Shown in pieces: positions 1 to 43,537 of a DNA stretch of 43,537 bases. Source of the stretch: an uncultured Gammaproteobacteria bacterium (GTDB taxonomy: Bacteria; Pseudomonadota; Gammaproteobacteria; Nitrosococcales; Methylophagaceae); assembly GCA_937900515.1 (NCBI GenBank), contig CALCCU010000231.1:1-43537 (forward strand), read 5' to 3'. Position numbers and translations under genes: made by a program. The notes under the pieces were generated by a model that was not told where the DNA came from, did no database searches, and worked only from the letters and a program-made list of their open reading frames with translations. Position 1 is the stretch's first letter. Every line of letters starts with the position of its first letter.

Positions 1-6
1 TCCCGC
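1..6 (-). tRNA. 5' end of a tRNA cut by the window edge
   Basis: The first six bases, read on the minus strand, are GCGGGA. This is identical to the first six bases of the complete tRNA-Gly at 192-267, and the AT-rich spacer after it resembles that between tRNAs. The remainder lies outside the window. Either a second tRNA-Gly(GCC) or a tRNA-Leu is possible: some tRNA-Leu also begin GCGGGA, and enterobacteria have a tRNA-Leu after Gly and Cys at this locus. Only six bases are seen, so the call rests mostly on position. Confidence 0.4.
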
Positions 7-68
7 TTTATAAACTGGTCACTTACACTCTTTAGTCTCAATAACACTTATAGAGTATAAATATAAAA

Positions 69-142
69 TGGAGGCTGCGGTCGGAATCGAACCGGCGTTA
101 ACGGAGTTGCAGTCCGCTGCATGACCACTCTGCCACGCAGCC
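69..142 (-). tRNA. tRNA-Cys (anticodon GCA)
   Basis: The minus strand folds as a standard 74-base tRNA. The acceptor stem starts GGCTGCG and closes with CGCAGCC, followed by discriminator T and an encoded CCA. The D arm contains GTGGTCATGCAG, the anticodon loop is CTGCAAC with anticodon GCA, and the T arm contains GGTTCGATTCC. It lies 49 bases downstream of tRNA-Gly on the same strand and was probably transcribed with it and with pgsA, as in the E. coli pgsA-glyW-cysT-leuZ locus. Confidence 0.96.
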
Positions 143-191
143 CATTTTAAAACTAAAAAGCCGTAGCATTATACCACGGCCTTTTTATATC

Positions 192-267
192 TGGAGCGGA
201 AAACGAGGTTCGAACTCGCGACCTCAACCTTGGCAAGGTTGCGCTCTACCAGCTGAGCTATTCCCGC
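192..267 (-). tRNA. tRNA-Gly (anticodon GCC)
   Basis: On the minus strand this is a 76-base tRNA. The acceptor stem GCGGGAA pairs with TTCCGC, and the 3' CCA is encoded. The D arm contains AGCTCAGCTGGTAGAGC, the anticodon loop is TTGCCAA with anticodon GCC, and the T loop is GTTCGAA. It begins 39 bases after the stop codon of pgsA, matching the conserved uvrC-pgsA-glyW order of Gammaproteobacteria. Confidence 0.96.
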
Positions 268-306
268 TTGAGAAAGATGTGCATTATAGGCAATTATTTT
301 AGACTG

Positions 307-864
307 TCAACCTTTAGATTTCATTATTGGCCATGCGGCCCTTAAATAGCTCCACATAGAGCTAATCGTCAATGCTGACGCCACATAAAGTAAAGTCAGT
401 CCTATATCGAATATTGGTAATCCAAATAATGAGTTATGAAAAATCAAACAGCCAATTGCTAACATCTGAAAGCTTGTTTTTAATTTTCCGACATAAGAAA
501 CTTTAACTACATTTCGTTCACCAATTTCAGCCATCCATTCACGCAATGCGGAAATAGTTATTTCACGTCCGATAATAATTATCACAGGGAGAAGGACATA
601 CCACTCAGGGAATTGGTACAAAACAAGTAATAAAGCTACCGCTACAATTAATTTATCTGCTACGGGGTCTAGAAAAGCACCAAACGGTGAAGTTTGATTC
701 CACTTTCTTGCTAGATATCCATCCAGCCAATCTGTGAAAGACGCTATAGCAAAAACAACTGTAGCCCAAATATAGGCTGTTTCATAAGGCATAAAATAAA
801 TGCCTATCAGTACAGGTATCAATGCAATTCGTAATAAACTCAAAATATTCGGAAGGTTAAACAT
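307..864 (-). CDS. pgsA: CDP-diacylglycerol--glycerol-3-phosphate 3-phosphatidyltransferase
   Basis: This integral membrane enzyme makes phosphatidylglycerol phosphate from CDP-diacylglycerol and glycerol 3-phosphate, the committed step to phosphatidylglycerol and cardiolipin. The CDP-alcohol phosphotransferase signature is complete: D45, D48, G49, A52, R53, G62, D66 and D70. Several hydrophobic segments surround it. I place the start at the ATG at 864 (185 residues, close to the E. coli length), because an AAGTGA-like ribosome site precedes it. A GTG nine bases upstream (873) is the alternative. It follows uvrC with a short gap and leads into the tRNA cluster, a very conserved order. Confidence 0.95.
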   Translation of the reverse strand: MFNLPNILSLLRIALIPVLIGIYFMPYETAYIWATVVFAIASFTDWLDGYLARKWNQTSPFGAFLDPVADKLIVAVALLLVLYQFPEWYVLLPVIIIIGREITISALREWMAEIGERNVVKVSYVGKLKTSFQMLAIGCLIFHNSLFGLPIFDIGLTLLYVASALTISSMWSYLRAAWPIMKSKG

Positions 865-916
865 AAAATTCACTTAAAAATTAACTCGTCGCGCCTATAT
901 TAGCATCTATAGGCAA

Positions 917-2782
917 TTAGTTGTCGCCATGAAATACATCATAGATTTTTTGAGCGAGTGCAGGACTAATACCATCGACACGAGCTAAATCTTCTACACC
1001 TGCACGTTTAATCTCTTGTAGGCCACCAAACTGCTGCAGTAGCTTTTGACGGCGTTTTGGCCCCATTCCTTCGATACCTTCTAATGGTGATGTTTTTCTT
1101 GCTTTCCCTCGTCGTTGTCGATGCCCTGTTATAGCAAAGCGATGCGCCTCATCTCGAACTTGTTGTAATAGGTGTAAAGCAGGTGAATCAGCGGGTAAAT
1201 CGACTTCACCATCCTGGCCCACTAAAAACAAAGTTTCTTCACCAGGACGTCGTTCAGGGCCTTTTGCGATACCCAAAATATCTATATCAAGCTGCAGTTC
1301 TGCCATCACACCTTTGGCTTCGGTAAGTTGTCCTTTACCACCATCAATTAATAAAAGATCCGGTCGCTTTCCTTCACCTTTTTTAAGTCGAGTAAACCGT
1401 CGTGTCAACGCTTGATGCATTGCGGCATAATCATCGCCTGGTGTAATACCTTCAATATTGAATTTGCGATAATCACTTTTTATCGCACCTTCCAAACCAA
1501 ACACTACGCAGGATGCGACCGTAAGCTGACCACTCGTATGGCTAATATCAAAACACTCCAAGCGCTTTGGCATTTCATCTAAATTCAGTGCTTCTTGTAA
1601 TAATTCAAACCGCTGTAATAAATTGGAACGACTACTTAATCGTTGGTTAAGACTTATCTCTGCATTAGTTATAGCCATTTTCATCCAACGCACACTATTT
1701 CCACGCTGTGGGCAACGCAGCGATACGCGATGTTGAGACTCTTCTTTCAATACATCCTGCAATAACGCCCTATCATGGGGCTCATGGCTTAACAAAACCT
1801 CAGCAGGAATATCCTTACCCAAATAATATTGTGGAATAAAAGCAGATAATAATTCTTCAGGGGTGCTATCAGAAGAGCCTTTAGGAAAGTAAGACTTATT
1901 ACCTAAGCTACGCCCACCGCGTATAAAACAGACTTCAACTACAGCCATTCCATCAGTAATTTTAGCTGCAAGTACATCTAAATCACCTTGCTCAGAGCTA
2001 ACATATTGCCGTTCTTGCACCCGACGAAGACTAATAATTTTATCTCTTATCATCGCGGCTTTTTCAAAGTCGAGTTGCGTTGATGCTTTCTCCATTTGCG
2101 ATGACAGCTCCTCCATCACCTGTTGATTCTTTCCCTCTAAAAACATGATGGTGTGCTGAATATCTTTTTGATAATCATCTTCAGAAATAAAACCAACACA
2201 AGGCGCGGTACAGCGCTTAATTTGATACTGCAAACAAGGCCTTGATCTATTCTGATAAAAACTATCATCACACTGGCGCACGGGGAAAAGTTTTTGTAAT
2301 AAGGCAAGGCTTTCTCGCACAGCACCTGCACTAGGGTAAGGACCAAAATACTTTCCTGACTTACGCTTAGTGCCTCGATGCAGGCTTAACCGAGGAAATT
2401 TATGTCCTGAAATAAAGAGGTAAGGATAGGTTTTATCGTCACGCAGAAGAATGTTATAGCGAGGCATTAACTCCTTAATGAGATTATTTTCTACAATTAA
2501 GGCTTCATTTTCAGTGTGCGTGACTATCGTTTCAATTTGGGCAATTTGTCCAACCATCACCCGCGTTTTTGAGGTCAACCCAGTCTTACGAAAGTAACTA
2601 GACACCCTATTTTTTAAATTCTTCGCTTTACCAACATAGATCACTGTATCAGTGTTATCAATCATCCGGTAAACACCGGGACGACTAGTAAGCGTCTTTA
2701 AGAAAGAAGCAGAATCAAATCGTTCGCTATCTTGTTCTGATATTTTTTTTGGCAGTTGTTCGCCATTCTCAGCATCACTCAT
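917..2782 (-). CDS. uvrC: UvrABC system excinuclease subunit C
   Basis: This is the nuclease subunit of nucleotide excision repair, which cuts both sides of the lesion held by UvrB. At 621 residues it is full length. The N-terminal GIY-YIG domain (GVY at 36-38, YVGK at 49-52) makes the 3' incision. Cysteines 171, 183, 191 and 195 have the spacing known for the Fe-S ligands of E. coli UvrC. A UVR motif (DFEKAAMIRDKI, about 238-249) contacts UvrB. The RNase H-like 5' nuclease (CFDISHTSG) and tandem helix-hairpin-helix motifs form the C-terminus. The start is ATG. pgsA follows 52 bases after its stop and is probably cotranscribed. Confidence 0.97.
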   Translation of the reverse strand: MSDAENGEQLPKKISEQDSERFDSASFLKTLTSRPGVYRMIDNTDTVIYVGKAKNLKNRVSSYFRKTGLTSKTRVMVGQIAQIETIVTHTENEALIVENNLIKELMPRYNILLRDDKTYPYLFISGHKFPRLSLHRGTKRKSGKYFGPYPSAGAVRESLALLQKLFPVRQCDDSFYQNRSRPCLQYQIKRCTAPCVGFISEDDYQKDIQHTIMFLEGKNQQVMEELSSQMEKASTQLDFEKAAMIRDKIISLRRVQERQYVSSEQGDLDVLAAKITDGMAVVEVCFIRGGRSLGNKSYFPKGSSDSTPEELLSAFIPQYYLGKDIPAEVLLSHEPHDRALLQDVLKEESQHRVSLRCPQRGNSVRWMKMAITNAEISLNQRLSSRSNLLQRFELLQEALNLDEMPKRLECFDISHTSGQLTVASCVVFGLEGAIKSDYRKFNIEGITPGDDYAAMHQALTRRFTRLKKGEGKRPDLLLIDGGKGQLTEAKGVMAELQLDIDILGIAKGPERRPGEETLFLVGQDGEVDLPADSPALHLLQQVRDEAHRFAITGHRQRRGKARKTSPLEGIEGMGPKRRQKLLQQFGGLQEIKRAGVEDLARVDGISPALAQKIYDVFHGDN

Positions 2783-2852
2783 TGGCGTCGCTTATTTTCC
2801 TGTAAAAGTTTTATCGCTGAGAAAATTACACTTCACGTACCAATAAGTAAAC

Positions 2853-2890
2853 AGCTCTAACTATCTTATAGTCCATCAGAGCTTTCTTTA
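2853..2890. repeat. bipartite inverted repeat between uvrC and the small membrane gene
   Basis: AGCTCT (2853-2858) pairs with AGAGCT (2878-2883), and inside it ACTAT (2860-2864) pairs with ATAGT (2868-2872) around a 3-base loop. On the plus strand it is followed by TTCTTTA. No plus-strand gene lies upstream, so if it acts as a terminator it would be a weak one, for the minus gene at 2969. It may equally be part of the uvrC leader. Confidence 0.35.
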
Positions 2891-2968
2891 TTATGAAATA
2901 ACATTAGTCCATAACTTTCACGCCAGCTTCAATATCATTGAGGAGTTGTCACGAATAAACAGTAGGTA

Positions 2969-3184
2969 TTACTCGTCGCTCAGCTCATGGTCTTTGCTCG
3001 GTCTGTACTGAAGTACATAACATTTATGCGCTTGATAAAAACTATTAGCAGATAAGCCTAATAAAATGACTGCACCAATCAAGGCTGGTACATCCTCACT
3101 AAAAAAGTAAAACATCGCTACAGCAGCGATAAGTTCACAGCTACCAATGACTTTGAGCAAGACAACATTTTCAATTCGCTTCAC
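2969..3184 (-). CDS. small two-helix membrane protein, unknown function
   Basis: A 71-residue protein that I do not recognise. It has a basic N-terminus (MKRIEN), two predicted membrane helices (about residues 7-28 and 33-50) joined by a short acidic turn (SEDVPA), and a polar C-terminal tail ending in acidic residues. The start appears to be GTG at 3184. It lies alone between uvrC and the divergent mfd gene. Real coding is supported by the coherent hydrophobic pattern and by the lack of any competing frame, but no family assignment is possible. Confidence 0.6.
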   Translation of the reverse strand: MKRIENVVLLKVIGSCELIAAVAMFYFFSEDVPALIGAVILLGLSANSFYQAHKCYVLQYRPSKDHELSDE

Positions 3185-3260
3185 ACTTATTTCTCCACGA
3201 TATAATTTAGTTTCGTATTATCACATACACAGTAAGGTTAATCATACGCTTTCCATAAAA

Positions 3261-3290
3261 TTGACCACACCGTAACAGTGAATCTATGAG
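3261..3290 (+). promoter_or_regulatory. possible sigma-70 promoter of mfd
   Basis: TTGACC (3261-3266) and TATGAG (3285-3290) are separated by 18 bases and end 30 bases before the mfd ATG. The -35 is good and the -10 is mediocre. This is a pattern match only. Confidence 0.4.
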
Positions 3291-3320
3291 AAAATAGCGC
3301 ATTTTTAGCAATAGTTAACT

Positions 3321-6300
3321 ATGTCCACTCTTAGCCCACTAAAGCCTAACATCCCCAAATCAGCACGAAATCAATATCGCGCAGGGCAACTCTATGGCAG
3401 TGCGCAAGGACTTCTATTAGCTAACACAGCCTTAGAACATGATGGGCCTGTACTCGTCTTGACCGATGATGCCAATACTGCCCATAAATTAGAAATTGAA
3501 GCACGTTTCTTTCTCAGTGAACACGACTTACCGATTTTGCATTTCCCTGACTGGGAAACCTTACCGTACGACTCTTTCTCGCCACACCAAGATATTATCT
3601 CTGAACGGTTAGAGACACTGCACCAACTACCCAATTTCAAACGCGGTATTTTAATGGTTCCAATCGCAACCATCATGCACCGCTTAGCACCGCGAGAATT
3701 TTTAGATGCCAATACCCTTCTATTAAAAACGGGCGATCAATTTGATATTGAACAATGGCGTATTAAATTAGAAAAAGCAGGCTATCGCTATGTATCTCAA
3801 GTTATGGAGCATGGTGAGTTTGCTGTCCGTGGGGCGATTATTGATCTCTATCCAATGGGTAGTAAATTACCATTTCGAATTGACTTGTTTGATGATGAAG
3901 TCGATACGCTGAGAACATTTGATCCTGAAACACAGCGTTCAATTGACACTATTGAATCAATTCAATTATTGCCCGCTCGTGAGTTCCCTGTCACTGATGA
4001 CAGTATTGCCCTATTCCGAAAACAATTTCGTGATGCTTTTGATGGTGATCCACAGCGCAGCCTAATATACCGCGAAGTATCAGAAGGTAATATGCCTGGC
4101 GGTATCGAATATTATCTACCGCTCTTTTTAGAAAAAACCAATAGTCTAATCGACTATTTACCTAGTAATACACTGCTATTTAATAGTAATGATCCTCATC
4201 ATGCTGCCACCAGCTTCTGGCAAGAAATTACTACTCGCTACCAACAACACAAAGTTGACCCTGAGAGACCGCTACTTGAACCACAACATATGTTCTTTCC
4301 AGTTGAAGACTTATTTGCAACGTTCAAACAATATCAACGTCTTCACAGTCAAACTTTTGAGCTTGATAGCAGTGCAGGCAATCACAATTACACCACAACA
4401 ATTCCACCACAATTAACCTTTAATGCACGTCAAGATCGCCCTTGTGATGCACTATTACAGTTTATTGATAATTTTGACGGTCGTATTTTATTTGCGGCTG
4501 AAACAGCCGGTCGCCGTGAGACTTTATTAGAGCTCCTACATGAAAACAGTATTCACCCCTCGCCCGTCACTAATTGGCAACAATTTATTACCGGTGATAC
4601 TGAACTTGGTATTACCGTAGCACCGCTAGAACAAGGACTTGTTCTGGCAAACGATAAATTAGCAGTCATTGCTGAACCACAACTATTTGGTCAGCAAGTC
4701 ATGCAGCGTCGACGTCGTAGTCGTAAAAAGCGCGATTCTGATGCGGTTATACGCAATCTTGCTGAACTCACCATTGGTGATGCCGTTGTACATGAAGATC
4801 ATGGTGTGGGTCGATACTTAGGTTTACAAACACTCGATGTCGGTGATGTAGCAACTGAATATGTCACATTAGAATATGCCAAAGAAGATAAACTCTATGT
4901 ACCCGTATCAGCCTTAGACTTAATTAGCCGTTATTCAGGCGCAGCACCTGAATTAGCACCACTTCACAAACTCGGTTCAGGTCAGTGGGAAAAAGCGAAA
5001 CGTAAAGCAGCAGAAAAAGTCCGCGATGTCGCGGCTGAATTACTCGATATTTATGCTCAACGTGCCGCCCATAAAAAACCTCCTCTTAATGAACCAGACG
5101 AGCATTACGCCTCTTTCGCAGCTGGCTTTCCATTTGAAACTACACCCGATCAGCAAGATGCTATTGATGATGTAGTAAAAGATATGACCTCAGATTCTCC
5201 GATGGATCGCCTTGTCTGTGGTGATGTGGGCTTTGGTAAAACAGAAGTTGCCATGCGTGCCGCCTTTTTAGCCACACAATCAGGTAAGCAAGTAATGGTA
5301 TTAGTCCCCACCACCCTGCTTGCTCAACAGCATTATGAAAACTTCAAAGATCGCTTTGCTGACTGGCCTGTGCAAATAGAAGTGATGTCTCGTTTCCGTT
5401 CTAAGAAGCAATTAGATTCGGTTAAAGAGTCAATGGCTGATGGCACAGCAGATATCATTATTGGTACGCACAAACTAATTCAGCAAGACATCAATCCAAA
5501 ACGTCTAGGTTTATTTATTCTCGACGAAGAACACCGTTTTGGCGTGACACAAAAAGAACAGATTAAAAAATACCGCTCCGAGATAGATGTACTGACTCTT
5601 ACAGCAACACCGATTCCTCGAACCTTAAATATGTCGATTTCAGGGATTCGCGATCTGTCTATTATCGCCACACCACCAGCACGTCGTTTAGCAATTAAAA
5701 CCTTTGTGCATGAATGGAATGGCGATAAAATTCGTGAAGGTATGCTGCGTGAAATTAAACGTGGTGGCCAAGTGTATTACTTACACAATAAAGTGGATGA
5801 TATTGATCGTGTTGCACGAGAAATTGAGCAACTGATTCCAGAAGCCAAAGTAACTGTAGCTCATGGTCAAATGCGTGAACGAGAATTAGAACAAGTGATG
5901 CTCGACTTCTATCATCAACGTTTCAATGTCTTGGTCTGCACCACCATTATCGAAACCGGTATTGATATTCCATCTGCCAACACAATCTTCATCGATCGTG
6001 CAGATAAACTCGGCTTAGCGCAGCTATATCAAATTCGTGGCCGTGTGGGTCGCTCGCATCATAGGGCTTATGCTTATCTCATCGTACCGCCGCGTAATGC
6101 CATGACCAAAGATGCAGTCAAACGTCTCGAAGCGATTGAGTCAATTGAAGATCTTGGTGCTGGTTTTACGCTGGCAACACACGATATGGAAATTCGTGGT
6201 GCAGGTGAATTATTAGGTGATGATCAAAGTGGTCAAATGCAAGAGATTGGCTTTGGTTTATATAATGAACTACTAGAACGTGCCGTTCACGCATTAAAAT

Positions 6301-6773
6301 CAGGCAAAGATGCGAGTCTCACACTCGATCAACGTCACTTTATTGAAATTGACTTACATGTACCCGCATTAATTCCAAATGATTATCTACCAGACGTACA
6401 TACCCGCTTGGTGTTATACAAACGCATTTCAGCAGCCAAAGACAGCGAAGCGCTACGTGAACTACAAGTAGAAATGATTGATCGCTTCGGCTTATTACCA
6501 GAGCAAATACAAACTCTATTTGCTATTCATGAACTTCGCTTTAAAGCCAAAGCAATTGGGATTCGTAAAATTGATGTCTATGACCAAGGTGGGAGAATCA
6601 TTTTTGAACAAGAACCAAATATTGAACCAATGACTATTATTCAATTGATTCAATCACAGCCTGCTAAGTTTAAGTTAGATGGACAAGATAAATTACGATT
6701 TATCTTTAATATGCCTGATGCAGATAGTCGCTTATCTACTTTAAATAATGTTTTGGATGCTCTGAAGAAATAA
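3321..6773 (+). CDS. mfd: transcription-repair coupling factor
   Basis: This ATP-dependent DNA translocase removes RNA polymerase stalled at lesions and recruits UvrA. At 1150 residues it matches the usual family length (E. coli 1148). The N-terminal third is the UvrB-like UvrA-binding region, followed by the RNA-polymerase-interacting domain (GDAVVHEDHGVGRYLGL). The RecG-like helicase core has a Walker A (GDVGFGKTE), a DEEHRFG box and the motif VI element RGRVGRSHH. The C-terminal TRCF domain that masks UvrA binding is present. It is a single gene, convergent with the copper-protein gene. With uvrC two genes away, two nucleotide-excision-repair factors sit together here. Confidence 0.97.
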   Translation: MSTLSPLKPNIPKSARNQYRAGQLYGSAQGLLLANTALEHDGPVLVLTDDANTAHKLEIEARFFLSEHDLPILHFPDWETLPYDSFSPHQDIISERLETLHQLPNFKRGILMVPIATIMHRLAPREFLDANTLLLKTGDQFDIEQWRIKLEKAGYRYVSQVMEHGEFAVRGAIIDLYPMGSKLPFRIDLFDDEVDTLRTFDPETQRSIDTIESIQLLPAREFPVTDDSIALFRKQFRDAFDGDPQRSLIYREVSEGNMPGGIEYYLPLFLEKTNSLIDYLPSNTLLFNSNDPHHAATSFWQEITTRYQQHKVDPERPLLEPQHMFFPVEDLFATFKQYQRLHSQTFELDSSAGNHNYTTTIPPQLTFNARQDRPCDALLQFIDNFDGRILFAAETAGRRETLLELLHENSIHPSPVTNWQQFITGDTELGITVAPLEQGLVLANDKLAVIAEPQLFGQQVMQRRRRSRKKRDSDAVIRNLAELTIGDAVVHEDHGVGRYLGLQTLDVGDVATEYVTLEYAKEDKLYVPVSALDLISRYSGAAPELAPLHKLGSGQWEKAKRKAAEKVRDVAAELLDIYAQRAAHKKPPLNEPDEHYASFAAGFPFETTPDQQDAIDDVVKDMTSDSPMDRLVCGDVGFGKTEVAMRAAFLATQSGKQVMVLVPTTLLAQQHYENFKDRFADWPVQIEVMSRFRSKKQLDSVKESMADGTADIIIGTHKLIQQDINPKRLGLFILDEEHRFGVTQKEQIKKYRSEIDVLTLTATPIPRTLNMSISGIRDLSIIATPPARRLAIKTFVHEWNGDKIREGMLREIKRGGQVYYLHNKVDDIDRVAREIEQLIPEAKVTVAHGQMRERELEQVMLDFYHQRFNVLVCTTIIETGIDIPSANTIFIDRADKLGLAQLYQIRGRVGRSHHRAYAYLIVPPRNAMTKDAVKRLEAIESIEDLGAGFTLATHDMEIRGAGELLGDDQSGQMQEIGFGLYNELLERAVHALKSGKDASLTLDQRHFIEIDLHVPALIPNDYLPDVHTRLVLYKRISAAKDSEALRELQVEMIDRFGLLPEQIQTLFAIHELRFKAKAIGIRKIDVYDQGGRIIFEQEPNIEPMTIIQLIQSQPAKFKLDGQDKLRFIFNMPDADSRLSTLNNVLDALKK

Positions 6774-6902
6774 GCTGCTAGCTACATTGATGCCGCCAAA
6801 ATAGAAGAAGAATGTCTGTTTTATTCTAGACGATATGTGAGCACATCGGCATTCACCCGCTCAGCCAGCTTACTTCTCTAACACGGTCACAGCCTAAGAA
6901 AA

Positions 6903-7379
6903 TTAAGCTGCAAGATACTCATTACAAGTATCAATACAGTCTCGGCATGCTTCAGCACCGTCTCGACACTGAATATGTTTATCATGCTTTTTGCATTCTT
7001 CTTCACAGGTTTCGCACACTTTAATCGTGAATTTAATAAAGTCATTCAAATGCTTAGAGTTATGAGCTGCGAATTTTATTGCCGCTTTATTAGCAACAAT
7101 TGTTTCTTGAACAGCTATAGAGCAATCCGCTAAGCTTGTATCGCCCATTTGAAACATATGCATACAATGCTGATTACATATTTCACCCATTTTGATACAT
7201 TCAAGAAATGTATCAATTAACTCTTCAAGCTTAAAATCAATCGCTATTTCATGATTCATTTTACTGTGGTCTACCGTAGCCGCATTAGCATTCAATGACA
7301 GGCCAGTTGCAGCAACAGCACTAAAAGCACCTAAGCCTTTCAATAATTCTCTACGAGATGAATTTGTTGTTTTTTCCAT
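6903..7379 (-). CDS. Tat-exported four-helix copper-storage protein (Csp1-like)
   Basis: 158 residues. The N-terminus carries a twin-arginine signal (SRRELLKG followed by an Ala/Leu-rich stretch ending ANA), so the mature protein should be exported folded. The mature part is helical and has 11 cysteines (61, 68, 72, 86, 122, 125, 129, 138, 145, 148, 152) in CxxxC and CxxC spacings, with additional Met and His. This is the pattern of the cysteine-lined four-helix bundle of the Csp/DUF326 family, whose Methylosinus member Csp1 stores many Cu(I) ions for particulate methane monooxygenase. Storage or buffering of copper in the periplasm is therefore likely. AAGGAT lies just before the ATG. The gene is monocistronic. 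Confidence 0.85.
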   Translation of the reverse strand: MEKTTNSSRRELLKGLGAFSAVAATGLSLNANAATVDHSKMNHEIAIDFKLEELIDTFLECIKMGEICNQHCMHMFQMGDTSLADCSIAVQETIVANKAAIKFAAHNSKHLNDFIKFTIKVCETCEEECKKHDKHIQCRDGAEACRDCIDTCNEYLAA

Positions 7380-7421
7380 CGTTTTATCCTTTTACACAGT
7401 CGGAATTTTTGTAATATGTAT

Positions 7422-7451
7422 TTGTATAATGCTTATTATCTGACTATACAA
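7422..7451 (-). promoter_or_regulatory. promoter with inverted repeat ahead of the Csp1-like gene
   Basis: On the minus strand TTGTAT (7451-7446) and TATACA (7428-7423) are separated by 17 bases and lie about 43 bases before the start codon. The two hexamers are halves of a perfect 7-base inverted repeat, TTGTATA and TATACAA, with a 16-base spacer. The geometry fits a sigma-70 promoter that could also be an operator for a dimeric regulator. The 17-base spacing differs from the 19-20 bases typical of CueR-type promoters. Confidence 0.5.
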
Positions 7452-7480
7452 CCCACTTAGGTTTGCTCGAAGTACGTAAC

Positions 7481-8248
7481 TTAACTCTCATGGTCACGAA
7501 TAAACACCCAATCATCATTTGATGACATTTCTTCACTATAGCGATAACCATCAGTATCAAACTGTTTGACTTGTTCTGGCTCTTTCAGACGTTGCTGAAT
7601 AATATATCGACTCATCAGCCCCCTCGCCTTTTTTGCATAAAAGCTAATGATCTTATATTGACCATTTTTCCAATCTTTAAACACTGGGGTGATGATTCTC
7701 GCATTCAGCTTTTTTGCTTGAACTGCTTTGAAGTATTCATTTGAAGCTAGGTTTATCAATACACCGTCATCCAGCTCCGTCTCTAATGATTCTCTAAGTG
7801 AGTCCCCCCAAAACTGGTATAAATCTTTGCCCTTAACATTGGCAAATTTAGTCCCCATTTCAAGTCGGTACGCTTGCATTAAATCAAGTGGTTTTAGTAT
7901 TCCATAAAGGCCAGATAAAATGCGCAAATGTTGTTGAGCGAATTCAAAGTCATCAGCATCTAAACTTTCTGCATCTATGCCAGTGTAGACATCGCCTTTG
8001 AATGCCAATATGGCTTGCTTGGCATTCTCTAAATTAAATGGAGGTTGCCATGTTTGAAAGCGGGCAACATTGAGTGCTGCTAATTTATCACTCAATTTCA
8101 TCAAACCAGCCACGTCTTCTACCGATAGCTTCTCTAAGTCATCAATTAGTTGTTGAGACTGTTTTAAAAATCGTGGCTGAGTGTGAGTTTTCGTAATAGG
8201 ATCCGATTCGAAATCCAATGTCTTTGCGGGCGATATAACAATTAACAT
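7481..8248 (-). CDS. yaaA: peroxide stress protein YaaA (DUF328)
   Basis: 255 residues, full length for the YaaA family, opening with the typical [15 protein letters not shown]. Other family segments include [38 protein letters not shown] and a late Lys/Arg-rich [11 protein letters not shown]. coli YaaA lowers free iron during hydrogen peroxide stress and so limits oxidative DNA damage. The protein is cytoplasmic and lacks a signal peptide. Its stop lies about 100 bases upstream of the copper-protein gene, and it follows the DUF4389 gene by 14 bases, suggesting that these two are cotranscribed. Confidence 0.94.
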
Positions 8249-8262
8249 TTACACTTCCGTTT

Positions 8263-8646
8263 CTATTTAGCAGGCTTATCATCTTCAACAATTTCGACAT
8301 CAATAACTTCTGCGTCATCAACTACAGTGTCAGCTGTTGCGGCATCAAGTGTGATTTCTTCAACCTCCCCCCATGCTGCGAAAGGAAATGGCTTCCTTTC
8401 ATCGTTATAAGTTAAAAACGAATAAATTTGATTAATATAGAGCGTTAAGTCGGCGCCTAAAGCGCGAAGATTGTCATTATCTGAACCGGTAATTAATGCA
8501 AACAATGCTTGTATCACTATCACTGCACCAGCGACCATTGTAGAAACATACAATGCGATAGATAACAAAAACATGTACAGGATCCGCATCCACTGATTAG
8601 TATCTTGCAAGTTTTGCTTAATTTGTCCTTGGTTTTGCTCAGCCAT
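8263..8646 (-). CDS. DUF4389 domain membrane protein
   Basis: 127 residues. A polar N-terminus is followed by two close membrane helices (about 21-42 and 43-54, the second leading into ITGSDND), then an amphipathic stretch LGADLTLYINQIYSFLTYNDERKPFPF. The last two motifs are typical of the DUF4389 family of unknown function. The C-terminal 35 residues are strongly acidic (DAEVIDVEIVEDDK). It is 14 bases upstream of yaaA on the same strand. What the protein does is not known. Confidence 0.8.
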   Translation of the reverse strand: MAEQNQGQIKQNLQDTNQWMRILYMFLLSIALYVSTMVAGAVIVIQALFALITGSDNDNLRALGADLTLYINQIYSFLTYNDERKPFPFAAWGEVEEITLDAATADTVVDDAEVIDVEIVEDDKPAK

Positions 8647-8727
8647 TACTTCTTACCCCAAAAAAATAAACAGGCTAAACTTTACCATGATTCGGTATTA
8701 ATACCGATACTGTTTTTTTCAAGCAAA

Positions 8728-8760
8728 AAGCTCTTGAGACGGTATTTGTCTCAAGAGCTT
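8728..8760 (-). terminator. rho-independent terminator after the MxaD-like gene
   Basis: A perfect 13-bp stem (8728-8740 with 8748-8760; core GCTCTTGAGAC) encloses a 7-base loop. On the minus strand the stem ends in CTTTTTGCTTG, giving a U tract. It sits 13 bases after the stop codon of the gene at 8773-9273. Confidence 0.85.
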
Positions 8761-8772
8761 CTGATGAGGCTT

Positions 8773-9273
8773 TTATTTATTAAAATGCTTATCCAAATTA
8801 CTTAAACCAGCATCATAAATTCCTGCAATAGTATCTACCGCTTCTTGATCAGTTGCACCGTTAGCATCAAAGCTTGAACCCCAACTCACAATAGACGTTC
8901 CGTCTTTTCCTGCTGTCACACTAATAGTCGACACATAGTCAGCAACAGGAAGTGGTGATTGAGTAATGGCGTAGGTATAACGGTGTTCCTTAGCACTGCT
9001 AGCCACTAAGGTTTCAGTGATTGAAGCGCCATTACCAAGTGTTAACAAACGAACTGCGCCTTTTTTATTATCATGTCCCTTCGTCAATTCACTTGCAACA
9101 ACGACAGGATGCCAAACATCAAGATGATTGAAATCACCAATCATTTTCCAGGTTGTTTCAGGGCTAGCATTAACGGTAATTTCTTTATTCACTGTTAGGT
9201 TGCCAGCAAAACTTGTTATCGCAGCAGTCATTAAGGCAACAGATGCCATTGTTTTAATAGTTGTAGTCAGCAT
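8773..9273 (-). CDS. periplasmic SRPBCC-family protein, MxaD-like
   Basis: 166 residues with a cleavable signal peptide (MLTTTIKTMASVALMTAAI..SFAG). The mature part is a START/SRPBCC ligand-binding fold: ITVNASPETTWKMIGDF, VWHPVV, GAVRLLTLGNGASITETL, LPVADYVSTISV and a terminal helix IAGIYDAGLSNLDKHF. The order GDF, WHP, LTLGNG, LP.xxY.STI and GIYDAGL is that of MxaD, a periplasmic protein of methanol-oxidising bacteria proposed to help electron transfer from methanol dehydrogenase to cytochrome cL. MxaD-like proteins also occur in non-methylotrophs, so the role here is uncertain. It is monocistronic, with a strong terminator behind it. Confidence 0.75.
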   Translation of the reverse strand: MLTTTIKTMASVALMTAAITSFAGNLTVNKEITVNASPETTWKMIGDFNHLDVWHPVVVASELTKGHDNKKGAVRLLTLGNGASITETLVASSAKEHRYTYAITQSPLPVADYVSTISVTAGKDGTSIVSWGSSFDANGATDQEAVDTIAGIYDAGLSNLDKHFNK

Positions 9274-9373
9274 AATCTCTCGTTCTTTTTTTATTAAATG
9301 GAACTCAATTATGCGGTACCTATAACAGTAAAAAAATCACTCTGAGGAATTAATCCTTTAGGATTACTACTAA

Positions 9374-11587
9374 TTAAAGCTGATGCATAAGTTGCATTAA
9401 ATCATCTGTACTCACTGGTTTCATCATCAAATAAAAATTCGCTTGTTCAATACGATTGCGCACGGATTGTTCTGTCGTTCCTGTAATAATGATTACAGGA
9501 ATAGCATACTGAAAATATTGCTGTATTTGCTTCGAGACATCAAATCCTGTTTCATTGACCAATTGATAATCAGCAATAATAATATCGGGCTGTTTCACTT
9601 GCCCTCTCAGCATAGTGTTTACATGGTCTCCAGATGCAAAAGTCTGCACTTGGCATTGTCTAGCTCGCAAAATTTTCTCTAAACTCGCTCGAATTGTTTC
9701 ATCGTCTTCAATAAGCCAAATTACTTTTTTGGCTAAAGCCTGAACATCAACTTGTGTCTGCTCAATTATGTCTTCACCAATATAGTTTGAATCCCCATAG
9801 GGAACATCAATATAAAAAAGTGTGCCTTTGCCATGTTCTGACTTCAGACCAATATCAAGTTCTAATACATTAGCTGCTTCTTGCACAATTGCTAACCCTA
9901 GACCCAAGCCCTGATCAGACAGTTGTTTTGCTTGTTCATCTCGGTAAAAAGAATCAAACACGTTTTCTTGTGATTGTTGTGTCAGCCCAATTCCCGAATC
10001 TAGAACACAAATTCTAATCTGAGCTTTTAAACGCCGGCATCCCAATAATATTTTCCCTTGAGGCGTATATCTAAGGGCGTTAGATAAAAGATTACGTAAC
10101 ATTCTTTCTAGTAAAATAGGATCAGTCATCACACAAGCTGATGTTTCAACAACTGAAAAATCAAGTCCTTTTTCACCTGCTAATAGTGAAAAATCACTGC
10201 CTAATTTATCAATCAAATCTTGCAAATAAAAATGCGATTTGTTGACTGATAATTGCTGAGATTCTAATAAACTGATATCTAATAAACTGCTAAACATCGT
10301 ATTCATGCCATCTACAGCTGTCAGCACCTTACTCGTTATCTGTTTACGCTCTTGTTCCGAACTACTATCTTTCAATAATGTCGTTAATAAGCCAATAGTG
10401 TGTAAGGGCTGACGTAAGTCATGGCTTGCAGCTCTCAATAAGGCCGATTTTGCTTGGTTTGCCTTATCAGCTTCTTGCTTCAGTTTGGTTTGAATATCCA
10501 ACTGTGTGGTCGTTCCGGCCAAATCTGTCGCTAACTGAACCACTTGTCTGGTTTTGATCAATGACACAAATAAATACAAAATCAATAAGGCTGTCATTAA
10601 ACCACCTACTATCAAACCAATATAAGGCAGCCATAATGTGCCTTCGGTTAGGTTTTTCATATTGGGCAATACCAAGGCGATCCACTGCTGGTCAGCTACT
10701 TTAAGGGTATAGGTCCAATGAGGCTGCTGTAGTTTTTCAAGGTCATTGACCGTAGTAATTTTCTGTGTGGACGAATATAAAAATTGTTGGCTCGATGAAT
10801 TTGCATCATAGAGCACCATATCCAGCTGATGGTTATCATTAATAAACACATCTTCAATAAATGGACGAATATCATAACGGCCTAATACATAGCCTGCTAA
10901 CTGACTTTGCCCTACCTTATTTTTAGAAAAAACAGGATGAAATGCCTGAAACCCATAAAACTGCTGGCTGCCAGAATAAACTGAAATCCGTTGCGTAATG
11001 GCAGTTAGCTGTGTTCTTTCTGCTTTTTTCATCACTCGTGCTCGTGATGGAATTGAAGCGATATTCAAACCCGCTTTCATATTTTTTTTATCGGGCGAAA
11101 TCATAAACTTGATGGGATAAGAGTCTTTTGTTCGACTAACAGGTACAGGAAGGCCGTGCCCAGTCACTTCATAAGCATAAAAATTAGGATCAGTTTCTCT
11201 AACATCTTGTTCTAATTGATCAACATCAATGCCTGCGGTCTTTGGTGCCCAACCTAATGCAGTCGTTCCTGAATGGTATTTAGTATCTGAACTGATAAAA
11301 CCAATCAATTGTTGCCTAGAGACATCACCACTAGCCTCATAAAGCCCTGCAATTTCTGTTAAAGAATCGAGAGAGAGATCGATATTCGTTTGGATTTGCT
11401 TAATACGTGCGGCGGTATGCTGCTGTGCTTGTAAGTAAAGTCGTTCATTGCCTAATTGCTGCAACTCGACAAAACCAGCCAGCGATAATGAGAAACCAAT
11501 AAGTAATACCAACAATGCAGCTAGCGCTAAATTGCGAACCTGTTTGTCTTTTAATAACAGTTGTAAATTGGTATCTACTTTATTCAT
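9374..11587 (-). CDS. CHASE-domain hybrid sensor histidine kinase
   Basis: About 737 residues from the ATG at 11587; a TTG at 11614 would add nine residues but crowds the divergent gene. A first membrane helix (about 20-39) and a second (about 319-342) enclose a periplasmic CHASE sensor domain (for example TALGWAPK, AGYVLGRYDIRPFI). After it come HisKA with phospho-accepting His389 in ASHDLRQPLH, an HATPase_c domain (N box RNLLSNALRYTP, G boxes DSGIGL and GLGLGLAI) and a C-terminal receiver (LIEDDE, IIADYQL, MMKP). Its ligand is unknown. It is divergent from the response regulator at 11635, its probable partner, with the TRAP genes beyond. Confidence 0.9.
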   Translation of the reverse strand: MNKVDTNLQLLLKDKQVRNLALAALLVLLIGFSLSLAGFVELQQLGNERLYLQAQQHTAARIKQIQTNIDLSLDSLTEIAGLYEASGDVSRQQLIGFISSDTKYHSGTTALGWAPKTAGIDVDQLEQDVRETDPNFYAYEVTGHGLPVPVSRTKDSYPIKFMISPDKKNMKAGLNIASIPSRARVMKKAERTQLTAITQRISVYSGSQQFYGFQAFHPVFSKNKVGQSQLAGYVLGRYDIRPFIEDVFINDNHQLDMVLYDANSSSQQFLYSSTQKITTVNDLEKLQQPHWTYTLKVADQQWIALVLPNMKNLTEGTLWLPYIGLIVGGLMTALLILYLFVSLIKTRQVVQLATDLAGTTTQLDIQTKLKQEADKANQAKSALLRAASHDLRQPLHTIGLLTTLLKDSSSEQERKQITSKVLTAVDGMNTMFSSLLDISLLESQQLSVNKSHFYLQDLIDKLGSDFSLLAGEKGLDFSVVETSACVMTDPILLERMLRNLLSNALRYTPQGKILLGCRRLKAQIRICVLDSGIGLTQQSQENVFDSFYRDEQAKQLSDQGLGLGLAIVQEAANVLELDIGLKSEHGKGTLFYIDVPYGDSNYIGEDIIEQTQVDVQALAKKVIWLIEDDETIRASLEKILRARQCQVQTFASGDHVNTMLRGQVKQPDIIIADYQLVNETGFDVSKQIQQYFQYAIPVIIITGTTEQSVRNRIEQANFYLMMKPVSTDDLMQLMHQL

Positions 11588-11634
11588 GGTCTTTAGGGTA
11601 CATCTAACTGACAAATTGCTCTATCATTCCCTAC

Positions 11635-12243
11635 ATGAAAATTCTTATAGCCGATGACCACCAGCTCTACCAAGATGCACTTTCTATTTTGGTTCAACGT
11701 TTAGGTGAGCCAACTGAAATACATCTAGCCAATAGTTATACCGAGTTACTGCAACGGGCGGAAACCAGTGACAATTGGGCCCTGATGCTGGTCGATCTTA
11801 ATATGCCGGGGCTGAGCTATTACGAAGGGATTGCGCAACTCTCACAACGTCACCCTGATACACCTATTATTGTCATTAGCTCATCGGAGGATCCAAATGA
11901 TTCGCAACGGGCACTTGAAGCAGGAGCATTGGGTTATATGTCCAAATCTATGAAAAGCGATGACATGCTTAATGCTATTAAATTAATGCTTAGCAGTGGT
12001 ATATCAATTCACCCTAGCCACACATCATTTACTCCGCAAACAAATCTAACAGCACTGACACCGAGGCAACGAGATGTACTCACTTTACTATGTCAGGGCG
12101 AATCGAATAAACGTATCGCACTAAACTTAGATCTTAGTGAGCACACCGTTAAATTACATGTTAGAGCCATATTACACGCGCTCAATGCTGAAAACAGAAC
12201 TCAGGCAGTTATTATTGCCAAACAACAACTTTTACAACAGTAA
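11635..12243 (+). CDS. NarL/FixJ-type response regulator, LuxR HTH
   Basis: 202 residues. The receiver domain (1-120) has the acidic pair D7-D8, phospho-acceptor D54 in MLVDLNMPG, and the conserved Ser/Lys region SSSED...YMSKS. The C-terminal LuxR helix-turn-helix is complete (LTPRQRDVLTLLCQGESNKRIA, then LSEHTVKLHVRAIL). It is divergent from the CHASE kinase, its likely cognate sensor, and only five bases separate its stop from the dctQ start, so it is probably cotranscribed with the TRAP permease genes. That arrangement suggests it controls its own operon in response to the kinase ligand. Confidence 0.92.
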   Translation: MKILIADDHQLYQDALSILVQRLGEPTEIHLANSYTELLQRAETSDNWALMLVDLNMPGLSYYEGIAQLSQRHPDTPIIVISSSEDPNDSQRALEAGALGYMSKSMKSDDMLNAIKLMLSSGISIHPSHTSFTPQTNLTALTPRQRDVLTLLCQGESNKRIALNLDLSEHTVKLHVRAILHALNAENRTQAVIIAKQQLLQQ

Positions 12244-12247
12244 CCTT

Positions 12248-12775
12248 ATGAAATCACTTGTATTAACAACTATTAATGGTATCGAATCTATAATCGAATG
12301 GACCGGTAAACTCGCTGCTTGGTTAATCCTTATCATGGTATTAGTCATCTGTTATGACGTCGCCATGCGTTACTTATTTTCCCATGGTTCCATTGCATTA
12401 CAAGAACTTGAGTGGCATCTTTTTGCATTGATTTTTCTTCTGGGTTCGGCTTACACACTTAAATATGACGAACATGTCCGCGTCGATATTATTTATCAAA
12501 GCCGGTATTTATCAGATACACACCGAGCCTTAATCAATATATTTGGCACACTATTCTTCTTACTGCCCTTTTGTGTGTTGATCTTAATCACTAGCTGGCC
12601 ATTTGTTGAAAATGCATTTTATTACAATGAAGGCTCTCCCGATCCAGGTGGACTACCCTATCGCTATCTTCTAAAAGGCAGTGTGGTTGTTGCCTTTACC
12701 TTACTGATACTACAAGGCTTAGCGAACTTTCTAAAAAACAGTCTATTCCTTTGCAACAAGATGGAGTCTAAATAA
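12248..12775 (+). CDS. dctQ: TRAP transporter small permease (DctQ family)
   Basis: 175 residues from the ATG at 12248; a longer frame from a GTG at 12137 lies inside the regulator gene and is unlikely. Four membrane helices are visible, with the DctQ features VICYDVAMRYLF, LEWHLFALIFLLGSAYTLKYDEHVRVD and the GSPDPGGLPYRYLLKG loop before the last helix. It forms the small membrane subunit of a Na+-driven tripartite transporter for carboxylates or related organic anions. The stop overlaps the dctM start by one base (TAATG), which indicates translational coupling. Confidence 0.92.
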   Translation: MKSLVLTTINGIESIIEWTGKLAAWLILIMVLVICYDVAMRYLFSHGSIALQELEWHLFALIFLLGSAYTLKYDEHVRVDIIYQSRYLSDTHRALINIFGTLFFLLPFCVLILITSWPFVENAFYYNEGSPDPGGLPYRYLLKGSVVVAFTLLILQGLANFLKNSLFLCNKMESK

Positions 12776-14073
12776 TGGAAATTTGGGCTTTAATCATGTT
12801 CGTAGTGTTATTCCTGTTTTTATTAATTGGTTTTCCAGTTGCATTCACCCTTGGTGCTGTAGCCTTTGCATTTGGTGGATTATTTTTAGGACTAGACTTT
12901 TTTAACCTGCTTCCCCTAAGAGTCTGGGGAATTATGACTAACTTTACCCTCTTAGCCGTGCCCTTATTCGTTTTTATGGGGGTTATTTTAGAAAAATCAG
13001 GGATTGCTGAAGAGCTACTGGAAACTATGGGTCGTTTATTTGGACGTGTTCGTGGTGGACTCGCGATCTCTGTTGTCGCTGTAGGAGCCTTATTAGCAGC
13101 GACAACAGGGGTCGTAGGAGCATCAGTCGTGACTATGGCTGTTATCGCCTTACCCGCGATGTTAAAACATGGTTACGCTCCTACATTAGCCAGTGGCACT
13201 ATTGCTGCCTCAGGCACATTAGGTCAGATCATCCCACCCAGTATTATCTTAATTTTATTGGGTGATGTTATTGGCGTACCCGTGGGTCAACTATTCATTG
13301 CAGCAGCCGTTCCAGGCATGATGTTGGTATTCGCTTATATGGCCTATATTGGGTTTATTGCATGGCGTCACCCTGAGCTGGCCCCCGCCATTAAAACGCA
13401 CATTGATGACAAACACCTTGGCTTACAAGTCATTAAAAGCTTGTTACCACCCTTAGCACTGGTATTAGCGGTATTGGGTTCTATTTTCTTCGGTATAGCA
13501 TCACCCACTGAGTCTGCTGCCGTAGGGGCACTAGGAGCGATGATTCTTGCTGCAATTCATAAAAAACTAACTCTAAGCAATCTGCAAGATGCACTACAAC
13601 AAACGACCCGTCTTACCAGCATGGTGTTTTTAATCCTTATCGGTGCCACAGCATTCGGCTTAGTCTTTGTGGGCATGGGTGGCGATAAACTCATCTTTGA
13701 TATTTTTAACACTCTTCCCGGTGGTAAGTGGACATTCTTGATTGTCAGCATGTTACTTATTTTTATACTTGGCTTCTTCTTAGACTTTATCGAAATTTGT
13801 TTTATTGTTGTGCCTATCATTGCTCCTGTAGCCATTCATATGGGGCTCGATCCATTGTGGTTTGCATTATTGATTGCACTTAATTTACAAACCTCATTTT
13901 TAACACCACCATTTGGCTTTTCACTGTTCTATCTCAAAGCCAGTGCCCCATCGCTTGAACTGAACACTATTTATCGAGGTATTGTGCCATTTATTGCAAT
14001 TCAAGTAGTGGTATTAGCATTGCTTATTAGCTTCCCTGATATAGCTCTCTGGCTACCTAGTTTGATGGAATAG
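12775..14073 (+). CDS. dctM: TRAP transporter large permease (DctM family)
   Basis: 432 residues, full length, about twelve membrane helices. Family elements include the first helix LIMFVVLFLFLLIGFPVAFTLG, FVFMGVILEKSGIAEELLE, the repeat GASVVTMAVIALPAML...SGTIAASGTLGQIIPPSI, and the mirrored C-terminal repeat with FLTPPFGFSLFYLK. It is the transport subunit that works with DctQ and a periplasmic DctP binding protein. No DctP gene lies on either side in this window, so the binding protein must be encoded elsewhere or be shared. The substrate cannot be deduced. Confidence 0.95.
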   Translation: MEIWALIMFVVLFLFLLIGFPVAFTLGAVAFAFGGLFLGLDFFNLLPLRVWGIMTNFTLLAVPLFVFMGVILEKSGIAEELLETMGRLFGRVRGGLAISVVAVGALLAATTGVVGASVVTMAVIALPAMLKHGYAPTLASGTIAASGTLGQIIPPSIILILLGDVIGVPVGQLFIAAAVPGMMLVFAYMAYIGFIAWRHPELAPAIKTHIDDKHLGLQVIKSLLPPLALVLAVLGSIFFGIASPTESAAVGALGAMILAAIHKKLTLSNLQDALQQTTRLTSMVFLILIGATAFGLVFVGMGGDKLIFDIFNTLPGGKWTFLIVSMLLIFILGFFLDFIEICFIVVPIIAPVAIHMGLDPLWFALLIALNLQTSFLTPPFGFSLFYLKASAPSLELNTIYRGIVPFIAIQVVVLALLISFPDIALWLPSLME

Positions 14074-14164
14074 CAAAAGGACAATTAACAAAACCGTTTT
14101 AGCTAAAGTAGTAATGTAACGCACAGTAGGCAACAAGCATCAGGTGGAAGTGAAGGATAGTTAA

Positions 14165-14178
14165 AGTGTTTAAACACT
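14165..14178. repeat. 14-base perfect palindrome AGTGTTTAAACACT
   Basis: The palindrome lies in the 127-base gap between convergent dctM and epmA, 23 bases past the epmA stop. On the minus strand it is preceded by an A/T-rich TTTTTTAG and followed by TTTAACT, so it could be a weak terminator for epmA, or simply a protein-binding palindrome. There is no strong U tract. Confidence 0.3.
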
Positions 14179-14200
14179 AAAAAATAGAACGTTATGAGTT

Positions 14201-15190
14201 TTATGCCTTATCAAAACTGAAGCTGTAAACCGTTGATATTTCTTTCTTGTTCATTGCTAACATTAGAAGTCTATCTATGCCTAGGGCTACGCCAGAACAA
14301 GCTGGCATACCTGACTCCATAGCACTCAATAAGTTTTTATCCATCGGTATTTGTGGTTTATTGTCTCGCTGTCTCTTTTGCTGATCAGACTTAAATCGCT
14401 GACGAAGTTCAGTTGCATCTAGTAACTCGTTATAACCATTAGCCAGTTCAACACCATCAATATAAAGCTCAAAGCGATCGGCAACTTGATAACCATCATA
14501 GTTCGTAATGACTTTAGCTAATTGCGCTTGTGAAGCAGGAAAGTCATAGATAAACAAAGGCATATTAAGCGCAGCTAAACGGGGCTCAATCACATAGCTC
14601 ATCAGAAGTTCTAACCAGCCATCACGATCCATGTCTAAATCGTTTGGTAGTCCTGCAATTCGTTCTTGTGCGCACTGCTTAATCTCATCATCAGAACAAC
14701 TGAATACATTCAGTTTAAGGAAGAACTCGAATACGCCACGATAACTCAAACGACAAATAGGTTTAAAGCCAAACACTTGCTGTAATAAGGCATTCACCTC
14801 ATCCATCAATTGATTAAGTGAGAGCCCTGTTCGATACCATTCCAACATAGTAAATTCTGGCGAATGTAATCTGCCTTGTTCACCATTGCGGAAGACACGA
14901 GCTATTTGATAAATAGATTCAGAGCCAGCCGCAAGTAATCGCTTCATCGCAAATTCAGGTGATGTCTGTAGATAGTAAGTCTGTTTTGTTTGAGTACCGA
15001 TTGGCGTGTAGTCTGTAGTAAAACTATCCAAATACGGGGCTGTAGGAGCCGCCTGAGACAAGATTGGTGTTTCGACCTCCCACACCCCTCTGTTAGCAAA
15101 AAAAAGGCGGACATCAGCTAAATACTGTGCCCGCTTTTTTAATGTATCTATTTCGGCAGTTGGCTGCCAAATGTTTTGTAACGTGCTCAA
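14201..15190 (-). CDS. epmA: elongation factor P--(R)-beta-lysine ligase
   Basis: 329 residues. This is a class II lysyl-tRNA-synthetase paralogue without the anticodon-binding domain, which adenylates (R)-beta-lysine and transfers it to Lys34 of EF-P. Motif 2 (RVFRNGEQGRLHSPEFTMLEWYR region) and motif 3 (SGVALGIDRLLMLAM) are intact, as is QTSPEFAMKRLL. The short length (E. coli 325) distinguishes it from LysS. The start is TTG at 15190, seven bases after the efp stop; no ATG is available nearby, so efp and epmA are tightly coupled. Confidence 0.96.
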   Translation of the reverse strand: MSTLQNIWQPTAEIDTLKKRAQYLADVRLFFANRGVWEVETPILSQAAPTAPYLDSFTTDYTPIGTQTKQTYYLQTSPEFAMKRLLAAGSESIYQIARVFRNGEQGRLHSPEFTMLEWYRTGLSLNQLMDEVNALLQQVFGFKPICRLSYRGVFEFFLKLNVFSCSDDEIKQCAQERIAGLPNDLDMDRDGWLELLMSYVIEPRLAALNMPLFIYDFPASQAQLAKVITNYDGYQVADRFELYIDGVELANGYNELLDATELRQRFKSDQQKRQRDNKPQIPMDKNLLSAMESGMPACSGVALGIDRLLMLAMNKKEISTVYSFSFDKA

Positions 15191-15197
15191 TGGCTAA

Positions 15198-15770
15198 CTA
15201 AGCATCCTTAGCACGTTCAACATATTCACCGCTACGAGTATCAATTCGTAGTACATCACCGATGCTCATGAATAATGGAACACGTACAACAGCACCCGTT
15301 TCTAATGTAGCCGGCTTACCACCCGTACCAGCAGTATCACCTTTCAAACCTGGATCAGTATCAGTTACAGCCAAGTTAACAAAGTTTGGGGCAGTGACTA
15401 ATAACGGTGTGCCATTCCATTGAGTTACCGTGTAAACATATTGTTCTTTTAACCACTTGAGGCAATCTTCAACAGCATTAGCATCAGCAGCATGTTGCTC
15501 AAATGTTTCTGGGTCCATAAAATACCAAAACTCACCATCGGTGTATGAGTACTCTAATTCAACTTCCATTACATCAGCACTTTCAACACTATCGCCTGAT
15601 TTAAAGGTACGCTCATTAACACGACCCGTTTTTAGGTTACGAAATTTAACGCGGTTGAATGCTTGGCCTTTACCTGGCTTAACCAATTCATTTTCAATAA
15701 TGCTGCATGGGTCACCATCCAACATAAATTTAAGTCCACCTTTAAATTGATTTGTACTTACACTTGCCAT
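15198..15770 (-). CDS. efp: translation elongation factor P
   Basis: 190 residues, three beta-barrel domains. It binds between the P and E sites of stalled ribosomes and speeds peptide-bond formation at polyproline stretches. The modified residue is present as K34 in the loop KPGKGQA, the type that receives beta-lysine from EpmA after EpmB makes that amino acid. The C-terminal signature GEYVERA is intact. AAAGAGGT precedes the ATG. It is divergent from epmB with 51 bases between, and leads directly into epmA. Confidence 0.97.
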
Positions 15771-15786
15771 GGCAACCTCTTTTGAG

Positions 15787-15801
15787 AGACGATCAACGTC
15801 T
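15787..15801. repeat. short inverted repeat in the efp/epmB divergent gap
   Basis: AGACG (15787-15791) and CGTCT (15797-15801) flank ATCAA. It lies between the divergent starts of efp and epmB, a 51-base gap that must hold both promoters, so it could be a shared control site. The repeat is short and could be chance. Confidence 0.25.
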
Positions 15802-15821
15802 AATTAAATATTAAGCCGACT

Positions 15822-16829
15822 ATGATACCGCAATCAGCCCCATTGATAAAAACACCGTTTTGGCAAACTGAACTAGCTAATGCTGTCAAAAATCCAGAGG
15901 CTCTGCTGAAACAACTGGGTTTATCTGGGAAATTACAAAATATACCTGAGGAATTGATACGTAATTTTCCACTGCGTGTACCGCAAAGTTATGTAGATAA
16001 AATGCGCTTCGGCGATAAAAATGATCCGCTATTACGACAAGTGTTTCCTCTCATAGACGAGTCAATTGAGCATAAAGGCTTTGTGCATGACCCTGTGGGT
16101 GATCACCTAGCGATCACCTCGCCTGGCATATTACAAAAATACAATGGCCGCGCCTTATTACTAACTACTGGCGCATGTGCAATTCATTGCCGCTACTGTT
16201 TCAGGCGTCACTTTCCTTATACCGATAGCAACCCATTAGCCAGCCAATGGCAACAAACCATCGAATCGATACAAGATGACACCTCCATTAATGAAGTAAT
16301 ATTTAGTGGTGGTGACCCTTTATCACTAGGTGATGAAAAACTCGCGAAGCTAGTTGAGCAGCTAGATACGATTAAACACTTAAAGCGGTTGCGCATTCAC
16401 ACTCGTCTGCCCGTAGTATTACCAAACCGTATTAATAAACAATTATTAGCATGGATAAATAAGACTCGACTTAATGTGGTCATGGTGATTCATTCTAATC
16501 ATGCCAATGAATTGGGTGAGGACGTCGCTGAAGGACTCGCAAAACTGCACCACGCTGGCTGCCAATTATTAAATCAGGCCGTATTACTTCAGGGGATTAA
16601 TGATAGTGCTGAAAGCTTAGTTCAACTTAGTGAACGCTTGAGTGAAGTGAATACTCTCCCCTATTACTTACACCTACTTGACCGAGTTGCAGGCGCGAGT
16701 CATTTTGATGTCAGTGATGAAGAGGGTGTGGTATTAATTAATACAATACGTGCCATTCTACCTGGTTACCTAGTCCCTAGGTTAGTTCGAGAACAGCAAG
16801 GCGAAATGAGTAAAACTGTAATTGCTTAA
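15822..16829 (+). CDS. epmB: EF-P beta-lysylation protein, lysine 2,3-aminomutase
   Basis: 335 residues. A radical-SAM, PLP-dependent enzyme that converts (S)-alpha-lysine to (R)-beta-lysine for EF-P. The CxxxCxxC cluster motif is at C119, C123 and C126 (GACAIHCRYCFRRHFPY). EVIFSGGDPLSLGD is the SAM-binding GGDP motif, and the conserved C-terminal half includes HLLDRVAGASHFDV. Its length and divergent pairing with efp match EpmB and not the longer clostridial KamA. It is followed by a shared terminator facing gltA. Confidence 0.96.
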   Translation: MIPQSAPLIKTPFWQTELANAVKNPEALLKQLGLSGKLQNIPEELIRNFPLRVPQSYVDKMRFGDKNDPLLRQVFPLIDESIEHKGFVHDPVGDHLAITSPGILQKYNGRALLLTTGACAIHCRYCFRRHFPYTDSNPLASQWQQTIESIQDDTSINEVIFSGGDPLSLGDEKLAKLVEQLDTIKHLKRLRIHTRLPVVLPNRINKQLLAWINKTRLNVVMVIHSNHANELGEDVAEGLAKLHHAGCQLLNQAVLLQGINDSAESLVQLSERLSEVNTLPYYLHLLDRVAGASHFDVSDEEGVVLINTIRAILPGYLVPRLVREQQGEMSKTVIA

Positions 16830-16856
16830 CTAACCAAGCTCGTTCCCATTTCAAAC

Positions 16857-16889
16857 AAAAAAGCCCCAACTTAAAGTCGAGGCTTTTTT
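16857..16889. terminator. bidirectional terminator between epmB and gltA
   Basis: AAAAAAGCCCCAACTT and AAGTCGAGGCTTTTTT form an imperfect hairpin (AGCC/GGCT outer stem and ACTT/AAGT inner stem, separated by two mismatches), flanked by A6 on the left and T6 on the right. It lies 28 bases after epmB and 18 bases beyond the gltA stop, so it can serve both convergent genes. Confidence 0.8.
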
Positions 16890-16906
16890 ATGATTCCTAG
16901 AGCTTA

Positions 16907-18067
16907 TTAGCCACGTTCAGATACAGGTACATACTCTCTAATTCCACTACCCGTGTATATTTGAGTAGGACGATAAATACGGTTATTTGAAATCTGTTCA
17001 CGCCAATGCGCCAACCAACCCGCTGAACGGGCAACAGCAAATAGCGCTGTAAATTGATCAGCTGGGATACCCATTTCGGCATATAAAATACCTGAGTAAA
17101 AATCAACATTTGGATAAACGCCTTTATGGCCTAATCTATCTGCACAAATTTCTTCTACTTTCATTGCTGTTTCAAAAGTTGAATCAAGGCTACCACCACG
17201 ATCTTCCATCAATTCAGCCACTAATTTATGTAGGATTGTTGCACGAGGATCTTTAACTTTGTACTCGCGGTGTCCCATACCCCAGATAACTTCTTTATTA
17301 GCTAGTGCATTATCAATCCATTTTTCTGCATTTTTCGGACTGCCAATTTCTTTTAACATATCAACAACATATGAATTAGCACCACCATGCAATGGGCCAG
17401 ATAAAGTACCAATAGCACCAGAGATAACACTATATGGTGTCGCTAATGTTGAACCAGATACTAGCGCTGAGAATGTTGATGCATTAAGTGTATGTTCAGC
17501 ATGAAGAATCAAGCAAACATCCATTATTTTAGCTAATAGTGGATCTGGTTCTTTGCCCGTAAACATATATAATAAATTTTCAGCAACAGACAAATCTTCA
17601 CGAGGTTCGATAGGATCATAACCCTGACGCATATGTTCCCACATAGCGACAAGTGGTGCCATTTGAGCGATGATGTTTACCGTCATATTACGAACATAAT
17701 TTAAGTCTTCACAGACTTCTGCATTGGTTAAACACTCTGTACCTGGGTAGAACATGCCAAGACTAGAAACTGCAGTCTGCAACATATCCATAGGATGACC
17801 TGTTGCAGGGAAATGTCGCATCATTTCACGAATGTGATACTTAATACGATAATGATCACGTAATTTATTAGTAAACCCTTGTAGTTCTGTTGATGATGGT
17901 AACTCGCCATCTAACAGTAAGAGTGTTGTTTCTTCAAAACTGCTGTTCTCTGCTAATGTTTCAAGCGAATAACCTCGGTAAGAGAGTAGCCCTTTCTCAC
18001 CATCAATAAATGATATAGCCGACTTTGTTGCGGCAACCCCTTCTAGCCCAGGCAAAAATTCAGTCAT
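16907..18067 (-). CDS. gltA: citrate synthase (short, type I-like form)
   Basis: 386 residues. It condenses acetyl-CoA with oxaloacetate at the entry of the TCA cycle. Catalytic residues are in place: H227 (GPLHGGAN), H266 (GMGHREYK) and D322 (NVDFYSG). The protein is about 40 residues shorter than the NADH-regulated hexameric GltA of enterobacteria and begins LPGLEGVAATKSAISFIDG, as in the smaller dimeric citrate synthases and the related methylcitrate synthases. No other prp gene is nearby, so citrate synthase is preferred. AAAGAGGTC precedes the ATG. It appears to be monocistronic. Confidence 0.9.
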   Translation of the reverse strand: MTEFLPGLEGVAATKSAISFIDGEKGLLSYRGYSLETLAENSSFEETTLLLLDGELPSSTELQGFTNKLRDHYRIKYHIREMMRHFPATGHPMDMLQTAVSSLGMFYPGTECLTNAEVCEDLNYVRNMTVNIIAQMAPLVAMWEHMRQGYDPIEPREDLSVAENLLYMFTGKEPDPLLAKIMDVCLILHAEHTLNASTFSALVSGSTLATPYSVISGAIGTLSGPLHGGANSYVVDMLKEIGSPKNAEKWIDNALANKEVIWGMGHREYKVKDPRATILHKLVAELMEDRGGSLDSTFETAMKVEEICADRLGHKGVYPNVDFYSGILYAEMGIPADQFTALFAVARSAGWLAHWREQISNNRIYRPTQIYTGSGIREYVPVSERG

Positions 18068-18101
18068 TTATGACCTCTTTAAAATAATAAAATAATGATC
18101 T

Positions 18102-18123
18102 ATTGAAAATAGCATCTTTCAAT
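18102..18123. promoter_or_regulatory. inverted repeat in the gltA leader
   Basis: ATTGAAA (18102-18108) and TTTCAAT (18117-18123) are perfect inverted 7-mers with an 8-base spacer, 35 bases upstream of the gltA start. The position would suit an operator near the promoter. No regulator can be named, and the promoter hexamers are not clear. Confidence 0.3.
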
Positions 18124-18158
18124 TCATAATCTGAAAACAAGGATCATAGCAGATCTAA

Positions 18159-19913
18159 CTACTTTTCCCACGAGGGAATCAAATAATCCTGTTCAGTCGC
18201 AGCTGTTTCTTCTTCTGAATCAGTCTCTTTTTTTTCTATATCAATCAACTCAAAACGAAACTGTGAAAACACCTCATTCTGCCAAATAATCTCATGCAAC
18301 ATAAGCGTCAGTTCAACCCCTTTTCGCTGAGTTGAAACAACATCGCCAGGTATAAATTGAGCTATGGGTACGAGTAATGAAGCCGCACTTTGTGGATCTT
18401 GTAGCCACAATACCTTTCTAGCCACTTTGCTTTGTTGGACAGTGTGGCTTAGGCTAATGAAATCAACTTGTTCCCCTAAGAAATAAACACCTAAATCTAC
18501 TTTTTTATTGTTAACCTTCATCCAGCGAATAATGCCAAGGGTCCAAGTTTCGAGATCCTGTCCTAAGATTAATATTAACTCACCAAGAACTAATCCTTTT
18601 GCTTGTTCGCTGTTACATCGCAAACATACTCCTCCGGCACTATCATTCTCAACTTCAAAATAGTAACGTCTTTGTTCTACTTCTTGATTGGTTTTTGCTA
18701 CTACTTTTTTTGCTGTATCAGAAGAAACTCGATCGACGGGATTATAAACAAGTGAATCCCAATCACCTTTTGTAGACTTTTCATTCCAATGATGATTAAT
18801 AGTAAACTCATCGGATTCAATCTCTTTCATTGGCTCATCGACATCATCTTTTACTGCATCTTCATACCCCAAAAACACTTCTATATTTTGCAATCCAACG
18901 ATAACCTCAACTTGGCGTCCATCCACAGGTGTCCGCTTGTCTTTCCTTATCAATGAACCATCCAATATATTCAGTATTTTTTGTAATAATTTTATCGAGA
19001 TGCCATGGTCAACGTTCTGTTCTTCTACCTGACCCGTTTCAACCCAGCGCGTTAAACCTGAAGTAAATTCAGCAGTATCAATAAACAAATTTGAGGGGTT
19101 TTTAGTTTCTGACACAGCAGCGAATGGACCTCGTTCACTTTGCCAATTAATCATATAGCTACTTTTATTCGCTGGAGATTCGCTTGTGAACTTAACCCTG
19201 TCAATTAAAGGTAATAGGCCTAAATAAACCCCTTCGATTTCAGCACTCCGTAGACTATAAGGAGCCAGCATGGTGAGTAGTACTATGCGTTTATAAATCG
19301 TCGTTACATGATTGGTATTAGCCTTTCCAAAGGCAAAATCATCACTCACATCGCTAACATCTAATTTTGTATTTCTAGCAAACCGAAAAGTTGAATTCAA
19401 ATCATGCCAAATCATCCTCGGCACTACCGCATGTAACATATAAACAAAGGTAATTCTTTCACCTAAATAAAACATGACCCGTTCAGTAAGAATGGCATAA
19501 TCAGTTCGATTGTAAAAACGCGGTGGTTTAACCGCTTTATTAAATAGCAATCGCTGATAACCTAATGCCATTTCTCTTAAAAGCACATTAATTAACCATC
19601 CCATTTCTTGGAACTCAAGTGACAAATTAAGTCCTGTTTCATTTCTGAATCGCTTAATTATTTCTCGACAAATATGTGCAACCAATGGTCGCAATATTTC
19701 AAGCATTTTAAACCGCATCTTATCTGATAGTTTAAATTGATTGAGCGCCTGAATGTATGAGGGAACTTGATGTAAGAGCTGATCAATATTCAACATCGGA
19801 AGCTGAGCTAACCAAGCTTCTAAACTCTCAGTATTAGAAGGTAAATCAGAAGATAGCTTATTACTTAGCTCAGCAAGTTTATACGCCAACTCAGCTTGTC
19901 CACTGTAATTCAT
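18159..19913 (-). CDS. large cytoplasmic protein with C-terminal PilZ-like domain
   Basis: 584 residues, no signal peptide or membrane helix. Residues 1-180 are helical and contain a conserved-looking core (MGWLINVLLREMALGYQRLL, then TERVMFYLGERITFVYMLH). Residues 350-410 are acidic and probably flexible. Residues 412-500 resemble a PilZ barrel: RR at 415-416, YYFEVENDSAGG (N-D-S-x-G-G at 423-428) and LGIIRWMKV. PilZ domains commonly bind cyclic di-GMP through an upstream RxxxR and a D/NxSxxG motif. The second motif is good and the first is only partly met. It is the last gene of the mreC-to-lipA run, 21 bases after the flavoprotein gene. Function unknown. Confidence 0.6.
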   Translation of the reverse strand: MNYSGQAELAYKLAELSNKLSSDLPSNTESLEAWLAQLPMLNIDQLLHQVPSYIQALNQFKLSDKMRFKMLEILRPLVAHICREIIKRFRNETGLNLSLEFQEMGWLINVLLREMALGYQRLLFNKAVKPPRFYNRTDYAILTERVMFYLGERITFVYMLHAVVPRMIWHDLNSTFRFARNTKLDVSDVSDDFAFGKANTNHVTTIYKRIVLLTMLAPYSLRSAEIEGVYLGLLPLIDRVKFTSESPANKSSYMINWQSERGPFAAVSETKNPSNLFIDTAEFTSGLTRWVETGQVEEQNVDHGISIKLLQKILNILDGSLIRKDKRTPVDGRQVEVIVGLQNIEVFLGYEDAVKDDVDEPMKEIESDEFTINHHWNEKSTKGDWDSLVYNPVDRVSSDTAKKVVAKTNQEVEQRRYYFEVENDSAGGVCLRCNSEQAKGLVLGELILILGQDLETWTLGIIRWMKVNNKKVDLGVYFLGEQVDFISLSHTVQQSKVARKVLWLQDPQSAASLLVPIAQFIPGDVVSTQRKGVELTLMLHEIIWQNEVFSQFRFELIDIEKKETDSEEETAATEQDYLIPSWEK

Positions 19914-19934
19914 TCTATTTCCTTGAATAAGAGG

Positions 19935-21197
19935 CTATTTTAATGTGTCGGCCCAAATATTATTAGCCCATGCATCAGCATAGCGTCCTTCTAAGACACT
20001 TGATTTATCTGACACACCACTTCCAGGCATTGCAATCATTTGTTTCTTCTCGGCGTTATAACGATATACAGCCGCAACATGTATCGCTTCTTTATCCGTT
20101 ACAAAGCTATAACAGGTATTATTAAAAACAGGTTCCTGTTCTGGCTTCTGCCCTGCGAATAATGCTGAAATTGCCGCGGCACAAACCTTAGCCTGAGCAT
20201 TCGCCATATGACCTGATTTCGGTAACTTAGCATGTATGGCATCACCAATCACATGGATATTGCTCTGTGCAGTTGATTCATAACTAAGAAAATCAACTTT
20301 ACACCAACGTTTATCAACATTAACCACTCCCGCCATTTCAGCGACTTTCCCAGCTTTCTGCGTTGGAATAACATTCATTACATCTGCTTTATATTGTCCG
20401 AACTCTGTCTCAATAGTTAAATTATCAATATCGACATTTTCAATCGAACTATTAGGGATATATTCTATTAATCCTTCATAGTGTTGCTTCCACGCGGCCT
20501 TAAATAAGGCTTTCTTTGAAATAACATCTGCATTTGCATCCAGAATAATTAACTTAGCCGTTGGATTATGATGCTTTAGAAAGAACGCAATTTGGCACGC
20601 TCTTTCATAAGGCCCAGGAGGACATTTAAATGGTGCAGCCGGAACCGTCATAATAATCGTCCCACCCTGCTTCATTGCCATCATTTGTCGATGAAGTAAA
20701 TCAGTTTGTGGGCCTGCTTTCCATGCATGCGGTACTTTCTGTTGATTTTTTAATTGAGGGAATTGCTCATATATAAAGTCAAGACCTGGGGCTAACACTA
20801 GGCGGTCATAACTTATTTTTGTTCCATCATTCAATGTGACTGATTGTTGCTGTGTATTCACATCAACCACTTCTGCTTGAACAGTTTTAACGCCGTGGAT
20901 ATTTGCCAAATTACGGTAATCGGATGTGAGCTGCTGTAGTGTTCGGTTGCCAGCCAACACTAAATTACTTTGTGGACAAGAAACAAACTGTGCGTTTCGC
21001 TCAATCATAACCACTTCTGTGTTAGCAGACCACATACTGATGTATTTAGCGGCAGTCGCGCCAGCAAAGCCACCGCCAATAACAACAACACGTTTATTTG
21101 CTTCGTTTTTTTTAGCTGCAAGAGCAAGTTGAGGTAAAACTGCAGATGTAGCCGCAGTAATCGCGGTTATAATAAAACTTCTTCGTTTTAATCCCAT
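19935..21197 (-). CDS. flavocytochrome c sulfide dehydrogenase-like flavoprotein
   Basis: 420 residues with a Tat-type N-terminus (KRRSFII, then an Ala-rich stretch ending ALAA). The FAD-binding Rossmann motif is VVVIGGGFAGATAAKY, and a second nucleotide motif ends in NIHVIGDAIHAKLPKSGHMANAQAK. CPQSNLVLAG, C192 in PFKCPPGPYERAC and C362 in NNTCYSFV are the positions of the redox cysteines in FccB/SoxF. The FCSD C-terminal domain follows. This supports oxidation of sulfide or a related sulfur compound in the periplasm. The usual diheme cytochrome partner (FccA) is not adjacent. It follows lipA by 27 bases with a good GGGAG ribosome site. Confidence 0.85.
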   Translation of the reverse strand: MGLKRRSFIITAITAATSAVLPQLALAAKKNEANKRVVVIGGGFAGATAAKYISMWSANTEVVMIERNAQFVSCPQSNLVLAGNRTLQQLTSDYRNLANIHGVKTVQAEVVDVNTQQQSVTLNDGTKISYDRLVLAPGLDFIYEQFPQLKNQQKVPHAWKAGPQTDLLHRQMMAMKQGGTIIMTVPAAPFKCPPGPYERACQIAFFLKHHNPTAKLIILDANADVISKKALFKAAWKQHYEGLIEYIPNSSIENVDIDNLTIETEFGQYKADVMNVIPTQKAGKVAEMAGVVNVDKRWCKVDFLSYESTAQSNIHVIGDAIHAKLPKSGHMANAQAKVCAAAISALFAGQKPEQEPVFNNTCYSFVTDKEAIHVAAVYRYNAEKKQMIAMPGSGVSDKSSVLEGRYADAWANNIWADTLK

Positions 21198-21224
21198 ATC
21201 ACTCGCTCCCAGTTAGTTAAACTA

Positions 21225-22181
21225 CTAAGATACGTGTTCACCATCTGCTTGTAAATCAGCATGATAAGAAGATCTAACCATTGGACCACTTGCCACGTGC
21301 TCAAAGCCCATATCTTTAGCTACTTCGGCAAGCTCATTAAACTCTTGAGGTGGAACAAAGCGTTCAACAGCAAGATGATGTCTACTTGGCTGTAAATATT
21401 GCCCCAGTGTTAACATTCGACAGCCATGGTCACGCAAATCCTGCATCACTTGTTTAACTTCATCCAATGTCTCACCTAAACCTAACATTAGACCTGATTT
21501 AGTGGGTACATCAGGGTGCATTTCTTGAAAACGCTTAATTAAGGTTAAGGACCATTGATAATCAGATCCTGGACGCACTGCTTTATACAGACGAGGAATA
21601 CTTTCTAAATTATGATTGAAAATATCAGGTGGACTTTTCGTAAGTTCTTCTAGGGCAATATCCATTCTGCCTCTAAAATCAGGCACTAATACTTCAATCC
21701 TTGTTTGCGGTGACTGCTTACGAATTTCAGCAATACACGTTGTAAAGTGTTTAGATCCGCCATCACGCAGATCATCACGATCAACTGATGTCACCACAAC
21801 ATGTTTGAGCTTCATCGTTGAGACTGTTTTAGCCAAATGAGAAGGTTCATTTTCATCTAAGGCATCAGGGCGTCCATGGGCAACATCGCAAAAAGGACAA
21901 CGACGAGTACAAATATTACCCATAATCAAAAATGTAGCTGTGCCATGAGTAAAACATTCACCTAAATTAGGGCAAGCGGCTTCTTCACAGACTGTATGCA
22001 GGTTATTTTCACGTAATAAAGATTTGAGGCGAGAAACTTCAGGGTTGCTATGGGCTTTCGCTCGGATCCATTCAGGTTTACGTTTCGGATCGCTAGGGAT
22101 TATTTTTACAGGGATACGTGATACTTTTGATTCTCCTTTCAGAGGTTTTACATCACGTTTCATTTTTACTGTTTCAGTCAT
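21225..22181 (-). CDS. lipA: lipoyl synthase
   Basis: 318 residues. A radical-SAM enzyme that inserts two sulfur atoms into protein-bound octanoyl groups to make lipoate on E2 and GcvH proteins. The auxiliary cluster cysteines are in [12 protein letters not shown], and the radical-SAM CxxxCxxC is in [14 protein letters not shown]. The C-terminal [11 protein letters not shown] carries the conserved Arg-Ser-Ser-Tyr. The ATG overlaps the end of lipB by eight bases, so the two are translationally coupled. Confidence 0.97.
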
Positions 22182-22788
22182 TCACTCGTTGCCTCATCTG
22201 CTGTTCAAATGCAGATACAAATTGTTGTTTCGCTTCATGCATTGTCATCGGAATGCCTAAGCCTTTTAAATCAATCATTTTCATCCCTTGATAACCACAG
22301 GGATTAATTAGCTTAAACGGTGATAAATCCATATCAATATTTAGACTTAAGCCATGATAACAAGCACCTCGCTTCACTCTTAATCCAAGAGAAGCTATTT
22401 TACTATCATTAACATAAACACCAGGAGCATCCTTTCTCGCTTTTGCATCAACGCCATGCGAGGCTAACAGATTAATAACCGCCCCCTCTAAACGAGACAC
22501 CATTTCCCGCACACCAATATGTTGGCGTTTTAGATCAATTAAGGTGTAAGCAATCAATTGACCTGGGCCATGATAGGTTACTTGACCACCTCGATCTGTT
22601 TTTATAACGGGAATAGTTCCTGTATCGAACACATGCTCAGCTTTACCATTTAAACCTTGAGTAAAAACGGGTTGGTGCTCTAATAGCCAAATCTCATCTT
22701 CTGTATGCTCATCTCGTTGCAAAGTAAAATCACGCATTGCATCACAGCTTTCAAGATAGCTAGTGAGACCTAAGTCTTTAACTTGCAT
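22174..22788 (-). CDS. lipB: octanoyl-[ACP]:protein octanoyltransferase
   Basis: 204 residues. It moves octanoate from acyl carrier protein to lipoyl domains, the step before LipA. Recognisable segments are [42 protein letters not shown], the active-site lysine in SKIASLG, and a catalytic Cys in INPCGYQGM. It lies six bases after ybeD and overlaps lipA. Confidence 0.97.
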
Positions 22789-22794
22789 CGTCTA

Positions 22795-23067
22795 CTAGAG
22801 TACGTATTTCACATGCTCATGATCACTTAACTGCTGATAAATGGCATCTAATTGTTTCTTGCTAGTTGCAGTAATTGTAACCGTCACAGAAGTAAATTTA
22901 CCACCAGAGCTATGTTTAGTATCAATGCTACCTTCTTTTATATCTTCAACATGAGCACGAACGATAGACACCACAATTTCATCTAAGCCGACATCAGCTG
23001 GTCCCATCGCCTTGATAGGAAACTCACATGGGAACTCAAGTAATGTTTCTGTTTCTTGCTCACTCAT
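22795..23067 (-). CDS. ybeD: DUF493 family protein YbeD
   Basis: 90 residues with the small ACT-like DUF493 fold: LLEFPCEFPIKAMG at the start, KHSSGGKFTSVTVTITATSKKQLDAIYQQL, and the ending HEHVKYVL. It lies between dat and lipB, its usual location in Gammaproteobacteria, and overlaps dat by four bases (ATGA). E. coli YbeD has been suggested to have a regulatory role linked to lipoate, but its biochemical function is unsettled. Confidence 0.93.
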   Translation of the reverse strand: MSEQETETLLEFPCEFPIKAMGPADVGLDEIVVSIVRAHVEDIKEGSIDTKHSSGGKFTSVTVTITATSKKQLDAIYQQLSDHEHVKYVL

Positions 23068-23912
23068 ACAGCACCTTTTTGTTTATATTGTTGGTATAAG
23101 GCATCCATTTTTTTCCATACAGGTCCAGGAAGACCATCAGATACAGCTGAGTTATCTAGTTGAGTAATTGCAACTACTTCTTTGGTTGAACTACTAATCC
23201 AAATTTCATCTGCATCTTTTAGCTGTTGCTCGGTGACTGCCTGTTCAAATAAAGGGATATTGTTACTTCGAGCAATATCAACAACTACATCACGTGTAAT
23301 GCCAGGTAAGACTTTTTCATCTTTTGGTGCAGTATATATGCTACCGTCAATAACGACATAAGCATTGCTAGCCGCGCCTTCTGTTAAATAACCATCACGA
23401 ATTAATAACGCTTCTAAAGCACCAGCTTCATGTGCTTGCTGCTTTAATAAACTATTCGGCAATAAGGTAATAGCCTTAATATTACAATTCTGCCAGCGAA
23501 TATCAGCCAATGTAATTGCTGCAGCCCCCTGTGTTTTATATTTTTCTGGTACAGCTTGCAATGGGTTGCTCATAGCAAATGCCGTTGGTGTAACTCCTTC
23601 AGGAAAAACATGGTCACGAGGCGCTACGCCACGGGTAACTTGTAAATAAAGTGACTGGTCCCCCCCACCATTTAACTCAATCAATTTATCAATCATTACT
23701 TCCCACTCTGCATTAGAGTGTGGATTTTTCATTCTCACGCCATCAAGACTTGCTTGCAATCGAGTTAAATGACCTGATAATTCAAAGCACCGGCCATCAT
23801 AGACAGGGATAACTTCGTAGACCCCATCTCCCAATAAAAACCCACGATCAAAGACAGATACTTTGGCCTGTTCAGGATCTAGAAACTCACCATTCAAGTA
23901 AACCTTACTCAT
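23064..23912 (-). CDS. dat: D-amino acid aminotransferase (class IV PLP)
   Basis: 282 residues, fold-type IV PLP enzyme. The cofactor lysine is K146 (NIKAITLLPN), and E178 in LTEGAASN binds the pyridine nitrogen. QVTRGVAPRDHVFPE is typical of D-amino acid aminotransferase and distinguishes it from branched-chain IlvE and from aminodeoxychorismate lyase PabC. It probably interconverts D-alanine and D-glutamate. Its place just after the D-Ala-D-Ala carboxypeptidase gene (five bases apart) suggests recycling of released D-alanine, an inference from context. Confidence 0.88.
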   Translation of the reverse strand: MSKVYLNGEFLDPEQAKVSVFDRGFLLGDGVYEVIPVYDGRCFELSGHLTRLQASLDGVRMKNPHSNAEWEVMIDKLIELNGGGDQSLYLQVTRGVAPRDHVFPEGVTPTAFAMSNPLQAVPEKYKTQGAAAITLADIRWQNCNIKAITLLPNSLLKQQAHEAGALEALLIRDGYLTEGAASNAYVVIDGSIYTAPKDEKVLPGITRDVVVDIARSNNIPLFEQAVTEQQLKDADEIWISSSTKEVVAITQLDNSAVSDGLPGPVWKKMDALYQQYKQKGAV

Positions 23913-23917
23913 CTAGC

Positions 23918-25057
23918 TTAACCCCAAATCATCATCAAAATAGTATCAATCAATTGGCGCCACCAGCTGCCTTCGTTTATATCTTCTAGGGCAACTAACT
24001 CTCTAGTAGCGATTAACTCATCTCCTAAATTAATCGTTACTTCACCTAAAACTTGACCGGCTGTAATAGGTGCAACTATAGGACTTTGAATATTGCTGGT
24101 AGCAACGAGTTCTTTATAACGTCCACGAGGAACAGTTACAGCCAAAGACTCAGCTAATCCAACATTCACTAGATCCGTTTCACCCTTCCATACTTTGGAG
24201 TCTGCAATTTTCTGTTGTGCTTCATATAAGTCATGGCTTTCAAAGAAACGAAAACCATAATTAAATAGTTTTTGTGTTTCTTGAGCACGCGCATTCTCAC
24301 TTCTCGTACCTAAAACCACTGAAATTAAACGCATACCACTACGTTCTGCTGATGCTGTTAAGCAATATCCCGCTTCTTCAGTATGACCTGTTTTAAGCCC
24401 ATCAACTGTTGCATCACGCCATAGCAATTTATTACGATTGTGTTGAGTAATATTGTTGTAAGTGAACTCTTTTTCAGCATACCAAGCATAATGGTCTGGA
24501 AAATCACGAATAATCGCTGCCGCTAAAATCGCAATATCATGTGCAGTGGTGTAGTGCTCAGGATCAGGTAAGCCCGTTGAATTACGATAGTTAGTATTAA
24601 ACATACCTAACTGCTGGGCATATTGGTTCATCATTTGTGCAAAAGTGTCTTCACTACCAGCAATATGCTCAGCCAAAGCGACTGCGGCATCATTGCCTGA
24701 TTGAATAATCATACCTCTAAGCAATACTTCGACGGATACCTTCGTATTCACTTCAATAAAGCTACGAGAACCAACCATTCGCCATGCTTTTTCACTGATT
24801 CGTACATCGTCTGAAAGGGCAATATTGCCTGCTTCCAGCTCATGCGAAACAACATAAGCCGTCATTAATTTAGTAATACTGGCAGGCGGAAGTCTTTGCT
24901 CTGAATTACTTGCGGCAATAATTTTGCCACTAGCAAAATCTTGAAGAATATAAGACTTAGCCGCAATGGTTGGAGCGGAAGGATTTGGAGTAATTGCTGC
25001 CGATACTGAGCCAACAAATAAACAACTCACTAACAAAACTTTCAATCTTTTAAACAT
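23918..25057 (-). CDS. dacA: D-alanyl-D-alanine carboxypeptidase (PBP5/6 type)
   Basis: 379 residues. It removes the terminal D-Ala of peptidoglycan pentapeptides. The signal peptide is MFKRLKVLLVSCLFVGSVSA. Penicillin-binding motifs are S60-x-x-K63 (SITK), S120-G-N122 and K222-T-G. The C-terminal PBP5 domain ends in an amphipathic, Trp-rich helix (WWRQLIDTILMMIWG) that holds the enzyme on the outer face of the inner membrane. It lies between rlpA and dat in a peptidoglycan operon. dacC would be an equally valid symbol. Confidence 0.95.
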   Translation of the reverse strand: MFKRLKVLLVSCLFVGSVSAAITPNPSAPTIAAKSYILQDFASGKIIAASNSEQRLPPASITKLMTAYVVSHELEAGNIALSDDVRISEKAWRMVGSRSFIEVNTKVSVEVLLRGMIIQSGNDAAVALAEHIAGSEDTFAQMMNQYAQQLGMFNTNYRNSTGLPDPEHYTTAHDIAILAAAIIRDFPDHYAWYAEKEFTYNNITQHNRNKLLWRDATVDGLKTGHTEEAGYCLTASAERSGMRLISVVLGTRSENARAQETQKLFNYGFRFFESHDLYEAQQKIADSKVWKGETDLVNVGLAESLAVTVPRGRYKELVATSNIQSPIVAPITAGQVLGEVTINLGDELIATRELVALEDINEGSWWRQLIDTILMMIWG

Positions 25058-25086
25058 TAATTTGGTTCCACTTACTAAAAATTAAA

Positions 25087-25893
25087 TTACTCAACCACTA
25101 TATGGGCATCATTAAAGCCTAAATCAAGTAACCGGCTTGCTAGGCGATTACCATAATCAGTACTTTGTAACGGTCCCACTCGCACACGGTAGAGGGTGCT
25201 ATTAGGTTTATGTAAAGGAGCAATGACTACTGCATCGTTAATTTGGCTTTGTACTTTTTGTCTTAGATTTTCTGCACTGTGTTCAGTACTAAATGCACCT
25301 AACTGCAAAAATAGTCCTGCCTTTGATGCTGTTGGATTAGACTGAGCTTCAACTATTATTTTATCGACTGGAGCAGAATTATGATTAGTAGAAACCGCTT
25401 TGATATCAACATAACCTGTACCTTTTCCTATAATGCCTAGTTTAGTCGCTGCACTATAAGATAAATCTATTAAGCGATCCTCATGAAATGGGCCACGATC
25501 ATTCACTTTTACAATCACTTTTCGGCCATTGTTTAGGTTAGTAACCTCAACATAACTCGGTAGTGGTAATGTTTTGTGTGCAGCAGTCATCGCATACATA
25601 TCATACGTTTCCCCACTTGATGTCCGCTTACCATGAAATTTGGTGCCATACCATGAAGCGATACCTTTTTGATGGTAACCCTGACTACTTTTTAATGTGT
25701 AATAACGCTTACCAAATACTTCATAACTACTTGGATTGCCATATTTGCTACGCGGTTCATCGCGAGGAACAGCATTAGGCACTGAAGATACATCAGGCGC
25801 TTTTTTGGGTGCACTATCCTTACTGCTAATGCTGCTGCAAGCAGTTATTACTGCTAGCAGGTAGAGTATGCTTAAGCGTTTAATCATACTCAT
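25087..25893 (-). CDS. rlpA: septal ring lipoprotein lytic transglycosylase RlpA
   Basis: 268 residues. The lipobox ITAC places the lipidated cysteine at C19, so the mature protein is an outer-membrane lipoprotein. The double-psi beta-barrel catalytic domain is visible (GIASWYGTKFHGKRTSSGE, TAAHKTLPLPSYVEV, VKVNDRGPF with the catalytic Asp, LIDLSYSAATKLG). A C-terminal SPOR domain (FLQLGAFSTEHSAENLRQK to the end) binds denuded glycan strands at the septum. The start shares one base with the mltB stop (TAATG). Confidence 0.95.
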   Translation of the reverse strand: MSMIKRLSILYLLAVITACSSISSKDSAPKKAPDVSSVPNAVPRDEPRSKYGNPSSYEVFGKRYYTLKSSQGYHQKGIASWYGTKFHGKRTSSGETYDMYAMTAAHKTLPLPSYVEVTNLNNGRKVIVKVNDRGPFHEDRLIDLSYSAATKLGIIGKGTGYVDIKAVSTNHNSAPVDKIIVEAQSNPTASKAGLFLQLGAFSTEHSAENLRQKVQSQINDAVVIAPLHKPNSTLYRVRVGPLQSTDYGNRLASRLLDLGFNDAHIVVE

Positions 25894-26870
25894 TATTTTG
25901 TCTCATATTGAGTACGAATTTCATTTGCTAACTGTGACACCGCCATTGCATACATTCTGCTGTGGTTATAACGCGTAATCGCATAAAAATTTTGGCGAGC
26001 TAACCAGTATTCTTCACCATAGCGTTGTGTAAGCGAAATCAAGGCAATCACATCATCACCATGGGGTAGCTCAGTCAAGCTTACACCTGCTTGTCTTAAT
26101 TCATCTCGATTCAAACTAGGTTTATAACCTTTTTCAACGAGCTCTGTTGGCTCTGCATCGTTCAATTTTGTAGGATGAACAATGCTCTCACCAGCAATCC
26201 AACCATGTCGGTTCAAGTAGTTAGCAATACTACCTATTGCATCCACAGGGTTTGTCCAAATATCTCGATGCTTGTCACCATCAAAATCAACGGAATATGC
26301 TCGATAACTGCTTGGCATAAATTGACCTAAGCCCATAGCACCTGCATAAGAACCTACTGGTTCAAGCTGAGATTTTTGTTCTTCACGCGTTAGTATTAAA
26401 AAGTGTTTTAGCTCACTTTTAAAAAAAGGGCTTCTTGGTGGGTAGCGAAAAGCCAGTGTTGATAACGCATCAATGACTCGATAGCTGCCTACATTACCGC
26501 CGTAACGTGTTTCCACACCTAAAATGGCAATAATAATTTCAGCTGGCACACCATACTGTTGCTCTGCTTTAGCTAATGTATCGCTGTGCTTTTTCCAAAA
26601 TTCTACACCACCGTTAATACGTTTATCTGTAATGAATATTTTACGATAATCATACCAAGGCTTACTTTTTTCTGCTGGACGGGATATCGCTTTAAGAATT
26701 GAGTCTTTAACTTCAACTTGTTCAAATAGCTGCTGAAGCTGCTGACGTTCAAACTGATGTTCAGTCACCATTTCATCAATAAACTCGGATACACCTGGAA
26801 GCTCGTTATCAGCATGAGCAGAAGTGATCTGTGTAAAAAATAATACACATAACAATATAATTTTCTTCAT
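25893..26870 (-). CDS. mltB: lytic murein transglycosylase B
   Basis: 325 residues with signal peptide MKKIILLCVLFFTQITSAHA; no lipobox is seen, so the form may be soluble in the periplasm. The catalytic glutamate is E120 (GVETRYG), and the family segments FKSELKHFLILTREE, GSYAGAMGLGQFMPSSYRAYSVDFDGDKHRDIW and ITRYNHSRMYAMAV follow. It cleaves glycan strands to 1,6-anhydro-muropeptides. ATGA overlap with the rodA stop shows coupling. Confidence 0.95.
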   Translation of the reverse strand: MKKIILLCVLFFTQITSAHADNELPGVSEFIDEMVTEHQFERQQLQQLFEQVEVKDSILKAISRPAEKSKPWYDYRKIFITDKRINGGVEFWKKHSDTLAKAEQQYGVPAEIIIAILGVETRYGGNVGSYRVIDALSTLAFRYPPRSPFFKSELKHFLILTREEQKSQLEPVGSYAGAMGLGQFMPSSYRAYSVDFDGDKHRDIWTNPVDAIGSIANYLNRHGWIAGESIVHPTKLNDAEPTELVEKGYKPSLNRDELRQAGVSLTELPHGDDVIALISLTQRYGEEYWLARQNFYAITRYNHSRMYAMAVSQLANEIRTQYETK

Positions 26871-27997
26871 GGTGTCATCATCCTTCGATGGGTGTGAATA
26901 GACATTAGGATACCGAAGCCAGCTAGTAAGGTCACCATTGATGTACCTCCATAACTGACCAAAGGTAACGGTACACCAACAACTGGCAATAATCCCGTCA
27001 CCATTCCGACATTAACAAAAACATAGACCAAGAAAGTCAGCGAAATACTCCCAGCTAATAATCGCGCAAAACTAGTTTGCGCTTGACTAGCAATATAAAC
27101 ACCTCTCGCCGCTATTAGTAGGTAAAGTCCTAGCAATAAAGCCACGCCAAATAAGCCGAATTCTTCAGCGATAACAGCAAAGATGAAATCAGTAGAGCGT
27201 TCAGGTAAAAATGCTAAGTGTGACTGTGTTCCCTCTAACCAACCACGACCAAATAGACCTCCCCCACCAATAGCTATTTTAGATTGAATAATATGATAAC
27301 CAGACCCAAGAGGGTCACTTTCTGGGTTCAAAAATGTCAGCACGCGTTGTTTTTGATAATCATGCATGACATACCATAAAACAGGCAGTGCAGACGTGCA
27401 GCTAATAATAAAACCGATAATAATTCGCCATGAAATACCTGATAAAAAAATAACAATCAGTCCCGAACTAGCAATTAGTAATGAAGTACCTAAATCAGGT
27501 TGTTTGGCAATTAATAACGACGGTACAATAATCATAATCATACCAACAATTAATCGCATAACCGTCGGTGCAAGGGGGCGTTCAGCTAAATATGCTGCGA
27601 CCAATATGGGTACTGCTAACTTCATCAACTCTGAGGGCTGAAAGCGAAATAATTTTAGATCTAACCAGCGCTGAGCACCTTTCCCCTCATGACCAAAAGC
27701 TAGAACGGCTACGAGTAATAATAAGCCCGCTCCATATAACCAATAAGATGAATCACGCATTCTATCAGGATGGATATTGGCGATTATTAGCATAATGAAT
27801 AAAGCGGCTGAAATACGAATAAGCTGACGAATCATTAGTGAAAAACTTTGATCTCCAGCGCTGTATAAAATCATTAATCCTGCACTCATCAGTATTAATA
27901 GTCCCATAAACAGCAGTGCATCAATATGTATCGTTGCTAAAGCTTTTGTAAGACTCCATCCTTGTGGATTGCGGTGATCAATAAGATAGCTATTCAC
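26867..27997 (-). CDS. rodA: rod-shape SEDS peptidoglycan glycosyltransferase RodA
   Basis: About 376 residues with ten membrane helices. It polymerises lipid II together with PBP2 in the elongasome. Typical elements are SAGDQSF, HPDRMRDSSYWLYGAGLLLL, LFRFQPSELMKLAVP, KQPDLGTSLLI, GGGGLFGRGWLEGTQSHLAFLPE, the catalytic Asp in PERSTDFIFAVIAEEFG and LPLVSYGGTSM. I prefer a GTG start at 27997, which overlaps the mrdA stop by eight bases and has GGGAT upstream; a TTG at 28012 would add five residues. Confidence 0.95.
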   Translation of the reverse strand: MNSYLIDHRNPQGWSLTKALATIHIDALLFMGLLILMSAGLMILYSAGDQSFSLMIRQLIRISAALFIMLIIANIHPDRMRDSSYWLYGAGLLLLVAVLAFGHEGKGAQRWLDLKLFRFQPSELMKLAVPILVAAYLAERPLAPTVMRLIVGMIMIIVPSLLIAKQPDLGTSLLIASSGLIVIFLSGISWRIIIGFIISCTSALPVLWYVMHDYQKQRVLTFLNPESDPLGSGYHIIQSKIAIGGGGLFGRGWLEGTQSHLAFLPERSTDFIFAVIAEEFGLFGVALLLGLYLLIAARGVYIASQAQTSFARLLAGSISLTFLVYVFVNVGMVTGLLPVVGVPLPLVSYGGTSMVTLLAGFGILMSIHTHRRMMTP

Positions 27998-29843
27998 TTG
28001 GCGTAATCCCAAAATACTGATCTATGACTTTACGAGCAATAGGTGCTGCCGTTCGACTACCACTGCCCCCATTTTCAGCAACGACAGCAACCACAATTTC
28101 AGGTGCATCTGCTGGTGCAAAAGCAATGAACAAGGCATGGTCATGTAATTTTTTTGCTAATGTTTCCGCATCGTATTTTTCATCTTGTTTTATCCCAAAC
28201 ACTTGCGCCGTGCCTGTTTTACCTGCAATTTCAAAATCTAAACCTTTACCGATATGCCTTGCCGTTCCTCGGGTACCATGGATAACTTCAACCATGGAGT
28301 CAATAATCGCTTCCCAATGTCGACTGCTTTCCATTGGTAAAGTTTCCGCAGACTCATTATTTAGTAATTCTAATTCACTCTGTCCACTACTCCTTGTTGC
28401 ACGAGCAACTTGTGGGGGAACAGTAACACCTCGCATCGCTAATACTGCAGTAGCATGTGCTAATTGAATAGGTGTAGTTTGATTAAAGCCTTGTCCGATT
28501 CCAGATATAACGGTTTCACCTGGATACCAAGCTTGATTACGAGTTGCTCTTTTCCACTCTCTTGATGGTGATAAACCTTTACTTTCACTAGGCAAATCAA
28601 TCCCTGTTTTTTGACCGAAATCGAATAAATCTAAGAAAGAATGAAGTCGATCAATTCCCAATGCATTTGCTAAATCATAAAAATAAATGTCACACGATTG
28701 TGCAATTGATTTTTTAAGGTCAACATGTCCATGTCCAGAATGCTTCCAACAACGGTACTTATGGTCTTGTCCTGGTAACTTAAACCAGCCTGGACAAAAA
28801 CTTTCAGTTTGTTCCGTAACAACACCTAATTCAAGACCAGCTAAAGCAACAAAAGGCTTGAGGGTTGATCCAGGTGGATATCGACCACGTAACGAGCGGT
28901 TGAACAAGGGCATTTCAACTGAGTCCCTTAATTCACCATAATCCTTAGTACTAATCCCTAACACAAATAAGTTCGGATCATAGTCAGGCTTACTCACCAT
29001 TGCCAGCACAGCACCTGTTTTAGGTTCTATGGCAACCACAGCACCATTGTATTCACCTAAAGCATCAGCAGCGACACGTTGCAGATTCACATCTAAATTT
29101 AGGAATAAATCTTTGCCAGAGATAGCAGGATTATTTTCCAATTCCCGAATTATGCGCCCTTGAACATTGGTTTCTACCTTCTGTAAACCGACCGTGCCAT
29201 GTAATAAGTCTTCATACTGTTTTTCTATGCCCGTTTTGCCTATCTGTAGGGTGCCTTTATAATCTTGTAGATCAATGCTTTTCTGATCACGCTCATTAAT
29301 ACGTCCAACATAACCGACCGTATGAGCAAACAAAGCGCCTTGCGGATAATGTCTAATCAAGCGTCCAACCACATCTACACCGGGTAATTTATGTCGATTG
29401 ACCGAAAATAAAGCAACTTCTTGTTCTGTTAGGCGCTGACGGAAAGTAAACTGTCGAAAACGGCGCTGTTTTTTAATTTGCTCTCTAATTTCTTCTAGTT
29501 CCAAATCAGGCATAGCAAATAATCGCCCTAACTCAGTCAATGTCGATTCCATATCGGGTACATTTTCTGGTGTGATTTCTAAACTGAAACTAGGAATATT
29601 TTCAGCTAAAACAATACCATTTCGATCATATATCAAGCCTCTTTGTGGACCTAGAGGAAGAATATCGACACGATTCCTATCTGCTAACGAGTCAAAATGC
29701 TCATGCTCAACCACCTGTAAAACAGCCAAGCGCACCATGACTACTGCAAATAGTAAACCAGCAAATAAGACTGAAAAGATCAAACGATCGTTAACGATCC
29801 GACCTTCCGTGAAGTGATCTTTTAATGTGAATTTTGTTGACAT
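27990..29843 (-). CDS. mrdA: penicillin-binding protein 2, elongasome transpeptidase
   Basis: 617 residues. One N-terminal membrane helix (about 21-45), a pedestal domain with RNRVDILPLGPQRGLIYDRNG, then the transpeptidase: S326-T-L-K329 (PPGSTLKPF), S383-C-D385, and K542-T-G544 (AGKTGTAQV). The Cys/His-rich insertion around 350-373 (FCPGW to HSGHGHV) is typical of PBP2 and may hold zinc. It cross-links glycan made by RodA along the cell cylinder and is the target of mecillinam-type beta-lactams. Confidence 0.97.
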   Translation of the reverse strand: MSTKFTLKDHFTEGRIVNDRLIFSVLFAGLLFAVVMVRLAVLQVVEHEHFDSLADRNRVDILPLGPQRGLIYDRNGIVLAENIPSFSLEITPENVPDMESTLTELGRLFAMPDLELEEIREQIKKQRRFRQFTFRQRLTEQEVALFSVNRHKLPGVDVVGRLIRHYPQGALFAHTVGYVGRINERDQKSIDLQDYKGTLQIGKTGIEKQYEDLLHGTVGLQKVETNVQGRIIRELENNPAISGKDLFLNLDVNLQRVAADALGEYNGAVVAIEPKTGAVLAMVSKPDYDPNLFVLGISTKDYGELRDSVEMPLFNRSLRGRYPPGSTLKPFVALAGLELGVVTEQTESFCPGWFKLPGQDHKYRCWKHSGHGHVDLKKSIAQSCDIYFYDLANALGIDRLHSFLDLFDFGQKTGIDLPSESKGLSPSREWKRATRNQAWYPGETVISGIGQGFNQTTPIQLAHATAVLAMRGVTVPPQVARATRSSGQSELELLNNESAETLPMESSRHWEAIIDSMVEVIHGTRGTARHIGKGLDFEIAGKTGTAQVFGIKQDEKYDAETLAKKLHDHALFIAFAPADAPEIVVAVVAENGGSGSRTAAPIARKVIDQYFGITPSE

Positions 29844-29862
29844 GAACTAGCTCATATCACTG

Positions 29863-30345
29863 CTAAGAAACATGAAATGTTCGTCTTAGACTTCTTAGCA
29901 CTGCGTAAGTCACAGGCCATAGCAAAGTACTCGATAATGCAGGTAACCCAAAAGACAGATCTAGACTAAGTGGCGTAAGCAATAAAAATATCATCTGCAT
30001 CAGCAGTATCAGCGAGAACACACTCATAGCTTGTTGCCAAATTGGATACTGACGTATTTGTAAATGCGTCAACATCACAATATAACAAATCAATGCATAA
30101 CTAAATGCCAAGACACCTAATGGTCCCCCCATAAGCAGATCCATAACAAGCCCTACCAGCCATGCATAACCCACCCCTACTCGTTGAGGTGCTGCCATCG
30201 TCCAATAGATAAGTACTAAAACGACCCATTCTGGTCGAACAAGTCTTACCGAATCAGGTAATGGCATAAGCATTAAAATCATTGCTACTAATAGACTCAT
30301 AACAATAATACTTCCGCCTTGAGATGTTTTATTGATCAATTTCAT
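29863..30345 (-). CDS. mreD: rod-shape determining protein MreD
   Basis: 160 residues, five membrane helices. Typical are LPDSVRLVRPEWVVLVLIYW, VGYAWLVGLVMDLLMGGPLGV and RQYPIWQQAM. It is the small inner-membrane partner of MreC in the elongasome. Its ATG lies within the last codons of mreC (17-base overlap), so translation is coupled. Confidence 0.95.
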   Translation of the reverse strand: MKLINKTSQGGSIIVMSLLVAMILMLMPLPDSVRLVRPEWVVLVLIYWTMAAPQRVGVGYAWLVGLVMDLLMGGPLGVLAFSYALICYIVMLTHLQIRQYPIWQQAMSVFSLILLMQMIFLLLTPLSLDLSFGLPALSSTLLWPVTYAVLRSLRRTFHVS

Positions 30346-31213
30346 CTCCTAATTTATTGGCAGAAGGTGCTATTTCCGCATCAATATTTGTTGCATTCAA
30401 AACTAATAATACTTCACGGCTAGTAGACAAATGTGCAGATGATTTTACTCTAACCTCAGAAAAAGCTTTACCTTGTGGATATGCGATTGATTCGACAATA
30501 CCGACGGGGTAACCAGAAGGAAAGCGTCCCCCTAGACCTGATGTAACCAATAGGTCTCCGACGCGTATATCAGCATTATGGGGAAGATAATCAACACCTA
30601 ATGACTCAGCTAGTCCTTTACCCGTAACAATTGCTCGCAGACCGTTTCGATTGACTTGTACAGGGATAGCATGGTTTGGATTCGTCAATAACACTACATA
30701 ACTAGAAAAGGCCGACACTCTGACCACTTGTCCCATGACGCCTTGTGCATCTAAGACCGCCTGCCCTACATGCACACCATCCCTCTCACCTTTATTAATC
30801 ACAACTTGTTGTGAGAATGGATCAAGATCGATAGTGAGTATTTCAGCCACTTTAACTCTGTCACGCAATCGAAATGACGAACCCAGCAATTCTCTTAGCC
30901 GTAGGTTTTCACGCTCTAAGTCTTCCAGTTTTTGTAAACGCTGATTATTGAGTAGATTAGTAACTTCTAGTTCTGCATTTTTTTCTTTTAACTCCTGACG
31001 CCCAACAAAAAAGTCACTAAACCAGTCCACTGCATTACGAGGTAATGATGCAGCAGCTTGAATCGGGTAAACGGCCGCAGATAGATTACTCCGCACTGAT
31101 GCAAAGCTATTTAATCTAGTATCTAAGAAAAACAACACCGTAGAAGCGATTAGCGCTAATAACAGTCTTAAATTTAAAGATGGGTCATTGCTAAATAATG
31201 GTTTGATAATCAA
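30329..31213 (-). CDS. mreC: rod-shape determining protein MreC
   Basis: 294 residues. A short cytoplasmic end, one membrane helix (about 15-32), a coiled coil (about 72-108, EKNAELEVTNLLNNQRLQ onward) and a periplasmic beta domain (VKVAEILTIDLDPFSQQVVINKG, GVMGQVVRVSAFSSYVVLLT, DLLVTSGLGGRFPSGYPVG). It scaffolds PBP2 and RodA. The only reasonable start is TTG at 31213, just after AGGGACC. A strong hairpin with T tract separates it from mreB, so mreC and later genes depend on read-through or on another promoter. Confidence 0.94.
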   Translation of the reverse strand: MIIKPLFSNDPSLNLRLLLALIASTVLFFLDTRLNSFASVRSNLSAAVYPIQAAASLPRNAVDWFSDFFVGRQELKEKNAELEVTNLLNNQRLQKLEDLERENLRLRELLGSSFRLRDRVKVAEILTIDLDPFSQQVVINKGERDGVHVGQAVLDAQGVMGQVVRVSAFSSYVVLLTNPNHAIPVQVNRNGLRAIVTGKGLAESLGVDYLPHNADIRVGDLLVTSGLGGRFPSGYPVGIVESIAYPQGKAFSEVRVKSSAHLSTSREVLLVLNATNIDAEIAPSANKLGDEIDQ

Positions 31214-31226
31214 GGTCCCTGAAATT

Positions 31227-31261
31227 AAAAAACCTTTGCAGAATTAAAATCTGCAAAGGTT
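31227..31261 (-). terminator. terminator/attenuator between mreB and mreC
   Basis: A perfect 12-bp stem, AACCTTTGCAGA (31231-31242) with TCTGCAAAGGTT (31250-31261), has a 7-base loop. On the minus strand it is followed by TTTTAATTTC, giving six consecutive T including the stem edge. It starts 22 bases after the mreB stop and ends 14-18 bases before the mreC start. It should end most transcripts after mreB, keeping MreB in excess over MreC and MreD. Confidence 0.88.
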
Positions 31262-31283
31262 CAGAACAATCTACAGTGATTTA

Positions 31284-32423
<1,140 letters not shown>

Positions 32424-32449
32424 TTAGTAAAATTTACTTGGAACCGTCG

Positions 32450-32737
32450 ATGAGTTTAGATAAAACCGATGTAGAAAAAATTGCCTATTTAGCCCGCTTA
32501 GCAATTGATGACAATGATATCCCTGAATATGCGCAAGATTTAAATAATATTTTCGATCTTGTTGAACAGTTAAATGATGCCGATACCAGCACTATTAGCC
32601 CAATGGCACACCCTTTCGACGCCAAACAACGTTTACGTGCAGATACTGTGACAGAAACAAATCAACGCGAAAAATTTCAAGCTATTGCGCCTAAAACTGA
32701 AGATGGCGTCTACCTTGTCCCTCAAGTTATAGAATAA
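32450..32737 (+). CDS. gatC: Asp-tRNA(Asn)/Glu-tRNA(Gln) amidotransferase subunit C
   Basis: 95 residues from the ATG at 32450 (MSLDKTDVEKIAYLARLAI), the usual GatC start and length; a GTG at 32414 is the longer alternative. GatC is the small belt subunit that stabilises GatA and GatB. The segments LNNIFDLVEQLNDADT and TDGVYLVPQVIE-like end (here EDGVYLVPQVIE) are typical. It is followed 64 bases later by gatA. Confidence 0.95.
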   Translation: MSLDKTDVEKIAYLARLAIDDNDIPEYAQDLNNIFDLVEQLNDADTSTISPMAHPFDAKQRLRADTVTETNQREKFQAIAPKTEDGVYLVPQVIE

Positions 32738-32801
32738 GTTGCGCTAGTCCATTAGCAATTAACTAGTTAACGTTATATTTCAAAGAAATACAGGCAAAAC
32801 C

Positions 32802-34256
32802 ATGCACACTAAATCTCTTTCAGAACTTTCTGCGGCACTTCATAGTGGTGAAATTAGCAGTGTTGAATTAACTCAGCACTATCTTGATCGCATTAAAACT
32901 CATAATGATGATATCAATGCATTTATTACAATTTGTGAAGAATCAGCCCTAGAACAAGCTCGCGCAGCTGATACTCAGCTACAAAATAAAACAGCCGGTA
33001 AATTAACGGGGATTCCGCTCGCACATAAAGATATTTTCTGTACCGAAGGTGTACGCACAAGCTGTGCATCAAAAATGCTGGATAACTTTATTTCTCCTTA
33101 TAACGCAACTGTTGTCGATAAGCTTAATGCTGCTGGAATGGTGACCTTAGGCAAAACTAATATGGATGAGTTTGCGATGGGCTCATCAAATGAAACAAGC
33201 TTTTATGGCCCCGTAAAAAACCCTTGGGATACTGACCGTGTTCCTGGCGGCTCATCAGGAGGTTCTGCAGCTGCGATGGCAGCAAGACTAGCTCCTATCG
33301 CGACTGGTACGGATACAGGTGGCTCTATTCGTCAACCAGCATCACTATGTAACCTAACGGGCTTAAAACCAACTTATGGACGTATCTCTCGCTATGGGAT
33401 GATTGCGTTTGCTTCAAGCCTCGATCAAGCAGGCCCAATGGCACACAGTGCAGAAGATGCGGCTTTATTACTTAATGTAATGGCAGGCTTTGATGAACGT
33501 GATTCAACCAGTGTTGAACGTGATGTGCCTGATTACACCGATACTTTAAATAACTCTCTTGAAGGCCTGCGCATTGGTCTACCTAAAGAGTTCTTTAGTG
33601 AAGGTTTAGACCCACAAATTGCTGAAACGGTAAATGCAGCGATTAAAACCTATGAATCTTTAGGTGCAACGGTTAAAGAAATTACGCTTCCTAATAGTAA
33701 GTTAGCTGTACCAACTTATTATGTAGTAGCTCCAGCCGAATGTTCATCTAACCTATCTCGTATGGATGGTGTTCGATTTGGACATCGTTGTGAAGAACCT
33801 ACAGATCTTAATGATTTATATGAGCGTTCTCGCGGTGAAGGTTTTGGCGAAGAAGTAAAACGTCGCATTATGATAGGTACTTATGCCTTATCTGCGGGTT
33901 ACTATGACGCTTATTATCTAAAAGCACAGAAATGCCGCCGCCTAATCAGCGAGGACTTCAAACAAGCATTTGAAGAAGTTGACGTTATTATGGGACCAAC
34001 TGCACCCACAACTGCATTCAAATTAGGTGACAAGAAAGATGATCCTGTTGCGATGTATCTTGCTGATATTTATACGATCAGCACAAACCTAGCTGGCTTG
34101 CCTGGCATGTCGATTCCTGCTGGTTTTGTTGAAGGACTACCTGTTGGCCTACAACTTATCGGTAACTACTTTGATGAAGCGCGTTTGTTAAATGTTGCTC
34201 ACCGTTACCAACAAGTAACCGATTGGCATCAACAAACACCAGAAAGTTTTAAATAA
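32802..34256 (+). CDS. gatA: Asp-tRNA(Asn)/Glu-tRNA(Gln) amidotransferase subunit A
   Basis: 484 residues, full length. This is the glutaminase half of GatCAB and supplies ammonia for converting misacylated Glu-tRNA(Gln) or Asp-tRNA(Asn). The amidase catalytic triad is intact: K76 (AHKDIF), S151 ([10 protein letters not shown]) and S175 ([12 protein letters not shown]). The C-terminal end [21 protein letters not shown] is normal. Unlike most relatives, gatB does not follow; a stable hairpin and an acetolactate synthase-type gene do. Confidence 0.97.
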
Positions 34257-34265
34257 ATTAAATAT

Positions 34266-34292
34266 GTGACATTCAAACAATTTGGGTGTCAC
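34266..34292 (+). terminator. hairpin after gatA
   Basis: GTGACATTCAAA and TTTGGGTGTCAC form a 12-bp stem with two G-U pairs and a CAA loop, nine bases after the gatA stop. The following AGTTTAAATT is a poor U tract. It may be a weak terminator or an RNA-processing or stability stem that separates gatCA from the next gene. Confidence 0.5.
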
Positions 34293-34324
34293 AGTTTAAA
34301 TTCTAGTAGACAAGGAGCCTCAAT

Positions 34325-35956
34325 ATGAAGGCATCAGAACTCTTTATTCGTAGTCTTGAGAACGAAGGGGTTGAATATATCTTTGGTATTCCTGGCGAAG
34401 AAAATTTAGATGTTATGGATTCGCTGCTAGATTCGAATATTAAATTCATTACCACTCGCCATGAACAAGGTGCAGCCTTTATGGCTGATGTATATGGCCG
34501 ATTAACAGGTCGCGCGGGTGTATGTCTCGCTACCCTGGGCCCTGGTGCAACTAATTTAATTACGGGTGTTGCTGATGCCAATATGGATAATGCACCACTC
34601 GTAGCAATCGCAGGACAAGCAGCGACTAATCGATTACATAAAGAGTCTCACCAAGTGCTGGACCTAGAGGCTATGTTTCTGCCCATCACTAAATATTCTA
34701 CTCGTATCGTTGGACCAGAAGCTATAACTGAAATAGTGAGAAAAGCATTCAAAGTGGCTCAAACAGATAAAAGTGGTGCCTGCTTCATTGAGTTTCCTGA
34801 AAATATTGCCGAGATGGAAATCGAAGACACGCCACTTCGAATAAAAAATGCTTCTCCCGCAGAGCCTGCTGCCGAGCAAGTAGAACAAGCTGCCAAACTC
34901 ATATCAGAAGCAAAAAATCCGATCATCCTAGCGGGTAATGGCGTAGTGAGATCGGGCGCATCAAAAGCCTTAGCTGAGTTTGCACTGTCACTGGGAATTC
35001 CTGTCGCAAATACTTTTATGGCCAAAGGAGTTATTCCATTCAATCATCCCATGGCCTTAGGCAGTGTCGGACTCCAATCAGGTGATTACGCAAACTGTGG
35101 TTTTGCAAATGCCGATGTCATTATCTGCATTGGCTACGATATGGTCGAGTACCACCCTTATCTATGGCACCCTTCTCGTGACCGTGCCATTATTCATATT
35201 GATACTACTCATGCTGAAGTCGATGCCTATTACAGTGTGGTATTAGGTGTTATTGGTAATATTAATCATAGTTTAAACCGTATTGCCGCTATCAGTACTC
35301 CACATAAAGGCAAAGCAATGCGTACTTTGCGGAATAGTCTGATTCAGGACATGAATCAACACCGTGATGATGCTGAATTTCCCATTAAACCACAAAAGAT
35401 CATCTGGGACTTACGTACTGCGATGGACCTGAAAGATATCGTTATTTGCGATGTTGGTGCCCATAAAATGTGGATGTCTCGCATGTTCCGCTGTGAGCAC
35501 CCCAATACTTGTATTATCTCAAATGGCTTCGCCAGTATGGGGATCGCAGTACCTGGAGCGATTGCGGCCAAACTCGCCAACCCAAACCGAAATGTCGTGG
35601 CAGTCACTGGTGATGCAGGATTTTTAATGAATTCTCAAGAAATTGAAACTGCAATGCGCTTAAATATCGCAATTGTTATTTTGATTTGGAATGATGCAAG
35701 CTATGGCCTAATCGAGTGGAAACAACAAAACCAGTTTGGTCGTACCAGTAATGTTAAATTTACCAATCCAGACTTTGTCCAATATGCTCAATCTTTTGGT
35801 GCCGTAGGTATTAAAATTAATAGTACAGAAGAATTAATGCCCGAACTAACTGAAGCGTTTAACCGCGATACAGTCACCATTCTTGATTGCCCCGTTGATT
35901 ATCGAGAAAACCTTAAATTAACCGAAACCTTAGGTCAATTAACCTCTGCACACTAA
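34325..35956 (+). CDS. thiamine-diphosphate enzyme, stand-alone acetolactate synthase large subunit type
   Basis: 543 residues. The N-terminal pyrimidine-binding domain has FGIPGEENLD, the catalytic glutamate E47 (TRHEQGAAFMA) and GPGATNLITG. The central domain is a Rossmann-like region, and the C-terminal domain holds the ThDP/Mg motif GDAGF followed by IWNDASYGLIEWKQQ. This is the family annotated as acetolactate synthase large subunit and related to AlsS; it condenses pyruvate or a related 2-oxo acid. No IlvN-type regulatory subunit is adjacent, so it may act alone, and the substrate is not certain. AAGGAGCC gives an excellent ribosome site. The TlpA gene follows by 23 bases. Confidence 0.85.
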   Translation: MKASELFIRSLENEGVEYIFGIPGEENLDVMDSLLDSNIKFITTRHEQGAAFMADVYGRLTGRAGVCLATLGPGATNLITGVADANMDNAPLVAIAGQAATNRLHKESHQVLDLEAMFLPITKYSTRIVGPEAITEIVRKAFKVAQTDKSGACFIEFPENIAEMEIEDTPLRIKNASPAEPAAEQVEQAAKLISEAKNPIILAGNGVVRSGASKALAEFALSLGIPVANTFMAKGVIPFNHPMALGSVGLQSGDYANCGFANADVIICIGYDMVEYHPYLWHPSRDRAIIHIDTTHAEVDAYYSVVLGVIGNINHSLNRIAAISTPHKGKAMRTLRNSLIQDMNQHRDDAEFPIKPQKIIWDLRTAMDLKDIVICDVGAHKMWMSRMFRCEHPNTCIISNGFASMGIAVPGAIAAKLANPNRNVVAVTGDAGFLMNSQEIETAMRLNIAIVILIWNDASYGLIEWKQQNQFGRTSNVKFTNPDFVQYAQSFGAVGIKINSTEELMPELTEAFNRDTVTILDCPVDYRENLKLTETLGQLTSAH

Positions 35957-35979
35957 CATATAGCGTTAAGGCTCTAATT

Positions 35980-36486
35980 ATGAAATCTCAGCACCGCCAC
36001 ATCTTTTTCGCATTAGCACTTATTATTGCTCTCTTTGCTATTAACTGGATAAATAGTGGCTCAAATATGCGACCAGAGCTCTCATTTACCGATATTGATG
36101 GTAAGTCCCACAGCCTAGAACAATATAATGGCAAACCTATCCTAGTTACTTTCTGGGCAACAGACTGCACAGGGTGCATCCAAGAAATGCCAGATCTTAT
36201 TGCTTTGCATAAACAATATACAAGCAAAGGTCTAGTCATGATTGATGTTGCTATGGCTCATGATTCGCCAGAACATATCAAAGCAATGCGCGATGAACGT
36301 CAGCTACCCTTCATTATCACATGGGATAGTAACAATGAAATTGCTCAAGCTTTTGATAATGTGCGAGTGACCCCTACCCACTTCTTGATTGATCCAAACG
36401 GCGAAATAACGATGCGCAAAATAGGTGCGATTAATAAAAAATTATTAGAAAGCAAGCTCTATAGCATGGGACTTACAGCCAGTTAA
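35980..36486 (+). CDS. membrane-anchored thioredoxin-like protein (TlpA/ResA family)
   Basis: 168 residues. One N-terminal membrane helix (about 8-25) anchors a periplasmic thioredoxin fold. The redox motif is C63-T-G-C66 (WATDCTGCIQEMP), and the cis-proline loop is VTPTHFLID. TlpA/ResA proteins reduce disulfides in exported proteins, often cytochrome c or copper centres. The target here is unknown. It follows the acetolactate synthase-like gene by 23 bases with AAGG upstream of the ATG and is probably cotranscribed. Confidence 0.9.
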   Translation: MKSQHRHIFFALALIIALFAINWINSGSNMRPELSFTDIDGKSHSLEQYNGKPILVTFWATDCTGCIQEMPDLIALHKQYTSKGLVMIDVAMAHDSPEHIKAMRDERQLPFIITWDSNNEIAQAFDNVRVTPTHFLIDPNGEITMRKIGAINKKLLESKLYSMGLTAS

Positions 36487-36596
36487 CCATTAATCATCTG
36501 TTAAGTTAATCTTATATATGGTATAAAGTTCGGCTTTGTAGTTTTCGTTGGACGCATTTGCGTTTCAACATCATGTTCAATTAGGAGCGATTTAAT

Positions 36597-36833
36597 ATGG
36601 CACGAGTATGTCAGGTAACGGGTAAACGCCCAATGGCTGGGAACAATGTTTCTCACGCCCACAATAAAACAAGACGTCGGTTTCTTCCGAATCTTCATCC
36701 TCACCGCATTTGGGTTGAGTCAGAAAACCGTTGGGTTAAATTGCGCGTAAGTAACCACGGCCTACGTATCATCGACAAAAAAGGTATCGATGCTGTATTG
36801 GTTGATATCCGTGCCCGCGGCGAAAAAGTTTAA
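36597..36833 (+). CDS. rpmB: 50S ribosomal protein L28
   Basis: 78 residues, the same length as E. coli L28, starting [21 protein letters not shown], with the basic core [23 protein letters not shown] precedes the ATG. The 110-base leader holds a possible -10 (TATAAA at 36522-36527) and two small symmetric elements: ACGCATTTGCGT near 36553-36564 and the 11-base AACATCATGTT. rpmG follows 12 bases later. The order rpmB-rpmG is universal in this class. Confidence 0.97.
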
Positions 36834-36845
36834 GGAGAATTAGAC

Positions 36846-37001
36846 ATGCGCGAAAAAATTAAATTAGTTTCATCTGCAGGTACTGGTCATTACTACACTA
36901 CTGACAAAAACAAACGTACTATGCCTGAAAAATTGGAATTGAAAAAATTCGATCCAGTTGTTCGTAAACACGTAATGTACAAAGAAGCTAAAATTAAATA
37001 A
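36846..37001 (+). CDS. rpmG: 50S ribosomal protein L33
   Basis: A 51-codon gene beginning [19 protein letters not shown] and ending [11 protein letters not shown]. The conserved segments [25 protein letters not shown] and the terminal KEAKIK identify L33. It has no cysteine, so it is the zinc-independent form. GGAGAATTAGAC gives its ribosome site. It is the second gene of rpmBG and is followed by a strong terminator. Confidence 0.97.
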
Positions 37002-37015
37002 TTTTAAGCTTTGCA

Positions 37016-37048
37016 CAAAAAAGCCTGCGATTGCGGGCTTTTTTTTGT
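37016..37048 (+). terminator. rho-independent terminator after rpmG
   Basis: AGCCTGC and GCGGGCT form a 7-bp stem (one G-U pair) around GATT, extended by AAAAA/TTTTT pairing and followed by eight T. It begins 14 bases after the rpmG stop and closes the ribosomal-protein operon. Confidence 0.9.
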
Positions 37049-37186
37049 CTAAAGAAAGCACTGAATCTTGCATTCTCCTATCGATACCTGCTCACTAATT
37101 GATAATAAAGTTCCCCAGCAAGTTGTGCTAAGATTAAATCATTTAGTCACCTTAAATAAGCGATACAGCGCTACAGGAATAAACCG

Positions 37187-38407
37187 ATGTCAGGAACCGC
37201 TATTTCCGACACAATTCTGATTGCACGACAACCGATTTTAGATAGTAAGCTGTCTATTTTTGCCTACGAGCTACTATTTAGAGGCAGCGATGTAAACGAA
37301 TCTTGCGTAGATGAATTTAACGGAGACTTAGCAACAACTCAAGTTATCAATAACGCTTTTATGGAGTTTGGCATTGAACGACTTATTGGCAATAAGCGCG
37401 CATTTATCAACTTAACTCAGTCCTATATCACAGGCGAGATAGAACTGCCCTTTGACCCTAGTCATGTTGTACTGGAGGTGCTTGAAGATATAGAAGTTAC
37501 TGATGAGGTTGTGTCAGGCATTCAAAAATATGCCGAACAAGGTTTCACCATCGCTCTAGATGACTTTATATATAGCGAAGAGCAACTCCCACTGATTGAA
37601 GTGGCATCGATTATTAAAATAGATATTTTAGCTTTAACTGAAGCAGAATTAATACAGCATGTCGCCTTACTTAAGACAAAAAATGTGAAATTACTCGCTG
37701 AAAAAGTCGAAACCTATGCGCAGTATGAGCAATGTAAAAATCTTGGGTTTGAGTATTTCCAAGGCTATTTTTTCTGTCAACCTAAACTTATTAACGGCAA
37801 AGCTCTTCCTGAGAATAAATTAGCTGTTTTACGTATTCTAAAAAACTTGCAGAACCCTGACGTTACAATGGAAGAAATTGAACACCTTATTCGCGAAGAT
37901 GTTTCTCTTAGTTTTAAATTGTTACGCCTACTCAACTCTGCTGCTGTCTGCCCTCCGAAACGAGTCGAATCGATCAAACAAGGCTTAATATTTTTAGGAC
38001 TTAAATCAATAAAGTCGTGGGCAACCGTGATTGCCTTTTCAGATCTAGAAGTAAAAATCACAGAACTCATGACGACGGCACTGATGCGCGCTAAAATGGC
38101 ATCTGAGCTCGCCACTTACTTTCAGTGTGATAAAGACGCCGCCTTTATCACTGGTTTATTTTCATTATTGGATGCTATCGCAGAGCTTCCTATGAAATCG
38201 ATTCTGCATTCGTTACTACTTGATGAAGACATCAATCATGCTTTATTACAAGAAGGCAAAACACCTCTCGGTGAATTATTATTATTTATAATCAAGTATG
38301 AAGGTGGTCACCTTGATGAAATTCCCTCAAACATCACCTTCACGCAGCTTAATAACGCTTATTTAGCTGCGACTGAATGGGTCAATATCGCAGAACAACA
38401 ACTCTAA
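37187..38407 (+). CDS. EAL-HDOD domain signalling protein (YuxH family)
   Basis: 406 residues. The N-terminal half (about 10-205) is an EAL-type domain: ARQPILDSKLSIFAYELLFRG (ExLxR at 28-32), N75, E97, DD at 125-126, K144, AEKVET at 171-176 and FQGYFFCQP. The usual DDFGTGYSS loop is replaced by DDFIYSEE and AEGVET by AEKVET, so cyclic-di-GMP hydrolysis is doubtful. The C-terminal half is an HDOD domain (SFKLLRLLNSA, SIKQGLIFLGLKSIKSW). Such proteins are usually signalling or regulatory scaffolds. ACAGGAA precedes the ATG. Only six bases separate its stop from the ABC ATPase, so it is the first gene of that operon. Confidence 0.88.
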   Translation: MSGTAISDTILIARQPILDSKLSIFAYELLFRGSDVNESCVDEFNGDLATTQVINNAFMEFGIERLIGNKRAFINLTQSYITGEIELPFDPSHVVLEVLEDIEVTDEVVSGIQKYAEQGFTIALDDFIYSEEQLPLIEVASIIKIDILALTEAELIQHVALLKTKNVKLLAEKVETYAQYEQCKNLGFEYFQGYFFCQPKLINGKALPENKLAVLRILKNLQNPDVTMEEIEHLIREDVSLSFKLLRLLNSAAVCPPKRVESIKQGLIFLGLKSIKSWATVIAFSDLEVKITELMTTALMRAKMASELATYFQCDKDAAFITGLFSLLDAIAELPMKSILHSLLLDEDINHALLQEGKTPLGELLLFIIKYEGGHLDEIPSNITFTQLNNAYLAATEWVNIAEQQL

Positions 38408-38413
38408 AAAATT

Positions 38414-39346
38414 ATGCCAGAACCATTACTCACAAGTCGTGAATTATCACGTCGATTCGGCGATAATACAGCCGTCAACAACGTCAGCTTCTCAATTCAG
38501 AAAGGCGAGGTGCTAGGGTTTTTAGGTCCCAATGGTGCAGGAAAAAGCACAACGATGAAAATGCTCAGTGGTAATCTGGCCCCCTCTCAAGGAGAAATTT
38601 TCATTAATGGTTATGATCTTCTATCACAACCAAAACAAGCAAAGGCTCATATTGGTTATTTACCTGAACAACCACCATTGTATAAAGAGCTAACAGTAAA
38701 AGAATTTTTATCTTTTTGTGCTCAAATAAATCAAATTCCCAGCTCAAAAGCTAAATTAGCGGTTGATACAGTCATTGAACGATGTGGACTTGATAATGTC
38801 ACTAAACGCCTTATTGCTAATTTATCAAAAGGCTTTCAACAACGAGTCGGCATAGCACAAGCTATTATCCATGCGCCTGCTGTTGTGATCCTTGATGAAC
38901 CGACATCAGGCCTAGATCCTATTCAAATCCGAGAAATCCGCCAATTGATTAGAGATGTTGCTAATGAACATAGCGTGATCTTGTCTACACATATTTTGCC
39001 TGAAGTCCAAATGCTTTGTGATCGTGTCCAAATCATTAATCAAGGACAACTGATTCTGAGTGATACGATTACCGGTCTCAGTCAGCATATGCAATCTTCA
39101 AGTCTACTCATTGAGCTCACCTCCCCACCGACTATCGATATTCTTAATGATATAAACGGGGTCATTAAAGTTGAAGCACTTAGAGAAAATAAATTCCGCC
39201 TGCATTACCAACCAGATACTGATCCAACTGATATATTAGTATCCAGTGCAGTACAAAACCAATGGCAACTCAAACTGCTCACTCCTGAACAGCATTCTTT
39301 AGAAGATGTCTTTATGAAAATTATTCAAACTGAGCAGGTTACCTAA
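38414..39346 (+). CDS. ABC transporter ATP-binding protein (GldA type)
   Basis: 310 residues. ATPase motifs: Walker A GPNGAGKST (38-46), signature LSKGFQQRVGIAQA, Walker B VVILDEPTSGLDP, and the switch histidine in LSTHILPEV. A C-terminal domain of about 80 residues (from SSLLIELTSPP) is typical of the GldA/NatA subgroup that pairs with an ABC-2 permease. Its stop overlaps the permease start by one base. It probably energises the complex formed with the next three products. The substrate is unknown. Confidence 0.92.
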   Translation: MPEPLLTSRELSRRFGDNTAVNNVSFSIQKGEVLGFLGPNGAGKSTTMKMLSGNLAPSQGEIFINGYDLLSQPKQAKAHIGYLPEQPPLYKELTVKEFLSFCAQINQIPSSKAKLAVDTVIERCGLDNVTKRLIANLSKGFQQRVGIAQAIIHAPAVVILDEPTSGLDPIQIREIRQLIRDVANEHSVILSTHILPEVQMLCDRVQIINQGQLILSDTITGLSQHMQSSSLLIELTSPPTIDILNDINGVIKVEALRENKFRLHYQPDTDPTDILVSSAVQNQWQLKLLTPEQHSLEDVFMKIIQTEQVT

Positions 39347-40086
39347 TGCTCACACTTGCTAAAAATGAACTATATCGTCTCTTCTTGTCGCCTCTCGCAT
39401 GGATAATCTTGGCATTAACACAGCTTATTCTTGCCTATTTATTTTTAACTCATATTGATTATTTTGTTCAAATCCAAGCTAAGATTGCCACCATTCCAGG
39501 AGCGCCAGGCCTAACGGAACTGGTAGCGATTCCCCTGCTTAATAACGCAGCAACCATATTGCTATTGATAACACCATTGATCACTATGCGTTTAATCGCT
39601 GAAGAAAGACGTAATGAAAGTTTACCGTTATTACTGTCAGCCCCTCTTTCTATGAGCCAAATTGTATTGGGTAAATTCATAGGGACATTCTGTTTTCTAT
39701 TACTCTTAGTAATTCTAGTCAGCCTAATGCCACTTTCACTCACTGTTGGTAGTAATCTTGATTTTGGTTTACTGCTATCAGGTATGCTTGGGCTAACACT
39801 TTTATTGTCCAGCTTTACTGCTATCGGTTTATTTCTATCTTCATTAACCAAGCAGCCTGCCATTGCCTCAATGACAACCTTCGCGAGTCTGTTCTTATTG
39901 TGGATCATTGACTGGGCAGGCAATAGTGAATCATCAGGCTTATTCAGCTGGCTTTCATTACTTCGCCATTACCAGCCATTACTACAAGGTGAAGTGAACA
40001 GCAGTGACATTAGTTATTATTTAATCGTTACCACCTTATTTTTGATTGTTACGATTCATCACCTAGACTCTGAACGTTTAAAATAA
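39346..40086 (+). CDS. ABC-2 type permease (GldF type)
   Basis: 246 residues, six membrane helices. The N-terminus MLTLAKNELYRLFLSPLAWIILAL and the loop LITMRLIAEERRNESLPLLLSAPLSMSQIVLGKF are the hallmarks of GldF-like ABC-2 permeases. The last helix ends just before HHLDSERLK. It is coupled to the ATPase gene upstream and abuts the GldG gene, whose ATG follows its stop codon directly. Confidence 0.9.
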   Translation: MLTLAKNELYRLFLSPLAWIILALTQLILAYLFLTHIDYFVQIQAKIATIPGAPGLTELVAIPLLNNAATILLLITPLITMRLIAEERRNESLPLLLSAPLSMSQIVLGKFIGTFCFLLLLVILVSLMPLSLTVGSNLDFGLLLSGMLGLTLLLSSFTAIGLFLSSLTKQPAIASMTTFASLFLLWIIDWAGNSESSGLFSWLSLLRHYQPLLQGEVNSSDISYYLIVTTLFLIVTIHHLDSERLK

Positions 40087-41454
40087 ATGAAAATCCAAAA
40101 AACAACACAACGTAATATCACCCTTCAAAATAGTATTTTTTATATTCTATTGATTGTTGTGGTCGTACTGCTTGCTCAAATATCTCTTAAGACTAATATG
40201 AGTAGTGATTGGACGAAAAACAGTCGTCATACCCTCTCTGAAACGACAATTGACTTCTTAAGCCAACTCGATCAACAAGTCACCATTCAAGCCTTTATAA
40301 GTCCTGATAATCAATACCATTCAGCACTAGAAAGTATACTGCGACGTTATCAGAATCATTCAAACCAACTACTCGTTGATTATATTGATCCTGATTTTTC
40401 ACCAACCTTAGTCAGAGAGCTCAATATTAAGCAGCAAGCAGAAATAGTCGTTTCACGTGGCGAACAACAAGTCCATGTCTTCGACTTATCTGAACAGTCA
40501 TTAACCAATGCCCTCATCAGCGTATCTCGTTCAAAAGAACAGTGGTTGGTATTTCTTGAGGGACATGGTGAACGAACACCTCTCGGTCAAGAAAATCACA
40601 ATTTGAATATTTGGGGCCAGCAGCTTAAACAGAAAGGGTTTAACTTCCTAGCACTCGACTTAGTCAGTCAGAGTCAGATCCCTAATAATACAGCCGTTAT
40701 CATTCTTGCCAGTCCAGAACGAACTCTACTGGACGGAGAAATATCGTTAATTAAGAACTATATTGATGACGGTGGAAATCTATTATTGTTAACCGATCCC
40801 AACACTCAACAATTTATTACCCCTCTTACCGAACAACTCAATCTAGAGTTTACCGATGGAACCGTTTTAGATCCAAACGCAGAGTTACTAGGTATTGCAG
40901 ATCCACGTTTTACATTAGTCAATGACTACGCAAACCACCCTGTCGGAAGAGCAGTTAAAAGTGTGACTCTTTTCCCTCAAGCTTCTGCAATTAATCCTAT
41001 AGAAAATAATAGCGAGTGGCAGCTTACACCTCTATTAAGAACGCAAAAAAGCACATGGGTTCATTCTGGTGAGATTGATGACAGTTTGAAGCAGGAGTTT
41101 AAATTTAATTCGGATGTTGATACTTCTGGGCCACTGAGTATTGCCTACTCATTAACCCGCCCTGTTATTAAACAAGGTGATAAGCAACAGCGTATTGCAG
41201 TTATTGGAGATAGTGATTTTATATCTAATTCTTATATTGGTAATGGCGCAAACCTCGAACTCGGCATGGCTCTCGTCAACTGGTTAGTGGGTGATGACCA
41301 GCTAATATCTATCCCGGTCAAAACAACTGTTGATGCTGAATTAAACTTATCGAAAACCCAGTCACTCATTATAGGTTTAGGTTTTTTAATCGTTTTACCT
41401 TTAGTACTATTTGTAACTGGTTTCATTATCTGGCGGAAACGACGCCAACGATGA
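40087..41454 (+). CDS. GldG-family ABC-associated periplasmic protein
   Basis: 455 residues. An N-terminal helix (about 18-34) and a C-terminal helix (about 427-448, LIIGLGFLIVLPLVLFVTGF) bracket a large periplasmic region with the GldG/ABC_transp_aux features: SRHTLSETTIDFLSQLDQQVTIQAF, LISVSRSKEQWLVFLEGHGERTP, LLDGEISLIKNYIDDGGNLLLLTDP and RIAVIGDSDFISNSYIGNG. In gliding Bacteroidetes GldG joins GldA and GldF. In proteobacteria the role of the homologous set is not known. It overlaps the DUF4340 gene by four bases. Confidence 0.88.
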   Translation: MKIQKTTQRNITLQNSIFYILLIVVVVLLAQISLKTNMSSDWTKNSRHTLSETTIDFLSQLDQQVTIQAFISPDNQYHSALESILRRYQNHSNQLLVDYIDPDFSPTLVRELNIKQQAEIVVSRGEQQVHVFDLSEQSLTNALISVSRSKEQWLVFLEGHGERTPLGQENHNLNIWGQQLKQKGFNFLALDLVSQSQIPNNTAVIILASPERTLLDGEISLIKNYIDDGGNLLLLTDPNTQQFITPLTEQLNLEFTDGTVLDPNAELLGIADPRFTLVNDYANHPVGRAVKSVTLFPQASAINPIENNSEWQLTPLLRTQKSTWVHSGEIDDSLKQEFKFNSDVDTSGPLSIAYSLTRPVIKQGDKQQRIAVIGDSDFISNSYIGNGANLELGMALVNWLVGDDQLISIPVKTTVDAELNLSKTQSLIIGLGFLIVLPLVLFVTGFIIWRKRRQR

Positions 41455-42332
41455 AAAAACAAATAATTATTAATCTAGCATTAGTGCTCGGCATTGCCGT
41501 ACTCGTTTTGTACCTCAACAAACCTCCTACTGAAACTGTTAAGCAACATTCAATATCTGCAGTTAAATCGGCAACAATTTCGTCGATTTTTATTTACAGA
41601 GAACAACGCGAAACCATTCATCTTGTAAAGAAAGATATTGGATGGCACATTATCCAACCTATCAAAGCCAAGGCTAATGATGTTCGGATTAGCTTATTGC
41701 TAGATCTATTATCGACGAGACCTAAAAGTCATTTTAAACTGACTCACGAAACAGACTTACATCCATTTGGACTTGGCTCAGCCAGCTTGTCAGTTCGACT
41801 TAATGACGAAGAGTTTCAATTTGGAAATATTGAAACACTAAATAAGTTACGCTATGTCAAACATAATGAGGTCGTTTATCTCATTAAAGATACATTAGCC
41901 CCGCTTCTTAACGCCTCAGCGGCAAGCTTTATTGATAATCGACTTGTCCCATCACCATCTAAGATATCTAGGTTAGAGCTCCCTTTACTCGATCTCAATA
42001 CCGATAAAAATAACCTTGATAAACTCTCAATGACTCTTTCAGATGGTCATTGGTCCAGCAATATGCCAAGCCTCTCGAGCGATACCTTAGTAGAAATTGC
42101 CAGCTCATGGCAACAAGCCTATGCTATGCAAGTAATTCAGGTCTCGGAGCAATCACTACAAAATCTTACTGGGCAGAAAGTACTTATCAACTATACTAAT
42201 ACTCCTCCATCAGAATTCATTTTACAGCTATCAGCTACGAATTTAAGTTTGATTAACTCAGCAGCACGACTAAAATATCAGTTCCCCATTGCTATGAAAC
42301 ATAAATTATTTGTACACACTGAGTCTAACTAA
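41451..42332 (+). CDS. DUF4340 domain protein
   Basis: 293 residues. One N-terminal membrane helix (about 5-22, IINLALVLGIAVLVLYLNKPP) and a periplasmic beta-rich region. VKKDIGWHIIQPIKAKANDVRISLLLDLLSTRPKSHF and FGLGSASLSVRLNDEEFQFGN are the repeat units of DUF4340. Members usually follow GldG in operons, as here. The stop shares one base with the mutM start. No enzymatic motif is seen; it is probably an accessory envelope part of the ABC system. Confidence 0.82.
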   Translation: MKKQIIINLALVLGIAVLVLYLNKPPTETVKQHSISAVKSATISSIFIYREQRETIHLVKKDIGWHIIQPIKAKANDVRISLLLDLLSTRPKSHFKLTHETDLHPFGLGSASLSVRLNDEEFQFGNIETLNKLRYVKHNEVVYLIKDTLAPLLNASAASFIDNRLVPSPSKISRLELPLLDLNTDKNNLDKLSMTLSDGHWSSNMPSLSSDTLVEIASSWQQAYAMQVIQVSEQSLQNLTGQKVLINYTNTPPSEFILQLSATNLSLINSAARLKYQFPIAMKHKLFVHTESN

Positions 42333-43153
42333 TGCCTGAATTACCTGAAGTTGAAACTACCCGTAGGGGCATTGCACCTCATATTCAATCACAGAAAATT
42401 ATTGCTGTGACCGTTAGGAATAATAAATTAAGGTGGCCTATTCCTAAAGATCTTGCCGATACACTCCAAAATCAATCCATACACAATGTTAGTCGAAGAG
42501 CTAAATATCTACTACTCAAGTGCGACTCAGGCACATTAATTATTCATCTAGGTATGTCAGGTCACCTACAAATAATTGAGGATGCATCACTCGTTGGAAA
42601 GCATGACCATGTAGACATTCTGTTTGATAATGGTTTGACCCTTCGCTACACTGATCCTAGACGCTTTGGCGCGATGTTATGGTCTGACAAAACAGATATA
42701 AATTCACACCCACTCCTGAATAAACTAGGTCCAGAGCCGTTATCAGATGACTTTTCATTGGACTACCTATTGCGTGTTGCTGCTGGCCGTCGAGTTCCTA
42801 TCAAAACATTCATTATGAATGGAAACTATGTAGTCGGAGCAGGCAATATCTATGCGAATGAATCATTATTTTTAGCTGGAGTTCACCCTAAAACACCTGC
42901 AGGTGATTTATCTAAGCAACAATATGAAAAGTTACTTGCAGCGATAAAAAAAGTATTAGAAAAAGCCATTACAGCAGGCGGAACAACGCTAAAAGACTTC
43001 AAAAAAAGTGATGGTAAGCCAGGTTATTTTGCTCAGCAACTTAATGTGTATGGCAGAGAGCATGAAGCTTGCCCTCTGTGTGGTTCAGAAATTATTCAAT
43101 ATAAAGAAGCACAAAGGGCAACCTATTATTGCCCTTTGTGCCAAACTCTTTAA
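42332..43153 (+). CDS. mutM: formamidopyrimidine-DNA glycosylase
   Basis: 273 residues. It removes 8-oxoguanine and ring-opened purines and nicks the abasic site. The N-terminal catalytic Pro2-Glu3 (MPELPEVETTRRG), Lys58 (RRAKYLLL), the helix-two-turn-helix (VVGAGNIYANESLF) and the C-terminal zinc finger (C247, C250, C267, C270, with the intervening QRATYY containing the conserved Arg) are all present. It shares one base with the DUF4340 stop, so it is translated as the end of the Gld-type operon. In E. coli it follows rpmBG directly. Confidence 0.97.
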   Translation: MPELPEVETTRRGIAPHIQSQKIIAVTVRNNKLRWPIPKDLADTLQNQSIHNVSRRAKYLLLKCDSGTLIIHLGMSGHLQIIEDASLVGKHDHVDILFDNGLTLRYTDPRRFGAMLWSDKTDINSHPLLNKLGPEPLSDDFSLDYLLRVAAGRRVPIKTFIMNGNYVVGAGNIYANESLFLAGVHPKTPAGDLSKQQYEKLLAAIKKVLEKAITAGGTTLKDFKKSDGKPGYFAQQLNVYGREHEACPLCGSEIIQYKEAQRATYYCPLCQTL

Positions 43154-43159
43154 TCAGGT

Positions 43160-43372
43160 TTAACCTAAAACAACGACATCTTCTGCCTGCCAACCTTTAT
43201 CGCCTTTTACGGCCTTAAATTCTACTTTCTGGCCATCATTTAATGATTTAAAGCCTTCACCTTGGATTGCACGGAAATGAACAAATACATCATCTCCATC
43301 TGCTTGCTCTAAAAAACCAAAGCCTTTGTCTGCGTTAAACCATTTAACAGTGCCAGTTATCTTGTCAGCCAT
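43160..43372 (-). CDS. cold-shock-domain protein
   Basis: 70 residues, one CspA-type OB fold. RNP1 is KGFGFLEQ (16-23), RNP2 is DVFVHF (28-33), and the typical end is [14 protein letters not shown]. It binds single-stranded RNA or DNA. AGAGAG lies before the ATG. The gene converges on mutM with six bases between stops and no evident terminator. The 165-base upstream region is AT-rich and could hold a long leader, but I see no clear promoter in it. Which Csp paralogue this is cannot be said. Confidence 0.93.
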
Positions 43373-43537
43373 TCGAACTCTCTCATTTAAATATAATACA
43401 ATTAAAATTAACCCGTTTATCTACTGGTCAATTGCACAATATCAGCATTATGAGCATGAAACAATGGACAAAAACAACTGAAGAAAAACCTGGTTACTCT
43501 AATTAATTCAGACACTTAAAATTAACGGAACTGTAAT

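Follow-up and report, generated by a model that had tools for sequence, protein, structure and literature searches.

mutM as the probable last cistron of an old Gld-type transporter operon in Gammaproteobacteria

Results

Gene layout between rpmBG and mutM

The window analysed here is the whole 43,537-nt stretch of contig CALCCU010000231.1, from a genome affiliated to Methylophagaceae. Its forward strand carries rpmB (50S L28; 36597..36833; PF00830 102 bits, TIGR00009) and rpmG (50S L33; 36846..37001; PF00471, TIGR01023), followed by an intrinsic terminator that ends the rpmBG unit (37013..37048, +; RNA fold −18.8 kcal/mol, z −3.76). Five genes on the same strand then lead to mutM, namely an optional EAL-HDOD gene (37187..38407, 406 aa), genes for a GldA-like ABC ATPase (38414..39346, 310 aa), a GldF-like ABC-2 permease (39346..40086, 246 aa) and a GldG-like auxiliary subunit with a GIFT-type domain (40087..41454, 455 aa), and a DUF4340 gene (41451..42332, 293 aa) whose product has an N-terminal helix and two tandem repeats. 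The last gene of the series, mutM/fpg (42332..43153, +), faces a convergent cold-shock-protein gene (43160..43372, −; PF00313 95 bits). The gene content that the initial annotation had placed between rpmBG and mutM is borne out by both the open reading frames and the family matches, and so are the junctions it had described as 0–6 nt or overlapping: 6 nt for EAL-HDOD/gldA, a 1-nt overlap for gldA/gldF, 0 nt for gldF/gldG, a 4-nt overlap for gldG/DUF4340 and a 1-nt overlap for DUF4340/mutM, where stop and ATG share one base (TAATG). The gap from rpmG to the EAL-HDOD gene, which contains the terminator, is 185 nt.

Family membership and predicted structures of the block proteins

Two of the encoded proteins are readily assigned, as the EAL-HDOD protein scores above the cut-offs for both domains (PF00563 EAL 46.6 bits vs 31.3; PF08668 HDOD 67.4 vs 22.9) and MutM does so for TIGR00577 (325.2 vs 203.3), PF01149, PF06831 and PF06827, with 358 bits for PRK01103. 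The three Gld-like proteins belong to a broad Gld-type ABC system, since PF00005 (122 bits), PF12679 (50.6 bits) and PF09822 (101 bits, alongside PF23357) are all above cut-off in adjoining genes. We rejected them as equivalogs of the gliding-motility GldAFG proteins because all three scores fall under the curated cut-offs (TIGR03522 GldA, the top NCBIfam match, 319.1 vs 402.6; TIGR03518 GldF, 100.8 vs 288.5; TIGR03521 GldG, 61.6 vs 389.85). The type IX secretion partner SprA_N (PF14349) had zero matches in the window's genome and also zero in 14 control genomes, and PADLOC matched only the ATPase, through ATPase-type models, leaving the other four block proteins without a match.

The AlphaFold model of the GldG-like protein (pLDDT 86.7) matches the N-terminal domain of IFT52 (5fms, Foldseek E 4e-10), and its sequence matches IFT52_GIFT, OST48_N and DUF4350 in Pfam. 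The DUF4340 protein passes the PF14238 gathering score (49.4 bits vs 25), and in its model (pLDDT 94.4) the order of strands and helices occurs twice, with repeat 1 aligning to repeat 2 at an hhalign probability of 80. Its long N-terminal helix is presumably the transmembrane anchor of a periplasmic protein, as judged from the model. Foldseek returned no solved structure at E ≤0.001 for it, several sliding-clamp matches (TM 0.15–0.20) were discarded as noise, the best sequence search result had E 0.81 with the rest worse, and the best VIA match of repeat 2 (4q0y, Z 6.7) lies in a middling range. A relationship between GldG and DUF4340 themselves found no support (prob 0.9). The job of the transporter is likely to be moving or assembling an envelope component; that it exports or extracts such a component is a tentative proposal that we hold somewhat less probable than its opposite.

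Transcription and translation signals

None of 200 shuffles of the region after rpmG folded as well as the terminator, which is absent from the list of a generic scanner, and of the 36 named loci holding rpmG, 34 have a hairpin plus T-run 3′ of it. Terminator matches were found in 1/79, 0/71, 0/63 and 0/79 control stretches, among them those after gldG (1/79) and after DUF4340 (0/71) in the relatives. Together with the 185-nt gap, the terminator suggests that rpmBG is probably transcribed separately from the block, and its recurrence in relatives that the block and mutM probably form their own operon. The DUF4340–mutM spacing in 63 named loci was an overlap in 22, 0–20 nt in 23, 21–100 nt in 12 and >100 nt in 6. 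These tight or overlapping junctions and the near absence of internal terminators uphold the earlier reading of block plus mutM as one predicted transcription unit. A promoter scan of the region was set aside, as it found 19 promoters vs 21.8 expected by chance from shuffles. The mutM Shine-Dalgarno is weak in Methylophagaceae loci (0/21 at ≤−4.5 kcal/mol, vs 94% of 17 for rpmB), and we dropped this as a sign of translational coupling because it is weak in every group examined (3/14 gld-less and 3/24 relic genomes at the same threshold), which makes it a general mutM trait and no proof of coupling.

Linkage of gld and mutM across genomes

The class was sampled at one genome for each family, with two for that of the window, and gldG was found in 81 genomes after three of 84 with weak matches of 36–39 bits (G078, G083, G116) had been excluded. 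Among the 80 holding both genes, 69 genomes from 68 families carry gldG on the strand of mutM and at most 5 kb upstream of it, while the two genes are on different contigs in 9 and lie 7 and 37 kb apart in two. In 13 of the 80, gldG is ≤130 nt from mutM, a space too small for DUF4340. None of 30 genomes outside the class had gldG in the 5 kb preceding mutM; a few of these cases are undecidable because the two genes are split over different contigs in 27/30. A separate set of 80 named loci, partly on the same contigs as the class-sample loci and counted apart (genome G179 recurs as L163, L199 and L224), includes 67 in which mutM follows gldG within 5 kb; five more end too early, and eight show no mutM despite at least 3 kb of sequence after gldG. 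Distances of GldG and MutM among the 56 of these 80 loci that passed score thresholds were correlated (r 0.72, 0/999 permutations as high), as expected under joint vertical descent. Loss of gld does occur, given that 4/36 genomes in the window's family lack gldG, two of these four being small and 99–100% complete. Our literature search found nothing joining any two of mutM, GldG and DUF4340, and a search on Fpg, gliding, ABC transporters and gene order returned nothing on a gld–mutM arrangement, judged by its listings; PMC13078400 deals with another system.

Content and spacing of the rpmG–mutM interval

The initial annotation had assumed that mutM directly follows rpmB-rpmG in many Gammaproteobacteria. 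We found this to be uncommon in our family-level sample, with rpmB ≤3 kb upstream of mutM in only 13 of the 126 genomes with both genes (on different contigs in 58 of these 126), all 13 being without a clear gldG, and true rpmG–mutM abutment in two of 14 fetched gld-less loci (L166, 33 nt; L168, 88 nt). Across the 40 fetched class loci, gld-less ones included, the interval is an ordered subset of one gene list: desaturase, EAL-HDOD, hydantoinase, GGDEF, gldAFG, DUF4340. Eight of the 14 gld-less loci retain the desaturase, EAL-HDOD or hydantoinase gene with order and place unchanged, and one more has a relic described below. Another locus, L161, stands outside the interval table since its rpmG was unrecognised, and its desaturase-like gene was read separately. 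Gld-positive class genomes with rpmB 3–12 kb upstream of mutM numbered 36, of which 26 were fetched, four were covered by other loci or the window and six were left out.

Within the window's family, 17 of the 25 determinable loci carry the EAL-HDOD gene and 8 lack it, and it occurs in 8 of the 26 fetched gld-positive class loci, so a signalling component does not hold as a general feature of the block. In seven of the latter eight an opposite-strand hydantoinase gene separates it from gldA; the window's family is without the opposite-strand genes, so that EAL-HDOD, where it survives, touches gldA. The comparison of the interval across relatives thus split the original expectation: the gld–mutM linkage is strongly conserved, and short rpmG–mutM spacing, by implication the original state, is probably derived. 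An intrusion of the block into a normal rpmBG-mutM pair is not supported, the block or a larger interval being the common and probably ancestral state in the sample.

A relic of the DUF4340 repeat precedes mutM

The relic, an unannotated protein of ~160 aa, is a homologue of the DUF4340 repeat that lies nearer to mutM. Its matches span 11 families, all in a single order (52/119 in an order-level profile search). Every fetched copy with mutM in view (7 families) precedes mutM. It aligns to DUF4340 at an hhalign probability of 98.3 (E 2e-14), and specifically to repeat 2 (98.5, vs only 5.5 for repeat 1), with eight unrelated control families at ≤1.0. PF14238 was matched by 0/24 members at E 0.1, and by profile comparison the relic is thus a homologue of repeat 2 but not a Pfam PF14238 member. 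Searching the class sample with a single relic protein matched 4/151 genomes (G179 strongly, three weakly); the other ten carrier families, from the order-level search, lie outside that sample. In a short-marker tree that is unrooted and weakly supported (8/51 inner branches starred) and covers 7/20 order-level relic loci, the eight relic rows form one clade (98) next to a gld-positive row and the 13 remaining gld-less rows are scattered.

Discussion

We consider it likely that gldA-gldF-gldG-DUF4340-mutM is an old gammaproteobacterial operon in which the block is ancestral and mutM the last cistron. The arrangement looks old and common to most sampled transporter-bearing families of the class, and the block is probably ancestral because gld-less loci retain interval members and the relic and because gld and mutM are linked in most genomes with both; rpmBG-mutM of the E. 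coli type would then probably be a collapsed end state, a stripped remnant. The first four genes of this operon would specify an envelope transporter of the ABC-2 type, in which GldG is the subunit with the GIFT domain and DUF4340 a two-repeat subunit anchored in the membrane, and mutM would be read via transcription through the block and, in the window's genome, also via the TAATG stop/start overlap. The ancestral order was probably rpmB-rpmG-terminator-[desaturase]-[EAL-HDOD]-[hydantoinase]-[GGDEF]-gldAFG-DUF4340-mutM, from which members may have been lost in differing combinations between lineages with the order unaltered. We infer that mutM expression relies on whatever unit sits upstream, so that loss of gld would be tolerated only with mutM behind another leader or promoter; candidates for this role are rpmBG, the relic of the DUF4340 repeat, and a promoter region that serves a divergent gene.

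That a gld operon was instead placed, one or more times, into an original rpmBG-mutM pair would fit the pair found without gld in E. coli and others (PMC4725251) and the lack of gld beside mutM outside the class. We nevertheless regard such insertion as quite unlikely, since the interval genes retained at eight gld-less loci, and the half of DUF4340 kept at the site by relic carriers, are traces of loss and not what a virgin site would hold; gld-positive and gld-less rows are moreover intermixed in the (weak) tree. It is very improbable that the genes are co-directional neighbours by chance without a shared transcript: the wider DUF4340–mutM gaps, of 21–100 nt or more, at 18 of the 63 loci would suit this, against which stand the linkage across distant families, the 45 junctions that overlap or span ≤20 nt, and the scarcity of terminators after gldG and DUF4340.

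Functional coupling would place the Gld-type system and MutM in one response, for example to envelope or oxidative stress, with DUF4340, chiefly its repeat 2, signalling to MutM or controlling its supply. The breadth of the linkage, the retention in the relic order of the very DUF4340 half that adjoins mutM, and the 13 genomes in which gldG closely precedes mutM with no room for DUF4340 speak in its favour, whereas DUF4340 would presumably be anchored in the membrane and periplasmic and MutM cytosolic, the linkage was not seen outside the class, and retained co-expression covers the same facts; we therefore judge it unlikely. A bolder form, of slightly lower probability still, makes DUF4340 and the free-standing repeat 2 of the relic a membrane-anchored factor truly needed for MutM expression or activity, tying oxidised-guanine repair to the state of the envelope, with the reported E. 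coli RpmG–MutM link as a late substitute. Inherited co-expression is a simpler account than 8-oxoguanine repair being truly tied to envelope transport.

On the reading of an old operon, mutM gains a genomic partner older than rpmBG, which cautions against inferring function from E. coli gene order. It also assigns one recurrent address to an envelope ABC system that many gammaproteobacterial families share and that is uncharacterised, and it supplies the unannotated relic family with a relative and with its likely origin. The half-gene kept beside mutM makes the choice between co-expression only and a functional link directly testable.

Among known systems, YycH-type proteins are membrane-anchored regulators. 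Repeat 1 of DUF4340 resembles them in a weak VIA match to 2fgt (Z 4.7, rmsd 4.4 over 98 residues), but common arrangements reach Z values of this size, and the likeness is a structural one. The GIFT-domain family comprises IFT52, OST48, DUF4350 and archaeal arCOG01314 (PMC5898192); the window's GldG fits it in both model and sequence, yet stands in a bacterial ABC-associated context with no cilium or glycosylation link. GldA, GldF and GldG form the ABC transporter of Flavobacterium gliding motility (PMC9127263), and Gld homologues are recorded in Thiothrix nivea (PMC3368414). The block shares with the Flavobacterium system an ATPase, a permease and a GldG-like subunit with GldA, GldF and GldG as top NCBIfam matches, and departs from it in scores below the equivalog level and in a cluster completed by the DUF4340 gene and mutM. 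In the E. coli yicR-rpmB-rpmG-mutM operon, rpmG adjoins mutM and the order has been tied to a functional link (PMC4725251). The flanking genes, their order and their direction are identical in the window, whereas 5.3 kb with a terminator and five genes separate rpmG from mutM there, and in light of the class sample it is the short E. coli spacing that looks derived.

Gene order between rpmBG and mutM in the window

On the forward strand of the window (contig C231 of a 2.75-Mb assembly in 289 contigs), rpmB and rpmG lie 5' of an EAL-HDOD gene (37187-38407), which is followed by genes for a GldA-like ATPase, a GldF-like permease, a GldG-like auxiliary protein and a DUF4340 protein, and then by mutM (42332-43153). 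The initial annotation had placed this five-gene block between rpmBG and mutM at exactly these coordinates, and both open reading frames and family matches bear it out, with every gene on the plus strand. The tight junctions that it described (0-6 nt or overlapping) are likewise present: EAL-HDOD ends 6 nt before gldA, gldA overlaps gldF by 1 nt, gldF and gldG abut (0 nt), gldG overlaps DUF4340 by 4 nt, and DUF4340 overlaps mutM by 1 nt. Among the best 19 matches, the nearest named records to GldG were 51-64% identical and came from Methylophaga, Methylophagaceae and unclassified gammaproteobacterial genomes. A second EAL-HDOD-like match occurs in the window's own genome (G000, C112:59108-59896; 34% identity over residues 142-404).

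A hairpin with a T-run stands directly 3' of rpmG (37013-37048; -18.8 kcal/mol, z -3.76). Using a simple terminator finder, a terminator was detected in the 90 nt after rpmG in 34 of the 36 relatives' gldG loci (hereafter named loci, n=80) that hold rpmG; of the two exceptions, L081 holds what looks by eye like a near match, and L088 showed none. Identical rules returned 1/79 after gldG, 0/71 after DUF4340, 0/63 after mutM and 0/79 inside gldG. Judged from these signals, rpmBG is probably a transcription unit apart from the block and mutM. A separate hairpin within the final mutM codons (zinc-finger region; 43108-43142) is terminator-like on the other strand, facing a convergent csp gene, and occurs in the window and in six of 11 family loci with adjoining csp (L046, L049, L054, L076, L077 and L078); among family loci lacking csp, only L074 has a repeat, an unrelated one of 8 bp.

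Linkage of gldG and mutM across Gammaproteobacteria

We sampled 151 genomes of the class, one per family except for two from the window's family (Methylophagaceae), and found mutM in 135, a clear gldG in 81 and rpmB in 142. Where both genes were present, gldG lay at most 5 kb upstream of mutM on the same strand in 69 of 80 genomes (no more than 130 nt away in 13, with space for roughly one gene in 45 and at 1.2-5 kb in 11), while the remaining 11 had them 7.2 kb apart (one), 37 kb apart (one) or on different contigs (nine). In the 13 closest cases (e.g., G042, G076, G130 and G131) DUF4340 is absent or unrecognised and gldG itself adjoins mutM, as it does in the named loci L110, L144 and L154, with gaps of 1, 94 and 3 nt. 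Linkage was seen in none of the 30 genomes outside the class with both genes (from 33 phylum-sample genomes with gldG): three carry them on one contig at least 17 kb apart and 27 on different contigs, not every one of which is decidable because at least four of the 27 (G241, G269, G300 and G324) have mutM less than 5 kb from the upstream-side contig start. Two in-class genomes newly met in the phylum sample (G286 and G337) are linked.

Within the named loci, mutM follows gldG within 5 kb in 67 of 80; five end too early and eight have no visible mutM. Pairwise GldG and MutM distances correlate (r 0.72 across 56 of the 80 loci, with 0/999 permutations as high), which is in keeping with joint vertical descent of the two sequences. 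Of 36 genomes from the window's family, gldG was found in 32, and the four that lack it include two small ones with a completeness of 99-100%.

Ordered subsets in the rpmG-mutM interval

Mapping of 40 fetched class loci (26 gld-positive, 14 gld-less) gave the interval order desaturase (-), EAL-HDOD (+), hydantoinase/oxoprolinase (-), GGDEF (-; protoglobin-GGDEF where annotated), gldA, gldF, gldG, DUF4340 and mutM. Not every locus has every member; none of the 40 was seen to break this order, and some carry extra genes. Among the gld-less loci, L172 has desaturase, EAL-HDOD and hydantoinase genes, L160, L162 and L164 have hydantoinase, and L167, L170 and L171 have desaturase, as does L161 when read by eye. 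L163 holds a DUF4340 relic, L169 a chorismatase-like gene and L165 unrelated small genes, and no gene was recognised in L159; in L166 and L168 rpmG and mutM abut, as in E. coli. In clear-gldG genomes of the class sample rpmB was never within 3 kb upstream of mutM (0/74; 3-12 kb in 36, another contig in 30), compared with 13/52 gld-less genomes (another contig in 28).

By its gene order, the Methylophagaceae block is one reduced form of this interval, in which EAL-HDOD touches gldA because the opposite-strand genes are missing. EAL-HDOD is itself optional, being found in 17 of 25 determinable loci of the family, as a tandem pair in L088 (3857-6479) and split into four pieces in Methylophaga sulfidovorans (L094, 6652-7315). 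Seven loci (L116, L125, L128, L129, L194, L195 and L196) have both EAL-HDOD and an other-strand GGDEF gene before gldA (protoglobin-GGDEF in L196), and thus two c-di-GMP-type genes at one site. An FkbO/Hyg5-like chorismatase gene sits between gldG and mutM in gld-positive L186 (3321-4343) and alone before mutM in gld-less L169 (3121-4128). One interval desaturase (L185:2563-3768) has a C-terminal Pfam DDE_Tnp_ISL3 match (residues 281-395, E 1.5e-10), which is unusual in such an enzyme.

A DUF4340 relic beside mutM

The relic is a gene of ~160 aa between rpmG and mutM in the gld-less genome G179, with relatives in 51 of 59 genomes of that family; across its order, matches occur in 52 of 119 genomes, which belong to 11 families, and some of these matches are weak. 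Of 25 fetched family loci, 24 have a same-strand mutM downstream (within 54 nt in 16, at 908-980 nt in eight; none seen in L213) and 20 have rpmG upstream; for 20 order-level loci from seven families the counts are 20 and 18. No Pfam or NCBIfam family matches more than 4/24 members, all weakly. Profile comparison links the relic to DUF4340 (probability 98.3, E 2e-14; 97.8 for an earlier build, against which eight unrelated families gave at most 1.0), and 20 of 25 single members listed a match to a DUF4340 model, ranging from E 2e-14 to non-significant. The AlphaFold model of the window's DUF4340 protein (pLDDT 94.4) has an N-terminal helix and then two tandem repeats. The relic matches repeat 2 (probability 98.5) and not repeat 1 (5.5), with an aligned tryptophan pair 19 residues apart (W201/W220 in DUF4340, W69/W88 in the relic). 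On profile evidence the relic family (L199-L243) is homologous to repeat 2, so that the half gene next to mutM survives in places that lack the transporter, and carries an N-terminal helix of its own.

Loss or gain, and the place of mutM

In a tree from the short MutM, RpmB and RpmG concatenation (54 rows), the eight relic rows (L163 and seven of the 20 order-level loci) form a single clade (98), with a gld-positive row next to it (89). The remaining 13 gld-less rows are scattered, needing 11 changes against a mean of 11.8 after shuffling, with four of the 11 imposed by starred branches, and the gld label overall is somewhat clustered (12 changes vs a shuffled mean of 17.0). With 8/51 inner branches starred, an unfixed root and some long branches meeting, the tree supports rather than proves repeated gld loss. 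Taking tree, ordered interval remnants and relic together, the best reading is that the ancestral order was rpmBG-(...)-gld-mutM and that losses reduced it. The comparison of rpmG-mutM intervals called for by the initial annotation upholds the intervening block, with linkage class-wide, and suggests that short rpmG-mutM spacing is probably derived.

By family, GldA and GldF would form an ABC-2-type transporter; GldG has a GIFT-type domain between two long terminal helices (IFT52 match, E 4e-10), and DUF4340 is presumably membrane anchored. mutM would be the last cistron of the block: DUF4340-mutM junctions overlap in 22 of 63 named loci and measure 0-20 nt in 23 more. Weak mutM ribosome-binding signals do not prove translational coupling, since they are general and also found in gld-less genomes. 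We favour a model in which mutM depends on the block for its expression; a true envelope-repair link is possible but less likely.

Comparison with known systems

Gld homologues are recorded in Thiothrix nivea (PMC3368414) and GldG-like proteins in archaea (PMC5898192); in a Verrucomicrobium protein the DUF4340 domain is reported as essential (PMC12283558), and mutM flanks the O-antigen region in two Vibrio species (PMC7232310). Among the matches listed from the open-licence PMC literature, none was a paper on a gld-mutM cluster. For E. coli, the neighbouring positions of rpmG and mutM are reported to reflect a functional link (PMC4725251). The E. coli phenotype, as far as the literature consulted describes it, is not contradicted by our data, but this rpmG-mutM adjacency looks secondary at the scale of the class.
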